Assembly (NCBI GenBank): GCA_018883325.1 | Contig: VEQH01000005.1 | Span: 1-64,000, forward strand | DNA from: Flavobacteriales bacterium | GTDB taxonomy: Bacteria > Bacteroidota > Bacteroidia > Flavobacteriales_D > Crocinitomicaceae | Reading direction: 5' to 3' | DNA length: 64,000 nt | Shown here: one piece after another, positions 1 through 64,000 of the stretch | How positions within the stretch are numbered: the stretch's first letter is position 1 | How the letters are laid out: each line of letters starts with the position of its first letter | Notes under the pieces: generated by a model | Databases searched by the model: none | What the model was told of the DNA's origin: nothing | The model's input: only the letters and a program-made list of their open reading frames with translations | Translations under genes and position numbers: made by a program

Positions 1-132
1 CTTTTTGGTTTCGAATTCGTTGGATTTTTTCGTCAGAACTATTCCATTATGACTGCAAAATCCGCCTTTTCTCACTCAAAAATAAACTATAACAAATTCG
101 TTTTATAAAATTTAAACAGGCTCTTAGTGTTT

Positions 133-540
133 CTATTTTTTTTCAAAAACATACAAATATCCATCAGTTATATCTTCAATAAGAATTAATTTATTGTCCT
201 CAATTACATAATTATAGTCTAATTTCCCCAACGAGATGAAGTTTATTTTATATTTCGCATAACCATCATTCGATTCTATTTTAAAACGAAAACGTTTAAC
301 ATTTTTATTTCCTTCATAAACTTTATAAACTCCCTTTTCGCTGAATTCAACCCGACTATCATCTTTAAAAGTTTTACTGCCTCCTACTCCCGAAAAACCA
401 CCAGAATTATATAAATACTGCCATTGACCGAAAATCAATTTTGATTCTTCGTCTGGCGTTGATATTTTCTTGCATCCAATTATTAAATATACAGAAGTAA
501 AAAGAAGAAAAATAATTGAACTTTTTAATTTCATAATCAA
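133..540 (-). CDS. small predicted lipoprotein, unknown function
   Basis: ORF with N-terminal signal and Cys (LIIGCKK lipobox-like). Confidence 0.6.
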   Translation of the reverse strand: MIMKLKSSIIFLLFTSVYLIIGCKKISTPDEESKLIFGQWQYLYNSGGFSGVGGSKTFKDDSRVEFSEKGVYKVYEGNKNVKRFRFKIESNDGYAKYKINFISLGKLDYNYVIEDNKLILIEDITDGYLYVFEKK

Positions 541-628
541 TGGTGTTAATCAAAATTGTGTTTACTTATTGAGCTTTTGAAAAATAATTTCCTCAAAATT
601 GCATTTGTCTTTGATTCAAATATACACA

Positions 629-2167
629 TTAAATCCGCTCAAAAACACCATTAACATCCATAATCTCAACTACTTCCCCTTTTTTTCCGACGAAAAGCAC
701 TTTGTTTTTTCCAACTAGAGGTGATTTTAACACATAAAATTCTTGAAAGGCACTTTCAAAGTTAAAATCAATTGTCCCAAAGTGATGTTCCAATAGCTTG
801 AAGGAAGAAAGATTTTTAGCTGGAATTTCTCCAAAATCAAATCCTGGAAGCATCAGAAAATGTTCTTCTTTTGCAATCTTTGTTTGAATGGTTGACTGAG
901 GTGAAACAACATAAGAATGGACTTTTCCTCCAACTTTTTCTTCCCAACAAATTAAAAGCACAGCATAATCCGATTCGTTTTTAAATTCAAAAGATTCACC
1001 ATTTTTCTTTGCTATCAATGATTGCGTATTTGGCAAAGCAAAGGATTTCAAATCTTGAATTTTCGTTTTCAAAATAGTGTCATAGCTCCCCGTATAATGT
1101 AAATCGCAATCTGTTTCTAAGTCAATAAACAATTTTTCAACGATCTTATTGGTAAACGATTTACGTATTAAAACAGTCAATCCAGAACCATAATATTCAG
1201 GATTTGAAGTCAACTTTGGAATCGAATCCATGGAACGAATGACGGAATCAATTTCCTTCCGTTCTTTCACTGTAAAATACTTTAAAGCCGAACCTTCGTA
1301 AATCAATTCAGGTTTCATTGAGAAATCGTACTTGAAAATAAAAATCAAAAAAGCGATAATCAATGTGGCAAGAATATAAAAGCCATAAACGCGTTTAAAA
1401 ACCGTTTTTTTAGTTTCTATTTCGGGCTCATTAAAAACATATTCTCCAGAAATTATTGCAGCTTTGATTTCATTTAAACTACTGATTTGTTGTTCGTTTA
1501 ATTTCATTTTTTGCAACTGCAACAAAACCCAATTGGCTAGTTTCGCAGAGCAAAAAGGATGTTTAAACAAACCTAAAACGCGTTCAATAAATTCAATTTT
1601 CAATCGGTTTGAAGCAGCAGATAAATACGAATGCAAGGATAAAACAGAAGGTGAAAGCAAAGCGTTAAACTCACTCTCAAATTGCTTTCTATCCAATTGA
1701 TTTTCAATTGAATTAAACAATTTATCCAAGTCTAATTTGACTAAAGTATAACATTTCTGTTCCAAGTAAAAACGATGGTCTTTTTCAATTAATTCGAAAT
1801 ATGAAAAAATTTTAGCCCAATCTTCAATCGAATTTGATGCGTTATTTTTAAGCGTAAGCACATCAAAAAAAGGAGAAATAAAAGACTGAAAATCACTAAA
1901 AAATTGGTGCTGTTCCCATTTGAATTTATCATTGAATGAACTGCTTGTTTTACCTGAAATCAGCAAAGATTTTAAATCCTCATGTTGATCAATCCACGCA
2001 TTAAAGACTAAAGATTGTTGGGTTTGAACCTCCAAAAAATGACTAATTTCTTGTTTTTCTAATTCGTTTAAGTTACTTAAATTCAATGCATTTACAAACA
2101 ATTCTTTTTGTTCAAAAGGATGATAGCCGTAAGCGGATTTTAGGTCGTTGATTGAAAAGTAGCGCAC
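629..2167 (-). CDS. hypothetical protein with one central TM helix
   Basis: 512-aa ORF; hydrophobic segment VYGFYILATLIIAFLIFIF. Confidence 0.65.
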   Translation of the reverse strand: MRYFSINDLKSAYGYHPFEQKELFVNALNLSNLNELEKQEISHFLEVQTQQSLVFNAWIDQHEDLKSLLISGKTSSSFNDKFKWEQHQFFSDFQSFISPFFDVLTLKNNASNSIEDWAKIFSYFELIEKDHRFYLEQKCYTLVKLDLDKLFNSIENQLDRKQFESEFNALLSPSVLSLHSYLSAASNRLKIEFIERVLGLFKHPFCSAKLANWVLLQLQKMKLNEQQISSLNEIKAAIISGEYVFNEPEIETKKTVFKRVYGFYILATLIIAFLIFIFKYDFSMKPELIYEGSALKYFTVKERKEIDSVIRSMDSIPKLTSNPEYYGSGLTVLIRKSFTNKIVEKLFIDLETDCDLHYTGSYDTILKTKIQDLKSFALPNTQSLIAKKNGESFEFKNESDYAVLLICWEEKVGGKVHSYVVSPQSTIQTKIAKEEHFLMLPGFDFGEIPAKNLSSFKLLEHHFGTIDFNFESAFQEFYVLKSPLVGKNKVLFVGKKGEVVEIMDVNGVFERI

Positions 2168-2238
2168 GAATTATTTAAGACTTTTTTTAATGAAAAATGT
2201 TTAACACTGTCAAAAATAGTGTAATTCTAAATTTTTGT

Positions 2239-2246
2239 TACATTTG
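2239..2246 (+). promoter_or_regulatory. Bacteroidota -7 element TACATTTG upstream of the T9SS protein
   Basis: TAnnTTTG match 23 bp upstream of ATG 2269. Confidence 0.5.
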
Positions 2247-2268
2247 CTCGAATTATTAAATCTTTTTT

Positions 2269-3018
2269 ATGAAAAAACTATTACTTTCTTTGACTGTTGC
2301 AGTTGTTGCAACTTTTAGTGCACAAGCACAATCTTGTGTTCCTAATCCCCAGTATGCTGATTCAACTTATGGTGCTTGGCCAGATACAACTACTAACTTT
2401 CCTCCAGCAACTCAAAATCAGTTCTATTCTACTGATTTGAACTTTAAAGTTCCTTTAGATGCTACTTTAGCAAGCGCATCAGCTCCGCCAAATTCAACTA
2501 TTCAATCCTTCGTAGTAACAAGTGTTGATGGATTACCAACAGAGTATGATTATGTATGTAGTAATTCAAACTGCACTTACAATGGCGGAGATAATGGTTG
2601 TGCAAATGTTTTCGGAACAACTGCTACAGCTGGAACTTACAACGTTACGATTAATATTAGTGCTACTGTTTTAGTTACAATTGTACCAGGATTACCACCA
2701 CAATCTCTTACTCAACCAACATCTTTCACAGGTTACAAAATCGTTGTAGGTGTTGCTGGAACAATTGAGCAAGTTATCGCTCCAATCGTTGTTTCTCCAA
2801 ACCCTGCTAACGACGAAATCAAAATCGAAGGAATTTCTGCTTCAATGAAAGCTTCTAAAGTTGAGATCACAAACATCGAAGGTAAAGTTGTAGCTTCTAA
2901 AGAAGTTGAAAACGGCACTAACTATAGCTTTGATTTAGCTGGAATGAAAGCTGGAATCTACTTTGTTAACGTAACTCACGCTAGCGGTGTTGAAACAGTT
3001 AAATTCATCAAAAACTAA
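2269..3018 (+). CDS. secreted protein with T9SS type A C-terminal sorting domain
   Basis: signal peptide; C-terminus SPNPANDEIKIEG...GIYFVNVTHASGVETVKFIKN typical of Por secretion tail. Confidence 0.85.
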   Translation: MKKLLLSLTVAVVATFSAQAQSCVPNPQYADSTYGAWPDTTTNFPPATQNQFYSTDLNFKVPLDATLASASAPPNSTIQSFVVTSVDGLPTEYDYVCSNSNCTYNGGDNGCANVFGTTATAGTYNVTINISATVLVTIVPGLPPQSLTQPTSFTGYKIVVGVAGTIEQVIAPIVVSPNPANDEIKIEGISASMKASKVEITNIEGKVVASKEVENGTNYSFDLAGMKAGIYFVNVTHASGVETVKFIKN

Positions 3019-3039
3019 GAAAAAACTTTCTTAAATAGA

Positions 3040-3074
3040 AAAGGGTGTGAATTGAATCACACCCTTTTTTATGC
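3040..3074 (+). terminator. intrinsic terminator
   Basis: AAAAGGGTGTGAatTgaATCACACCCTTTTTT hairpin with T tract just after stop at 3018. Confidence 0.85.
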
Positions 3075-3195
3075 TCTATAGTTTAACAAAATTGGATTGC
3101 AGTTATTCGTTCGTATCAAGAATAATTGAGTTCCACTCTCATACCAATATACTTTCCTCTGAATTGTTTGTTGAATTAAAAACACTGATTCTAAT

Positions 3196-3507
3196 AACCT
3201 GAGTTCGATTATTAAAAATTGGATTCAGACCGCTCAGAAACAATGAGTTACGAGCAATGCTTTTGAAGGTTTACCTTTGGTGCTACTCTGTGGTATCGGG
3301 ATAAATCGATAAAGCGTGGTGAAGTAAATCGTTGTTTATCAGCGGAAAACTTTATCGCTTTACATAAAAACCAGTTATACTGCGTTGTTTCCTCTCAATT
3401 TAGCCCGCTACCGCGTAGCAGCAACGAAGTTAAATCTTCGAGAAAACGCCTTGTCTAACAGATTTTTATGTTAATCTGAATTTCAATTTTACAATCGAAC
3501 TCAGGTT
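3196..3507. repeat. R1 inverted-repeat-bounded noncoding element (long form)
   Basis: perfect 15-bp inverted repeats AACCTGAGTTCGATT (3196-3210) and AATCGAACTCAGGTT (3493-3507); end sequence recurs at 7312-7390. Confidence 0.7.
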
Positions 3508-3511
3508 AATA

Positions 3512-3623
3512 GATTCCTCCCTTTGGTCGGAAGGACTCATGAAATAGGAAGAGAATGCGAAAATGCTTCGCATTTTCGCCAACTACTCTAACAGAAGCGT
3601 CCTTCCGAACTCCGTGAGGAATC
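3512..3623. repeat. R2 GATTCCTC...GAGGAATC repeat
   Basis: terminal inverted repeats; internal GCGAAAATGC/GCATTTTCGC hairpin; related copies at 46430-46885. Confidence 0.7.
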
Positions 3624-3630
3624 CTATTTT

Positions 3631-3752
3631 AAGACCGTTGCAAAACCCGCTACTTGTCGTTACTCTAAAAATTTAAAATCCTCATTTACAAAGGTAAACT
3701 CCGGGTTTAAATTTTTAGAAAGCCTAAATTATCGACTTTTGAAACGGTCTTA
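3631..3752. repeat. R3 MITE-like element
   Basis: AAGACCGTTGCAAAA...TTTTGAAACGGTCTT ends; near-identical copy at 44935-45055. Confidence 0.75.
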
Positions 3753-3874
3753 TTTTATGTAAATTCAATTTATATTCTTTCCATAGAGACCTCTCTAATG
3801 GAGACATGAATTAGGAAAACAGCAGAGAAAAACTGAATGAAAACAATTGAAAAAATAGAACAAGCTCATTAAGC

Positions 3875-4489
3875 TTATCTATAAAAATTCATTTCATCAA
3901 CGTATTTTCTAACAGGTTCAGTAAGCAAATAACGAACGTCTTTTCCTTCTTTAATTGATTGACGAATGAAGCTTGAAGAAACTTTCATAACAGGTGCTTC
4001 TTCGCAAAATTCAACGTTACGATGCGATTTGTAGTCATTTATCAAATCTGCACTCATCGCAACAACTTCTAATTCTTCCTGCATCGTCAACACACGTGGA
4101 TAGACATATATTTTGTGTTTCTCCAAAATAACTTCGTGATTAAACCATTTATGAAAAGTGCGCAAATTATCCTCGCCCATAATCAAAGCAAATGAATCAT
4201 TGGGATATTTTTCTTTAAGATAAGTCAATGTTGTGGTTGTATAACTTGGCTTTGGAAGATTAAATTCAATATCTGAAGCGCGCAATTTCAAATTGTCATC
4301 AATTGCTACTTTCACTAAGGCCAAACGGTGAAAATCTGCCAATAATGTAGCTTTGTCTTTTAATGGATTTTGTGGCGTTACAACAAGCCAAACTTGATCC
4401 AAATCGGTATATTCAGCCATGAAATTTGCAATCACCAAATGTCCGACGTGAATCGGGTTGAATGTGCCAAAATATAATCCTACTTTCAT
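3875..4489 (-). CDS. nadD: nicotinate-nucleotide adenylyltransferase
   Basis: GLYFGTFNPIHVGHLVIA nucleotidyltransferase motif, SSSFIR motif. Confidence 0.93.
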   Translation of the reverse strand: MKVGLYFGTFNPIHVGHLVIANFMAEYTDLDQVWLVVTPQNPLKDKATLLADFHRLALVKVAIDDNLKLRASDIEFNLPKPSYTTTTLTYLKEKYPNDSFALIMGEDNLRTFHKWFNHEVILEKHKIYVYPRVLTMQEELEVVAMSADLINDYKSHRNVEFCEEAPVMKVSSSFIRQSIKEGKDVRYLLTEPVRKYVDEMNFYR

Positions 4490-5064
4490 TTTTCTATAAA
4501 TTCAATGACTAATTTTTTCGCTTTTTCAATTGCTTCTTCCAACACATCATTTTCAATTATTACATCAAATTCACCTGCTCGCTCTAATTCTTGAATGGAT
4601 TTAGCCAAGCGCATTTGGATTTTTTCCTCACTATCAGTTTTACGATTGCGTAAACGTTCTTCTAAGATATTCAAACTTGGTGGTTGAATGAAAATTGCGA
4701 GTGCTTGCTGCTGAAAAATACTTTTTAAGTTCAACCCACCGATGACATCAACATCAAAAACTACTGTTTTTCCAGTTGCCCAAATTCGTTCGATTTCGCT
4801 TTTTAGCGTGCCGTAATACATATCAGTGTAAACTTCCTCCCACTCAACAAATTCTTGTTTTTCAATCTTATATCTGAACTCGTCAGCTGTCAAAAAATGG
4901 TAATCTACACCATCAACTTCTTTTCCTCTCGGACCACGACTACAAGCAGAAACTGAAAATGCAAGTTGTGGCATCGAATTCAATAAAGCATGAACAATTG
5001 TTGTTTTTCCTGCTCCAGATGGCGCTGAAAAAATAATGCATTTTCCGGTACTATTCTCCCCCAT
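4486..5064 (-). CDS. gmk: guanylate kinase
   Basis: P-loop IIFSAPSGAGKTTI, SRGPRGKEVDGVDYHFL, overlaps nadD start. Confidence 0.95.
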   Translation of the reverse strand: MGENSTGKCIIFSAPSGAGKTTIVHALLNSMPQLAFSVSACSRGPRGKEVDGVDYHFLTADEFRYKIEKQEFVEWEEVYTDMYYGTLKSEIERIWATGKTVVFDVDVIGGLNLKSIFQQQALAIFIQPPSLNILEERLRNRKTDSEEKIQMRLAKSIQELERAGEFDVIIENDVLEEAIEKAKKLVIEFIEK

Positions 5065-5066
5065 TT

Positions 5067-5933
5067 TTATAACGTATTCAAAACTTGCTCTTTAATTTTT
5101 TCGAGCTTGTCTTTCATTTCTACTACAATTTTCTGCATTTCTGCGTGGTTGCTTTTGCTTCCTAAAGTGTTGATTTCACGACCAATTTCTTGAGCAATAA
5201 AACCCATTTTTTTTCCAGAAAGTGGTGTAACCATCGTTTCTAAGAAATAATCTAAGTGATTCGCCAAGCGCATTTTTTCTTCAGAAACATCTAATTTTTC
5301 AATGTAAAAAATCATTTCTTGTTCCAAACGATTGTCATCAATAGATTTCGCTTCCAAATCTTTTAAAGCTTTACTTAATCGCTCTTTAACAGTTACGATT
5401 CTTTCTTGTTCGTAATCAGTCACGCGATTCAAAAGACTTCGTATTTCCTCAATTCTAGTTGTGAATTCAGAAGCCAAAGCTTGTCCTTCTGTTTTTCTGA
5501 AATCTTGCAATTTCTTACATGCTTCAATTAACAAATTCAACAAAAATTCTTTTTCTTCTTCCGAAAGTTCAGGTGCTTGTTGATTGAGTACCTCAGGCAT
5601 TTTCAAAACCAAAGCCAAATAATCAACAGGTTGTTCGCCCCAATTTTCATTCAAGGTTTTTAACTCTTGGTAATATTTCGTTGCTAATTCATGGTTTATC
5701 AAATCGTTTGAACCATTTACGGCACTTTCAATATAAATACCTAAATCTACTTTTCCTCTGTCCAAATATTCAACAACTATTTTGCGAATTTCTGTTTCCA
5801 ATTCGCGATACGTAGGTGGGATTTTAACATTTAAGTCCAAGCCCTTGCTATTTAAAGAACGGATTTCGATGGAAACTTTTTTAGATTCGTAAACTCCGGT
5901 GCTTTTGCCGAAGCCAGTCATTGATAGAAGCAT
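5067..5933 (-). CDS. YicC/YloC family endoribonuclease
   Basis: MLLSMTGFGKS... and C-terminal GREINTLGSKSNHAEMQKIVVEMKDKLEKIKEQVLN. Confidence 0.92.
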   Translation of the reverse strand: MLLSMTGFGKSTGVYESKKVSIEIRSLNSKGLDLNVKIPPTYRELETEIRKIVVEYLDRGKVDLGIYIESAVNGSNDLINHELATKYYQELKTLNENWGEQPVDYLALVLKMPEVLNQQAPELSEEEKEFLLNLLIEACKKLQDFRKTEGQALASEFTTRIEEIRSLLNRVTDYEQERIVTVKERLSKALKDLEAKSIDDNRLEQEMIFYIEKLDVSEEKMRLANHLDYFLETMVTPLSGKKMGFIAQEIGREINTLGSKSNHAEMQKIVVEMKDKLEKIKEQVLNTL

Positions 5934-5943
5934 AATTTTTTAG

Positions 5944-6010
5944 TTGAGAGTTGAGAACTGAAAGTGAAGAGTTGAAAGTGAAAAGTGAAGAGTTGAAAGT
6001 GAAGAGTGAA
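5944..6010. repeat. short imperfect tandem repeat (gaagagttgaaagtga)
   Basis: visible direct repetition upstream of the yicC-like gene. Confidence 0.6.
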
Positions 6011-6065
6011 TAAATTTAGAATGTGAAATGAAGTTTGAAAACTTTTCGGGAAAGATAAATATTGT

Positions 6066-6626
6066 TTAATCTAAAAGTAAATCTGCGTCGATGCCTTCGT
6101 TTTGATCTTTGATGAAAAGAGCTATTTCACTGATTATTTGGTGTTTTTTTGGTTCTTTTTCGGCTAAATCTTCTGCGTAATCTTTCAAATAGAGTTGCGC
6201 TTCTAATAATTGATGTTCTTCAAAAGGACCACCAAGGTTTTCGAGAATGGTTAAACATTCAAGTGCTTGTAAGAAATCTCCTTCAGTTGCAAGGGAAACA
6301 AATTCAGCCAGAAATTCACTAAAATTAAGTTTACTGTTCCAAATTGTTGTCAATAATTGCTGACGAATACTTGGGTCGTTTTCATTTCGAATTGCATCCA
6401 CTAAATCCTCAGCGATTTCTTGATTTTGAATATTGGCGATTAATTCAAGAATTGCTTTTGAAAGAATCGTATCTTTTTTATAAAGTACTTCAATTAATGC
6501 AGGCAAAACACTTTCGTCACCTATGTTTTCCAATACTTTTAGAGCAGCGATGGCTTTAACTTGCGAATCACTTTTTAAGTCCGCAATTGCTTCTCCGATT
6601 TTTAATTTCGTTTGCGCTTTTGTCAT
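6066..6626 (-). CDS. HEAT-repeat domain protein
   Basis: AIAALKVLENIGDESVLPALIEVLY repeat pattern. Confidence 0.7.
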   Translation of the reverse strand: MTKAQTKLKIGEAIADLKSDSQVKAIAALKVLENIGDESVLPALIEVLYKKDTILSKAILELIANIQNQEIAEDLVDAIRNENDPSIRQQLLTTIWNSKLNFSEFLAEFVSLATEGDFLQALECLTILENLGGPFEEHQLLEAQLYLKDYAEDLAEKEPKKHQIISEIALFIKDQNEGIDADLLLD

Positions 6627-6757
6627 AATTTGAATAAGCTACAAAGGTAGTGATTTGAAGTGAATGAGGAGAGAAAGTATATAATGTGATTTTAATATAT
6701 TGCCACCTTAATAAGAATTAATACTTTAGTTTTCAGCTTAAACCTTAAACCAAAACT

Positions 6758-7312
6758 ATGAACAGAGAGGCTCAATTAAAATTCTGTGGCGTTTGTAAGA
6801 ATAGAACTTTCAACCCAAAACATGGAACTATTTGTGGTCTGACGAATGAACTCCCAACATTTTCAGGGATGTGTAAAGACTATTTGGAAGACGAAAGAGA
6901 AATCAGACTACAAACGCTTTCCAAAGAAAAAGAAATTTCAGAAACTAAAAAAACACTCAATAAAGGACGATATGCACTTATCGTTATTGGTGGATTGTAT
7001 CTATTGATTGGCGTTTTCGAAGCGTTCTTTATGATTGGAAATCAATTGATTTTTGGATTGTTAGACTGGGGAATTGGAGCTGTATTTATTGGTCTTGGAA
7101 TTTGGTCTTTCTACAAGCCATTTGTAGCACTTTTGTCAGGACTAATCTTTTACATTGCCCTTAATTTACTTTTTGCACTGATTGAACCGATGACGCTTTT
7201 TAGTGGTTTAATTTTAAAATTTATCGTTATCTCCTATTTAATTTATTCCATTAAAGTTGCACAAAATGAACAATCGCGTGCGCAATCAAATGATATTTTA
7301 GATCAACTATAA
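6758..7312 (+). CDS. predicted membrane protein with N-terminal Cys-containing segment
   Basis: CGVCKNRTFNPKHGTICGLT then several TM helices. Confidence 0.65.
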   Translation: MNREAQLKFCGVCKNRTFNPKHGTICGLTNELPTFSGMCKDYLEDEREIRLQTLSKEKEISETKKTLNKGRYALIVIGGLYLLIGVFEAFFMIGNQLIFGLLDWGIGAVFIGLGIWSFYKPFVALLSGLIFYIALNLLFALIEPMTLFSGLILKFIVISYLIYSIKVAQNEQSRAQSNDILDQL

Positions 7313-7390
7313 ACCTCAGTTAGATTGTAAAATTGAAATTCAGATTGACATAAAATTATGTTAATCAAGGCTTTTAGTCGAACTGAGGTT
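7312..7390. repeat. R1 inverted-repeat element (short form)
   Basis: AACCTCAGTT/AACTGAGGTT ends; about 60 nt match the reverse complement of the right end of 3196-3507. Confidence 0.65.
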
Positions 7391-7398
7391 AAAAAAAA

Positions 7399-7422
7399 GG
7401 GCTAGAAAAAAAATTCTAGCCC
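7399..7422. terminator. intrinsic terminator hairpin
   Basis: GGGCTAGAAaaaaaaTTCTAGCCC between convergent genes. Confidence 0.75.
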
Positions 7423-7455
7423 CTATCTTAAAACCTTAGATTCTGTGTTAAAAAT

Positions 7456-10400
7456 TTAAACTATCAACTCAGGCTCTTCTTCGATTTGCTTTCCTTTGTT
7501 TCTAAAATTATTTACTTTATCAATGATTTTATCAACTACGTAATACATCATTGGTACAACAATAATCGTAAGGAACATTGAACTTGTAAGTCCTCCGATC
7601 AAAATCCAAGCTAAACCATTTTTCCATTCAGCACCTGAACCTGTTGCCGTAGCAATTGGAATCATACCAACCACCATCGCAATGGTTGTCATTAAAATTG
7701 GACGCATACGCTCACTTACTGCTTCCAAAAGTGCATCGTAAACATTGTAGCCTTTTTCTTTCAAATGATTGGTGAAATCGACAATCAAAATCGCATTCTT
7801 GGCTACTAATCCGAGTAACATCAACATTCCTAGCATGGTGAAGATTCCCATGTTCGACGATGATAAATTCAGTGCTAAAATCGCTCCAACCAAAGAAACT
7901 AAAATCGAGAACAATACAACGAATGGATAGACAAAATTATCATACAATGCAACCATGATTAAATAAACCAATATCAAACCAATTCCCATTGCTGTTCCCA
8001 ATGCTCCCATTGATTCTTTTTGACGTTTAACTTCACCACCCCAAAGCATTCGAATGTTAGGGTCAAGTGGATTTTCTTCCAAATAGTCTTCGATTTGAGC
8101 TGAAACATTACCTGCTGCTGTTCCCAAAACATACGAGCGAATTGTGGTGTTAGAAATACGGTTTTTACGTTCCAACGAACCATTTCCATTTTCTACAGAA
8201 ACTTCCGCAAATTCACTAAGTAAAACTTGCTTTCCATCGTTTGCTGTGAAAGTCAAACTTTTAATGTCATCTACATTTTTGCGGTCAAATTTATCCATCA
8301 TAATTCGGATGTCATATTCCTCTCCTTTCACATCAAATTGGCTATCATCATTTCCTGTCAAAGCGTTTTGAAGTTGCATACCGATAACAGCAATTGGTAA
8401 ACCTAATTGTCCCATTTTATTTCTGTCTAACTCAATGCGAACCTCAGGCGTTACGTCATCCGTTGAAATTGTTGGGTCTTTTGCTCCCTTCATATCCAAA
8501 ATAGCTGCTTTTAATCTTCGCGCTTCTTTCATCAATAATTCGCTATCATCAGAAGACAAGAAGATTTCGATTGGTGCTTCTTCCGATTCAACCATTCCCA
8601 TATTCATTGTTTTCACCTCAATTCCAGGGTATTTATCCTCAATCTTTTCACGAATAGCATTCATGTATTTAATTGTTGGATACGTTTTTTGCATTCCCGG
8701 TTTCATTTTAACCGTAATCTCAGATTTATTTTCTGCTCCGAAAGACGCTGCTCCCATTCCTGAACTTGGACCACCAACATTTGAGAACACGATATCAACC
8801 ACTTCTTTCTGAGCCAAAATCATCTTTTCAATTTCTAAAGTGATGGCATTGTTTTCCTCAAAAGTCGTACTCTTATCGTATTTCAATTTTACCATGAATT
8901 TTCCTTGGTCTCCTTGGGCAACAAATTCTTGTCCTACAATTCCCAATCCCATTGTTGCAAAACTTCCAATGAAAATGGCGATGATAACTCCACCCATTAT
9001 TAATTTATGACGCAAAGACCAACCAACTAATTTTACATATTGCTCAGTAAAAATTGTAATACGTCTTTCAAACCATAACAATACCGCTTGGAAAGGATTT
9101 TTAGGATTCAACTTGATTTCCTTAGCAAAACGAGAAGCCAACCATGGCGTTAAAGTAAAACACACAAATAAAGACATCAAGGTTGAAACAACAACAACAA
9201 TCGAGAACTGATGTAATATATCCGAAATTGTTCCTTCAATAAATACAACTGGCGAGAATACAACAACGTCCACAAGGGTAATTGCCAAAGCTGTAAATCC
9301 AATTTCATTTCGTCCATCGAGCGCCGCTTGTCTTCGATTTTTACCCATTTGTAAGTGGCGGTAAATATTTTCCAAAACCACAATCGAGTCATCCACCAAG
9401 ATACCAATTACCAAAGACATCGCTAATAATGTCATCAAGTTTAAGGTGTAACCTAGCAAATACATTGCGACAAAAGTAGAAATCAACGAAGCTGGAATGG
9501 CAACCAATACAATGAATGCATTACGTAAACTGTGTAAGAACAACAACATCACAGCCGCAACCAAAATAACTGCTAATTCCAAATCATGAATTACGGCATC
9601 AACAGATTCGATTGTTGGAATGGAAGTGTCGGTTGCAATCGTAAACTTCAAACCTTCCTTTTTATATTTTTCCTCAATTTCTTTGAAACGGTCTTTTGTC
9701 GCTTTCGACATATCAACTGCGTTGGCATCACTTTGTTTTTTGATTCGCAAACCAACACCATTTACACCGTTGAATCGACTTACTGTAATTTGATCTTCAA
9801 TTCCATCAACTACTTCAGCAACATCGCTTAATTTTACGGTAGAAGTTCCTCTTGAAATTAAAACAAGGTCTTCTAAGTCTTTAATCGTTTGGAATTTTCC
9901 AGCAAGACGAACAGTCATTTGTTCTTCATCACTTTTTAATTTCCCAGTTGGAAACTCAACATTTGATGAAGCAATTGCTTGGTTTATTGCCGCGAATGAA
10001 AGACCGTAGCGTTTCATTTTATCTTTGTCTACGTTCACTCTAAAAGCGCGACGCTCACCACCTATCACTTGTACCTCAGCAACACCTTTAGTTTGTTTGA
10101 TTAAAGGCAATATTTGGTCATCCATCAACTCCATAAAGTCTCTGTCGTCCATGTTTGTGGCAATGGCACTAACTTGGAGAACTGGACTGGCATTCGGTTC
10201 AATTTTCGCAATAACTGGCGTTTGAGAGCCCTCGGGTAATTTGTTGAGGATATTGTTAACTTTCCGCTGTGCGTCTTCCAAAGATTTATCAATATTGGCC
10301 GAAGCTTTAAATTCTAACAATAAAACCGAAGCGTTATCTAATGAAAAAGCTGTAACCTCGTTGATGTTTTCCAAACCACTCAAGGCATCCTCTAAAGGTT

Positions 10401-10593
10401 TAGAAACTTGGCTTTCAACCGTAGCAGGAGAAGCTCCTGGATATGTTGTTGTGATCGTTAAAATCGGAGGTGAAAAATCAGGAAGCAATTCGTAGCTCAA
10501 CTGATTATAGGAAATGAGTCCTCCACCAATCAAAATTGTAAAAATTACAATAATGAACGAAGGACGTTTTATGGATAATTCTGTAAGTGTCAT
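7456..10593 (-). CDS. RND efflux transporter permease (AcrB/HAE1-like)
   Basis: 1045 aa, MTLTELSIKRPSFIIVIF..., TMLGMLMLLGLVAKNAILIVDF. Confidence 0.95.
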   Translation of the reverse strand: MTLTELSIKRPSFIIVIFTILIGGGLISYNQLSYELLPDFSPPILTITTTYPGASPATVESQVSKPLEDALSGLENINEVTAFSLDNASVLLLEFKASANIDKSLEDAQRKVNNILNKLPEGSQTPVIAKIEPNASPVLQVSAIATNMDDRDFMELMDDQILPLIKQTKGVAEVQVIGGERRAFRVNVDKDKMKRYGLSFAAINQAIASSNVEFPTGKLKSDEEQMTVRLAGKFQTIKDLEDLVLISRGTSTVKLSDVAEVVDGIEDQITVSRFNGVNGVGLRIKKQSDANAVDMSKATKDRFKEIEEKYKKEGLKFTIATDTSIPTIESVDAVIHDLELAVILVAAVMLLFLHSLRNAFIVLVAIPASLISTFVAMYLLGYTLNLMTLLAMSLVIGILVDDSIVVLENIYRHLQMGKNRRQAALDGRNEIGFTALAITLVDVVVFSPVVFIEGTISDILHQFSIVVVVSTLMSLFVCFTLTPWLASRFAKEIKLNPKNPFQAVLLWFERRITIFTEQYVKLVGWSLRHKLIMGGVIIAIFIGSFATMGLGIVGQEFVAQGDQGKFMVKLKYDKSTTFEENNAITLEIEKMILAQKEVVDIVFSNVGGPSSGMGAASFGAENKSEITVKMKPGMQKTYPTIKYMNAIREKIEDKYPGIEVKTMNMGMVESEEAPIEIFLSSDDSELLMKEARRLKAAILDMKGAKDPTISTDDVTPEVRIELDRNKMGQLGLPIAVIGMQLQNALTGNDDSQFDVKGEEYDIRIMMDKFDRKNVDDIKSLTFTANDGKQVLLSEFAEVSVENGNGSLERKNRISNTTIRSYVLGTAAGNVSAQIEDYLEENPLDPNIRMLWGGEVKRQKESMGALGTAMGIGLILVYLIMVALYDNFVYPFVVLFSILVSLVGAILALNLSSSNMGIFTMLGMLMLLGLVAKNAILIVDFTNHLKEKGYNVYDALLEAVSERMRPILMTTIAMVVGMIPIATATGSGAEWKNGLAWILIGGLTSSMFLTIIVVPMMYYVVDKIIDKVNNFRNKGKQIEEEPELIV

Positions 10594-10600
10594 GACTTAA

Positions 10601-11659
10601 TTATTTTGTCGTTTTAACGTTTGCATTGTTTTGCAAATTCACTTGACCTTTCGTAACGATTTTATCGGACTTAGAAAGACCAGAAATCACTTCGATGTAT
10701 TCTCCATCTGATGTTCCAGCATTGAAAGAAGTTAAAATTGCTTTTCCATTTCTAACCACATAAACTTGTGGATTTTTAGATGAACCAACTAAAGCCTTTC
10801 TTGGAATAGCAAGTGCAGTCGTACTTTTTGAATTATTCAAAGAAATAGAACCATACATGCCTGCCATGATGCGATTTACACCAGAATTTTGAACCGTTGC
10901 TTGAATTTTGAAGTTATGCGCTGCGTCTGCTTGTACAGCAATTTGAGAAACTTTTCCAGTAAAATCAACATCCCCGTATACATCAACATTAGCAACAATT
11001 GATTGTCCTTTTGTGAATTTCAGAACATCGCGCTCTGGAACAGAAATGGTTAATTTTAATGAAGAAATGTCTGTAAGCTCTACAATTGGTGTTCCGGGCA
11101 TTACCATTGAACCTAAATCCACCATTCTTTTACTAACAACTCCGCTAAAAGGTGCAACAATAGAAGTACTTCTTAATTGTCTTTGAAGTTGTTTGATTTT
11201 TACTTCTGTTGTTTTTACAGCCAATTCGATTTTTTCAACCTCAGCGCTTGCAATAACGTTGTCTTTTTTTAGACTTGCGTAACGCGCATTATCATTTTTC
11301 AAATTGTCTAAGTTCAATTGAGCTTCTTGAATTTGCAATTGAATCAATTCATCATCCAGTTTTGCGATTGGTTGACCCGTTGAAACAACATCACCTTCTT
11401 CAACAAGCAATTTGATTAATTTTCCAGAACCGTCAGAAGCTACATTGTTTTGGTGAGCAGCATCAAAAGTTCCAAGAAAAGACAATGAGCTTTCGAAAGT
11501 ATGTGTAGTTGGCTGAGCTACATCAACAAGTATTGCTTCGGAAGCATCGCGAATGTAAAGTTTTGCCTCTACTTCTTTTTTATTTGACATTAATTTCATC
11601 GCACCTAAACCTATCAAAACAACAGCTCCTAGTGAAATTATTATTACTCTTTTGTTCAT
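10601..11659 (-). CDS. RND efflux periplasmic adaptor subunit
   Basis: lipoyl/barrel-sandwich pattern, KLIKLLVEEGDVVSTGQPIAKLDD and SIVAPFSGVVSKR. Confidence 0.93.
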   Translation of the reverse strand: MNKRVIIISLGAVVLIGLGAMKLMSNKKEVEAKLYIRDASEAILVDVAQPTTHTFESSLSFLGTFDAAHQNNVASDGSGKLIKLLVEEGDVVSTGQPIAKLDDELIQLQIQEAQLNLDNLKNDNARYASLKKDNVIASAEVEKIELAVKTTEVKIKQLQRQLRSTSIVAPFSGVVSKRMVDLGSMVMPGTPIVELTDISSLKLTISVPERDVLKFTKGQSIVANVDVYGDVDFTGKVSQIAVQADAAHNFKIQATVQNSGVNRIMAGMYGSISLNNSKSTTALAIPRKALVGSSKNPQVYVVRNGKAILTSFNAGTSDGEYIEVISGLSKSDKIVTKGQVNLQNNANVKTTK

Positions 11660-11665
11660 GATTTT

Positions 11666-12979
11666 TTATTTAATGTTTCCAATTGATTTTAAATATTCTA
11701 ATTCAGCTTGACGTAATTGAATGTAGGCTGATACTACATTTGTTTGAGCCTGTTGTAATCCATTTTCAGCAAGAATTAAATCGTTTGAACTACTCATTCC
11801 TTGTTTAAATTTCAAAACTGCATTTTGATAAATATTTTCCGCAAGGCGTAATTGTTCTTTGGTCACACTCAACGCTCCCGCTTTAACATCGATTTGCTTG
11901 CGATTATTATCAACAGTCATTTCTAACTGTTGGTTCAATAACTCGTATTGATTATCAAGTTTTTCTTTATTCAACATGTTCATTTTGGCCTTGTGGTATT
12001 TTTCCAAACCATCAAAAAGTGACCAATCTAAACGCAAACCAATGAATGCACCATCAATTCCTTTTCTAAAATCATCCTCTGGTTTTAGGTTAACATTGTA
12101 ATTGTAAGCTGCATAAAATGAAAGGTTTGGTAAATATCCCATAGTGATTCCTTTCTTTTCTTCAGCATTCATTTTCTTTTGTGATTCAAGCATTTTGATT
12201 GCCAAAAAATTCGTTTCTGATTGATCTACAAGAATCGTTTTCTCAACTAATTTATCGACTTCAAAATTCAAGTTTGCATCTTTTGGAAGACCAATGTAAA
12301 TCTTCATTAATGACACTAATTGATCTTTAGTTGCCAATAAGGAAGCCTTCGAGTTTTCCAAAGACAATTCATTGATTTTTAATTTGTCGGCTTCTGTTTG
12401 TACCACCAAACCTTGTTGAACCATGGATTCCATGTTTTTGATTAAGGTCTTGGTATTTACCAAATTACTATCAATAAATTCCAATTGTTTAATAATTCCT
12501 TGAATCAAAAAATAAGTGTTTGAAACTTGGTAGCGCACATCTTGAATCGTCATTTGCTGTTGCGTTTCCATAATTTCAGCATTGACTGCAAGTGCAGCTA
12601 AACCATAGTTTACTTGAGAATTAAAGAGCACTTGCGTGAGTTGAACTGTATTGCTCAACACAAAAGGAACTCCAAATTGTACCGTCGTAAAAGATCCGGG
12701 AGGACCACCAAACATCTCAGCAGGAATAACTTGACCAGGAATTTTTGCATTGTATTTATAATCTGCCGAAAAATTCACCTGAGGTAAACGAGCTGCAAGG
12801 TATGCACCGCGCTGTTTTTGATTGATTTCAATGTCTAACTTGGCATTGCGAACTTGGACATTTGCGGTGTCTGCCATTTTCAGACAAGAAGCTAAATCCA
12901 AGGTTTGAGCATTTGCCGAATTTGTTGAGACAAACAAACCAACAATTAAGCTTAATGGAAATGAATAAATTGCTTTCAT
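11666..12979 (-). CDS. TolC family outer membrane efflux protein
   Basis: signal peptide, helical OEP pattern, operon with MFP/RND. Confidence 0.92.
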   Translation of the reverse strand: MKAIYSFPLSLIVGLFVSTNSANAQTLDLASCLKMADTANVQVRNAKLDIEINQKQRGAYLAARLPQVNFSADYKYNAKIPGQVIPAEMFGGPPGSFTTVQFGVPFVLSNTVQLTQVLFNSQVNYGLAALAVNAEIMETQQQMTIQDVRYQVSNTYFLIQGIIKQLEFIDSNLVNTKTLIKNMESMVQQGLVVQTEADKLKINELSLENSKASLLATKDQLVSLMKIYIGLPKDANLNFEVDKLVEKTILVDQSETNFLAIKMLESQKKMNAEEKKGITMGYLPNLSFYAAYNYNVNLKPEDDFRKGIDGAFIGLRLDWSLFDGLEKYHKAKMNMLNKEKLDNQYELLNQQLEMTVDNNRKQIDVKAGALSVTKEQLRLAENIYQNAVLKFKQGMSSSNDLILAENGLQQAQTNVVSAYIQLRQAELEYLKSIGNIK

Positions 12980-13593
12980 TAAATTGATTTTTGTGGGAAT
13001 AAATAAGAAACTAACATATCTGTGACTATTTTTTTGTGGGTATTTAGCTGATTTTCATAAGCATCGTTTGATAGCTTGTGAATACCTTTCATTAAATTTT
13101 TACTCATAAATGGAAAATCGCAATTCGACATTATTAAAAGTGTTAAGCTGATTAAATCGATTTCTCGCATTTTCCCTGCTGCGCAAGCACGTTGACATTC
13201 TTCAACAATACCTGTGTTTAGTAATTTTTCAAAATATGAACCGTCCACTTCGTAACCTTCTTCACGGTGCAATTCATTGACAATAAAACCAGGTAACTCT
13301 GGGTGACGCGAAAGAAATTCATATTCTTGTTCAATCAACAAGCGAATTTTATCTTCCAATGATTTGTCTGAACTAAAAACTTCAACCATTGAATTGACAA
13401 ATTCTTCCATGGCATCTTGAAACACCAATTTGAATAATTCTGTTTTTGATCGGAAATAATAGTTCACCAAGGCAACATTCATTCCTGATACCTTTGCAAT
13501 CTCTCGCGTTGAACAAGCTGCAAAACCTTTAGCTATAAAAACTTCTCTAGCTGCAGCTTTAATTTTTTGTTCGGTTGTAAGATCATTTTTCAT
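12979..13593 (-). CDS. TetR/AcrR family regulator
   Basis: KIKAAAREVFIAKGFAACSTREIAKVSGMNVALVNYYFRSKTELF; start set to ATG 13593 because the longer ORF start overlaps the -7 element. Confidence 0.9.
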   Translation of the reverse strand: MKNDLTTEQKIKAAAREVFIAKGFAACSTREIAKVSGMNVALVNYYFRSKTELFKLVFQDAMEEFVNSMVEVFSSDKSLEDKIRLLIEQEYEFLSRHPELPGFIVNELHREEGYEVDGSYFEKLLNTGIVEECQRACAAGKMREIDLISLTLLIMSNCDFPFMSKNLMKGIHKLSNDAYENQLNTHKKIVTDMLVSYLFPQKSI

Positions 13594-13618
13594 AGGGGGC
13601 ACAAAATTAAACAACAGT

Positions 13619-13636
13619 TTTAAACAAGTGTTTAAA
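13619..13636. promoter_or_regulatory. candidate TetR operator palindrome
   Basis: TTTAAACA-AG-TGTTTAAA immediately upstream of the tetR promoter. Confidence 0.55.
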
Positions 13637-13757
13637 TCAATCGTTTAATTTTTGTTAAATTAATTTTAGAGTCATTTACAATTCAACGTAATTCGCCTTT
13701 TAGAGACAAAGAACACCACGTGAAGATTCCTTTTTTCAGTTTATAATTTAACTCAAC

Positions 13758-13765
13758 TATCTTTG
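13758..13765 (+). promoter_or_regulatory. -7 element TATCTTTG of the DEAD-box helicase gene
   Basis: 4 nt separate it from ATG 13770, suggesting a leaderless mRNA. Confidence 0.55.
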
Positions 13766-13769
13766 CAAC

Positions 13770-15089
13770 ATGAGTACAAAACAACAAATAGACAACGTTC
13801 TTTCCAATATTGGATTTTCTGAACTAAATGAATTACAACAAGAAACACTTCAGAAAAGTGAAACCGAACGCAATCTGCTGATTCTTTCCCAAACAGGTTC
13901 TGGAAAAACGTTTGCTTTTTTATTGCCTCTTTTTTTAAAATTAAATTCCGATTCCAAAGATATTCAAGCGGTTGTTTTGGCGCCATCACGTGAACTTGCG
14001 ATTCAAATCGAAGGCGTTTTTCGCGCAATGAAAACCAATTTCAAAGTGTTGACTTGTTACGGCGGTCATGCAATGTCGGTTGAAAAGAAAAGTTTAAAAG
14101 AAGCGCCTGCCGTTTTAATTGGAACACCTGGCAGAATTTGCGACCATATTTCTAGAAATACTTTGGACTTGTCGCACGTAACACAATTTGTTGTGGATGA
14201 ATACGATAAAAGCTTGGAGTTCGGATTTGAAGACCAGATAAAATACATTTATCAAGAACTTCACAGCTTAGAATTTACCACTTTAGTTTCCGCAACTGAA
14301 CACAAAGAATTTCCTGATTATTTAGCTTTTCGAAATCCAGCAATTGTAAATCACCTTGCTAATTCGCAAGATCCCGACATCACTTTTTGGAATTATCAGG
14401 TTCGTAACAGCAACAAATTCGACAAACTTTACGATTTACTTTGTTCATTCAAAGGTGAACTAACGATTGTGTTTTGTAACTTCAGAGAAGCAACTGAAAG
14501 TGTTCGCAATTATTTATACGATAACGGCTACGATTCCATTATTTACCACGGCGGAATGGAGCAAGACGAACGCGAACGTGCATTGATTCAATTTAGAAAT
14601 GGAAGTTATCACACTTTAATTTGCACCGATTTAGGATCAAGAGGCTTAGATATTCCAGAAATTCAACACGTGGTGCATTTTCAATTTCCGCACAGCGAAG
14701 AAGCATTTATTCACCGTAACGGTCGCACGGCACGCATGAAAGCGAATGGCTCTTCGTACCTTTTATTGAACAAAGACGAAAACACACCCGACTATCTGGA
14801 AGTGCCACGAGCTGAATTCAAACTACCAACAAATCTACCTTCTCCAGTTGCAAGTCCTTGGGTGACGTTGTATTTCAGCGGAGGAAAAAAAGACAAAATA
14901 AACAAAATAGACATCTTTGGATTCTTGGGACAAAAAGGAAATCTGTTGAAAGAAGATATCGGTTTAATTACTGTTCTTGATTTCGCTGCTTATGCCGCTG
15001 TAAAAAGAGAAAACGTAAAAGCCTTATTGTCGGTGATTCGCCATGAAAAAGTGAAAGGCAAGAAACTGAAGATTGAAATTTCGAAATAG
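13770..15089 (+). CDS. DEAD/DEAH-box RNA helicase
   Basis: LSQTGSGKT, VVLAPSRELAIQI, DEYD, HRNGRTARM motifs. Confidence 0.93.
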   Translation: MSTKQQIDNVLSNIGFSELNELQQETLQKSETERNLLILSQTGSGKTFAFLLPLFLKLNSDSKDIQAVVLAPSRELAIQIEGVFRAMKTNFKVLTCYGGHAMSVEKKSLKEAPAVLIGTPGRICDHISRNTLDLSHVTQFVVDEYDKSLEFGFEDQIKYIYQELHSLEFTTLVSATEHKEFPDYLAFRNPAIVNHLANSQDPDITFWNYQVRNSNKFDKLYDLLCSFKGELTIVFCNFREATESVRNYLYDNGYDSIIYHGGMEQDERERALIQFRNGSYHTLICTDLGSRGLDIPEIQHVVHFQFPHSEEAFIHRNGRTARMKANGSSYLLLNKDENTPDYLEVPRAEFKLPTNLPSPVASPWVTLYFSGGKKDKINKIDIFGFLGQKGNLLKEDIGLITVLDFAAYAAVKRENVKALLSVIRHEKVKGKKLKIEISK

Positions 15090-15146
15090 TTTTAATTGGG
15101 TTTTGATTATTGGTGTTTGATGTGGGATTGGATTGGAATATTTTAT

Positions 15147-15261
15147 TCAAAATATGTAAAATAAAACACTCAAAATATGTAAAGTAAATAATTCAAAATA
15201 TGTAAAGTAAATATCTATAAAAATGTAAAATAAAAAACTCCAAATATGTAAAATAGTATTT
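15147..15261. repeat. five 23-bp tandem iterons (TCAAAATATGTAAARTAAA...)
   Basis: unit starts at 15147, 15170, 15193, 15216, 15239. Confidence 0.85.
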
Positions 15262-15268
15262 ATATTTG
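15261..15268 (+). promoter_or_regulatory. -7 element TATATTTG of the ATPase gene
   Basis: TAnnTTTG match, 7 nt before ATG 15276. Confidence 0.55.
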
Positions 15269-15275
15269 TTGTTAA

Positions 15276-16541
15276 ATGGCAGAACAAGATTCATATAGAG
15301 AAAGACTTACAGATAAAGAATTACTTCGTAAACTAGACGCTGCGGGTGCGCTATTAATTCGTGGAACAAAAGCGTGTGGAAAAACGGAGTCTGCAAAGCA
15401 ATTTTCAAATAGTATTTTGAAAATGGATCAAAATGCACAAGTTCCAATTCTTATGGAAACAGCTCCCGAACGTTTACTTATTGGTGAAACACCCAGACTT
15501 ATAGATGAGTGGCAGGAACACCCTAAAATTTGGAATTTCGTGCGTCATGAAGTGGATAATCGTAAAAAATCGGCTCAGTTCATTTTAACTGGTTCAGCAA
15601 ATCCTGAAGAAAGTATTAAAATGCATTCTGGCGCTGGGCGGTTTACAATTCTCGATATGCGCACAATGAGCTGGCAGGAATTAGCTTTTTCAACTGGAAA
15701 AGTAAGCTTAAAATCCCTATTTGAAGGTGCTAAAATTGATGTTTATGATGAGCCAACTGATTTAGAATTCATAATAGATCGAATCATTACAGGTGGTTTT
15801 CCTGGTTTAATTGGCAAGAATGTTCGACAAGCAAGAGACCTCAATCGATCCTATGTTGATTTGCTAGCTGAAGTAGATATGAGTCGTGTTTCAAACACAA
15901 AAAGAGACCCAATAAAAGTAAGAAATTTACTGCGCTCACTTGCTCGTAATACTGCAACAATGGTTGACATCAAAACCTTAGAATCAGACATCCGTCAGCG
16001 CGATTTCAAGGAACTTTCTCGTCCAACTATTTACGATTACCTCGATGCTTTAGATCGGTTAATGATTACTGAAAATCAGCCCGCTTGGAGTACTCATATT
16101 CGGTCATCATCGTCATTGCGAAAAGCACCTAAAAGACATTTTACAGATGTTTCGCTTGCCGTTGCAGCACTTGGACTAAAAAAAGAAACACTTCTAAATG
16201 ATTTAAATTTTGTTGGTTTTTTATTTGAGTCATTGGCCATTCATGAATTACGCGTTTATGCGCAGGTGAGTGACGCAAAAGTTTATCATTACCACGATTC
16301 AAGCGGTTTGGAAGTGGATGCAATCGTTCAGAAATACAATGGAGATTGGTGTGCTTTTGAAATTAAACTTGGAATTGGTCAAATTGAGGAAGCAGCAAAA
16401 AGTTTGAAAAAATTTGTTTCTGTTTTGGATACGAACAATGTTACGATGCCTAAATCATTGAATATTATAACAGGAACAGGTATTAGTTATACCCGTAATG
16501 ATGGAATTAATGTGATTTCCCTTGCATCTTTGGGGTATTGA
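15276..16541 (+). CDS. ATP-binding protein, AAA_14 / DUF4143 family
   Basis: LLIRGTKACGKTESAKQF P-loop; RLIDEWQ; FILTGSANP; C-terminal YYH..SGLEVDAIVQ...CAFEIKLG nuclease-like fold. Confidence 0.88.
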   Translation: MAEQDSYRERLTDKELLRKLDAAGALLIRGTKACGKTESAKQFSNSILKMDQNAQVPILMETAPERLLIGETPRLIDEWQEHPKIWNFVRHEVDNRKKSAQFILTGSANPEESIKMHSGAGRFTILDMRTMSWQELAFSTGKVSLKSLFEGAKIDVYDEPTDLEFIIDRIITGGFPGLIGKNVRQARDLNRSYVDLLAEVDMSRVSNTKRDPIKVRNLLRSLARNTATMVDIKTLESDIRQRDFKELSRPTIYDYLDALDRLMITENQPAWSTHIRSSSSLRKAPKRHFTDVSLAVAALGLKKETLLNDLNFVGFLFESLAIHELRVYAQVSDAKVYHYHDSSGLEVDAIVQKYNGDWCAFEIKLGIGQIEEAAKSLKKFVSVLDTNNVTMPKSLNIITGTGISYTRNDGINVISLASLGY

Positions 16542-16590
16542 ATAGAGCACAAATTCTATGGAGTTAAGAAATTTGTTGCAAAAAGTGGCA

Positions 16591-17160
16591 TTAACCTAAC
16601 TCCTTTTCAATTTCAATCAATTCATTATAAAATTCTTCTCCAAAAGCTCGAGTAAGCGGAGCTTTTAAAAATTTGTAAACAGGTACGTTTAACTTTTCAC
16701 CACAAGCACAAGCTGCTTTGCAAATGTCCCATTCTTCGTAATTTATAGCTGTATATTCACCAATTTTCTTGGTGCGAATCGGGTATAAGTGACACGATAA
16801 AGGTTTGTTGAATTCGATTTCGCCTTTGTTATGTGCATGCTCGATGGAACATTTTGCCTTATTCTCTTCATCGAAAAAAACAAAGGCGCATTCTTTATTA
16901 TTAACTAACGTTGTAACAGGATCGCCATCTTTGTCGGTGTAGTGAATTCCATTTTCAGCAATTGCTTCCAAACCTTCTTGACGCATATAAGGCTTTAAAA
17001 TATCCAGGTGATTTGTGATGTTTTCAATCTCTTGCGCTGTCAATGGAGCACCACCATCACCTTCCACACAACAAGCACCTTTACACGCATTCAAATCACA
17101 CACGAATTTTTTAGAAAAAATCTCAGTGGAAACTATTTTATCATCAATTTCAAAAAGCAT
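16591..17160 (-). CDS. DUF3109 family protein
   Basis: Cys-rich KFVCDLNACKGACCVEGDGGAPL and HLYPIRTK. Confidence 0.85.
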   Translation of the reverse strand: MLFEIDDKIVSTEIFSKKFVCDLNACKGACCVEGDGGAPLTAQEIENITNHLDILKPYMRQEGLEAIAENGIHYTDKDGDPVTTLVNNKECAFVFFDEENKAKCSIEHAHNKGEIEFNKPLSCHLYPIRTKKIGEYTAINYEEWDICKAACACGEKLNVPVYKFLKAPLTRAFGEEFYNELIEIEKELG

Positions 17161-17217
17161 AAAGCAAAGGTAGTGTCATTTTTTTCACCTATCTATTTTT
17201 TATTTCAATAAAATTAC

Positions 17218-17225
17218 TATCTTTG
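17218..17225 (+). promoter_or_regulatory. -7 element TATCTTTG for the rimP-nusA-infB operon
   Basis: TAnnTTTG match upstream of rimP leader. Confidence 0.5.
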
Positions 17226-17249
17226 CATCAGATTTATGGAACTAAAATG

Positions 17250-17274
17250 AGAGGGGACGAAAGTCCCCTCTTTT
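17250..17274 (+). promoter_or_regulatory. terminator-like leader hairpin upstream of rimP
   Basis: GAGGGGAC-GAAA-GTCCCCTC followed by TTTT; overlaps an 11-codon uORF at 17247-17279. Confidence 0.65.
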
Positions 17275-17281
17275 GTTGAGT

Positions 17282-17758
17282 ATGATTGATAGAAAAGAAA
17301 TTGAACGTTTAGTAGAAGAAAGAATTCAAGAATTAGACAACGGATTATACGTTGTTGAGATGACGATTTCTTCGTCAAATGTCATTCGAATTGAGATTGA
17401 CAAAATTAATGGAGGTGTTACGGTTGCTGATTGTGTTTCTGTTTCTCGAAACGTTGAACACAACTTAGATAGAGAAAAAGCAGACTTTGAATTACACGTT
17501 TCCTCAGCTGGTTTAGACAAGCCTTTTAGACACATCAATCAATACATTAAAAATATAGGCCGAACGATTAACGTTGTTCAAAAAGACGGTAAAGTAATTG
17601 AAGGTAAAATTGTAAAAGTTGCCGACGATCGAATTATCCTTTCTTGCGAAGAAATGCAACTGCTCGAAGGGAAAAAAAGAAAAGAAAAAGTAGAAGTAAT
17701 TTATGAAATAATGCTTACTGAGATTAAAGAAGCAAATATTGTTATATCATTTAAATAA
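17282..17758 (+). CDS. rimP: ribosome maturation factor RimP
   Basis: first gene before nusA-infB; VSRNVEHNLDRE..FELHVSSAGLDKPFR; ATG start at 17282 preferred. Confidence 0.92.
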   Translation: MIDRKEIERLVEERIQELDNGLYVVEMTISSSNVIRIEIDKINGGVTVADCVSVSRNVEHNLDREKADFELHVSSAGLDKPFRHINQYIKNIGRTINVVQKDGKVIEGKIVKVADDRIILSCEEMQLLEGKKRKEKVEVIYEIMLTEIKEANIVISFK

Positions 17759-17764
17759 TAATTT

Positions 17765-19000
17765 ATGAACAGTGCTGAATTAGTAGACTCGTTTTCGGAG
17801 TTTAAGGAATTAAAAAACATTGATAAGCAAACGATGCAACATGTGCTTGAAGATGTTTTTCGTGCCATGTTGAAGAAAAAATTTAACACCGACGAGCATA
17901 TTGATATCATTGTAAACATCGACAAAGGTGACGTTCAAATTTTCTTAAATAAAGAAATCGTTGACAATGGAGAGGTTGAAGATCCTAACACGGAAATAGC
18001 TTATTCAGATGCAATTAAAATTGAACCAGATTTCGAAATCGGTGAAGAAGTAACTGAAGAATTCAAATTTGCAGATTTCGGAAGAAGAAATATCCTTTCA
18101 CTTCGTCAAAACTTGATTTCTAGAATCTTAGAATTAGAAAAAGATCATTTATACAAAAAATACAAAGAAAGAATTGGCGACATCGTTACTGGCGAAGTTT
18201 ACCAAGTTTGGAAAAAAGAAATTTTGGTTATGGACGACGACAACAACGAGTTGATCTTGCCAAAATCAGAGCAAATTCCATCGGATTTCTTCAAAAAAGG
18301 AGAATCTGTTCGTGCAGTGGTTTCCAAAGTTGATATGCGCAATAGCTCACCAGTGATTATTCTTTCTCGTACAGCACCAGAATTTTTGGAGCGTTTGTTT
18401 GAGCTTGAAGTTCCAGAAGTATTTGATGGTTTGATTACAATTAAGAAAATTGTTCGCGAACCAGGAGAAAGAGCAAAAGTTGCCGTTGAATCTTACGACG
18501 ATCGCATCGATCCAGTTGGAGCTTGTGTGGGTATGAAAGGTTCTCGTATTCACGGAATTGTACGTGAATTGAGAAATGAAAACATCGACGTTATCAACTA
18601 CACAACTAATAATCAATTACTTATTCAACGTGCATTGTCTCCAGCGAAAATTACTTCAATGGAAATTTCAGAAGAAGACAAACGTGTGAAAGTATTCCTT
18701 CGCCCTGATCAAGTATCATTGGCAATTGGAAAAGGTGGTAACAATATCAAACTAGCAGGAAAACTTTGTGGCTATGAAATTGATGTTTACCGCGATGGAG
18801 AAGTTGATGTTGAAGACGTTGATTTAGAAGAATTTGCAGATGAAATTGACAGCTGGATTATCGACGAATTGAAAGCTATCGGTTGCGATACTGCGAAATC
18901 AGTTCTTGAAATTGGCGTAAACGATTTAGTACAACGTACTGATTTAGAAAAAGAAACAATAGAAGAAGTATTCCGAATTTTGAAAGCAGAATTTGAATAA
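17765..19000 (+). CDS. nusA: transcription termination/antitermination factor NusA
   Basis: S1/KH domains; GACVGMKGSRIHGIVRELRNENIDVINY. Confidence 0.97.
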   Translation: MNSAELVDSFSEFKELKNIDKQTMQHVLEDVFRAMLKKKFNTDEHIDIIVNIDKGDVQIFLNKEIVDNGEVEDPNTEIAYSDAIKIEPDFEIGEEVTEEFKFADFGRRNILSLRQNLISRILELEKDHLYKKYKERIGDIVTGEVYQVWKKEILVMDDDNNELILPKSEQIPSDFFKKGESVRAVVSKVDMRNSSPVIILSRTAPEFLERLFELEVPEVFDGLITIKKIVREPGERAKVAVESYDDRIDPVGACVGMKGSRIHGIVRELRNENIDVINYTTNNQLLIQRALSPAKITSMEISEEDKRVKVFLRPDQVSLAIGKGGNNIKLAGKLCGYEIDVYRDGEVDVEDVDLEEFADEIDSWIIDELKAIGCDTAKSVLEIGVNDLVQRTDLEKETIEEVFRILKAEFE

Positions 19001-19030
19001 CTTTGAACAATTAAGGAGAAATAGAATAAA

Positions 19031-21889
19031 ATGGCAGGAAAACCAATAAGATTAGGAAAGGCAGCAAGCGAATTAAATGTTGGGTTACCAACCTTGGTGG
19101 ACTTCCTTGACAAAAAAGGAGTAAAAATTGATTCGAACCCAAACACGCGTTTGGAGCCAGAACATTATGACCTTTTGTGTCAAGAATTTGCAGCTGATCA
19201 CGATCTTAAAGAACAATCTAAAGGAGTTAGCTCCCGAAGAGAAAAAAGAGAATCACTTTCCTTGAAAGATAAACCTCAAGAGGAGAAAGAAAAAGTTGTG
19301 GAAGAAGAAGAGGAAGAATCTGACTTGAATTTTGAGGAAATCAAAAGGCAAGTACTTGAATCTAAACCTGTTGTTCAACCAGAGCCAAAACCTACAGTGG
19401 TGGAAACACCTCAAGTGGAAGTAGTAGTTGAATCAATTCCTGAACCAGTAGTTGAAAAAATTGAAACACCAGAACCTGTTGTTGAAGCTCCAAAAGAAGT
19501 TCAAGAAGAGAAAAAAGAAGGTGTTCAAATTATTGGTAAAATTGACTTATCGGCGCTTAATCAAAAAACTCGCCCAGACAAGAAAAAATACGAGGATCCA
19601 AAGGCAAACCAACAAAAAGTAGAAAAAACTAAACCTGCTCCTGCCAAAGAAGAGGTTAAACCTACTGAAGTAAAAGTTGAAAAACCAGCAGAACCTGTAG
19701 TTGAAGCTCCAAAAGAAATTGAAACAATTCGTTTCGAACGACAAGTTTTAACTGGGCCAACAGTTCTTGGAAAAATTGAATTGCCTGTTGAAAGACCTAA
19801 ATCTTCAGGTCCTTCTCACGAAAGTGCCAATTCAAAAAGAAAAAGAAAAAGAATTAAAAAGGTTGAAACTCCTGCTGCAAATGACCCTAACAAGCCAGCA
19901 ACATCAGGAAACAATCAAAATAATCAAAACAACCAAAACAAGTTCAATAACAAACCTGGAGCTCCGAAAGTAGAGAAGAAGGAAGTTACTGAACGTGATA
20001 TTCAAAAAGAGATTAAAGAAACCTTAGCTCGACTTTCGAATCAAGGTGGAAAATCTAAATCTTCTAAGAATAGAAAAATCAAACGTGAATCTTTTGCTCA
20101 ACGTCGCCAAGAGGAAATGGCTGCTGCTGAATTAGAAGATAAAATCTTGAAATTAACAGAATTCGTAACAGTTTCTGAACTTGCTTCAATGATGAGCGTG
20201 CAGCCAACACAAGTTATTTCTGTGTGTATGTCGCTTGGAATTTTTGCTTCTATCAACCAACGTTTGGATGCAGAAACTATTCAAATTGTAGCAGATGAAT
20301 TTGGTTATGAAACTGAATTTGTAAGTGCCGAAGTTCAAGAAGCAATTCAAACTGTTGAAGATAAAGAGGAAGATTTAATTGCTCGTCCGCCGATTATTAC
20401 AGTAATGGGTCACGTTGACCACGGTAAAACATCCTTATTGGATAAAATCCGTAATGCAAACGTTACCGCTGGTGAGGCAGGAGGAATCACGCAACATATT
20501 GGAGCTTACTCGGTTACATTGAAAGATGGTCGAAAAATGACTTTCTTAGATACACCAGGTCACGAAGCCTTTACTGCGATGCGTGCTCGTGGTGCGCAAG
20601 TTACTGACGTTGCGATTATCATTGTTGCGGCTGACGACGACGTAATGCCACAAACAAAAGAGGCAATTTCTCACGCACAGGCGGCAAACGTGCCAATGAT
20701 TTTTGCTATCAACAAAATTGATAAACCGGGAGCAAATCCTGATAAAATCCGCGAACAACTTTCTGCAATGAATATCCTTGTAGAAGATTGGGGTGGTAAA
20801 TACCAAGTTCAAGAAATTTCAGCAAAACAAAATCTTAATATAGACTTATTGTTAGATAAAGTTTTATTGGAAGCTGAAATGTTGAATTTGAAAGCGAATC
20901 CAAATAAAAACGCTGTTGGAACTGTAATTGAATCCTCATTAGATAAAGGAAAAGGTTTCGTAACTAACATGTTAGTGGAAGCGGGAACAATGAAAATTGG
21001 AGATGTAATTTTAGTTGGTCGTCATTTCGGACGTGTTAGAGCAATGCACGATGAACATGGAAAAGTGCTGACAGAAGCTGGTCCAGCGCAACCTGTATCC
21101 GTTTTAGGAATTGGTGGTGCACCAAGTGCAGGTGACAAGTTCAACGTGATGGATGACGAAAAAGAAGCAAAAACAATTGCTCAAAAACGTGAACAATTGT
21201 ACCGTGAACAAGGATTGCGTACAACTAAACATATTACGTTGGATGAAATCGGTCGTCGTTTGGCAATTGGAGACTTCAAAGAATTGAATATTATCGTGAA
21301 AGGTGACGTGGATGGTTCAATTGAAGCATTATCTGATGCATTGATTAACTTATCAACGGAAGAAATCCAAGTGAATGTAATTCATAAAGGTGTTGGTGCA
21401 ATCACTGAAGCTGATGTGAATTTAGCTTCTGCATCTGATGCTGTAATTATTGGATTCCAAGTTCGTCCATCAATTGGAGCACGTAAATTGGCTGAAGCAG
21501 AACAAATTGACATTCGTTTATACTCTATCATCTACAAAGCAATTGAAGAATTGAAAGCTGCGATGGAAGGAATGTTATCTCCGGATATTGAAGAGAAAAT
21601 TATCGGTTCAGCTGAAATCCGTGAAACATTCGACATCACGAAAGTGGGAACAATTGCAGGATGTTACGTTATGGATGGTATCATCAAACGCTCTTCAAAA
21701 ATCCGTGTGATTCGTGATGGAATTGTTGTTCACACAGGAACTTTAGGTTCATTGAAACGTTTCAAAGACGATGTACGTGAAGTGAAAAATAATTATGAGT
21801 GTGGTTTGAATATTGATAAATTCAACGACATCAAAATTGGTGACATTGTAGAAGCATTTGAAGAAGTAGAAGTTGCTAGAAAGTTGTAA
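19031..21889 (+). CDS. infB: translation initiation factor IF-2
   Basis: [22 protein letters not shown]; operon with nusA. Confidence 0.98.
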
Positions 21890-21949
21890 TTTGTTAATGT
21901 CAACTTTGATTAAATTAAAAAGAAGTATTTTTACAAAAAAAATAAAAAC

Positions 21950-22141
21950 ATGTATACATTAGGGGTTGTAGGGCCAGGTCAAGGTTTGATTATCGTTCTA
22001 GTAATAGTATTACTTTTCTTTGGTGGTAAAAAAATTCCTGAATTAATGAAAGGTTTAGGAAAAGGTGTTAAAGAATTCAAAGATGCATCTAAAGGTGAAT
22101 CTGAAAAATCAAGTGAGATTTTAAAAACTGACGATAAATAA
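21950..22141 (+). CDS. tatA: twin-arginine translocase subunit TatA/TatE
   Basis: [35 protein letters not shown]. Confidence 0.92.
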
Positions 22142-22146
22142 ATCTT

Positions 22147-23556
22147 ATGTATCGTACGATTAAAGAAGTAAAGGAAGCATTGCTATCCGGTGAAACTGTA
22201 TTATCTATAACAGAACATTTTCTGTCTAAAATTGATGAACACAAACACCTTAATGCATTCTTAGAAGTGTTTACTTACTCTGCAAAAGAGCAAGCACAAA
22301 TCGTAGATGAAAAAATCAAAAATGGTACAGCTGGCAAACTAGCTGGCGTTGTTATCGGAATAAAAGATAACATCTGTTATAAAAATCATAAAGTTTCAGC
22401 AGCATCTAAAATCTTAGAAGGCTTCGAATCACTTTATACTGCAACAGCTCTTCAGCGCTTAATTGATGAAGATGCAGTAATCATAGGAAGATTGAATTGC
22501 GATGAATTTGCAATGGGAAGTTCCAATGAAAATTCAGCTTTTGGCTCCGTTGAAAATAACTGGAAAAAGAATTACGTTCCTGGTGGTTCATCAGGAGGTT
22601 CTGCGGTTGCAGTTTCCGCTAATCTTTGTACTGTTTCTTTGGGAAGTGATACAGGTGGTTCAGTTCGCCAACCGGCTTCATGGACTGGAACTTACGGTCT
22701 AAAACCAACTTATGGTAGAATTAGTCGCTACGGATTAATTGCTTACGCTTCCTCTTTCGACCAAATTGGAACATTCACAAATAGTTTAGAAGACGCAGCA
22801 CTTTTACTCCAAATTATGGGAGGTAAAGATGAAATGGATGCAACTTCATCTTCTAAAGAATTAAAATTAAACGAATTAACTTCAGTTCCAAAAGGAAAAA
22901 TTGGAATCATTAAAGAATATATGTCTAACCCCGGTTTAGACGAAGAAGTTAAAATGCAATTAGACAAAACGATCGAAAGCTTGAATAACGAAGGATATGA
23001 AATCGTTGAATTGAGTTTTCCTTTTGTTGACTATTTAGTCCCAACATATTACGTTTTAACAACAGCAGAAGCATCTTCCAACTTATCGCGTTTTGATGGT
23101 GTACATTATGGCCACAGAAGTTCAGAAGCGAAAGGAGTTGAACAAACTTATATTAAATCAAGAAGTGAAGGTTTTGGCCCTGAAGTGAAACGTCGAATAA
23201 TGACAGGAACTTTTGTGCTTTCTCACGGATATTACGATGCGTATTATACAAAAGCGCAAAAAGTAAGACGTGTTTTACAAGACAAAACCAACGAAATGTT
23301 ATCGCAAGTAGATGTTTTAATAATGCCCACTACTCCATCTACAGCATTTGAAAAAGACGCAGTCAAAGATCCAATTCAAATGTATTTGCAAGATATTTTC
23401 ACTGTTCATGCTAACTTAACGGGCAATCCAGCTATTAGTATTCCATTGGCAATTCACTCGAATGGATTACCTTTTGGGTTACAATTGATGACAACACATT
23501 TTGCTGAGCAAGCGTTATTTAATTTTGCTAAAAGCATTGAGAAATTAAAAGAATGA
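22147..23556 (+). CDS. gatA: Asp/Glu-tRNA amidotransferase subunit A (amidase family)
   Basis: amidase signature VPGGSSGGSAVAVSANLCTVSLGSDTGGSVRQPASW. Confidence 0.93.
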   Translation: MYRTIKEVKEALLSGETVLSITEHFLSKIDEHKHLNAFLEVFTYSAKEQAQIVDEKIKNGTAGKLAGVVIGIKDNICYKNHKVSAASKILEGFESLYTATALQRLIDEDAVIIGRLNCDEFAMGSSNENSAFGSVENNWKKNYVPGGSSGGSAVAVSANLCTVSLGSDTGGSVRQPASWTGTYGLKPTYGRISRYGLIAYASSFDQIGTFTNSLEDAALLLQIMGGKDEMDATSSSKELKLNELTSVPKGKIGIIKEYMSNPGLDEEVKMQLDKTIESLNNEGYEIVELSFPFVDYLVPTYYVLTTAEASSNLSRFDGVHYGHRSSEAKGVEQTYIKSRSEGFGPEVKRRIMTGTFVLSHGYYDAYYTKAQKVRRVLQDKTNEMLSQVDVLIMPTTPSTAFEKDAVKDPIQMYLQDIFTVHANLTGNPAISIPLAIHSNGLPFGLQLMTTHFAEQALFNFAKSIEKLKE

Positions 23557-25064
23557 TTAAAACAATAAGCGTACTTTTTTCCTTTTTATTTCTCGGGCAA
23601 ATCTTTGCTCAACTACCACACAATTATAATAAAAACGACCTTAACCCTGTTGCATTTATCAATACCGTTGAGCAAAGTTTGAACTTATTTTACGCTGATT
23701 ACGTTAATGACAAACGCTACGATTCAATCATCAATGCTTTAAATTACGAACCAAACGAAGCACCGCTTTTTTCGGATGATATTTACTGTCAGCGCTTGGA
23801 AAAAATCAATCAAATGTCCACTTTTCCAATGGACTGCAATCCGATAACGCTTTCAACTATTCGATTTTTCGCATCCAAAAGAAGAAGCTTTGCACGTATC
23901 GTACTTGGACGTTCGGCTTTGTATTTCGACATGTTTCGCGAAAAATTAATCGAATACGGTTTACCAGAAGAATTGCGTTTCTTGGCAGTTATTGAAAGTG
24001 GTTTGAGACCACAAGTGAAATCAAGAGCAGGCGCTTTAGGTTTGTGGCAATTTATGTATCGAACTGGTTTACAATACGGTTTAGAAGAAAACAACTACGT
24101 TGACGACCGAATGGATCCAGAAAAAGCGACAGAAGCAGCTTGTAAATTTCTTAAAAAATTGTACGGAATCTATGGCGACTGGAACCTTGCTTTGGCAGCT
24201 TACAATGCTGGTCCAGGAAATGTAAATAAAGCCATTAAACGCTCTGGAAATAAAACGACTTATTGGGAAATTCGACCTTATCTGCCATCAGAAACACAAG
24301 GCTACGTTCCGAATTTTATTGCTGCAGCCTACCTCCTAACCTATCATGCTGAGCACAACATCATTCCGATGGAAGCTAAAATTCACTACATCCACTTAGA
24401 TACTGTATGTCTTCGAGAGGCTGTTCACATGAATACAATTTCTAAATTGCTTCGTTGGGATTTAGAAGAAATTAAAGCTTTGAACCCAATTTACAAGACT
24501 ACATTCATTCCAAAATCTGAAAAAGGACGTTGTATTTCAGGACCGAACTACTACATAAGCACCTTAGCAGGATTGGAAGATTCGCTGTATAAACTTGAAA
24601 AATCTATTTATTCTCCTGTTATTGTTCCACCCACAATTATTCAAAATCCAATAATTAACGACACAATAAACGGAGAAATTGGCTCTTCAAATAGTACAGA
24701 TTCGTTAGCGCCAACTGTTCCTTTGTATTTGAGTTATCACAAAGTAAAATCGCAAGAAAATTTAAAAAACATAGCCTTGAAATTCAATGTTTCAGTTGAA
24801 AACATAATGGAATGGAATAATTTGCGTTCTACAAGTATTTATGTTGGGCAAAAGCTAAAAATTTACACTGCTGAAGCTCCGGCAGTTCCAATAACACCAC
24901 CACCACCGCCAGCTGCAACTAAAAAATATTACAATGTTCGCTCTGGTGATACTTTTGGGAAAATTGCCCAACGACACAATCTTACCTTGGATCAATTGAA
25001 AAAAATTAATCCAGGAATCAATATCAGTCGTTTAACTGTTGGTCAAAAAATTAGGGTCAAATAA
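23553..25064 (+). CDS. lytic transglycosylase with LysM repeats
   Basis: SLT domain ESGLRPQVKSRAGALGLWQFM, two C-terminal LysM repeats. Confidence 0.93.
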   Translation: MIKTISVLFSFLFLGQIFAQLPHNYNKNDLNPVAFINTVEQSLNLFYADYVNDKRYDSIINALNYEPNEAPLFSDDIYCQRLEKINQMSTFPMDCNPITLSTIRFFASKRRSFARIVLGRSALYFDMFREKLIEYGLPEELRFLAVIESGLRPQVKSRAGALGLWQFMYRTGLQYGLEENNYVDDRMDPEKATEAACKFLKKLYGIYGDWNLALAAYNAGPGNVNKAIKRSGNKTTYWEIRPYLPSETQGYVPNFIAAAYLLTYHAEHNIIPMEAKIHYIHLDTVCLREAVHMNTISKLLRWDLEEIKALNPIYKTTFIPKSEKGRCISGPNYYISTLAGLEDSLYKLEKSIYSPVIVPPTIIQNPIINDTINGEIGSSNSTDSLAPTVPLYLSYHKVKSQENLKNIALKFNVSVENIMEWNNLRSTSIYVGQKLKIYTAEAPAVPITPPPPPAATKKYYNVRSGDTFGKIAQRHNLTLDQLKKINPGINISRLTVGQKIRVK

Positions 25065-25073
25065 ACTTTTTAT

Positions 25074-26132
25074 ATGCGCTTTTTGATGTTTATACTGCTC
25101 GCTTGCACACTTTTTTTAGGTGCTTGTAATGAGCGAAAATACAGTGGAGGATTAGTTGTCACCGGTAAAGTTGGAGAAATCCTTGTGGTTTGCGATCAAG
25201 GAATTTGGAATTCTGACCTTAAAAAATGTTTGGATACCAACTTAACGCAATTTATCATGCCTTATTTTCCTGACGTTGCGACATTTGAATTGATTCACCG
25301 AACTCCTGCCAATTTTGAAGGCGCAATTAAACGCCACAGAAATGTACTTTTCATCACGTTGGATGGTAAAGCAAAAATTGACAAGGGCACAATTCAAAAA
25401 CGCAAAAGTGTTTGGGCTGATGATCAATTAGTTGTAGAAGTGATTGCGAAAGATATGAATCAACTCGTTGAAACTTGCCAATCAGGGTTGAAGTTTGCAC
25501 ATTCTGAATTTGACTACATCGAATGGAAACGATTGTTGAAATATTTCAAATCCAACGATGACGAACGCATTCAAAGTAAACTCAGAAAGAATTTTGGAAT
25601 TCAATTAGCATTGCCACAAGGTGCTGAAATCGTAAGTACACGTCCTAATTTCTACCGAATCGAAATGCCAACAGCTTCTCGTCCAATTGAATTTGTCGGT
25701 TCGGGAACGCAAGACATCGGAGCGATTTTTTCAGGTGTAATGATTTACCAATACGACTTCAAGGACAAATCGCAATTGGAACTAAAAAATTTACTTCAAG
25801 CTAGAGATACAATGTTGAAATACAATGTTCCGCATGAAATTCAAGGTTTGTATATGGGCACGCAATTAAATGAATTCGTGTATCCAGAAATGACTGTCAC
25901 CAGCAATTCTAACCAAACAATCAAAGGTTTTGAAATGCGCGGAATGTTTCAGTTCAAAGGAAATTCAACTTATTCGACCGGTGGTGCATTTTGGTCTTTT
26001 CATTTCGTTCACCCTAGAACAAAGAAAGTTATCTGTGTAAGCGGCTATGTTGACGCGCCTTCCACCACAAGTTGGACACATTCCCTACGTGAAATTCAAG
26101 CCATTTGGAAAAGCGTTGAAATAGCAAAATAA
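25074..26132 (+). CDS. DUF4837 family lipoprotein
   Basis: LFLGACNERKYSGG lipobox; VTGKVGEILVVCDQGIW. Confidence 0.8.
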   Translation: MRFLMFILLACTLFLGACNERKYSGGLVVTGKVGEILVVCDQGIWNSDLKKCLDTNLTQFIMPYFPDVATFELIHRTPANFEGAIKRHRNVLFITLDGKAKIDKGTIQKRKSVWADDQLVVEVIAKDMNQLVETCQSGLKFAHSEFDYIEWKRLLKYFKSNDDERIQSKLRKNFGIQLALPQGAEIVSTRPNFYRIEMPTASRPIEFVGSGTQDIGAIFSGVMIYQYDFKDKSQLELKNLLQARDTMLKYNVPHEIQGLYMGTQLNEFVYPEMTVTSNSNQTIKGFEMRGMFQFKGNSTYSTGGAFWSFHFVHPRTKKVICVSGYVDAPSTTSWTHSLREIQAIWKSVEIAK

Positions 26133-26133
26133 G

Positions 26134-26892
26134 ATGAAATTATCGGTTGTTATTATCACTTTCAATGAAGAAAAAAATATTGAACGTTGTCTTTTATCTG
26201 TTCAAGATTTAGCAGATGAAGTTCTAGTAGTTGATTCATTTTCAAAAGATAAAACGCTAGCAATTTGTGAAAAATACCAAGCGAGAGTGATTCAAAATCC
26301 ATTTGAAGGTCATATTCAGCAAAAAAACTTCGCTATGAATCAGGCTGCTTATGATTGGATTTTATCTTTAGATGCTGATGAAGCTTTAAGCGAGGAATTA
26401 GCAGCAGCAATAAAACAAGTTAAATCCGCTGAAAAACCTGAAGTGAACTTGTATGAAATGAACCGTTTAACAAATTATTGTGGAGCTTGGGTAAAACACT
26501 GTGGATGGTATCCCGATACGAAAATTCGTTTTGTAAATAGAAAATTTGCCAAATGGGGAGGTGTAAATCCACACGACAAATTAGAAGGCATCAAAAAAGA
26601 GAAAATTGAATTTTTGAAAGGAGACATTTTGCATTATTCTTACTACACGAAAGAAGATCACCTCAAACAAATAGAATATTTTAGTAAAATCGCTGCGGGA
26701 GAATTAGTTAAGCAAGGAAAAAACGTTGGCCATTTTACTATTTACTTGAAAATGGCAGCACAATTTTTCAAAAGTTTTGTTCTTAAAAAAGGCTTTCTTG
26801 ATGGAAAAACTGGCTGGCAAATTTCAAAACTAAGTGCTTTTGCTACTTATAGAAAATATTCACTTCTAAGAACATTAAATGAAACTCGCTAA
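26134..26892 (+). CDS. family 2 glycosyltransferase
   Basis: KLSVVIITFNEEKNIERCLLSV, VVDSFSKDKT. Confidence 0.92.
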   Translation: MKLSVVIITFNEEKNIERCLLSVQDLADEVLVVDSFSKDKTLAICEKYQARVIQNPFEGHIQQKNFAMNQAAYDWILSLDADEALSEELAAAIKQVKSAEKPEVNLYEMNRLTNYCGAWVKHCGWYPDTKIRFVNRKFAKWGGVNPHDKLEGIKKEKIEFLKGDILHYSYYTKEDHLKQIEYFSKIAAGELVKQGKNVGHFTIYLKMAAQFFKSFVLKKGFLDGKTGWQISKLSAFATYRKYSLLRTLNETR

Positions 26893-27868
26893 TATTCTAA
26901 TTTCGCGAACAGATAGTATTGGTGATGTTTTGTTGACGCTACCTTTTTGTGCTTGGTTGAAAAAACAATTTCCGGAAGCTAAATTGACTTTTTTAGGTAG
27001 AAATTACACGCAAAGTGTCATCGAATCTTTCACCGTTATTGATTCATTCATTGCGCTTGAACAACTCAATAATCAGCCAACATTGGAAAAAGTGAACCAA
27101 TTAAACACTTTTGATTGCATTATTCACGTTTTTCCAAATAAAGAAATTGCATCCTTAGCGAAAAAAGCAAAAATTCCACTTCGAATTGGAACCTCTCACC
27201 GCTTGTTTCACTTACTGACTTGTAATAAACGCGTAAACTTCACACGCAAAAACTCTGAACTCCACGAAGCACAACTTAATTTTGAATTGTTAAAACCACT
27301 TGGATTAAAAGAAATTCCAAGTTTTTCAACGCTTCAAAATGCTGGGGAAAATTTCAAAGTTAAAGCAACAGAACTTCCGACAGAAATTGAAACATTGGAC
27401 TTTAAGAATCTTGTGATTTTGCACCCCAAATCGCAAGGAAGTGCCATTGAGTGGCCGCTTGAAAAATACATAGAACTTGCGGAAGAATTGGCGAAGAATG
27501 GAAAAACAGTTTGTTTTACGGGTACAGAAAGTGAAGGCGTTTTATTTAGACATTTACTCCCCAAACATTCAAACATAATTGACACAAGTGGGAAACTGTC
27601 CTTGCATCAACTTCAGTTGCTAATTTCAAAATCTCAGGCTTTGGTAGCTTGTTCCACAGGCCCCTATCACATTGCTGGATTGTGCGGAATTAAAGCGATT
27701 GGTTTGTTTTCGAATCGCAAACCCATTCATCCTGGAAGGTGGAAAGCCTTAGGGAAAAATGCCGTTGCCTTGGTTTTTGATGAAAACTGCACGAATTGTA
27801 AAAGCAAACAATCTTGCTTGTGTATTCAGTCCATTTCAGTTGAAAAAGTGATGCAACAATTACTTTGA
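26879..27868 (+). CDS. family 9 (heptosyltransferase-like) glycosyltransferase
   Basis: ISRTDSIGDVLLTLPFCAWLKKQFP. Confidence 0.88.
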   Translation: MKLANILISRTDSIGDVLLTLPFCAWLKKQFPEAKLTFLGRNYTQSVIESFTVIDSFIALEQLNNQPTLEKVNQLNTFDCIIHVFPNKEIASLAKKAKIPLRIGTSHRLFHLLTCNKRVNFTRKNSELHEAQLNFELLKPLGLKEIPSFSTLQNAGENFKVKATELPTEIETLDFKNLVILHPKSQGSAIEWPLEKYIELAEELAKNGKTVCFTGTESEGVLFRHLLPKHSNIIDTSGKLSLHQLQLLISKSQALVACSTGPYHIAGLCGIKAIGLFSNRKPIHPGRWKALGKNAVALVFDENCTNCKSKQSCLCIQSISVEKVMQQLL

Positions 27869-27869
27869 A

Positions 27870-28643
27870 ATGGTAAAATCTGCGTTGTTATTCCTTCTAA
27901 ATTCTTCGGTTTTACTAGCGTTTTTTTCTTTTGTTTTCACGTTTGGATTACATTCAAATTGGGAAAATAAATTAAGCTATTCAAGTGCGATTTTTTTCAG
28001 TGTGCTCGGTATCTACAACTTTCATCGTTTGTACAAATTTCAAAAAAAACAACTGAACTTGCCTATGAGTAATTGGGTCGCTAAAAACCTGCGAATCATC
28101 CAATTACTCTGTTCAATTGGAATTATTACAAGTTCAACTCTATTTGTTTTCTTACTAAAATTCAATCTTGCAAACTTGCTTTTATTGAGTGCTTGCCTGT
28201 TAATTTCCATATTCTATGTTATTTCAAAATGGCGAGAAATTCCTTTTTTAAAAGCAGCTTTTGTTTCTGTCGTTTGGACAGTGATTTTAGTTATTTTACC
28301 CTCACTTCTTCAAGGGAAATATGAAAGTCAATCTTGGATTTTTTTACTGTTCTTTTATGCACTAACTATTCCAGCGGATGCGAGGGATATGGAAGTTGAT
28401 CAAAAAAAACTGAATACTTTACCTCAACTTATTGGCAAAAAACAATCCTTTTGGACGGTGATGCTCTTGCTAAATCTGTTCACATTGCTTAATCACTTTT
28501 CTCAAGAAATAAAAATCGGTTTGATTGCTTTTAATACAATTTGGGTTTTTATTTATCACCACTTTGAAGGAAAGCAAAAAATCAGTGTTGAATTTATTGA
28601 TGCACTTTTGTTGGTTTATGGATTGGTTTTTTGGTTTAAATGA
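27870..28643 (+). CDS. UbiA-like polytopic membrane protein
   Basis: multiple TM helices; PADARDMEVDQKKLNTLPQLIGKK; stop codon supplied by the R4 element. Confidence 0.6.
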   Translation: MVKSALLFLLNSSVLLAFFSFVFTFGLHSNWENKLSYSSAIFFSVLGIYNFHRLYKFQKKQLNLPMSNWVAKNLRIIQLLCSIGIITSSTLFVFLLKFNLANLLLLSACLLISIFYVISKWREIPFLKAAFVSVVWTVILVILPSLLQGKYESQSWIFLLFFYALTIPADARDMEVDQKKLNTLPQLIGKKQSFWTVMLLLNLFTLLNHFSQEIKIGLIAFNTIWVFIYHHFEGKQKISVEFIDALLLVYGLVFWFK

Positions 28644-28743
28644 GCTAAATCTTTTCTTTCGTAAAAAAATTCATTCTGAATATTTGCCATTCTTTTGCTT
28701 GACCAAAAGAATCACCTCGAAGAAGCAGCGAAGCTAAAAGTCA

Positions 28744-28759
28744 ATCCGCCGCGGCGGAT
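28744..28759. repeat. 16-bp perfect palindrome ATCCGCCGCGGCGGAT
   Basis: 14-bp core recurs at 32761-32774. Confidence 0.85.
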
Positions 28760-28854
28760 GAATTTCTATTTTCTTCGCAAATTATTGTTTTACAGTCATT
28801 TTATAACTCGTTGCGAACAATTTTAACTCCTTCCTGAAGTTGAAATTTTTTAAG

Positions 28855-28870
28855 TCCGTCAGCTGACGGA
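28855..28870. repeat. 16-bp perfect palindrome TCCGTCAGCTGACGGA
   Basis: within R4 copy 1, absent in R4 copy 2. Confidence 0.85.
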
Positions 28871-28949
28871 ACAGAAATTTTAAAAATTAACAACTTCATT
28901 TCAGTAGCTAAAACCATGAAATTCAAGGCCGAGAATTGTTCGCTAATAT

Positions 28950-29441
28950 TTACACAAAAGTTCTCACTTCGATTAAATTCTTGTTTTTAAAATTCAAGTA
29001 TTTTATGCTGTTAAAATTGCGGATACTCAAAATATTAATTTCAGCCTGATTCAAATTTAGACGTTCATCGTCCATTGTAAAACCCTTGCGGATACATTCA
29101 TTCAAGCGTTTGGTTGCCCATTGTCGAAATTGTGTTCCTCGCAACGATTTTACCCGATAACCAACGGAAATAATAACGTCGAGATTGTAATAATTAAATG
29201 CCTTTTGCTGAAATTCGGAAATTCCGAATTTCTTTATTGTATTGACTTCTTCTAACTCTTTTTCGGAATAAATATTTTTTATATGTTCGTTTATTGTGGA
29301 CTTAGCTTTCCCAAACAAAACCGCTATTTGCTCTTGAGTGAGCCAAACAGTTTCCTCTTCAAAACGAACATCAACCGAAACTTGCTCATCTTGGGTTTTG
29401 AAGATGATGAACGATGCGTTATTTTCTACATTTCTATTCAT
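28950..29441 (-). pseudogene. RhuM family protein, C-terminus truncated by the R4 element
   Basis: VWLTQEQIAVLFGKAKSTINEHIKNIYSEKELEE...YYNLDVIISVGYRVKSLRGTQFRQWATKRL; last about 27 residues are encoded by R4. Confidence 0.8.
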
Positions 29442-29469
29442 TAATCTAAAGTTAGGTGTTTTTGGGATT

Positions 29470-29790
29470 TTAATGTACTAAATCTTTTCTTTCGTAAAGA
29501 CTATCTATTTTGATTGCGTTGAGCAACCAGTCTCTGCTCCAACCTTTATCAACGGTTTGCTGTATGTAGAAAAAAGCAGCTTTTATGTCTTTTACCTTAG
29601 TGAATATGATAATATTATGTCCCCAAGGAATGAGTGTAGCTGGGTGATGTGTAAATTGTCCAACAGGCTGTTGGATGATTTCATTGTTTTGATTTTCTGC
29701 AAGTTGTAACTCATCTTCACTTTTCGTTTGAATTAATCCAACAGGCTGTTGGACTAATTCATTGCTAAAAAAATATAGAACTGTTTGCAA
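29470..29790 (-). pseudogene. fragment of a DUF1016/YhcG-type PDDEXK nuclease gene
   Basis: PATLIPWGHNIIIFTKVKDIKAAFFYIQQTVDKGWSRDWLLNAIKIDSLYERKDL; nuclease C-terminus missing. Confidence 0.7.
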
Positions 29791-29865
29791 TAAAATAAAT
29801 TGCTTCTTGTTAGTCCCTTCATCCCATGAAACTCAGTCTGTAAATCTTTTCTTTCATAAAAAATT

Positions 29866-30705
29866 TCATTCTAAAACTTCATTCTCAACATCTTTTGAAG
29901 GTGGTAAAAAATTTTCTCCAGTAACAACGCTTTTTCCAGTTTTTGCCTCCAATTCTTTTCTTGCGTTTTTAGCAACTGCGCCTCCATTTTTACTAGCCAC
30001 AGCATTTTCATCTAGTCCTTTTGCCTTTGTAGATTCAGCAATTTGTCTAGAGGAAAGTTCTGCTAATGCTGTGAAAATTAATTCAGCTTCTGACATGTGA
30101 TCTCGTAGATTTTGTGATTTTAAACCTTTTAAATCTTTATGTTTTCTCACCGATAGACCTGTCCATTCTTGATGAATAATATTTGTTAAAAGCGCAAATT
30201 CTTTACCTTTCTCAACTCCACTTTCTTGCCAGTAATCAGTAAGCTTATTCCGCGTCTCTTGTCCACTCATGCGTTGTTGAATCCATTTTTCGCTACGCCC
30301 AAGTTTCTGCCAATTTTCTCTTGCTCTATCAATACTTTGACTAGGGTCGTTAATTTCTTGAATGCGCTCATACCCAACTTTTGCAAGCCATTGCTTCAAT
30401 GGTTCAGATTTAGGGGACGGAATGGATTGAATAAGGCGAAAAATATCTTCTACCGTACCCACATCTGTTTTGTAAAATTTACCGTCTTCGGATTGTAGTT
30501 TCAGTTGGTTACAATTTGTAACCGACTCATTGCCCTCCTTTTTGAGCCTGCTTTTCAACACCTTCCAGTAGTTTCTTGCTCTTTCCACGGTTGGCTGTTC
30601 CGTTAATATACCAATGATATCAACTATACTGAAATACCACATTTCATTCGCTGGATCGAATTGGCTACGAACCTTTTTGTTCTCAAATATTTTTAAATCA
30701 CTCAT
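29866..30705 (-). CDS. BRO-N (phage antirepressor/DinD-like) protein
   Basis: VRSQFDPANEMWYFSIVDIIGILTE..ARNYWKVLKSRLKKEG; paralog of next gene. Confidence 0.8.
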   Translation of the reverse strand: MSDLKIFENKKVRSQFDPANEMWYFSIVDIIGILTEQPTVERARNYWKVLKSRLKKEGNESVTNCNQLKLQSEDGKFYKTDVGTVEDIFRLIQSIPSPKSEPLKQWLAKVGYERIQEINDPSQSIDRARENWQKLGRSEKWIQQRMSGQETRNKLTDYWQESGVEKGKEFALLTNIIHQEWTGLSVRKHKDLKGLKSQNLRDHMSEAELIFTALAELSSRQIAESTKAKGLDENAVASKNGGAVAKNARKELEAKTGKSVVTGENFLPPSKDVENEVLE

Positions 30706-31603
30706 TGTTTTTGGAATTTGTTGTGTTGTAATTTGTAAGTTCGTTTTTGTCGTTCTCTATACTTTTCAACACATCTTTGGCATTCAATTTTGAAACCACC
30801 TTTTTACCTGTTTTCGCTTCTAACTCCATTCTTGCGACTTTGGCTACATTACCACCTTGTTTGGCTACGATTTTACTTTCTTCAAAATCTTTGGGATTGG
30901 TTGCAGCGGATATATCTTTTGTGGAAGCTTCTGCTAACATATTTAAAATTAACTCTGTATTGGTCATATTGTCCCTTAGATTTTCTTTCTTCAATCCTTT
31001 TAGCACTTTATACTCCTTGGTCGTTTTATCGCTCCAAGCCTTGGTAATAATATCTGTAAGCGTAGCAAACTGTAATCCCTCTTTTAAACCACGCTTTTTC
31101 CATTCATCTGTTAATTCTTTACGGATTTCAATACTTTTCAACCGTTGGTTTATCCAGTTTTCTGAGTAACCTAATTTCAGATACTGTTCTAAAGCTCTAT
31201 CAATACTCAACTCAGGGTCTTGTAATTCATCTAATCTTTCTGCTGCCAGTTGCGCCAACCAAAGTTTAAAAGGCTCTGCTTTAGGCGAAGGAATGGATTG
31301 AATTAAACGAAAAAGTTGTTCTGTATCTGCTACGTCAGTAATTCTCATTTTGCCATCAGTAGCGACCATTTTCAAACTGTGACAATTCGTCACGGTTTCA
31401 TTTCCTTCTGCTTTAAGTCTTTGTTTTAATTTTCTCCAGTAGGCACTTGGATCCCTACTTTCGGTAAGCACAGCTATTACATCCACTATAGAAATGTACC
31501 ATTTTTCTTGTTCAGAATTCCATATAGTACGCAACTGTTGTTCTTCAAATAAATGAAGCTTTGAAATAGCATTTTCGCTTTTTGATTTGTCGTGCAAAGC
31601 CAT
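30698..31603 (-). CDS. BRO-N (phage antirepressor/DinD-like) protein
   Basis: IRTIWNSEQEKWYISIVDVIAVLTESRDPSAYWRKLKQRLKAEGNE-type domain; 8-bp overlap with paralog. Confidence 0.8.
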   Translation of the reverse strand: MALHDKSKSENAISKLHLFEEQQLRTIWNSEQEKWYISIVDVIAVLTESRDPSAYWRKLKQRLKAEGNETVTNCHSLKMVATDGKMRITDVADTEQLFRLIQSIPSPKAEPFKLWLAQLAAERLDELQDPELSIDRALEQYLKLGYSENWINQRLKSIEIRKELTDEWKKRGLKEGLQFATLTDIITKAWSDKTTKEYKVLKGLKKENLRDNMTNTELILNMLAEASTKDISAATNPKDFEESKIVAKQGGNVAKVARMELEAKTGKKVVSKLNAKDVLKSIENDKNELTNYNTTNSKNNE

Positions 31604-31967
31604 GTTGATTATTTTTCTAACATAAATATAATTACTATTTAATCATTCACCAAATAATCTCAACTTTTTATTTCACCCCCTTTCCAAATTAACCGCTCTC
31701 AATCCATCAATCCAATCTCCTCCATGTTTCAACGGATTATAATTGTATAAATTATTGGTGTCTGAGAGTTGATTGTAGGATCACTTAAACTACGATTTTT
31801 CTACGCCTTTTTATTTTCAAACCATGCGCTAGGACAAACCCATTTCCGATGATTACGATTCTTTTCTTTAATGTTTGTTTTACTGTCATTTATAAAACCA
31901 GACACTCGTCAGAACCTCAATCCTCCGTCAATTGACAGATTCAGTCATTGCTACTGTTCAAGCATTA

Positions 31968-32720
31968 TTATTCCAATGGAAAATCAACCCAAAAAGGTTT
32001 TTTACTCATATCGGAGAAATCTTGCTGAGCGTAGTTTTCTTTTGGGATTACACGTAAGCGATTTTTTACTGGGTCAATTTTAAAGTCAACGTATTGATTA
32101 ATACCTTGAACTTTTACACACTTTATGAAAACGTGAGGTTTTTTATCGTAATACACTTTCTCTTTGGTAAAACGAACGCCGATTAAATGCTTTTCTTGGT
32201 ATGTACCACCCCCATCTTCCTCAAAAAATACAATATGCACACCATTGTCTAATTTACCCAAATACGCATATTTTAAAAATTGCTCATCGGAGTTGTAGGT
32301 TTCTTTAAACGCATAAACGATGTAGTTTAATTTGGGCAATTTTTGAAGGTAAAGTCCTTTTTCATTGATATAAAAACGATTCGATTCATTTCCGATAGTT
32401 AAGTCAATTTCACGTATTGCGGAAGCTCCATCTGACGAAGCAAAGCCAATAAATTCACTCAAAATTAAATGGTTAATTGTTCGACCTCGGTAACGGAAAT
32501 CAACGACTTCTTCGCTTTTTTCCAATCTTGGATTTAAAACTTCAAAATGGTAACGTTTATACGGATCGTTTTCTTCTTGCTTTATCGTATCATTTGGTAT
32601 TGGAAGTGAATATTCTAAGGAACTTTCATCGTCAATAGTTTGATCATCAGAATAATTAAAGGCAAAAGATGTGATGACAATTAATGTAATGAGCGCGAAA
32701 AATAATTTTGATTTTGACAT
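31968..32720 (-). CDS. hypothetical exported protein
   Basis: N-terminal signal, 250 aa. Confidence 0.55.
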   Translation of the reverse strand: MSKSKLFFALITLIVITSFAFNYSDDQTIDDESSLEYSLPIPNDTIKQEENDPYKRYHFEVLNPRLEKSEEVVDFRYRGRTINHLILSEFIGFASSDGASAIREIDLTIGNESNRFYINEKGLYLQKLPKLNYIVYAFKETYNSDEQFLKYAYLGKLDNGVHIVFFEEDGGGTYQEKHLIGVRFTKEKVYYDKKPHVFIKCVKVQGINQYVDFKIDPVKNRLRVIPKENYAQQDFSDMSKKPFWVDFPLE

Positions 32721-32760
32721 GGTTTTGATTTTTAAGATATTAGGATTTTAAGACATTAGG

Positions 32761-32774
32761 TCCGCCGCGGCGGA
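32761..32774. repeat. palindrome TCCGCCGCGGCGGA flanked by ATTAGG direct repeats
   Basis: ATTAGG-TCCGCCGCGGCGG-ATTAGG. Confidence 0.8.
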
Positions 32775-32850
32775 TTAGGACATTGAGAGGGAATGAGAAT
32801 TTGACAATCCGCCAATCAGCAATCCGCAATTTTTAATCCGCAATTTTATT

Positions 32851-33393
32851 TCATTCTTCTGGGTTTTCGTTTTGGTTGAGTTCATTTAGTAAGTCCGCAA
32901 TGATAATCGCAGGGGCTTCTCCTTCTAAAACTAAGCGAAGAAATGCTTTGTAAATATCCTGTGACACGCTGTAATGTTTCATAAGTTGCTGATTAATTTC
33001 ACCTGGGTACAAAACTGGAATCAACATTTCTCTTCTGCTAGTATAGGATACATAGTTGTTTTTCACATTTACAGTAACACTTCCTGTAGTCAATAAATTA
33101 TTAAAGTGTGAGGCAAGTATAAAAATGTCACTTGTAACTTCAGCTGGAAAATAGTCTAAAATATTTACCTGACATGTAAAATATCCTTCATCTATATAAT
33201 AGCGGTAGCTTGTTCCTTGATTTTCACTGATTTCAAAAACGGAATCAATAAATTTATCCTTCTCGTAAAACCCAGCTTTCCAATCCTTTTTCAAAAAAAG
33301 TTGCTTCAATTCTTCCCACAAATATTCCTCCTGCTTTTCATAACTGTAGGTCAAACGATAGCTTCGTTTTAGGAATTGAAGGAGCTTTTTCAT
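32851..33393 (-). CDS. hypothetical protein (YbjN-like pattern)
   Basis: 180-aa ORF with soluble alpha/beta pattern. Confidence 0.5.
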   Translation of the reverse strand: MKKLLQFLKRSYRLTYSYEKQEEYLWEELKQLFLKKDWKAGFYEKDKFIDSVFEISENQGTSYRYYIDEGYFTCQVNILDYFPAEVTSDIFILASHFNNLLTTGSVTVNVKNNYVSYTSRREMLIPVLYPGEINQQLMKHYSVSQDIYKAFLRLVLEGEAPAIIIADLLNELNQNENPEE

Positions 33394-33791
33394 AGTGAAT
33401 TAGGCTGTTAAATTGGACTGAATTAAGGGGGAAAACAAGGATAGTAAAATTAGAAATTAAGGATGAATTGACAGAGTAAGGGAAATGTTAAAAATGCGTT
33501 TTTTTGGATATTTTGTGATTAGAGAATTACTAAGTTTTAAATCGAAGTTATGATGGGATTTCCAATTTGAAAGTTTCGCCAAAGCGCATAGGAGGAGGAC
33601 TTTTTTTCACCACATAGAAATATAGATAAAAGAGGATTTACTAAATTTTAAATCGAAGTTATAATCGGATTTTCCAACCCAGCGAGCGCGAACTAATTCT
33701 CACTTCGGAATAAAATGATTTTTAAAAGTTTAGAAATTTTATTAGAACTAAAATCACTTGTCTTTTCCGTCAAGACATATTATTGAGGATT

Positions 33792-34088
33792 TTATTCTTT
33801 GGTTGAAATACTTTTCAAACTAACCAACAAATAAATCCCAACTGCAACATCAATTATATTCCAAAGCACGCGACCAAAAGCAAATTTTTCAAAGGGCTGA
33901 AATAGAATAGCCAAAACAATGAATATTATTAGTTCTTGTTGATTGTTCTGTTCAAAAGCGGTAAATGCTAAATACAAAAACGCAATTGTCGCCACAACTC
34001 TCACAAATTGATAATACCCATAAGGCATGTCCAAAAGACAAAGAAAAAGAAGAATCGCAAGTGGGAGTTTGAGTGTGGTGGGGTTCAT
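33792..34088 (-). CDS. small membrane protein (DUF6804-like)
   Basis: DMPYGYYQFVRVVATIAFLYLAF...LFQPFEKFAFGRVLWNIIDV; overlaps next gene by 4 bp. Confidence 0.6.
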   Translation of the reverse strand: MNPTTLKLPLAILLFLCLLDMPYGYYQFVRVVATIAFLYLAFTAFEQNNQQELIIFIVLAILFQPFEKFAFGRVLWNIIDVAVGIYLLVSLKSISTKE

Positions 34089-34267
34089 TTGAAATATTTA
34101 ATATAATACAAACCCGTACCAGGAATACCAAAGCTCCAAAATCTTTTTCCGTCTGAACTTACTCCAAAACGAAAACCTAAAAACCCAAAACTTGTTCCGA
34201 CTCCATTTTTGGAAACGGTTGTTCTAATTGGACCAAAATTCTTTGTTTTTCTAAATCGCCAAGCCAT
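34085..34267 (-). CDS. DUF4236-like small protein
   Basis: MAWRFRKTKNFGPIRTTVSKNGVGTSFGFLGFRFGVSSDGKRFWSFGIPGTGLYY. Confidence 0.7.
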   Translation of the reverse strand: MAWRFRKTKNFGPIRTTVSKNGVGTSFGFLGFRFGVSSDGKRFWSFGIPGTGLYYIKYFK

Positions 34268-34268
34268 T

Positions 34269-35636
34269 TTACTTTTTTAGGTGTTTTTCTTTGTATTCAG
34301 CAATTTTTTGACGAGCAACTGCATCTTGTGCAGCAGCGATTTCTTGCAGTAATTTTTTATTCAATTCTTCTTGAATCATATTACGATCTTTAATCTGTTG
34401 ATTCATTGATTCTTGCTCGAGTTGTATTATTTGTTGTTGATGTTTAAGATATTCTTTTTTTCCTGCAATTAATGATTCAGCAAAGTTTTCCTCTAAACTT
34501 ATTATTTTTTTATCATAACTACCAATTGGAGCAAAGGTTTTAACAAGTGTAGGCAATAGTTCAACTAATATAAAAATAAAACGAAGAAGCCACAATAATA
34601 CCCACATAATGTAACCTTCTGGGTTTTCTTCTGTCGATTTACCAGATGCCAAATCTTCAAGAATCATAAACTTTAGAACAAAACCCTTTTTATTTCTAAG
34701 TAGAGAATCTTGAAATTTTGCTAGATTGTCTCTTTTAACGATATCGTCAAGGATAATACCATTAATATTTTCTAATTTATTTTTATATCGGGTACTATCT
34801 GTCTTCCAATCTAATCTCCATTGATAAACATATTTAGATAATTCTCTTTTTTGAGGATTTACAGAATCTCTAATAAAATTATTTTCTCCAATTCTAAAAT
34901 TATTGTATTTATCATTTTGTTTATTATAATCTGGGTTTTGGTTTGATAATTTATCTCTTATCTGTTTAGCCTTAAACGTTTTTTCTGAGTATTCTTTATT
35001 TAATTTAATATTCAGTCGTTTCATTTCTTTTTTTAACTTTTTAAATTCTTCTGTGTCAGGTTCAAGCAGCTTTAATTTGCTACATGCTAATTCATAATTA
35101 ACACTGTCTGATTTTTGAATTTCTCTTTTACCAGAAGTATTTTGAATTTTAGTTGACTCATAATCAATGGTTCTACCTACTTGCTTTTGCTTGTAATTTG
35201 TCATGTGAATAGTAATGTTCTCTTCGAAAATCAATAGTTCTAGTGGTATAGAGATTACAAACGCAATCAAAATAGATAATAACCCTCTAATGGTAAAGGG
35301 TAAAATATATTCATTCCATTTTTTATCGGGCGTTTTCTTTAAGGTAACAACTAAACTTCTATCAATACTATATATTAAGGCTGCCCAAATTAAACCAAAT
35401 GCTGAGGAAGCAAGTAAACTTTCAGTAAAAAAATAGGCAGCATAACCTCCTGAAAAAAAAGCTAATAAGGAAGTCATAAAAATTGTTATTCCAAAACAAA
35501 CATGTTTATTCCAATCTGTAGAACATTCACTTTGTTCTAAAATAGAAATTTCAGAACCAGCAACTTTCCAAAAGAAATATTGAAAAGTAGTTGGAGTTGC
35601 TTTTGATGAATTATCTTTTTTTTCTGAGTTGCTCAT
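34269..35636 (-). CDS. DUF4407 family membrane/coiled-coil protein
   Basis: FFWKVAGSEISILEQSECSTDWNKH, TM helices, long coiled-coil region. Confidence 0.75.
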   Translation of the reverse strand: MSNSEKKDNSSKATPTTFQYFFWKVAGSEISILEQSECSTDWNKHVCFGITIFMTSLLAFFSGGYAAYFFTESLLASSAFGLIWAALIYSIDRSLVVTLKKTPDKKWNEYILPFTIRGLLSILIAFVISIPLELLIFEENITIHMTNYKQKQVGRTIDYESTKIQNTSGKREIQKSDSVNYELACSKLKLLEPDTEEFKKLKKEMKRLNIKLNKEYSEKTFKAKQIRDKLSNQNPDYNKQNDKYNNFRIGENNFIRDSVNPQKRELSKYVYQWRLDWKTDSTRYKNKLENINGIILDDIVKRDNLAKFQDSLLRNKKGFVLKFMILEDLASGKSTEENPEGYIMWVLLWLLRFIFILVELLPTLVKTFAPIGSYDKKIISLEENFAESLIAGKKEYLKHQQQIIQLEQESMNQQIKDRNMIQEELNKKLLQEIAAAQDAVARQKIAEYKEKHLKK

Positions 35637-36183
35637 TTATACTTTTTAATTGAATTAATAGTTTGTGTGATTTATTGCTTACTATGAAAAATGGAACACA
35701 ATACGTATTTACAAAAAACAAAATTATTATTGCTCCAAAGACAGCGTAATAAAATTCATTATTTAAAAGTTCCATTAGTTGAATATAACGAAAATAAAAA
35801 TCTTCATTTGATTGTTGTCCAAAATTCAAAAGTTTCATTTCCTCTTTAAAGTAGTAAATCAGAAAAGTAGATCCATTCATTAAACTTATGGTCAATAACA
35901 AAAACAGAATGAATAATCGATTCTTTTTATTTTCATTAAATAGAAAAAGAAAAAGAAAATAAGTAGAAAAAAACACAGTCGGAATTACCGACAAACCAAA
36001 TGTCCATAAAAGATTCAAGTGCAAAAAAACTAATATTAAGGAAGTCAATTGAACAAGTAGAATAATTGATACCATATTAAAAAATAACGAAATTTCTCGC
36101 TTCAAATCAGGAACTAGGTTTATTTCACTTTTTGAAATACTCCAGATTTTTAAAAAATGACCATATCCAAGTAATCCCTTCAT
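35611..36183 (-). CDS. small multi-TM protein of the kinase/PP2C operon
   Basis: ORF overlapping both neighbours, four hydrophobic segments. Confidence 0.6.
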   Translation of the reverse strand: MKGLLGYGHFLKIWSISKSEINLVPDLKREISLFFNMVSIILLVQLTSLILVFLHLNLLWTFGLSVIPTVFFSTYFLFLFLFNENKKNRLFILFLLLTISLMNGSTFLIYYFKEEMKLLNFGQQSNEDFYFRYIQLMELLNNEFYYAVFGAIIILFFVNTYCVPFFIVSNKSHKLLIQLKSINEQLRKKR

Positions 36184-37976
36184 TTTCTTAGTATTGTATC
36201 TAGCATTTTAGAAATAGAAAATGAACGTTTTGGTTGAATCATTTTTTCGAATTCGAGTTGAGTTTCATCAATGATTATGGATTGTAATTCTGGTATTTTT
36301 AAATCTATTAATGGTATTTGATTTTCTTCAAAAAAAGAAGGGATTTTGGTCATTTGAGGAGCATTATCCACTTCTATTCTTAATGAATTACTTCTTTCAT
36401 TAAATAAATCATTTCTCGCCTCTAGCCAAAATGTATTTGATTTTGTAGGGAAAAATTTATAAGAGTGTATAGCCTGAACTGTTTCATTTAATCCATCATT
36501 CGAACGTAAAATTATTTTTTCGGCATTTTCAACACTCCAACTCAACTCTATTTCTACACCTCTTGGTATCTGGTGAAAATCAGTGTTAAAATACTTATAT
36601 TCAATTTTCTTGTAAACGCGGATTTGTATTTCCTTTTCAATTTTTGTTTCACCATCTAAAGCTGTAACGACGAGTTTATAGAAAGTATCCCGAATAGGAG
36701 TTACTTGTTTCATTCCATCTAAAGGAACATTAATTCTTTCACTATCAGCAACAAGCTCTACTTTATCAGCATTTTGGACTTTCCAAGATAAATCAGTACT
36801 TTTTCCGAAAACTAGTTTTTGGTTTAGGGATTTGAATTCTGATATTTTCGGAAGTGGTAAAACTTCAATTGATATTTCTTTTTCAGTTTTATCAAAGGCA
36901 TTTTCTGCAATTAACTTGTATGTAGTCGTATTTGTTGGCAAAACGGAAATAGAATGTTTTCCTGTTACATTTCCAATTCCACTGCTGATATAGGTTATAT
37001 CATAATTTTCAGTCTCCCATGATAATTCAACATAATTACCTTTAAGAACTTCTTTTTTATTTGTACTTAAGCTATTTATCTTTGGCGCAGTCAAATAATG
37101 TTCAAGAGGATTAAAATTGAGATAATCACTTTCTGATAAATAGCTGCATAGAATTCTCGTCAGACTTTTAACAGAGTAAGACAGCTTTTGTAAATCACTA
37201 AAGATTTCTGAGTTTTCAAAATTGTCAAAGTCATTTTCGGTGAATAATAAATATTGAGTATCCTTAATTTGATATTCACTCCAAAGGTTAGTATTTTCAG
37301 AGAGCGCAATTATCGAAAGATATATTACTAATTCTGAAAAATAATCTGCTTTTAAAGACGCTATTCCACACTTAAAACGGGATGGATGTTGATAGCCTTT
37401 TAAACCTGTAACTAATTCTTTTTGACCTTCAATTTCAGGAATACAAATAGAATCATAATCTACAAGTTTGATGTTTCCGTTTCGGTCAATCAAAATATTT
37501 CCTTCCTGTAAATCTCCGTGAGAAATTTTGTTTTCTCGTAAAGTTTTGCACATTTCCAGAAAGTCATTAGCAAGTTTAGTTAGTTTGCTTTTATTGTTTA
37601 AATTTTCTTCAATGTATTCTTTTAGTAATTTGCCTTCAAGCCATTCCATTCGAATGGTGTCATATAAAGTTCCATTTACTAAAATACCTTTTTCATCGTA
37701 GATGAAATCAGCAAAATAGGATAGTTTCTTTTCTAAAAGATACCTTGATATTTTACGATAACGATCTGCATGTTCTCCCATTGGAACGTGCCAAACTCGG
37801 AAAGCCCATTTTTTATTTTGATGCTCTAATTGGAATACCATGTTAAATCCACCTACAAAAGCAAATGGACTACCATTAGGATTAAGCCTTGGTTTTGCTC
37901 CTTGCAATTCAGGTATTTTTAAAAAAATATCTGAATTTTTAATAGCGGTGATAATATCTTGTTTGCTTACGGACAT
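36180..37976 (-). CDS. protein-kinase-like protein with three C-terminal Ig-like repeats
   Basis: HGDLQEGNILIDRNGNIKLVDYDS, GLKGYQHPSR; LSWETEN/LSWKVQN/LSWSVEN repeats. Confidence 0.82.
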   Translation of the reverse strand: MSVSKQDIITAIKNSDIFLKIPELQGAKPRLNPNGSPFAFVGGFNMVFQLEHQNKKWAFRVWHVPMGEHADRYRKISRYLLEKKLSYFADFIYDEKGILVNGTLYDTIRMEWLEGKLLKEYIEENLNNKSKLTKLANDFLEMCKTLRENKISHGDLQEGNILIDRNGNIKLVDYDSICIPEIEGQKELVTGLKGYQHPSRFKCGIASLKADYFSELVIYLSIIALSENTNLWSEYQIKDTQYLLFTENDFDNFENSEIFSDLQKLSYSVKSLTRILCSYLSESDYLNFNPLEHYLTAPKINSLSTNKKEVLKGNYVELSWETENYDITYISSGIGNVTGKHSISVLPTNTTTYKLIAENAFDKTEKEISIEVLPLPKISEFKSLNQKLVFGKSTDLSWKVQNADKVELVADSERINVPLDGMKQVTPIRDTFYKLVVTALDGETKIEKEIQIRVYKKIEYKYFNTDFHQIPRGVEIELSWSVENAEKIILRSNDGLNETVQAIHSYKFFPTKSNTFWLEARNDLFNERSNSLRIEVDNAPQMTKIPSFFEENQIPLIDLKIPELQSIIIDETQLEFEKMIQPKRSFSISKMLDTILRK

Positions 37977-37978
37977 TT

Positions 37979-38548
37979 TTAAAATTTATCAAAAATTGAA
38001 TTTGCTTTAGAATTCTCAATTTTCGGTTTTAGTTCTTCTGGCTTGTCCCATTTTGCCATTATTTTCTCTATCGGCAATATTTGGACTTCATTTCCTTTAA
38101 TTGCAAATCCAAATTGAGGTTTAATACTTTCAAATTTATCGTTGAATTGGGAAATTATACTAGATTGATTTTTAATTATAACTATGTTTTCATCATTTAA
38201 TCTTGCTTTAAACGTCCAATTGTATGAGCCAGTTATAATTGTAGAGTCATCGACAACACAAAATTTATTATGCATTAATTTATCTTTTGAACCATTATTG
38301 AAATTTCCGATATATCCAACATGTCCATTGTTTTGCAATAATTCTTTGAAATTAATGCGTGAATTTTTGTTGAACTCGTGATTGGCAACAATAATATAAA
38401 CATAAACACCCTTTTTTTGAACTTCAAGAATGGAATTATAAATATCTACATCCGTAAACCAGGCAACACAAATCTTTAAATTACTTTTGGCTTGAGAAAT
38501 ATGATTAATTATTTGTCTATGGATATTTTCGAAATGCACTTCAATCAT
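37979..38548 (-). CDS. single-HKD phospholipase D-like protein
   Basis: HNKFCVVDDSTIITGSYNWTFKARLNDENIVII. Confidence 0.85.
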   Translation of the reverse strand: MIEVHFENIHRQIINHISQAKSNLKICVAWFTDVDIYNSILEVQKKGVYVYIIVANHEFNKNSRINFKELLQNNGHVGYIGNFNNGSKDKLMHNKFCVVDDSTIITGSYNWTFKARLNDENIVIIKNQSSIISQFNDKFESIKPQFGFAIKGNEVQILPIEKIMAKWDKPEELKPKIENSKANSIFDKF

Positions 38549-38550
38549 GT

Positions 38551-39558
38551 CTAAAATTTTTTCGTGATTTCATTTGAGTTGGGAAGTTTAATTTCTTTCC
38601 TACTAGGTTTATTAGGTTGTCTATCCCATTTTGAAGTAATTTTATCTTTTGCAATTTCAAGTTTATCAACCATAAGCTCTTCTAATGGTTGTAAATCCAT
38701 TATATCAGTTTTACTAAGTTGTTCTTTCAGCCGTTGTGTTAACTCTTTAATAATTTGATTTGAAGATGATAAAAGTGTATTAATTATCTCTGATTTATCA
38801 ACATTGTGAAAATCCTCTTTTGAAAAAAGCAAATCTTCCGTTTCGTAATACCTATTCCATAAATTGGGATATTGCTCAAAAGCTAGAAGTGATAGGTAAA
38901 TTACCAATTCAGAAAAATAGTCCAGTTTATAGTTTATAAATTTATTTTGATTTCGTGATGGATGTTGATAGCCTGGAAGACCTTTAATAGCATCTGACAT
39001 ACCCTCAAGAGGTTTTATAAACATTGAATCGTAATCAATGATAATTAAACTGCCGTCTTGCTTGACAAGAATATTTCCGTGTTGTAAATCACCGTGTGCA
39101 ATATTTTCTTGATGAAAATATTCGACCATCTGTTTAAAGTTGCTAGCAATTTTGGGCAAAATTGATTTTAAGCTGGAAAAGTTATCATTTATGTATTCCT
39201 TTAATGGCTTTCCATCAACCCAATCCATCACAACAACTGGATATATAGAACCACTTATCAATATAGCATCATCTAAATATTTAAAATCGCAGAAATATGG
39301 GTTGTTCAAAGCATTCAAGTAAGTTGAAATTTCTTGACTTCTCTTTTTTGCATCACCAATATCTGCAATCCAACAACGAACGGCTACTTTCTTTGAATCT
39401 TTAGTGTGAAAGGGAAATACAGTAGTATAACCACCTGAATATTGAATAATTCGTGAACCTTTTTGAATCACAGAACCACCAATAAGTTCATTTGCCTTGA
39501 AACTTACTTGCGGGTTTCTCATTGCGGTTACTATGTCTGTTCTTGAAGGATATACCAT
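38551..39558 (-). CDS. protein-kinase-like protein (paralog of the 36180 kinase domain)
   Basis: HGDLQHGNILVKQDGSLIIIDYDS, GLPGYQHPSR. Confidence 0.82.
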   Translation of the reverse strand: MVYPSRTDIVTAMRNPQVSFKANELIGGSVIQKGSRIIQYSGGYTTVFPFHTKDSKKVAVRCWIADIGDAKKRSQEISTYLNALNNPYFCDFKYLDDAILISGSIYPVVVMDWVDGKPLKEYINDNFSSLKSILPKIASNFKQMVEYFHQENIAHGDLQHGNILVKQDGSLIIIDYDSMFIKPLEGMSDAIKGLPGYQHPSRNQNKFINYKLDYFSELVIYLSLLAFEQYPNLWNRYYETEDLLFSKEDFHNVDKSEIINTLLSSSNQIIKELTQRLKEQLSKTDIMDLQPLEELMVDKLEIAKDKITSKWDRQPNKPSRKEIKLPNSNEITKKF

Positions 39559-39561
39559 AAT

Positions 39562-40833
39562 TTAGAATTTATCAAAAATATTTTTTGCCTTAGAATCTAC
39601 TTTTGATTTTTCTTTTGGCACTAATTTCTCAACTTTGATTTTTTCGTTTTTAGCTTCTTCTACTTCAATCTTTTCTATCTCTTCATTTTTATTATTTTCC
39701 GGATTTGGGTTTTCAGCCAGTTTTTTTTCTAAATCATTCGGTTCTTCTTCTACTTGATCTGAGCATTGTTCGTCATTATTCTTTACTTCTGAATCATCCT
39801 TTTTTTCAGTTAATATAGTTTCTTTGTTTTCCTCTTTTCCTAAAAAAAAACCTTTAACCTTAGACATTAATCCCTCTTTAGGCTGTTTTTCTTCGGTTTC
39901 GGCTTCAAGGCTTTCTGTTGTTAATGATTCATTTTGTGAAGTTTCCAATTCTTTGACTTTCTGATTCTCTGCATCTTTTTCTTTCCTTAATTGTTCTTCT
40001 TCTTGCTTTCTCAGTTTGGTTTTTTCATTCTCAGCTTCTTGTTTGTTTATCAAATTATTTAGGTTAGTTAGAAGAATGTTTTTATACTCAATCCCATTTT
40101 TTTCCACTTCTGACAGTTCAATACAAAGTAAAGCACAATCATCATTAGTTAATTGGTTTTCTTCAATTGCTTGCGTGATGAATCGTTCAAAGTCTTCTTG
40201 TGATTGCCATACCGTTATTTTTCCGATTGCTTTTTCGCCTTCATTTATAAACCATTCAGCTAAAGCATCTGTCATTAAATAAAAAGTTCCATTTCTTAGA
40301 TTTCCACTTTTTTCTTTCGGTCTTCCTTTGTGGGAATCTCCTATGCTTGTCAGGTAATCAGGGAAATTGTCAAAAGCAATTGGTTCGACTTTACTAGATA
40401 ATTTCACCAACTCTTTTTCATATTCTTTAAAATTGTTTGGTACAAAAAACAAAAAACTATCACCAAGTGCTGATGCAGACCATTTCTTTTCAGTTTCAAA
40501 GAATTGCAATCCTACAAATGTTGCAAGAGCTGGATCTTTTCGACTATACTGTGATTTGGTAAACCACTTTGTTTCAGGTAAACTAACCAATTCATCAATT
40601 CTTTTTTGCCATTCAGATTGACAAACTTTAATGAGTTCACTTTCTTCTAAGTCCGTTCTTTCAACAAAATGAGAAACCAATATTTCTGACCATACTTTGG
40701 GAAAGAACGATTTAGAAACACCATCAGCAACCGAAAACCTATGATTGCTTTTATTTACAGCATAGTTGTCAGCACAATCAATATATTGTTCTGCACTTTT
40801 ACAAGTTATAAATCCCTTAATAGAAACTTTCAT
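39562..40833 (-). CDS. PP2C-like phosphatase with charged C-terminal extension
   Basis: VADGVSKSFFPKVWSE, SALGDSFLFF, LMTDALAEW, NDDCALLCIEL. Confidence 0.8.
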   Translation of the reverse strand: MKVSIKGFITCKSAEQYIDCADNYAVNKSNHRFSVADGVSKSFFPKVWSEILVSHFVERTDLEESELIKVCQSEWQKRIDELVSLPETKWFTKSQYSRKDPALATFVGLQFFETEKKWSASALGDSFLFFVPNNFKEYEKELVKLSSKVEPIAFDNFPDYLTSIGDSHKGRPKEKSGNLRNGTFYLMTDALAEWFINEGEKAIGKITVWQSQEDFERFITQAIEENQLTNDDCALLCIELSEVEKNGIEYKNILLTNLNNLINKQEAENEKTKLRKQEEEQLRKEKDAENQKVKELETSQNESLTTESLEAETEEKQPKEGLMSKVKGFFLGKEENKETILTEKKDDSEVKNNDEQCSDQVEEEPNDLEKKLAENPNPENNKNEEIEKIEVEEAKNEKIKVEKLVPKEKSKVDSKAKNIFDKF

Positions 40834-40869
40834 TCATAATTTATTTTGATGTTTCCAATTCATTTTTGT

Positions 40870-41727
40870 TTATGCTATTCTATCCGTACCACCAGAAGAA
40901 CCAAAGTTGATAAACTTGATTAATGTTTCAGGACCGGCGTTTGAAACAAAACCTTTTGAATCCGCAGATGTTACAAATTCGTATTTTCTTGCTGCTTCTC
41001 TGTATGTTTCAGGTACTTTACTTGATATTTTGAATAGCAACTTTCCTTCTTCATCTAAAATTTTGCTTTCGCTTGATTCAAATTTAGATTCGTTGAATGG
41101 AGGCTGACCAACGTGAACATTGAAAATAATTGGATTACCGTCATTTGTTTTGATATTCATTATTGAGTTTGCAACAGAAATTGCTTTTTCTTTATCATCC
41201 ATTGCATTTCCTCCTGTGTAAGGCATTCCATCAGAAACATTGATAATCACAGGTGCTGGATTATCAGGTTTTTTGCTTATCCATCCTTCAATTAGTTGCT
41301 TGGCAAAATCTAATGCTTCACCCATTGGAGTTAATCCATTCTCTGGACAAGTCGGTTCTAAATAAATCGCCATTTCTTCTTCAATTTCCACTAAACCACC
41401 TGCTCCGTCTGAAACTTTCTTTTTAACTTTTTCTGTTCTTAATGGACTATCAGCAAAGGCACTTAAATAATCAGAACGGATGTCGTCAACGGAATTGCCA
41501 CCTTGACCACCATATCCAATGATTGAGATAAAAACTCTGTCTTTGACTTTGTCACCTGCACTATTGGTAAAAATCAAATCATTGATTGTTCTGTTAATTA
41601 CAAGTGCCGTAAACTCGGCTTTGTTTTTACCACCAGTGTAATCTTGTCCCATTGAACCTGACTGATCAACAAGAAAGATGATGTAGCCTGGAGTTGCTGA
41701 ACTCCATTGTTTAGAATTTATACTCAT
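40870..41727 (-). CDS. von Willebrand factor A domain protein
   Basis: MIDAS motif IIFLVDQSGSMGQ; start at internal Met 41727. Confidence 0.85.
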   Translation of the reverse strand: MSINSKQWSSATPGYIIFLVDQSGSMGQDYTGGKNKAEFTALVINRTINDLIFTNSAGDKVKDRVFISIIGYGGQGGNSVDDIRSDYLSAFADSPLRTEKVKKKVSDGAGGLVEIEEEMAIYLEPTCPENGLTPMGEALDFAKQLIEGWISKKPDNPAPVIINVSDGMPYTGGNAMDDKEKAISVANSIMNIKTNDGNPIIFNVHVGQPPFNESKFESSESKILDEEGKLLFKISSKVPETYREAARKYEFVTSADSKGFVSNAGPETLIKFINFGSSGGTDRIA

Positions 41728-42134
41728 ATTATCTATTATTAAATGTTTAATATTAAAAAAGCGCGAGCAATCCCAATCACTTGTAACCGAGGTTCTTGGA
41801 AACCTATCACAAAGCAAAAGGAACGCCCACGCCAATGCAAGGGCGTTTCCACTTTTACCTTTCCATGTGATTTTGAAATTTTCCAAGATTTCGGTTACAG
41901 GAAATTTTTAAGCGAAACGCTATATTTTATGTTCTTATATTTATTTCGTTGTTACTTTCAGTATATCATAAAATTAATGTTTTTCCGAAAATGAGATTCA
42001 TTTATTGAGAAGTTTTTCAGAAAAATTCATCTTGCGGTAAATTCAGCTCCTTTTATAATTCTGTTTAAATTTCAATATCTACTTAGGTTTTTGCTCAACT
42101 AATTTCAATAATTCTAGAATCAAAACAACAAAAT

Positions 42135-42206
42135 TATACCGCCCATTGGAAAAACAAATACCTCAAATTACTAGAAGAATACAAAACGCTTTTAGAATCT
42201 AAATGA
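42135..42206 (+). pseudogene. C-terminal relic of a possible HTH regulator gene
   Basis: YTAHWKNKYLKLLEEYKTLLESK-stop in an otherwise non-coding stretch. Confidence 0.35.
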
Positions 42207-42402
42207 AATGATTATTGGTTATTGATTTTGAATTTTAGATTTTTTTGAAACAAGAGATTTTTATTTGAATCATTCAATTTATTTTCTAAATAATTCCCCC
42301 ATAAATTGTGAATCTATTAATTGTATCACCATTCCCGAAACATTTGTAAAACATTGAAAATTAATGGATAAACCGTTGAAACGGTTTTAGTCGGGGTATA
42401 CA

Positions 42403-42442
42403 ATTCCCATAGGTGCGGGATTAATCCCGTACCTATGGGAAT
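42403..42442. repeat. 40-bp near-perfect palindrome
   Basis: ATTCCCATAGGTGCGGGATT/AATCCCGTACCTATGGGAAT, one mismatch per arm. Confidence 0.85.
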
Positions 42443-42748
42443 ACACGAATGGGATTGTACAAATGAATTTACATTAATTTGTTCCTACGAAACTGTCGGG
42501 GTGTTAGAATAATTATCACTGAAAATCAACATCAAAAAATTATCAAGGGAAATCTAATAACAGCAAACCAAGAAATATTAACTGTCTTTTCAATTCACAT
42601 AGGCAGCCTGATTTATGAAAAAAAAATCGTATATTTAGGTTAGAAAGTAATTTATGAAGCATAACCCAATTTATTTGTCAATTTCAATTAGCTTGTTTAC
42701 GTTCAGAAATTATTCAGTTCAGCAGCTGTTCATCTAATTGATAATCAA

Positions 42749-43954
42749 ATGCTTTATTCTATCAAAACCATCAATAAGATTTACGAAACTGGCGACAAAC
42801 CAGTTTTAGTCGAATGTTCTGATTTGAATAATTATGTATGTAAACATAATCGTGGACAACCTATTGCCTACAAGTTGTTTGCAGAATGGATTGCTCATTG
42901 TTTTTTAGCTGATTTAGGAGTTTCTGTTTCGAGGAAAGAATTAATTAAGATTAAAGACGAGCATGTGCAAGGGACTCCAGAGTGTCAAATAGCATTTTTT
43001 AAAAACACACTTACTTTTGGTACTTTGCATTTAAAAGAGGCTTTAGAATGGAATCAACTTAATCCAATAAATTCTAAATACATACAAAACAAAACTGATT
43101 TATTAACGATAGCTTTTTGTGATATCTGGTTAGCTAATGAAGATCGAAACTTTAATAATTTCAATCTTTTATGTAACCCCTCAAAAGAAGGAATTTTTAT
43201 TATTCCAATTGATCATGCTGCTTGTTTTAATAGCTTGTCTTTCAATAAGATTCAAAATTTAGCCTTGTTGACTGAATCAGATTCCATTATCTTTACTTCA
43301 GAATTCAGAAATTTAGTAAGACAGGTTGTAAAAAAGGAAAAAGATATTTGAGTATACGCTTTCGTACCACTAAAATAAAACAACTATATTCATAACTCAA
43401 AATAAAATCTCAATTTGAGTTATCATTAATTTTGCCTTTCTTTTTGCTTGACCAAAAAGAAACAAAAAGTCAAGGCTCTAAATTTCTTTTTGTTCGCAAA
43501 TATTTATTCTACAAATAGTTACAACTCGTTGCGAACAATTTTAACTTCTTTCTGAAACTGAAATTTTTTAAAAATGTTCTTACAGAAATTTTAAAAATTA
43601 ACAGTTTCAGTGCAGTAGCTAAAACCTAGAAATTCAAGGCCAATAATGGTTCGCCAATATTCAATAAATAGTTCTCACTTCAATTAAATTCTTGATTTTC
43701 AATTTTGAAGTATTTTACAGGTACGATTGCGAACACTCAAAAAAGATATTAATGATATAATAGATTCATTGTACATTTGTATTCTTAATTTAGAAACTAA
43801 ATACGATGAAATTGTTTTAAAAATACCAGTGGAATGGAATATTCCTGAGGAATATATAATAGCTTTAAAAGCAAATTTATTCTCCAAAGAATGGTTAATT
43901 GAAACTAAAACAACTTTTTTAACGTTCATCAAGTCAAGCCTTAATTTAAAATGA
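42749..43954 (+). pseudogene. HipA-like kinase gene interrupted by the R4 element (exons 42749-43348 and 43751-43954)
   Basis: removing 43349-43750 (element plus one target-site copy) joins KEKDI to NDIIDSLY in frame; restored stop overlaps DUF3037 start (ATGA). Confidence 0.85.
43349..43739 (+). mobile_element. R4 nonautonomous element, copy 2
   Basis: TGAGTATACGCTTTCGTACC...GGTACGATTGCGAACACTCA (16/20 inverted match); flanked by AAAAAGATATT at 43338-43348 and 43740-43750. Confidence 0.9.
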
Positions 43955-44787
43955 AAACGTATTATTCACTGGTATCCATTTCTACAAATCCATCGTTTGA
44001 TGAAAAATTCAATATTGGATTAATTTGCGTTACACCAAAAGAAATATTTTATCACTTTTCAAAAAGTAAGTTTAAAGTCATCTCTAAATTATTGAGTTCT
44101 AATGGGAGAAAGTTGGCTCTTTCGGGACTTCAAGCAATAGAAAAAAACTTAAATCCAATTGTTTCAGAATTTAATCGTCAATTGGAATCTAAAACCGAGT
44201 CAAAATTCTCAGAATCCTATTTTAATTATTTGAGTAAGTACAATAATAATTTGATTCAATTTTCACAAGCTGAATCAATAGATTTAGATGTTGATAAAGA
44301 GGTTTTTAATGTATTATTTAAAAAATACATTTATGATTCTGAACTTTTTGAAGAACAAATTAATTCGAAAACAACTAGTTTTAATTCGAGAAAAAACAAT
44401 TTTAAGCAATCAGTAAAAGAATTTGCCAACATTAATTTTTCAGTTAGTAATGCAATTATAAAAGATTTGGTAGTACCTGTTACGGTTGATGTTTTCGGGA
44501 AAAATGGTGCGTTTGTTTCTAATCAAATCATTGATTTTACTCGACCAATTGAAACACTAAAAAGCGAAATTTCATCTTATTTATATTTGGTTGAGCAAAC
44601 GGCAAAAGCAGATGTTCTTTCACAAAATTTTTTGTTAGGTGAAGAACCTTTATTTGAAAATACTCAGCAGCATGATATTTGGAATGAAATCCGTAAGTTT
44701 AATTTAATTGAATTCGTGCCTTTTAATGAATCACAACGTATAATTAATTATATGATAGAAAAAGGAGTTGAACCAATAGTTAAATAA
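43951..44787 (+). CDS. DUF3037 domain protein
   Basis: YYSLVSISTNPSFDEKFNIGLICVTP; follows HipA-like kinase. Confidence 0.78.
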   Translation: MKTYYSLVSISTNPSFDEKFNIGLICVTPKEIFYHFSKSKFKVISKLLSSNGRKLALSGLQAIEKNLNPIVSEFNRQLESKTESKFSESYFNYLSKYNNNLIQFSQAESIDLDVDKEVFNVLFKKYIYDSELFEEQINSKTTSFNSRKNNFKQSVKEFANINFSVSNAIIKDLVVPVTVDVFGKNGAFVSNQIIDFTRPIETLKSEISSYLYLVEQTAKADVLSQNFLLGEEPLFENTQQHDIWNEIRKFNLIEFVPFNESQRIINYMIEKGVEPIVK

Positions 44788-44934
44788 TAATAATAGCAAA
44801 AAACTTATTAGCTCAAGCCATTATTTATAGCTGATAAATTTATTATACAGGTACAGTTTTGATAGCAATAAACGATTGGGTTCGAACGAATGAATCTGAA
44901 GTTTTGAATGATCCGAAATTTGTTTTCTTATAAT

Positions 44935-45055
44935 AAGACCGTTGCAAAACTCGCTACTTGTCGTTACTTTAAAAATTTAAAATCCTCATTTACAAGGGTA
45001 AACTCCGGGTTTAAATTTTTAGAAAGCCTAAATTATCGACTTTTGAAACGGTCTT
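44935..45055. repeat. R3 MITE-like element, copy 2
   Basis: near-identical to 3631-3752; ATAAGACCGTTGCAAAACTCG versus ATAAGACCGTTTCAAAAGTCG inverted ends. Confidence 0.8.
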
Positions 45056-45121
45056 ATGATTTTTTATCGTTTAAATGCTTTCATTTTTTTGATTGGCGAG
45101 TGGTTTTAGAATAATATCAAG

Positions 45122-45129
45122 TAACTTTG
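45122..45129 (+). promoter_or_regulatory. -7 element TAACTTTG of the TraB/GumN gene
   Basis: TAnnTTTG, 8 nt before ATG 45138. Confidence 0.5.
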
Positions 45130-45137
45130 GGCAAGTT

Positions 45138-46367
45138 ATGAAACAAAGCGTTTTATTTTTCCTGTTCCTCTTTTTTACAAATTGGTCGCAAGCTCAAATT
45201 GTGAATCGTGAAAAAGAACTTTTGTGGGAAATTTCTGGGAATGGATTAAAGGAAAAATCGTATCTCTTCGGAACGCTACATTCCAACGACAAAGCCTTAT
45301 TCAATCTTGCGGACAGTTTATATGTAGCACTTGAAAAAGTGAATATGATTGTGTTAGAAACAGATATTTTCTCACTTTTCGAAGCTTTAGATACGCGCAA
45401 ATCAACCTCCAATACTTTATACGACAAAAACGGTTTGCCTTATACGGCAAGCAATGAAGCATCAACAACTTATTTCGGTTCGGAAGATGGAATGCCTCAG
45501 TTTTTAGATGCTTATTTTCAGGAATATTGTTTCAACGCTGGTAAACGATTTTTAGCTTTAGAAACGATTAAAAATCAAATGGAACTCAGCCTTGACATTC
45601 CTATTTCTCAACGAAATTTAGTCAACACACAGTTTTCAAACTTCACTCAAGAAAAGCTAATTGACTTGTATTTACAAGGTGATATCAACGCAATTGATCG
45701 TTTTATGCGTGCAAATATGTCCACACAAAAAGATTTGTACAACAAGCTAATCATCAAACGCAACATCACGATGGCGAACAAAGTTGATTCAGTTTTAAAG
45801 ACTAAAACCAGTTTGTTTTGTGCCGTTGGAGCTGGACATTTGGCAGGTTCTGAAGGAATTATAAATTTATTGCGTTCAAAAGGTTACCGCCTGCGACCAG
45901 TTTTATGGACTATTTCTGAAATAGCAATTCCAGCAAAAAAATCAGTTAAATCAAAACGAAACTATGTCTTTAATGACGAAACATCTGGAATTATTGCCAA
46001 TTTCCCGGGTCAACCTTATTCAAAAAGAAGAAGTGACGGTAGTTTACTTTTAAAATACTGTGATTTTGGTCAAGGTAATACTTACGAAGTGGAAGTAATT
46101 CCCTACGATGAAAGTTTAAGTTTCGAGGAAATGGCTGCCATTTACATTGCTAGTCCTCCCAACTCGCCTTACAGTCGCAAAACGCTTGACGACGGAACGG
46201 AATTATTTATGGGTTTGTCTGACTCTTACCCTGAAGGATTAAGCTGGGTTCAAATTCAGATTAGCGAAGGTTACTTTGCTGTGTTAAAAACTTATGGAGG
46301 CAATAAATTTATGCACTCCGACCGACCAAAGAAATTCTTTGAAAAAGTTTGGTTTGAGAAGTATTGA
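45138..46367 (+). CDS. TraB/GumN family protein
   Basis: ISGNGLKEKSYLFGTLHSNDKALFNLADSLYVALEKVNMIVLETDI; ATG 45138 gives a signal peptide. Confidence 0.85.
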   Translation: MKQSVLFFLFLFFTNWSQAQIVNREKELLWEISGNGLKEKSYLFGTLHSNDKALFNLADSLYVALEKVNMIVLETDIFSLFEALDTRKSTSNTLYDKNGLPYTASNEASTTYFGSEDGMPQFLDAYFQEYCFNAGKRFLALETIKNQMELSLDIPISQRNLVNTQFSNFTQEKLIDLYLQGDINAIDRFMRANMSTQKDLYNKLIIKRNITMANKVDSVLKTKTSLFCAVGAGHLAGSEGIINLLRSKGYRLRPVLWTISEIAIPAKKSVKSKRNYVFNDETSGIIANFPGQPYSKRRSDGSLLLKYCDFGQGNTYEVEVIPYDESLSFEEMAAIYIASPPNSPYSRKTLDDGTELFMGLSDSYPEGLSWVQIQISEGYFAVLKTYGGNKFMHSDRPKKFFEKVWFEKY

Positions 46368-46382
46368 TTTAAAGGTTAATGT

Positions 46383-46410
46383 AACCTCAATTCCTATTGT
46401 AAAATTGAAA
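46383..46410. repeat. R1 partial copy
   Basis: AACCTCAATTCCTATTGTAAAATTGAAA. Confidence 0.45.
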
Positions 46411-46429
46411 TAAAATCACTGATTATAAA

Positions 46430-46890
46430 AAGATTCCTCCCGAAGGTCGGAACGACACTGCGTTTGGGACAAGTAGCGAAAATGCTTTGCATTTTCGAAT
46501 TTCCTTCCCAATTCATAAGTCATTCCGAGGGAAACGAGGAATCTTATTGGATGTCTTTTCATCTTTAGTTTCTTGAAAATAAATAACTGATTATAAAGAG
46601 ATTCCTCCCGAAGGTCGGAACGACACTGCGTTTGGGGCAAATGGCGAAAATGCTTCGCATTTTCGAATTCCCCACCTAATTCATAAGTCATTCCGAGGGA
46701 AACGAGGAATCTTATTGGATGTCTTTTTATCTTTAGTTTCTTGAAAATAAATCACTGATTACCAAAAATTTCTTTCGAAGGTCGGAAGGACACTGCGTTT
46801 GGGACAAGTAGCGAAAATGATTCGCATTTTCACATTCCCCACCCAATTCATGGGTCATTCCTAGGGAAACGAGGAATCTTATTGGATGTC
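46430..46890. repeat. R2 element amplified as three tandem units of about 168 bp
   Basis: GAAGGTCGGA anchors at 46442, 46610, 46777; each unit holds GATTCCTC...GAGGAATC and a GCGAAAATGC hairpin. Confidence 0.85.
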
Positions 46891-46967
46891 AACAAAGAGC
46901 AAGCGTCTGTAACCTTTGTCACTTTTCAGCAAGATTAGTAGTTGTACTTTCGTCAAAAATTATAACT

Positions 46968-47360
46968 ATGAAAAACAGATTTATAGTAAGCTTCGCTGTA
47001 TTGTTTTTGGCATTGATGAATTCTTGCACAAGTAATTCGCAAGTGGCAAATGGATTTAAAAACATTTCTCAAACAGAATTTCAAAAACTCGCAAAAGAAT
47101 CAAATACGATTGTTATTGATGTTCGTACGCCCGGAGAAGTTAAAGAAGGATACATTGATGGAGCAAAACTTTTCATTGATTATAACAGTAGTTCATTTGA
47201 ATCCAAAATTGACAAATTAGACAAGTCAAAAAGCTATGTTGTTTATTGTCGCAGTGGCGGAAGAAGCGCAAGAGCATCCGAATTAATGGCTGCCAAAGGT
47301 TTCAAAGTTTACAATCTTGAAGGCGGAATCTCAAGCTGGACAGGAGTAATCAAAAAATAA
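46968..47360 (+). CDS. rhodanese-like domain lipoprotein
   Basis: VIDVRTPGEVKEGYIDGA, VYCRSGGRSARA. Confidence 0.92.
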   Translation: MKNRFIVSFAVLFLALMNSCTSNSQVANGFKNISQTEFQKLAKESNTIVIDVRTPGEVKEGYIDGAKLFIDYNSSSFESKIDKLDKSKSYVVYCRSGGRSARASELMAAKGFKVYNLEGGISSWTGVIKK

Positions 47361-47361
47361 A

Positions 47362-48342
47362 ATGTTTCCAAAAGTCCAAGATTTAAAAGGAATTATCAGT
47401 GCTGTCATTATCGGAATGGCAGCATTGTTTTTATCTGCTTATACTCCAAGTTATTTAAACAGTATTCTCATTGCTTTAATAATTGGTATCGTTTTAAATA
47501 ATCTTGTTGTAATTCCAAAAGATTTTGAGTCTGGATTGACTTTCACGAACAGTAAAATGTTGGAGCTTTCCATTATTTTTCTGGCTTTCAGTATCAATTA
47601 CGTTAGTGTTTCAAAATTAGGAGTCGGAAGTTTTTCGGCAATTTTGGTAACTGTATCGCTTGTGTTAGTTGCGATTATTTACTTTTCACGCGTTTTCAAA
47701 TGTCCAACTTCAACAGGTTGGTTGATTGGTTTTGGCACCGCTATTTGTGGTTCATCGGCAATTGCTGCGCTTGCTCCGTCTGTTTCAAAAGATAAAGAAG
47801 ATGTGGCAGTTTCGATGGCTGTTGTCAATCTTTATGGCTCAGTTGGAATGATTTTATTACCGTTGTTACTGCCCTATTTACAACTTTCGACCTATCAAAT
47901 TGGATTATTAATTGGTGGTTCTTTACATTCAGTTGGAAACGTTGTGGGCGCTGGATATAGTATGTCTGATGACATTGGCGAAGTTTCAATGACCATCAAA
48001 TTAGCACGCGTTGCTTTACTATCTCCTGCACTAATTTTCTTCAACTTTATGGTGAATCGAAGTGCCGTTAGTTCTTGGAAAGATTACATCAAACTACCTT
48101 GGTATTTGATTGGTTTTTTCATTATTTCCATCCTTAGTTCTATTATTCCACCTTCAACAAATTTTATTGCTTCAATGGAATTTATTGGAAAAGTGGTTTT
48201 AACAATAGCAATGGCTGCGATTGGCTTAAAAGTAAGCTTCAAGAAACTTATTTCTTCAGGCAGAAAAGGAATTCTTTTTGGGCTATTTATTTTCGCACTT
48301 CAGTTTTCGTTATTGCTTGGTTTTGCTTTCTTTTTAGTTTAA
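47362..48342 (+). CDS. YeiH family putative sulfate exporter
   Basis: polytopic; GFGTAICGSSAIAALAP. Confidence 0.9.
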   Translation: MFPKVQDLKGIISAVIIGMAALFLSAYTPSYLNSILIALIIGIVLNNLVVIPKDFESGLTFTNSKMLELSIIFLAFSINYVSVSKLGVGSFSAILVTVSLVLVAIIYFSRVFKCPTSTGWLIGFGTAICGSSAIAALAPSVSKDKEDVAVSMAVVNLYGSVGMILLPLLLPYLQLSTYQIGLLIGGSLHSVGNVVGAGYSMSDDIGEVSMTIKLARVALLSPALIFFNFMVNRSAVSSWKDYIKLPWYLIGFFIISILSSIIPPSTNFIASMEFIGKVVLTIAMAAIGLKVSFKKLISSGRKGILFGLFIFALQFSLLLGFAFFLV

Positions 48343-48361
48343 AACCCTACCCGACTCCAAC

Positions 48362-51300
48362 TTACCTAATCAATAGAATGTGACCTGTAACCGTAGCTCG
48401 TTTATCTGTTTCAATTTCTTTGAAGGTAATTTTCCAAGTATAAACTCCTTGCTGTGCATCTCTGCCTCCTAAACCATAAGTTCCATCCCAACCTACAGAA
48501 GCATCTTTTGAAACCCAAACTGTTTCTCCCCAACGGTTATAAATTGTAATTTCATAACTGAATGGATCAAATCCTGAAGTGAAAACTGGTGTGAACACTT
48601 GATTAAATTCGTCTCCATCAGGTGTGAATGTATTTGGTACATAAAGTATAACTCCATCCTCTTTGTAAGGAATAAATACAGAATAAACATCCGTACAACC
48701 TAAAGCCGATGTTACGGTTAACGTTACCGTGTGTCCATTGTTATTGTTTCCAAAAGTATGTGAAGGATTGATTTCGGTACTTGTGTTTCCATCTCCAAAA
48801 TCCCAGAAATATGTATTTCCTCCAGTTGAAGCATTTGAGAAAGTAACAGTTTCAACCACCTGTGAGAATTTATTTGGATTCATTGTAAAGTAGGCATTTG
48901 GAGCAGGAGAAACACAAATCGCGCTCGTTTGTGTTGCAGTTGCAGGACATCCATTTGTGCCAATTCCACTCAAAGTAACCGCATAACATCCCGGTTGGCT
49001 TAAAGTGTAATTTAAAGTTGAACTGTTTCCGATTACTGTATTATCAATTGACCAAGTAACTTGAGACAAGCCATTTGGTGCAATTAAGTTGAAATTTAAT
49101 GGCGCACAACCTGTTGCTGAACTTACAGAAATAACTGGCGTTTCAGCAGTGGCGATTGTTAAAACAGTTGCAATTGATGTAGAAGTACAGGTTCCATTGG
49201 AAACTGAAACGGTATAACTTCCAGCTTGTGTTGCTGCAAAAGTAGCATTCGTTGCACCTGGAATATCTACACCATTAAATTGCCATTGATAAGCCGTTCC
49301 ATTTGAAGCGGTGAGCGTTAAACTTCCGCCTTGACAAATATAATTCACACCTCCAGCACTTGAAATTGTTGGTGTGTATAAAGAAATGGTGAATCCTGCA
49401 GAATTTACTGAACATAATCCATTGGATACAGCAACTGTATAAACTCCTGCTTGTGATGCAATTAGTGTTGCAGCTGTCTCCCCTGCAATTGGAGTTCCAT
49501 TCAATGACCATTGATAGCTTGTTCCAGCAGTTGCTGTAAGAACAGTTGTTTGTCCTTGGCAAATTGTGGTAACTCCACCTGTTGAACTTATCGTTGGTGT
49601 AAAATTAGTTATCACAAAATTTGCAGCATTTACCGAACAATTTCCATTTGAAACCGAAACAGAATAAGTTCCTGCTTGCGTTGCTGAATAAGTTTGATTT
49701 GTCGCACCAGCTATTGCCGTTCCATTGAGTTGCCATTGATAACTCGCACCTGTTGAAGCCGTAAGAACAATTGATGCTCCAGGGCAAATTGTATTGACAT
49801 TATTTGCTGATGAAAGCGTTGGAGTAAATACAGTTATTATGAATGCGGCAGTTGTTGAAACACAAGTTCCATTTCCAACTTGCACCGTATATAAACCTGC
49901 TTGCGTTGCTGAATAAGTACTCGAAGTTGCATTTGCTATTGGTGCTCCATTAAACAACCATTGATAACTTGTTCCATTTGTTACAGTTAATGGAAGCGTA
50001 GTTCCTGGACAAATCGTTGTGACATTATTTGTGCTAGAAATTACTGGAGTAAACATAGTAATTACAAAATTTGCTGATGTTGCAGTACATGTACCATTTG
50101 TTACGGTCACAGAGTAGGTTCCTGCAGCAGTAGCGGTGTAAGTTTGATTTGTTGCACCAAAAATATTGGTACCATTCACTTGCCATTGATAGCTTGTCCC
50201 TGCGGATGCAGTTAAAACAATTGAAGTATTGGTACATAAAGTTGTATTTCCTCCCGGACTAGAAATAGTTGGAGTTAATGAAGTTAACACAAAAACAACA
50301 GATGTTGACGTACACGATCCACTCGTAACTGAAACAGAATAAGATCCTCCTTGCGTTGCTGTATAAGTTTGATTTGTTGCACCAGGGATATTCGTACCGT
50401 TTAAAAGCCATTGATATGCCGTTCCAGGTGATGAAGTCAATACTACACTTGTACCAGGACAAATCGTTGTTGCTCCGCCTGCGCTTGTTATTGTTGGTAC
50501 AATTTCAGTAATAACAAAAGCTACAGAGGTTGAAGTACACGAAGTATTTACTGCATCTGTAACAATTACAGTGTATGATCCACCTTGCGTTGCTGTATAA
50601 GTTTGATTTACAGCACCCGGAATATTAGTACCGTTTAATTGCCATTGATAATTAGTTCCAACGGATGAAGTTAAAACCAATGAAGAACCCGGACAAAGTG
50701 TTGTTGCCGAACCTGTACTAGTAATTGTTGGGATAATATCCGTAACAACAAATGCTGTCGAGGTAGAAGTACAGGTTCCACTTGTTACAATCACTGTGTA
50801 AGAGCCACCCTGAGTTATATCGTAAGTTTGATTTGTTGCGTTCGGAATGTTTGTTCCGTTTAATTGCCATTGATAGCTTGTTCCTGCTGATGCAGTTAAG
50901 GTCAAGGTTGAACCCGGACAAAGTGTTGTTGCTCCGCCTGCACTTGTAATTGCTGGAATCAATTCAGTGATTGTAAATAATGTTGAAGTTGAAGTACAAC
51001 CTGAAACTGTTGCTGTCACTGAATAATCACCTGGTTGAGTAACAGTAATTGTTTGATTCGTTTCTCCTGCAATTGGGTTTCCATTGAATAACCATTGATA
51101 ACTATCGGAAGGAGAAGCTGTTAAAACCAATGTCAATCCCGGACAAAGTGTTGTTGCACCACCTGTGCTTGTGATGGTTGGAACAATTTCTGTAACCACA
51201 AAAGCAACAGAAGTTGAAGTACAAGTTGTATTCACGGCATCTGTAACAATCACTGTATAGGAACCACCTTGCGTTATGTCGTAAGTTTGATTAGTAGCTC

Positions 51301-54300
51301 CAGCGATATTTACACCATTTAACTGCCATTGATAGGAAATTCCTGGAGAAGAAGTTAAGGTCAAAGTCGAACCTGGGCAAAGTTGATTTGTTCCGCCAGC
51401 ACTTGTTATTGTTGGAACAATTTCCGTCACTACATAAGCTACGGATGTTGAAGTACAAGCACCATCATTTACAATTACGGTATAACTTCCTCCTTGCGTT
51501 ATGTCATAGGTTTGATTAGTAGCTCCAGCGATATTTGTTCCATTCAACTGCCATTGGTAGGAAATTCCGGGAGAAGAAGTCAATGTTAACGTCGAACCTG
51601 GACATAAGGTTGTTGTTCCTCCAGCGCTTGTTATTGTTGGGATAATTTCTGTAATCGTGAATCCAACAGAAGTTGAAGTACAACCGCCATCTGTAACGAT
51701 TACAGTATAAACACCTTCTTGCGTTGCATCATACGTTTGATTGGTTGCTCCAACAATATTGACACCGTCCAATTGCCATTGATAACTTGTTGCAGAACTT
51801 GCTGTTAAAGTCAAAGTTGAACCCGGACAAAGTGTTGTTGATCCGCCAGCACTTGTAATGGTTGGAATTAATTCTGTAACAGTAAATACAGATGAAGTTG
51901 AAGTACATCCAGAAATTACAGTTGTAACAGAATAATTTCCAGCACTTGTCACAACATAAGTTTGATTTGTTTCTCCTGCAATCGCCACTCCATTCAATTC
52001 CCATTGATAACTTGTGGCAGGACTTGCTGTTAATGTTAAAGTTGAACCCGGACATAAAATTCCAGCTCCAGACGAACTTGTGATTGTAGGAACAATTTCT
52101 GTAACCACAAAAGCAACAGAAGTCGAAGTACAAGTAGTATTCACGGCATCTGTAACAATCACAGTGTAAGAACCACCTTGCGTTATGTCGTATGTTTGAT
52201 TAGTAGCTCCAGCGATATTTACACCATTTAATTGCCATTGATAGGAAATTCCAGGAGAAGAAGTCAAAGTCAAAGTGGAACCCGGGCAAAGTTGATTTGT
52301 TCCGCCAGCACTTGTTATTGTTGGAACTATTTCCGTCACTACATAAGCAACAGATGTTGAAGTACAAGCACCATCATTTACAATTACTGTATAACTTCCT
52401 CCTTGCGTTATGTCGTAGGTTTGATTAGTAGCTCCAGCGATATTTACACCATTTAATTGCCATTGGTAGGAAATTCCGGGAGAAGAAGTCAACGTTAATG
52501 TCGAACCTGGACATAAGGTTGTTGTTCCTCCAGCGCTTGTTATTGTTGGAACGATTTCAGTTACAACAAAATTATTTGATGTAGCCGTACAGGTTCCATT
52601 TGAAGTTGTTACAGAATAAGTTCCTCCTTGCGAAACAGTTAAGGTTTGATTTGTTTCACCTGTTATGTTTACACCATTTAACATCCATTGGTAACTTGTC
52701 GCAGTATTTGCTGTAAGTGTTAAAGTGAAACCTGGACAAAGGGTTGTTGCATTATTTGTTGATGTAATTGTCGATTCAAAAACAGTTATTTGTACAGCCG
52801 TTGAAATTTGGTCACAAGTTGCATTTGAAACAGAAACAGTATATAAACCTGTTTGAGTTGCAGAATATGAATCTGTATTTGCTCCGGGAATCGGCGTTCC
52901 ATTTAAAGACCAGCTAAATGTTGCTGTCGGATCTAAATAAGGTGTATTTGCAGTAAGCAAAATAGCATCGCCTTGACAAATTGTTGTGGATCCCGTTGTT
53001 GTGATATTAGCAACTAACTCTGAAACTAAGAAAGTTCCTGAACTTGCATCGCAACCATTAACATCAACCACTACAAGGTCATAAACTCCGGGCGTTGTTA
53101 CAACAATTGAAGCTGTTGTTTCTCCAGTACTCCATAAATAACTTGTCGCTGGAGTTGATTGAAGTGTAACGCCTGCAGGAGGACATATTACCGATGAACC
53201 ATTTGCAGAAACAACAGGAGGTGTTGTATTATTAATATTGATAACTATTGGTGCAGATTCGCTCACACAACCATTCGGATCTGTGACTTCTACCGTATAA
53301 GTTCCGGGTGTTGTAACTGGAATAGAAGCTGTCGTTTGCCCATCGCTCCAGAGGTAAGTCCCGCCACCAGATGTCGAAAGTGTAACTGTCTCACCAGCAC
53401 AAATCACTGAATTTGTTGCAGCAATTAAAGGCGTCGCTACAGGAACAACCGTAATTGTTGTGTAATATGGTTTACTCCAACCACAACAAGATTCTTTAAC
53501 TCGATAACGAATATTATAAGTTGTTGGTGTAGAAACTGTTGGCATTGTATAAGTTGCCGTTTGAGTTGTTTGTGTTGAAATTGGATTAGTCGCATCATTG
53601 CTAAAAAGCACCCACTCCCAATTTGTTTCAGTTCCCCATGGATTTGCACCAATAGTAAAATTAGAACCAGAACAAACTGTTGAACTTGGATTTGTAAAAT
53701 TTGCATTGGCTGGTCTTGTTCCATCAACAATGGCCAACCAATCTTGATAGGTGCCACCATTTGTTCCTACATCATGGAATCCAGCACTTGCGTAGTATAC
53801 AATAATTGGGTTAGAATTTAAAGTATAATTTGTTACTCCCAAGTTCACGTAATCCACTAAAGTTGAATTTGGTAAAGTCCACGAAGCTGGGTTAACATTT
53901 GATAAAACGACCTCAGAATTTGAACAACCCTTACCGCTAACTGGGTGAGATAAATTTATCGTTGTAGGATTTGGAATTGATGTTGAAGGATTTGAGAAAG
54001 TACCATTTACAACCATGTGAACATTTAGACCACTTGCACCTGGTTGACCGTTTCCGCCGTTTCCACCATTTCCTCCTCGTCCACCTTGACCACCTGCACC
54101 AACTTCTGTAGAACCAGAACATACCCTACCTGTTCCACAAAGTCCACCGTTTGAACCCAATGAACCACCAGAAGATGTTGAGGTATTATTTCCACCACCA
54201 CCACAACCACCATTTCCTCCCGAACCACCAGTACCGCCAGTACCTGGAGCTCCACCACTTGGTGCAATTCCTGAAACGTTAATCGTAATATCTTGAATTA

Positions 54301-56617
54301 GTGCGCCCGTATTGGAATTGAATCTATATATTCCGAAAGCTCCACCGCCACCCATTCCACCAGATCCTGCTCGACCTCCTTGTCCACCTGAACCGCCGCC
54401 GCCGCCGCCAGATCCGCCACCGTCATTACACAATTGAAAACCTACTTCACTTTGGCGTCCCCCACCGCCACCACCTTCACCGCCGCCGCCGCCGCCGCCA
54501 TCACCACCACTTAGTGCTGCTCCATTTGGTATCCAATAATTATTAAACGTAAGATTTGTTGTTGCAGCTACGACACTTGCTGGTGCTCCATTCGCACCGT
54601 TTGCACCATCCTCTCCTTTTCTACCATCTTTATTAGAAGAGCTATTACAATTCCCACTTGCACCCCTAGTGCCAAAATTAGTTCCTCCCAATGCGCCACC
54701 GCCTCCATTATTCCCGTTCGTTCCATCAGCATTATTATTAGAATTGTGGTCAGCTCCTCTACCTCCTGCTCCTCCTGCTCCACCAAGATTTATTCCTGAA
54801 CCAACAGTTGCACCACCTGCACCACCAAGTATATTTGTAACATTATTATCGCAATGTCCTTGCATACCACTTGAGCCACTTATTCCATTAGAACCATTTG
54901 CTCCATTTACACCATTTGCTCCATTTGTGGCAGTACCGACATTGATTGCACAGCGATTAACAGCGTAGTTTGAACAATTATCTACTAAAATTGCATAGTT
55001 AGATTTTCCTCTACCATCGGAGGCAGTACCTGTGTTATTGGTAGTATTTATGGTTAAATCTTGTAATCTCCAATTGGAAATTCCTGTTGCTTTAAATCCA
55101 ACCTTGTGTGTAACACTTGCCGATAAAGTTTCTTCCCCACTAAAGTTTAAGATTGTAACTTGGTTACTTTGCTTACTCCAAACTCCAGCATTATTTAACC
55201 AAGAACCTTCTATAAAAACATTATTTTGAAGATTTATAATATTAGGTTCTGTGTAAGTTCCACCAGTCAATCTAATGTTTGTTCTTCCGCCTCCCACTAA
55301 TTGCATAGCTCTCCATAAATTCGCAACTGGTGTTGCTGGGAAACCAAGATTGGTATTGTTTCCATTTGCAGCATCCACATAAATCATATCGCAGGATGGA
55401 GGTGTAACTGTTGTATTACAAGTAGAAGTTGCATTTGCTCCTGGACAAGCATCATTGTAAGTTAATGAAATAGTGTAAGCACCTGAACTTGTAAATGTTA
55501 TATCTGTACATGATGTCGTTGGATTTGAAATCGTTACACCACTAGCAGGAGTAACAGTCCATGTATAACCTGAATTGGAAACAGAAGCATTTGGACTTGG
55601 AGGAAGTGTTGCGCAAAATTGAACTGGAACTCCTGGTACTGTTACAGTTGCACAAGCATTACTAAGTATTGGAGCTGCAAAAGGATGATATGTAACTCTT
55701 ACACATTGACTTATTGTTTGCTGTATATTGATATTTGAACAATGGCTAGAAACAATACAGCGGTATAACCTTGTTCCTGCAGTTTGTGGTGGAGTATAAC
55801 TAAGCGAAGTTGCGCCAGGAATATCTGTCCATGTTCCAGGAGAATTACAATCAGTATTTGAACTTACTTGCCACTGCACTAATTGACCTAAACTCCAACC
55901 ATTCCAAGAATTTACAGCAACTGTTAAAGTTGTAGGTTGACCAGGACATAAAACGCGGTCATAAGGAAAGGGTTCAGATGTAATAGTTGGAGCAGAAGCA
56001 AAACTCCAATTAACAATTAATTGATTAATTCCATATCCTCCGCCGTTATTAGAGGAACAACGATTGGTCATGGAAAGAAAATTTCCAGAAGTGAAATCAC
56101 CTGTGTAAGTTGTATTTTGGCAAGGTGCAGCATTCCAAAAATTAATATCACCAATTCTCAATCGTCCACAGCGTGTATCATCGCTATTGAAAGTACAAGA
56201 GTTATTACCACAATCTGATCCACAACCATCTTCTTCCCAGCTTTCCATGTCGATGTTGAGCTGATTCATAGGCAAACTAGTGAACGTTGCTGCGTTGATT
56301 AATCCAGGATTCCATGTTGAACAAAAAACGGCATCAGCACCATAAGTATCTGAACAACCGGGAAATAATCCTGGTGCGCTTGTTACTTGATTAAAACTTC
56401 CACTGTTATAACCTATCCAAACTCTATATCTAGGGTCAGGTTGTGAGTTAAATCCACCCGCATCACTACCGCAATCGCGATTGTGGCGAAAACCATTGAT
56501 TTTTACGTCTGCGTTAATTAAAACTTGAGAAAAAGCCGAAAAACTTATTGAAATTGTAAATAAGAAAAGTATTTTCCACACGGAAAAAGAATTGCTTATT
56601 TTGGAGAGAGTTTGCAT
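48362..56617 (-). CDS. giant T9SS type B (CHU_C) Ig-repeat adhesin
   Basis: about 18-20 repeats TxxLCPGSTLTLTxSPGxSYQWQLNGxxIxGATNQTY; PKD; C-terminal VPNTFTPDGDEFNQVF...YNRWGETVW; start at 56617 gives signal peptide. Confidence 0.9.
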   Translation of the reverse strand: MQTLSKISNSFSVWKILFLFTISISFSAFSQVLINADVKINGFRHNRDCGSDAGGFNSQPDPRYRVWIGYNSGSFNQVTSAPGLFPGCSDTYGADAVFCSTWNPGLINAATFTSLPMNQLNIDMESWEEDGCGSDCGNNSCTFNSDDTRCGRLRIGDINFWNAAPCQNTTYTGDFTSGNFLSMTNRCSSNNGGGYGINQLIVNWSFASAPTITSEPFPYDRVLCPGQPTTLTVAVNSWNGWSLGQLVQWQVSSNTDCNSPGTWTDIPGATSLSYTPPQTAGTRLYRCIVSSHCSNINIQQTISQCVRVTYHPFAAPILSNACATVTVPGVPVQFCATLPPSPNASVSNSGYTWTVTPASGVTISNPTTSCTDITFTSSGAYTISLTYNDACPGANATSTCNTTVTPPSCDMIYVDAANGNNTNLGFPATPVANLWRAMQLVGGGRTNIRLTGGTYTEPNIINLQNNVFIEGSWLNNAGVWSKQSNQVTILNFSGEETLSASVTHKVGFKATGISNWRLQDLTINTTNNTGTASDGRGKSNYAILVDNCSNYAVNRCAINVGTATNGANGVNGANGSNGISGSSGMQGHCDNNVTNILGGAGGATVGSGINLGGAGGAGGRGADHNSNNNADGTNGNNGGGGALGGTNFGTRGASGNCNSSSNKDGRKGEDGANGANGAPASVVAATTNLTFNNYWIPNGAALSGGDGGGGGGGEGGGGGGRQSEVGFQLCNDGGGSGGGGGGSGGQGGRAGSGGMGGGGAFGIYRFNSNTGALIQDITINVSGIAPSGGAPGTGGTGGSGGNGGCGGGGNNTSTSSGGSLGSNGGLCGTGRVCSGSTEVGAGGQGGRGGNGGNGGNGQPGASGLNVHMVVNGTFSNPSTSIPNPTTINLSHPVSGKGCSNSEVVLSNVNPASWTLPNSTLVDYVNLGVTNYTLNSNPIIVYYASAGFHDVGTNGGTYQDWLAIVDGTRPANANFTNPSSTVCSGSNFTIGANPWGTETNWEWVLFSNDATNPISTQTTQTATYTMPTVSTPTTYNIRYRVKESCCGWSKPYYTTITVVPVATPLIAATNSVICAGETVTLSTSGGGTYLWSDGQTTASIPVTTPGTYTVEVTDPNGCVSESAPIVININNTTPPVVSANGSSVICPPAGVTLQSTPATSYLWSTGETTASIVVTTPGVYDLVVVDVNGCDASSGTFLVSELVANITTTGSTTICQGDAILLTANTPYLDPTATFSWSLNGTPIPGANTDSYSATQTGLYTVSVSNATCDQISTAVQITVFESTITSTNNATTLCPGFTLTLTANTATSYQWMLNGVNITGETNQTLTVSQGGTYSVTTSNGTCTATSNNFVVTEIVPTITSAGGTTTLCPGSTLTLTSSPGISYQWQLNGVNIAGATNQTYDITQGGSYTVIVNDGACTSTSVAYVVTEIVPTITSAGGTNQLCPGSTLTLTSSPGISYQWQLNGVNIAGATNQTYDITQGGSYTVIVTDAVNTTCTSTSVAFVVTEIVPTITSSSGAGILCPGSTLTLTASPATSYQWELNGVAIAGETNQTYVVTSAGNYSVTTVISGCTSTSSVFTVTELIPTITSAGGSTTLCPGSTLTLTASSATSYQWQLDGVNIVGATNQTYDATQEGVYTVIVTDGGCTSTSVGFTITEIIPTITSAGGTTTLCPGSTLTLTSSPGISYQWQLNGTNIAGATNQTYDITQGGSYTVIVNDGACTSTSVAYVVTEIVPTITSAGGTNQLCPGSTLTLTSSPGISYQWQLNGVNIAGATNQTYDITQGGSYTVIVTDAVNTTCTSTSVAFVVTEIVPTITSTGGATTLCPGLTLVLTASPSDSYQWLFNGNPIAGETNQTITVTQPGDYSVTATVSGCTSTSTLFTITELIPAITSAGGATTLCPGSTLTLTASAGTSYQWQLNGTNIPNATNQTYDITQGGSYTVIVTSGTCTSTSTAFVVTDIIPTITSTGSATTLCPGSSLVLTSSVGTNYQWQLNGTNIPGAVNQTYTATQGGSYTVIVTDAVNTSCTSTSVAFVITEIVPTITSAGGATTICPGTSVVLTSSPGTAYQWLLNGTNIPGATNQTYTATQGGSYSVSVTSGSCTSTSVVFVLTSLTPTISSPGGNTTLCTNTSIVLTASAGTSYQWQVNGTNIFGATNQTYTATAAGTYSVTVTNGTCTATSANFVITMFTPVISSTNNVTTICPGTTLPLTVTNGTSYQWLFNGAPIANATSSTYSATQAGLYTVQVGNGTCVSTTAAFIITVFTPTLSSANNVNTICPGASIVLTASTGASYQWQLNGTAIAGATNQTYSATQAGTYSVSVSNGNCSVNAANFVITNFTPTISSTGGVTTICQGQTTVLTATAGTSYQWSLNGTPIAGETAATLIASQAGVYTVAVSNGLCSVNSAGFTISLYTPTISSAGGVNYICQGGSLTLTASNGTAYQWQFNGVDIPGATNATFAATQAGSYTVSVSNGTCTSTSIATVLTIATAETPVISVSSATGCAPLNFNLIAPNGLSQVTWSIDNTVIGNSSTLNYTLSQPGCYAVTLSGIGTNGCPATATQTSAICVSPAPNAYFTMNPNKFSQVVETVTFSNASTGGNTYFWDFGDGNTSTEINPSHTFGNNNNGHTVTLTVTSALGCTDVYSVFIPYKEDGVILYVPNTFTPDGDEFNQVFTPVFTSGFDPFSYEITIYNRWGETVWVSKDASVGWDGTYGLGGRDAQQGVYTWKITFKEIETDKRATVTGHILLIR

Positions 56618-56633
56618 AAGAAGAGTACAATTA

Positions 56634-58556
56634 TTATCTAATTTCAAAGTCTGCCCTTCTATACTTAGAATGAATGCTTTCGTCACATTTCGGACTGCAT
56701 TTTTCTTCGTAAACCGCTTCTCCTAGACTTTGTAGTTTAATCTGTTTTGGATCAATTCCTTTTTTCACTAAAAACGCATAAATCTCTTTCGCACGTTTAG
56801 TAGTGAGCTCTAAATTATAAAAAATATCTCCTCGCTCGTCAGATAAAGTTTTAACAATAACTTGTTTGTCGGGATTATCTTTCAACAAGGCAACTAAATT
56901 CAATAAATCTTGTTCATAAGTTTTAGCGATTGAAAACTTATTAAAGTCAAAATAAACAGAATTAAATGTATATTTTTTTGCCAAATCTACTACTGAAGAT
57001 CCCGTCTCACTATTGGTTTTTATCTCGTCGAGTTTAACTTTTTTGTCCCAAACTAATACAACCAACGAAGTGTCTTTTCCATTTGTGTTTGGAAGCTTAA
57101 AATCTTTCGTAATTAAAGAATCTTCATGGGATAATTTGATTGAAACAAGTGAATTTGATTCAAGTTCTAAATTTTCAAAATTTCCAGAATCCAATCTTTT
57201 TAAATTAGATTCAACTCCATTAATTTGAATTTTAACCTCTTTGTTTGTTAATAATTCACCTTTTTCATTTTGAATTTCCAATTTCAATTTCCAAGGAATT
57301 CTTGAATTAAAGAAATATAAATCCGCATCGCCCATTCCGTTTTCTCGGTCTGAAACAACGAAACCTTGTGTTTTTAATTCATCTTTAAAACAAACACTGT
57401 AATCATCTGCTTCTGAATTAAAAGGTTTGGGAAGAAGTTGTGATTCGCCCTCCGTTTTTCCTTCTTTAAAAGCAATTTTAAAAACATCCAAACCTCCAAA
57501 ACCAAGTTTCCCATCAGACGAAAAATACAACACAGAATCTCCATCAAGAATAGGAAAAACTTCATCTTTAATTGTATTTACTTGAGTTGACAATTTAGTT
57601 GGTTTTGTCCATTTTGAATCGGAAATTTTTGAGGAAACATATAAATCTGAACCGTTTATTCCTTTATCTAAAGAGAAAACTAAAAATTTACCATCCTCAG
57701 AAATTGCAGGATGTCCAACACCAAGCCCACCTTTTACACCTTTAATTTTTATTTTTTTAGGAATCCCCTCACCTTCTTTCCAAGTATAAATTCTTGGTGC
57801 ATATTGATGCATTTTACCCCATTTTGTTGCTTTTGGCGTTAATGTCAAGTACCATAAATTATCTACTATTGACCAACAAAATGCACCGACATTGTATTTT
57901 TCAAAAGATTGAATAAGTGACTCACCAACCATTTGTTCATTGTCAAAATAAATTCCTGTTTCTGGTCGAGCAACCTTTCCGTAAGCTAAATTTTCTTGAT
58001 TTTCAGTATATTCAACTTCACTGTTTGTATAAGTTGAATTTCCATTTTCACTTATGAAATATAATTTTTCATTTTTATAAACTGGCGAAAATTGAGCAGA
58101 AGGAGAATTGAGTTTTTCTAGATTATGTAGTATAATTTGTGCCTTGGGATAATTGTTTAGTTTGGAGTAATTTTCAATTTGTTCTAATAAAAGCAGCGCA
58201 TCTTTATCTTTTGGATAATAGTATAAATATGTTTTGACTTCTTTCTGCGCTTCTTGAATTTTACCACTATTTTTCAGGGAGTTAGCATAGAAAAGATGAT
58301 TCTCTAACCCTAGATTTTCATCGTTCCAATCTAATTTTGAATAGTACAAATTGGCATTTTCAAAATCATTCAAGAAATAGTAGGATTGCGCAAGCTGCAA
58401 ACTTAATTTTTGTGTTATTTCTGAACTACTTTGAGCATCAATAAATTTTTTGAACTCAAAATTTTCAAACAACAAATCGTTTGAAGACATTTGAGCCCAG
58501 GCACTTAGTGCTGAACCAAAGATTCCAATACTTAATACTAAAGTATATTTTAACAT
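56634..58556 (-). CDS. OmpA family protein with TPR and PD40-like repeats
   Basis: C-terminal VYFDFNKFSIAKTYEQDLLNLVALLKDNPDKQVIVKTLSDERGD..NLELTTKRA. Confidence 0.9.
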   Translation of the reverse strand: MLKYTLVLSIGIFGSALSAWAQMSSNDLLFENFEFKKFIDAQSSSEITQKLSLQLAQSYYFLNDFENANLYYSKLDWNDENLGLENHLFYANSLKNSGKIQEAQKEVKTYLYYYPKDKDALLLLEQIENYSKLNNYPKAQIILHNLEKLNSPSAQFSPVYKNEKLYFISENGNSTYTNSEVEYTENQENLAYGKVARPETGIYFDNEQMVGESLIQSFEKYNVGAFCWSIVDNLWYLTLTPKATKWGKMHQYAPRIYTWKEGEGIPKKIKIKGVKGGLGVGHPAISEDGKFLVFSLDKGINGSDLYVSSKISDSKWTKPTKLSTQVNTIKDEVFPILDGDSVLYFSSDGKLGFGGLDVFKIAFKEGKTEGESQLLPKPFNSEADDYSVCFKDELKTQGFVVSDRENGMGDADLYFFNSRIPWKLKLEIQNEKGELLTNKEVKIQINGVESNLKRLDSGNFENLELESNSLVSIKLSHEDSLITKDFKLPNTNGKDTSLVVLVWDKKVKLDEIKTNSETGSSVVDLAKKYTFNSVYFDFNKFSIAKTYEQDLLNLVALLKDNPDKQVIVKTLSDERGDIFYNLELTTKRAKEIYAFLVKKGIDPKQIKLQSLGEAVYEEKCSPKCDESIHSKYRRADFEIR

Positions 58557-58561
58557 CCCTC

Positions 58562-59497
58562 TTAGAAATTGGAAAAGGTAGAATAAACTCTATTTCTTTT
58601 TTTCCATGAACTTTTACGTCCGTTGGTTATATCAACACTTAAAAATAATTCATGCGTTCCAGCATTATAATCTGAAAGTGAGCTGATATTTATATCGTAA
58701 GAATAACCAAATTTTACTGGCCCTAAACGTATTCCTGCCATTAATGCAACAGCATCTTTGAAGCGGTAAGAAATTCCTCCCCAATACGTTTTATCGTATG
58801 TTGCACTTGCATTAAAGTCAAATGTAAACGGAGCATTTCCCATCATTCTAAAAAGAGTACTTGGTGTTATTTCTAATTTATCTCCAGCCTCGAATGTATA
58901 ACCAGCCATTAAATAGTAAGTTCTTTCCAATCTATTAGCGACATTATCTTCGATATCAAATAAATCTTTTCTTGATTGAATTAAATGCCAAGAAGAAACA
59001 CCAACAAATAAATTTTTAGAAGTTAAAACGATACCTGCGTTTGCATCTGGAACTAAACGATTGTTTGAATTCATCGCGACTGCGTTGTCGTCAGGAACTT
59101 CGGTTTTCATTCTGTCTCTATCCAGATAAAATTGAGTTAAAGAAACACCTAATCCGAAGGAGAGAGCGTATTCTTCATTTAACTTTAACTTATAAGCTAA
59201 ATTCGGGCTAATTCCAGTTCTTCGCGTTGGACCAGTTGCATCATTATAAATTGTACCACCAACGCTAAAATTATATTTAAGATTTCCTTGACCAAAAAGC
59301 GTTTGAGTTACGGGCGCTTGATCGATTCCAACCCATTGTCTTCTGAAGGAAACACCTAAAGTTGTGTAGCCTTTTAATCCAGTTGCTGCAGGATTTATGG
59401 TTAAATCATTGAGCATATATTGACTTGAAAGTGCAATTTGTTGACTGTAAACATTCAATGCAAAAACAGCCATTACTAGTGTGATAATTGATTTCAT
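58562..59497 (-). CDS. PorP/SprF family T9SS membrane protein
   Basis: SSQYMLNDLTINPAATGLKGYTTLGVSFRRQWVGI. Confidence 0.93.
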   Translation of the reverse strand: MKSIITLVMAVFALNVYSQQIALSSQYMLNDLTINPAATGLKGYTTLGVSFRRQWVGIDQAPVTQTLFGQGNLKYNFSVGGTIYNDATGPTRRTGISPNLAYKLKLNEEYALSFGLGVSLTQFYLDRDRMKTEVPDDNAVAMNSNNRLVPDANAGIVLTSKNLFVGVSSWHLIQSRKDLFDIEDNVANRLERTYYLMAGYTFEAGDKLEITPSTLFRMMGNAPFTFDFNASATYDKTYWGGISYRFKDAVALMAGIRLGPVKFGYSYDINISSLSDYNAGTHELFLSVDITNGRKSSWKKRNRVYSTFSNF

Positions 59498-59518
59498 CTT
59501 CTTTGTTTTTGAATTGAA

Positions 59519-64000: not shown

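Follow-up and report, generated by a model that had tools for sequence, protein, structure and literature searches.

Insertion of a MITE into the kinase gene of a HipAD-type operon with an intact DUF3037 partner in a Flavobacteriales bacterium

The anti-phage system DS-6, renamed HipAD and corresponding to PDC-M66 in PADLOC, is a two-gene operon in which a gene for a HipA-like kinase is followed by a gene for a DUF3037 protein (PMC13092281, PMC12548924), and a change of a catalytic residue abolishes its defence (PMC13092281). In Retron-Sda1, the HipA kinase is required for defence against phage Bas51, and deletion of DUF3037 is toxic (PMC12548924). HipBA of E. coli similarly contains a HipA-related kinase toxin within a toxin–antitoxin pair (PMC13092281). 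Bacterial MITEs, e.g., BrickBuilt and MITE464 of Porphyromonas gingivalis, are short, A+T-rich, multi-copy elements with terminal inverted repeats (TIRs) and target duplications of variable length that lack a transposase (PMC4596501).

The locus studied here lies in a 64,000-nucleotide stretch (hereafter the window) of contig VEQH01000005.1 from the draft assembly GCA_018883325.1 (139 contigs). A HipA_2 kinase gene and an adjoining DUF3037 gene occur in one operon on the plus strand, and both match PDC-M66 profiles, which by sequence makes the gene pair a HipAD/DS-6/PDC-M66 system, an already described combination of kinase toxin and DUF3037 antitoxin. Unlike in E. coli HipBA, the partner shows no similarity to HipB, being a DUF3037 protein, and is encoded after the kinase. 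Different from HipAD/PDC-M66, the kinase gene is interrupted and the DUF3037 half alone is complete; a retron RT was not noted beside the locus. Because the insertion places a stop at residue 200 of the kinase, whose frame continues past the insert, the locus appears to be a disrupted rather than functional member of this system. An inverted repeat (CCCATAGGTGCGGGATTAATCCCGTACCTATGGG, 42405-42450) is located upstream of the kinase gene, and an ORF consisting of two near-identical repeats (MTYELGGEFENAKHFRHLPQTQCRSDLREES..., 46416-46691, minus strand) is probably a spurious frame over a DNA repeat.

The upstream piece of the kinase gene (42749..43351, plus strand) comprises the N-terminal 200 codons, the product of which matches Pfam HipA_2 (PF20613) with an E-value of 9.6e-15, the match ending at profile position 180 of 240, and PADLOC PDC-M66A at 2.3e-12. 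The remaining 67 C-terminal codons (43751..43954, plus strand) are now detached, and a candidate TTG-started remnant ORF covers this part from 43727. Neither piece contains additional stops or frameshifts. NEDRNFNNFN and IDH, interpreted here as the catalytic loop and the metal-binding motif of HipA-type kinases, both lie in the retained part, before the cut. The intact DUF3037 gene (43951..44787, plus strand, 278 aa) encodes the counterpart of the antitoxin of characterised relatives; its product matches PDC-M66B at 8.8e-5, scores 19.1 bits against Pfam DUF3037, under the cut-off of 22.6, and shares 29% identity end to end with its equivalent downstream of an intact Chitinophagaceae kinase gene.

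Between the two kinase pieces lies a 391-bp insert (43349..43739, no strand assigned) bounded by imperfect 20-bp TIRs, i.e., TGAGTATACGCTTTCGTACC on the left (43349..43368, plus strand) and TGAGTGTTCGCAATCGTACC, given as the reverse complement, on the right (43720..43739, minus strand). The sequence AAAAAGATATT occurs in two perfect copies in the whole window (43338..43348 and 43740..43750, both plus strand), each abutting one end of the element exactly, against a chance expectation of about 0.45 occurrences anywhere. Bases 1-3 of the insert form an in-frame TGA that terminates the upstream 200-aa ORF. Joining the flanks with a single copy of AAAAAGATATT yields a stop-free frame of 267 aa, whose TGA at 43952-43954 overlaps the ATG of the DUF3037 gene at 43951 as ATGA.

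Intact HipA_2 homologues of other Bacteroidota (including L059, L022, L060, and L063) align with the joined frame uninterrupted across the junction, and the 67 C-terminal residues used as the sole query matched L059 at 1.2e-6 and L022 at 1e-3. Of 399 genomes sampled from the phylum, 97 encode HipA_2 proteins, in most cases as an uninterrupted frame of about 260-290 codons. The original prediction, made from the letters alone, had proposed a HipA-like kinase gene split by a mobile element, an 11-bp duplication immediately outside TGAG...CTCA ends, frame restoration upon removal of the element and one duplicate, a premature TGA supplied by the element, an ATGA overlap, and an intact DUF3037 partner. 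The duplication is borne out to the base, the stop is the first codon of the element, the overlap is real, the restored protein aligns with intact homologues through the junction, and the partner is full length compared with that of the intact homologous pair. A second kinase copy was not found in the genome, a search for viral relatives of the kinase returned none, and a PDB sequence search gave chance matches only, none to HipA. The AlphaFold model of one intact homologue was discarded because of its pLDDT of 39.5.

The insert belongs to a multi-copy family that has ends of its own and generates target duplications, consistent with the mobile element proposed originally. Searched against its own genome, it gave 25 matches, nearly all of which, besides itself, show 74-88% identity, and a degenerate TIR pattern has 47 matches in this genome vs. 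0 for the reversed control. Two subfamilies with common ends were recognised, A of ~385-410 bp, which includes the kinase insert, and B of ~160-180 bp with a different interior. Perfect target duplications of 8-11 bp flank 21 of 36 well-delimited copies (at least 9 bp in 14 and at least 10 bp in 8), whereas a control with re-paired left and right flanks averaged 0.2, 0.14, and 0.06, respectively. These duplications are rich in A+T, with a variable outermost base beside TGAG/CTCA, so that 11 bp represents the longest case rather than a fixed length of the family. Among 26 delimited copies in the genome, only the kinase insert clearly interrupts a long frame, which has 286 open codons once joined, and nearly all others are intergenic; L009 and L012 were considered as further gene disruptions and rejected, being read as insertions beside genes.

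No long ORF exists within the 391-bp element, and none of the end pairs found encloses a transposase; the insert, with its TIRs, several copies, and 11-bp target duplication, is therefore a MITE, presumably moved in trans by another enzyme. Searches of the genus and order with the TIRs for an autonomous parent with the same ends yielded MITEs only, in draft assemblies that break at repeats; a 1.2-kb end pair (L151) was rejected because it holds a PIN-like gene with duplicated flanks and not a transposase. The ends are present in 14 of 90 genus genomes, with relatives of the insert in 13 further species, and absent from all other genera among the 249 genomes of the order searched, indicating that the family is, as far as sampled, limited to the genus. 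No earlier description of it was found in the literature searched. BrickBuilt differs in that it carries tandem repeats internally and has unrelated ends (GAGACCTTTGCA), similar to those of an IS5-family element, whereas the family here is bounded by TGAGTRTWCGC... ends, is flanked by 8-11-bp duplications, and contains a conserved internal stem structure (PMC4596501 for BrickBuilt). A search of the element against Rfam gave no meaningful match, and a search for an outward promoter found sigma-70-like sites at chance level and no Bacteroidetes-type match inside.

A more degenerate subfamily-A copy with one truncated end (L014) is located at 28761-29039 of the window. Subfamily-B copies (~160-180 bp; L034 at 1501-1681, L032, L040, L041, and others) have an interior unrelated to that of A, with CGAAAATGCAAAGCATTTTCGC and GTCATTCCGACC...GGGAGGAATCT inverted repeats, and their 8-10-bp duplications frequently lie one base out of register with the TGAG/CTCA ends. 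The same flanking site in two genomes carries a 151-bp MITE in one (L142, 565-715, G042 C38) and a duplicated MITE end in the other (L151, 265-1484, G019 C130); the latter encloses the PIN-like gene, a small ORF, and an inverted repeat (GCCTAACAGCG...CTGCACGCG) resembling an integron attC site. In G084 and G010, many contigs terminate 100-150 bp within a MITE copy (e.g., G084 C1, C9, C59, C60, C80, and C98), suggesting recent, near-identical amplification in those species.

The interior of the MITE, as DNA or RNA, is likely structured. The element folds much more stably than shuffled sequence (z = -7.5), and across 18 copies from several species, standard pairs are kept at 97.1% of the paired positions of a predicted secondary structure with approximate limits of 43469..43707 (plus strand), its stems being kept across the genus. 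Fourteen compensatory cells in five pairs were counted among these copies vs. 4.0 with shuffling and 0-2 once the partner had been shifted by 1-3 columns; the relatedness of the copies inflates these statistics, and we therefore grade the structure as likely rather than proven. The core of the element is more conserved than the stretches just inside its ends.

Directly upstream of the kinase gene, on the opposite strand, is a TerY-P-like cluster (36180-41886, minus strand) encoding TerY (VWA; 2.4e-51), a PP2C-like phosphatase (2.7e-24), two STK_OB-type kinases (6.3e-59), and a PLD-like protein. GC content is 26-32% around the locus vs. 36-39% from ~46 kb on, and together with this cluster it makes the surroundings look like a defence-gene region. 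In a tree of the copies, the kinase MITE and the resident copy L006 group with copies of other species, and 12 of 14 resident copies cluster apart in a clade with 98/96 support. A search with the DUF3037 protein did not recover the kinase/DUF3037 pair elsewhere in the genus. These features are consistent with a gene acquired already broken, as a low-GC defence stretch with its MITE, from another member of the genus. However, L006 lies on the same side of the tree, so that an old lineage retained in the genome explains the grouping too, and no donor was found; the kinase MITE may have arrived with the locus or may represent an older resident lineage, and acquisition in the broken state seems to us possible but doubtful. 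The empty site that the original prediction had suggested seeking in related strains did not emerge: among 150 genomes, the DUF3037 protein was matched in four, including its own, none at the orthologous place, and neither an orthologous empty site nor an orthologous intact pair was present. Although the assembly is only a draft, the notion that 43349-43739 is an ordinary gene part, with no homologue spanning the junction, or an assembly artefact is refuted, short of long-read confirmation, by intact homologues that span the junction without the 391 bp and by the repeat family, whose members have ends and target duplications of their own, and the probability of this notion is close to nil.

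Since all recognisable catalytic motifs precede the cut, the sequence leaves room for residual kinase activity, and the 200-aa kinase could retain some function or have gained a regulatory role, checked by the intact DUF3037 protein. The lack of further decay in either piece and the full-length DUF3037 gene would fit this, but the final quarter of the HipA_2 domain, present in the aligned intact homologues, is lost here, and we consider such activity unlikely. Less likely still, in our judgement, is a reversible switch in which the palindromic MITE excises precisely between the 11-bp repeats and rare cells regain the kinase. Perfect repeats with exact frame restoration, the very strong self-folding of the insert, and a struck toxin half beside a retained antitoxin half would fit a switch; if it were true, a structured MITE would turn an anti-phage toxin off reversibly, with the antitoxin kept permanently in the population. 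As a rule, however, elements of this kind excise precisely only rarely, and neither a sign of selection for switching nor an empty-site strain was found, which leaves this scenario quite improbable.

The reading we favour, with a probability of about 0.9, is that a MITE broke a HipAD kinase gene, thereby inactivating the defence locus and orphaning its antitoxin. A non-autonomous MITE, presumably mobilised in trans by a transposase from elsewhere, entered an anti-phage operon of HipAD type within the 3′ third of its kinase (toxin) gene and duplicated 11 bp of its A+T-rich target. As the terminal TGAG provides an instant in-frame stop, the kinase ends at residue 200 of 267 and loses its last 67 residues. 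The product is most likely inactive or unstable, from which we infer that phage defence from this locus is absent, and the DUF3037 antitoxin gene, which is still complete, would be harmless. A broken kinase with an intact antitoxin is the order of loss predicted to be tolerable by published results (PMC12548924, PMC13092281). Essentially, the insertion is a clear but ordinary gene-disruption event.

The analysis also brings to light a MITE family whose interior is conserved in predicted structure and for which no transposase is known. For the HipAD family, the locus appears to represent a natural, clean inactivation of the toxin gene in an anti-phage system that was validated recently, with its antitoxin half whole, which fits the published toxicity of losing DUF3037 alone. 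It would offer a natural setting in which to see whether DUF3037 proteins persist as orphans, e.g., as antitoxins against incoming HipAD loci.
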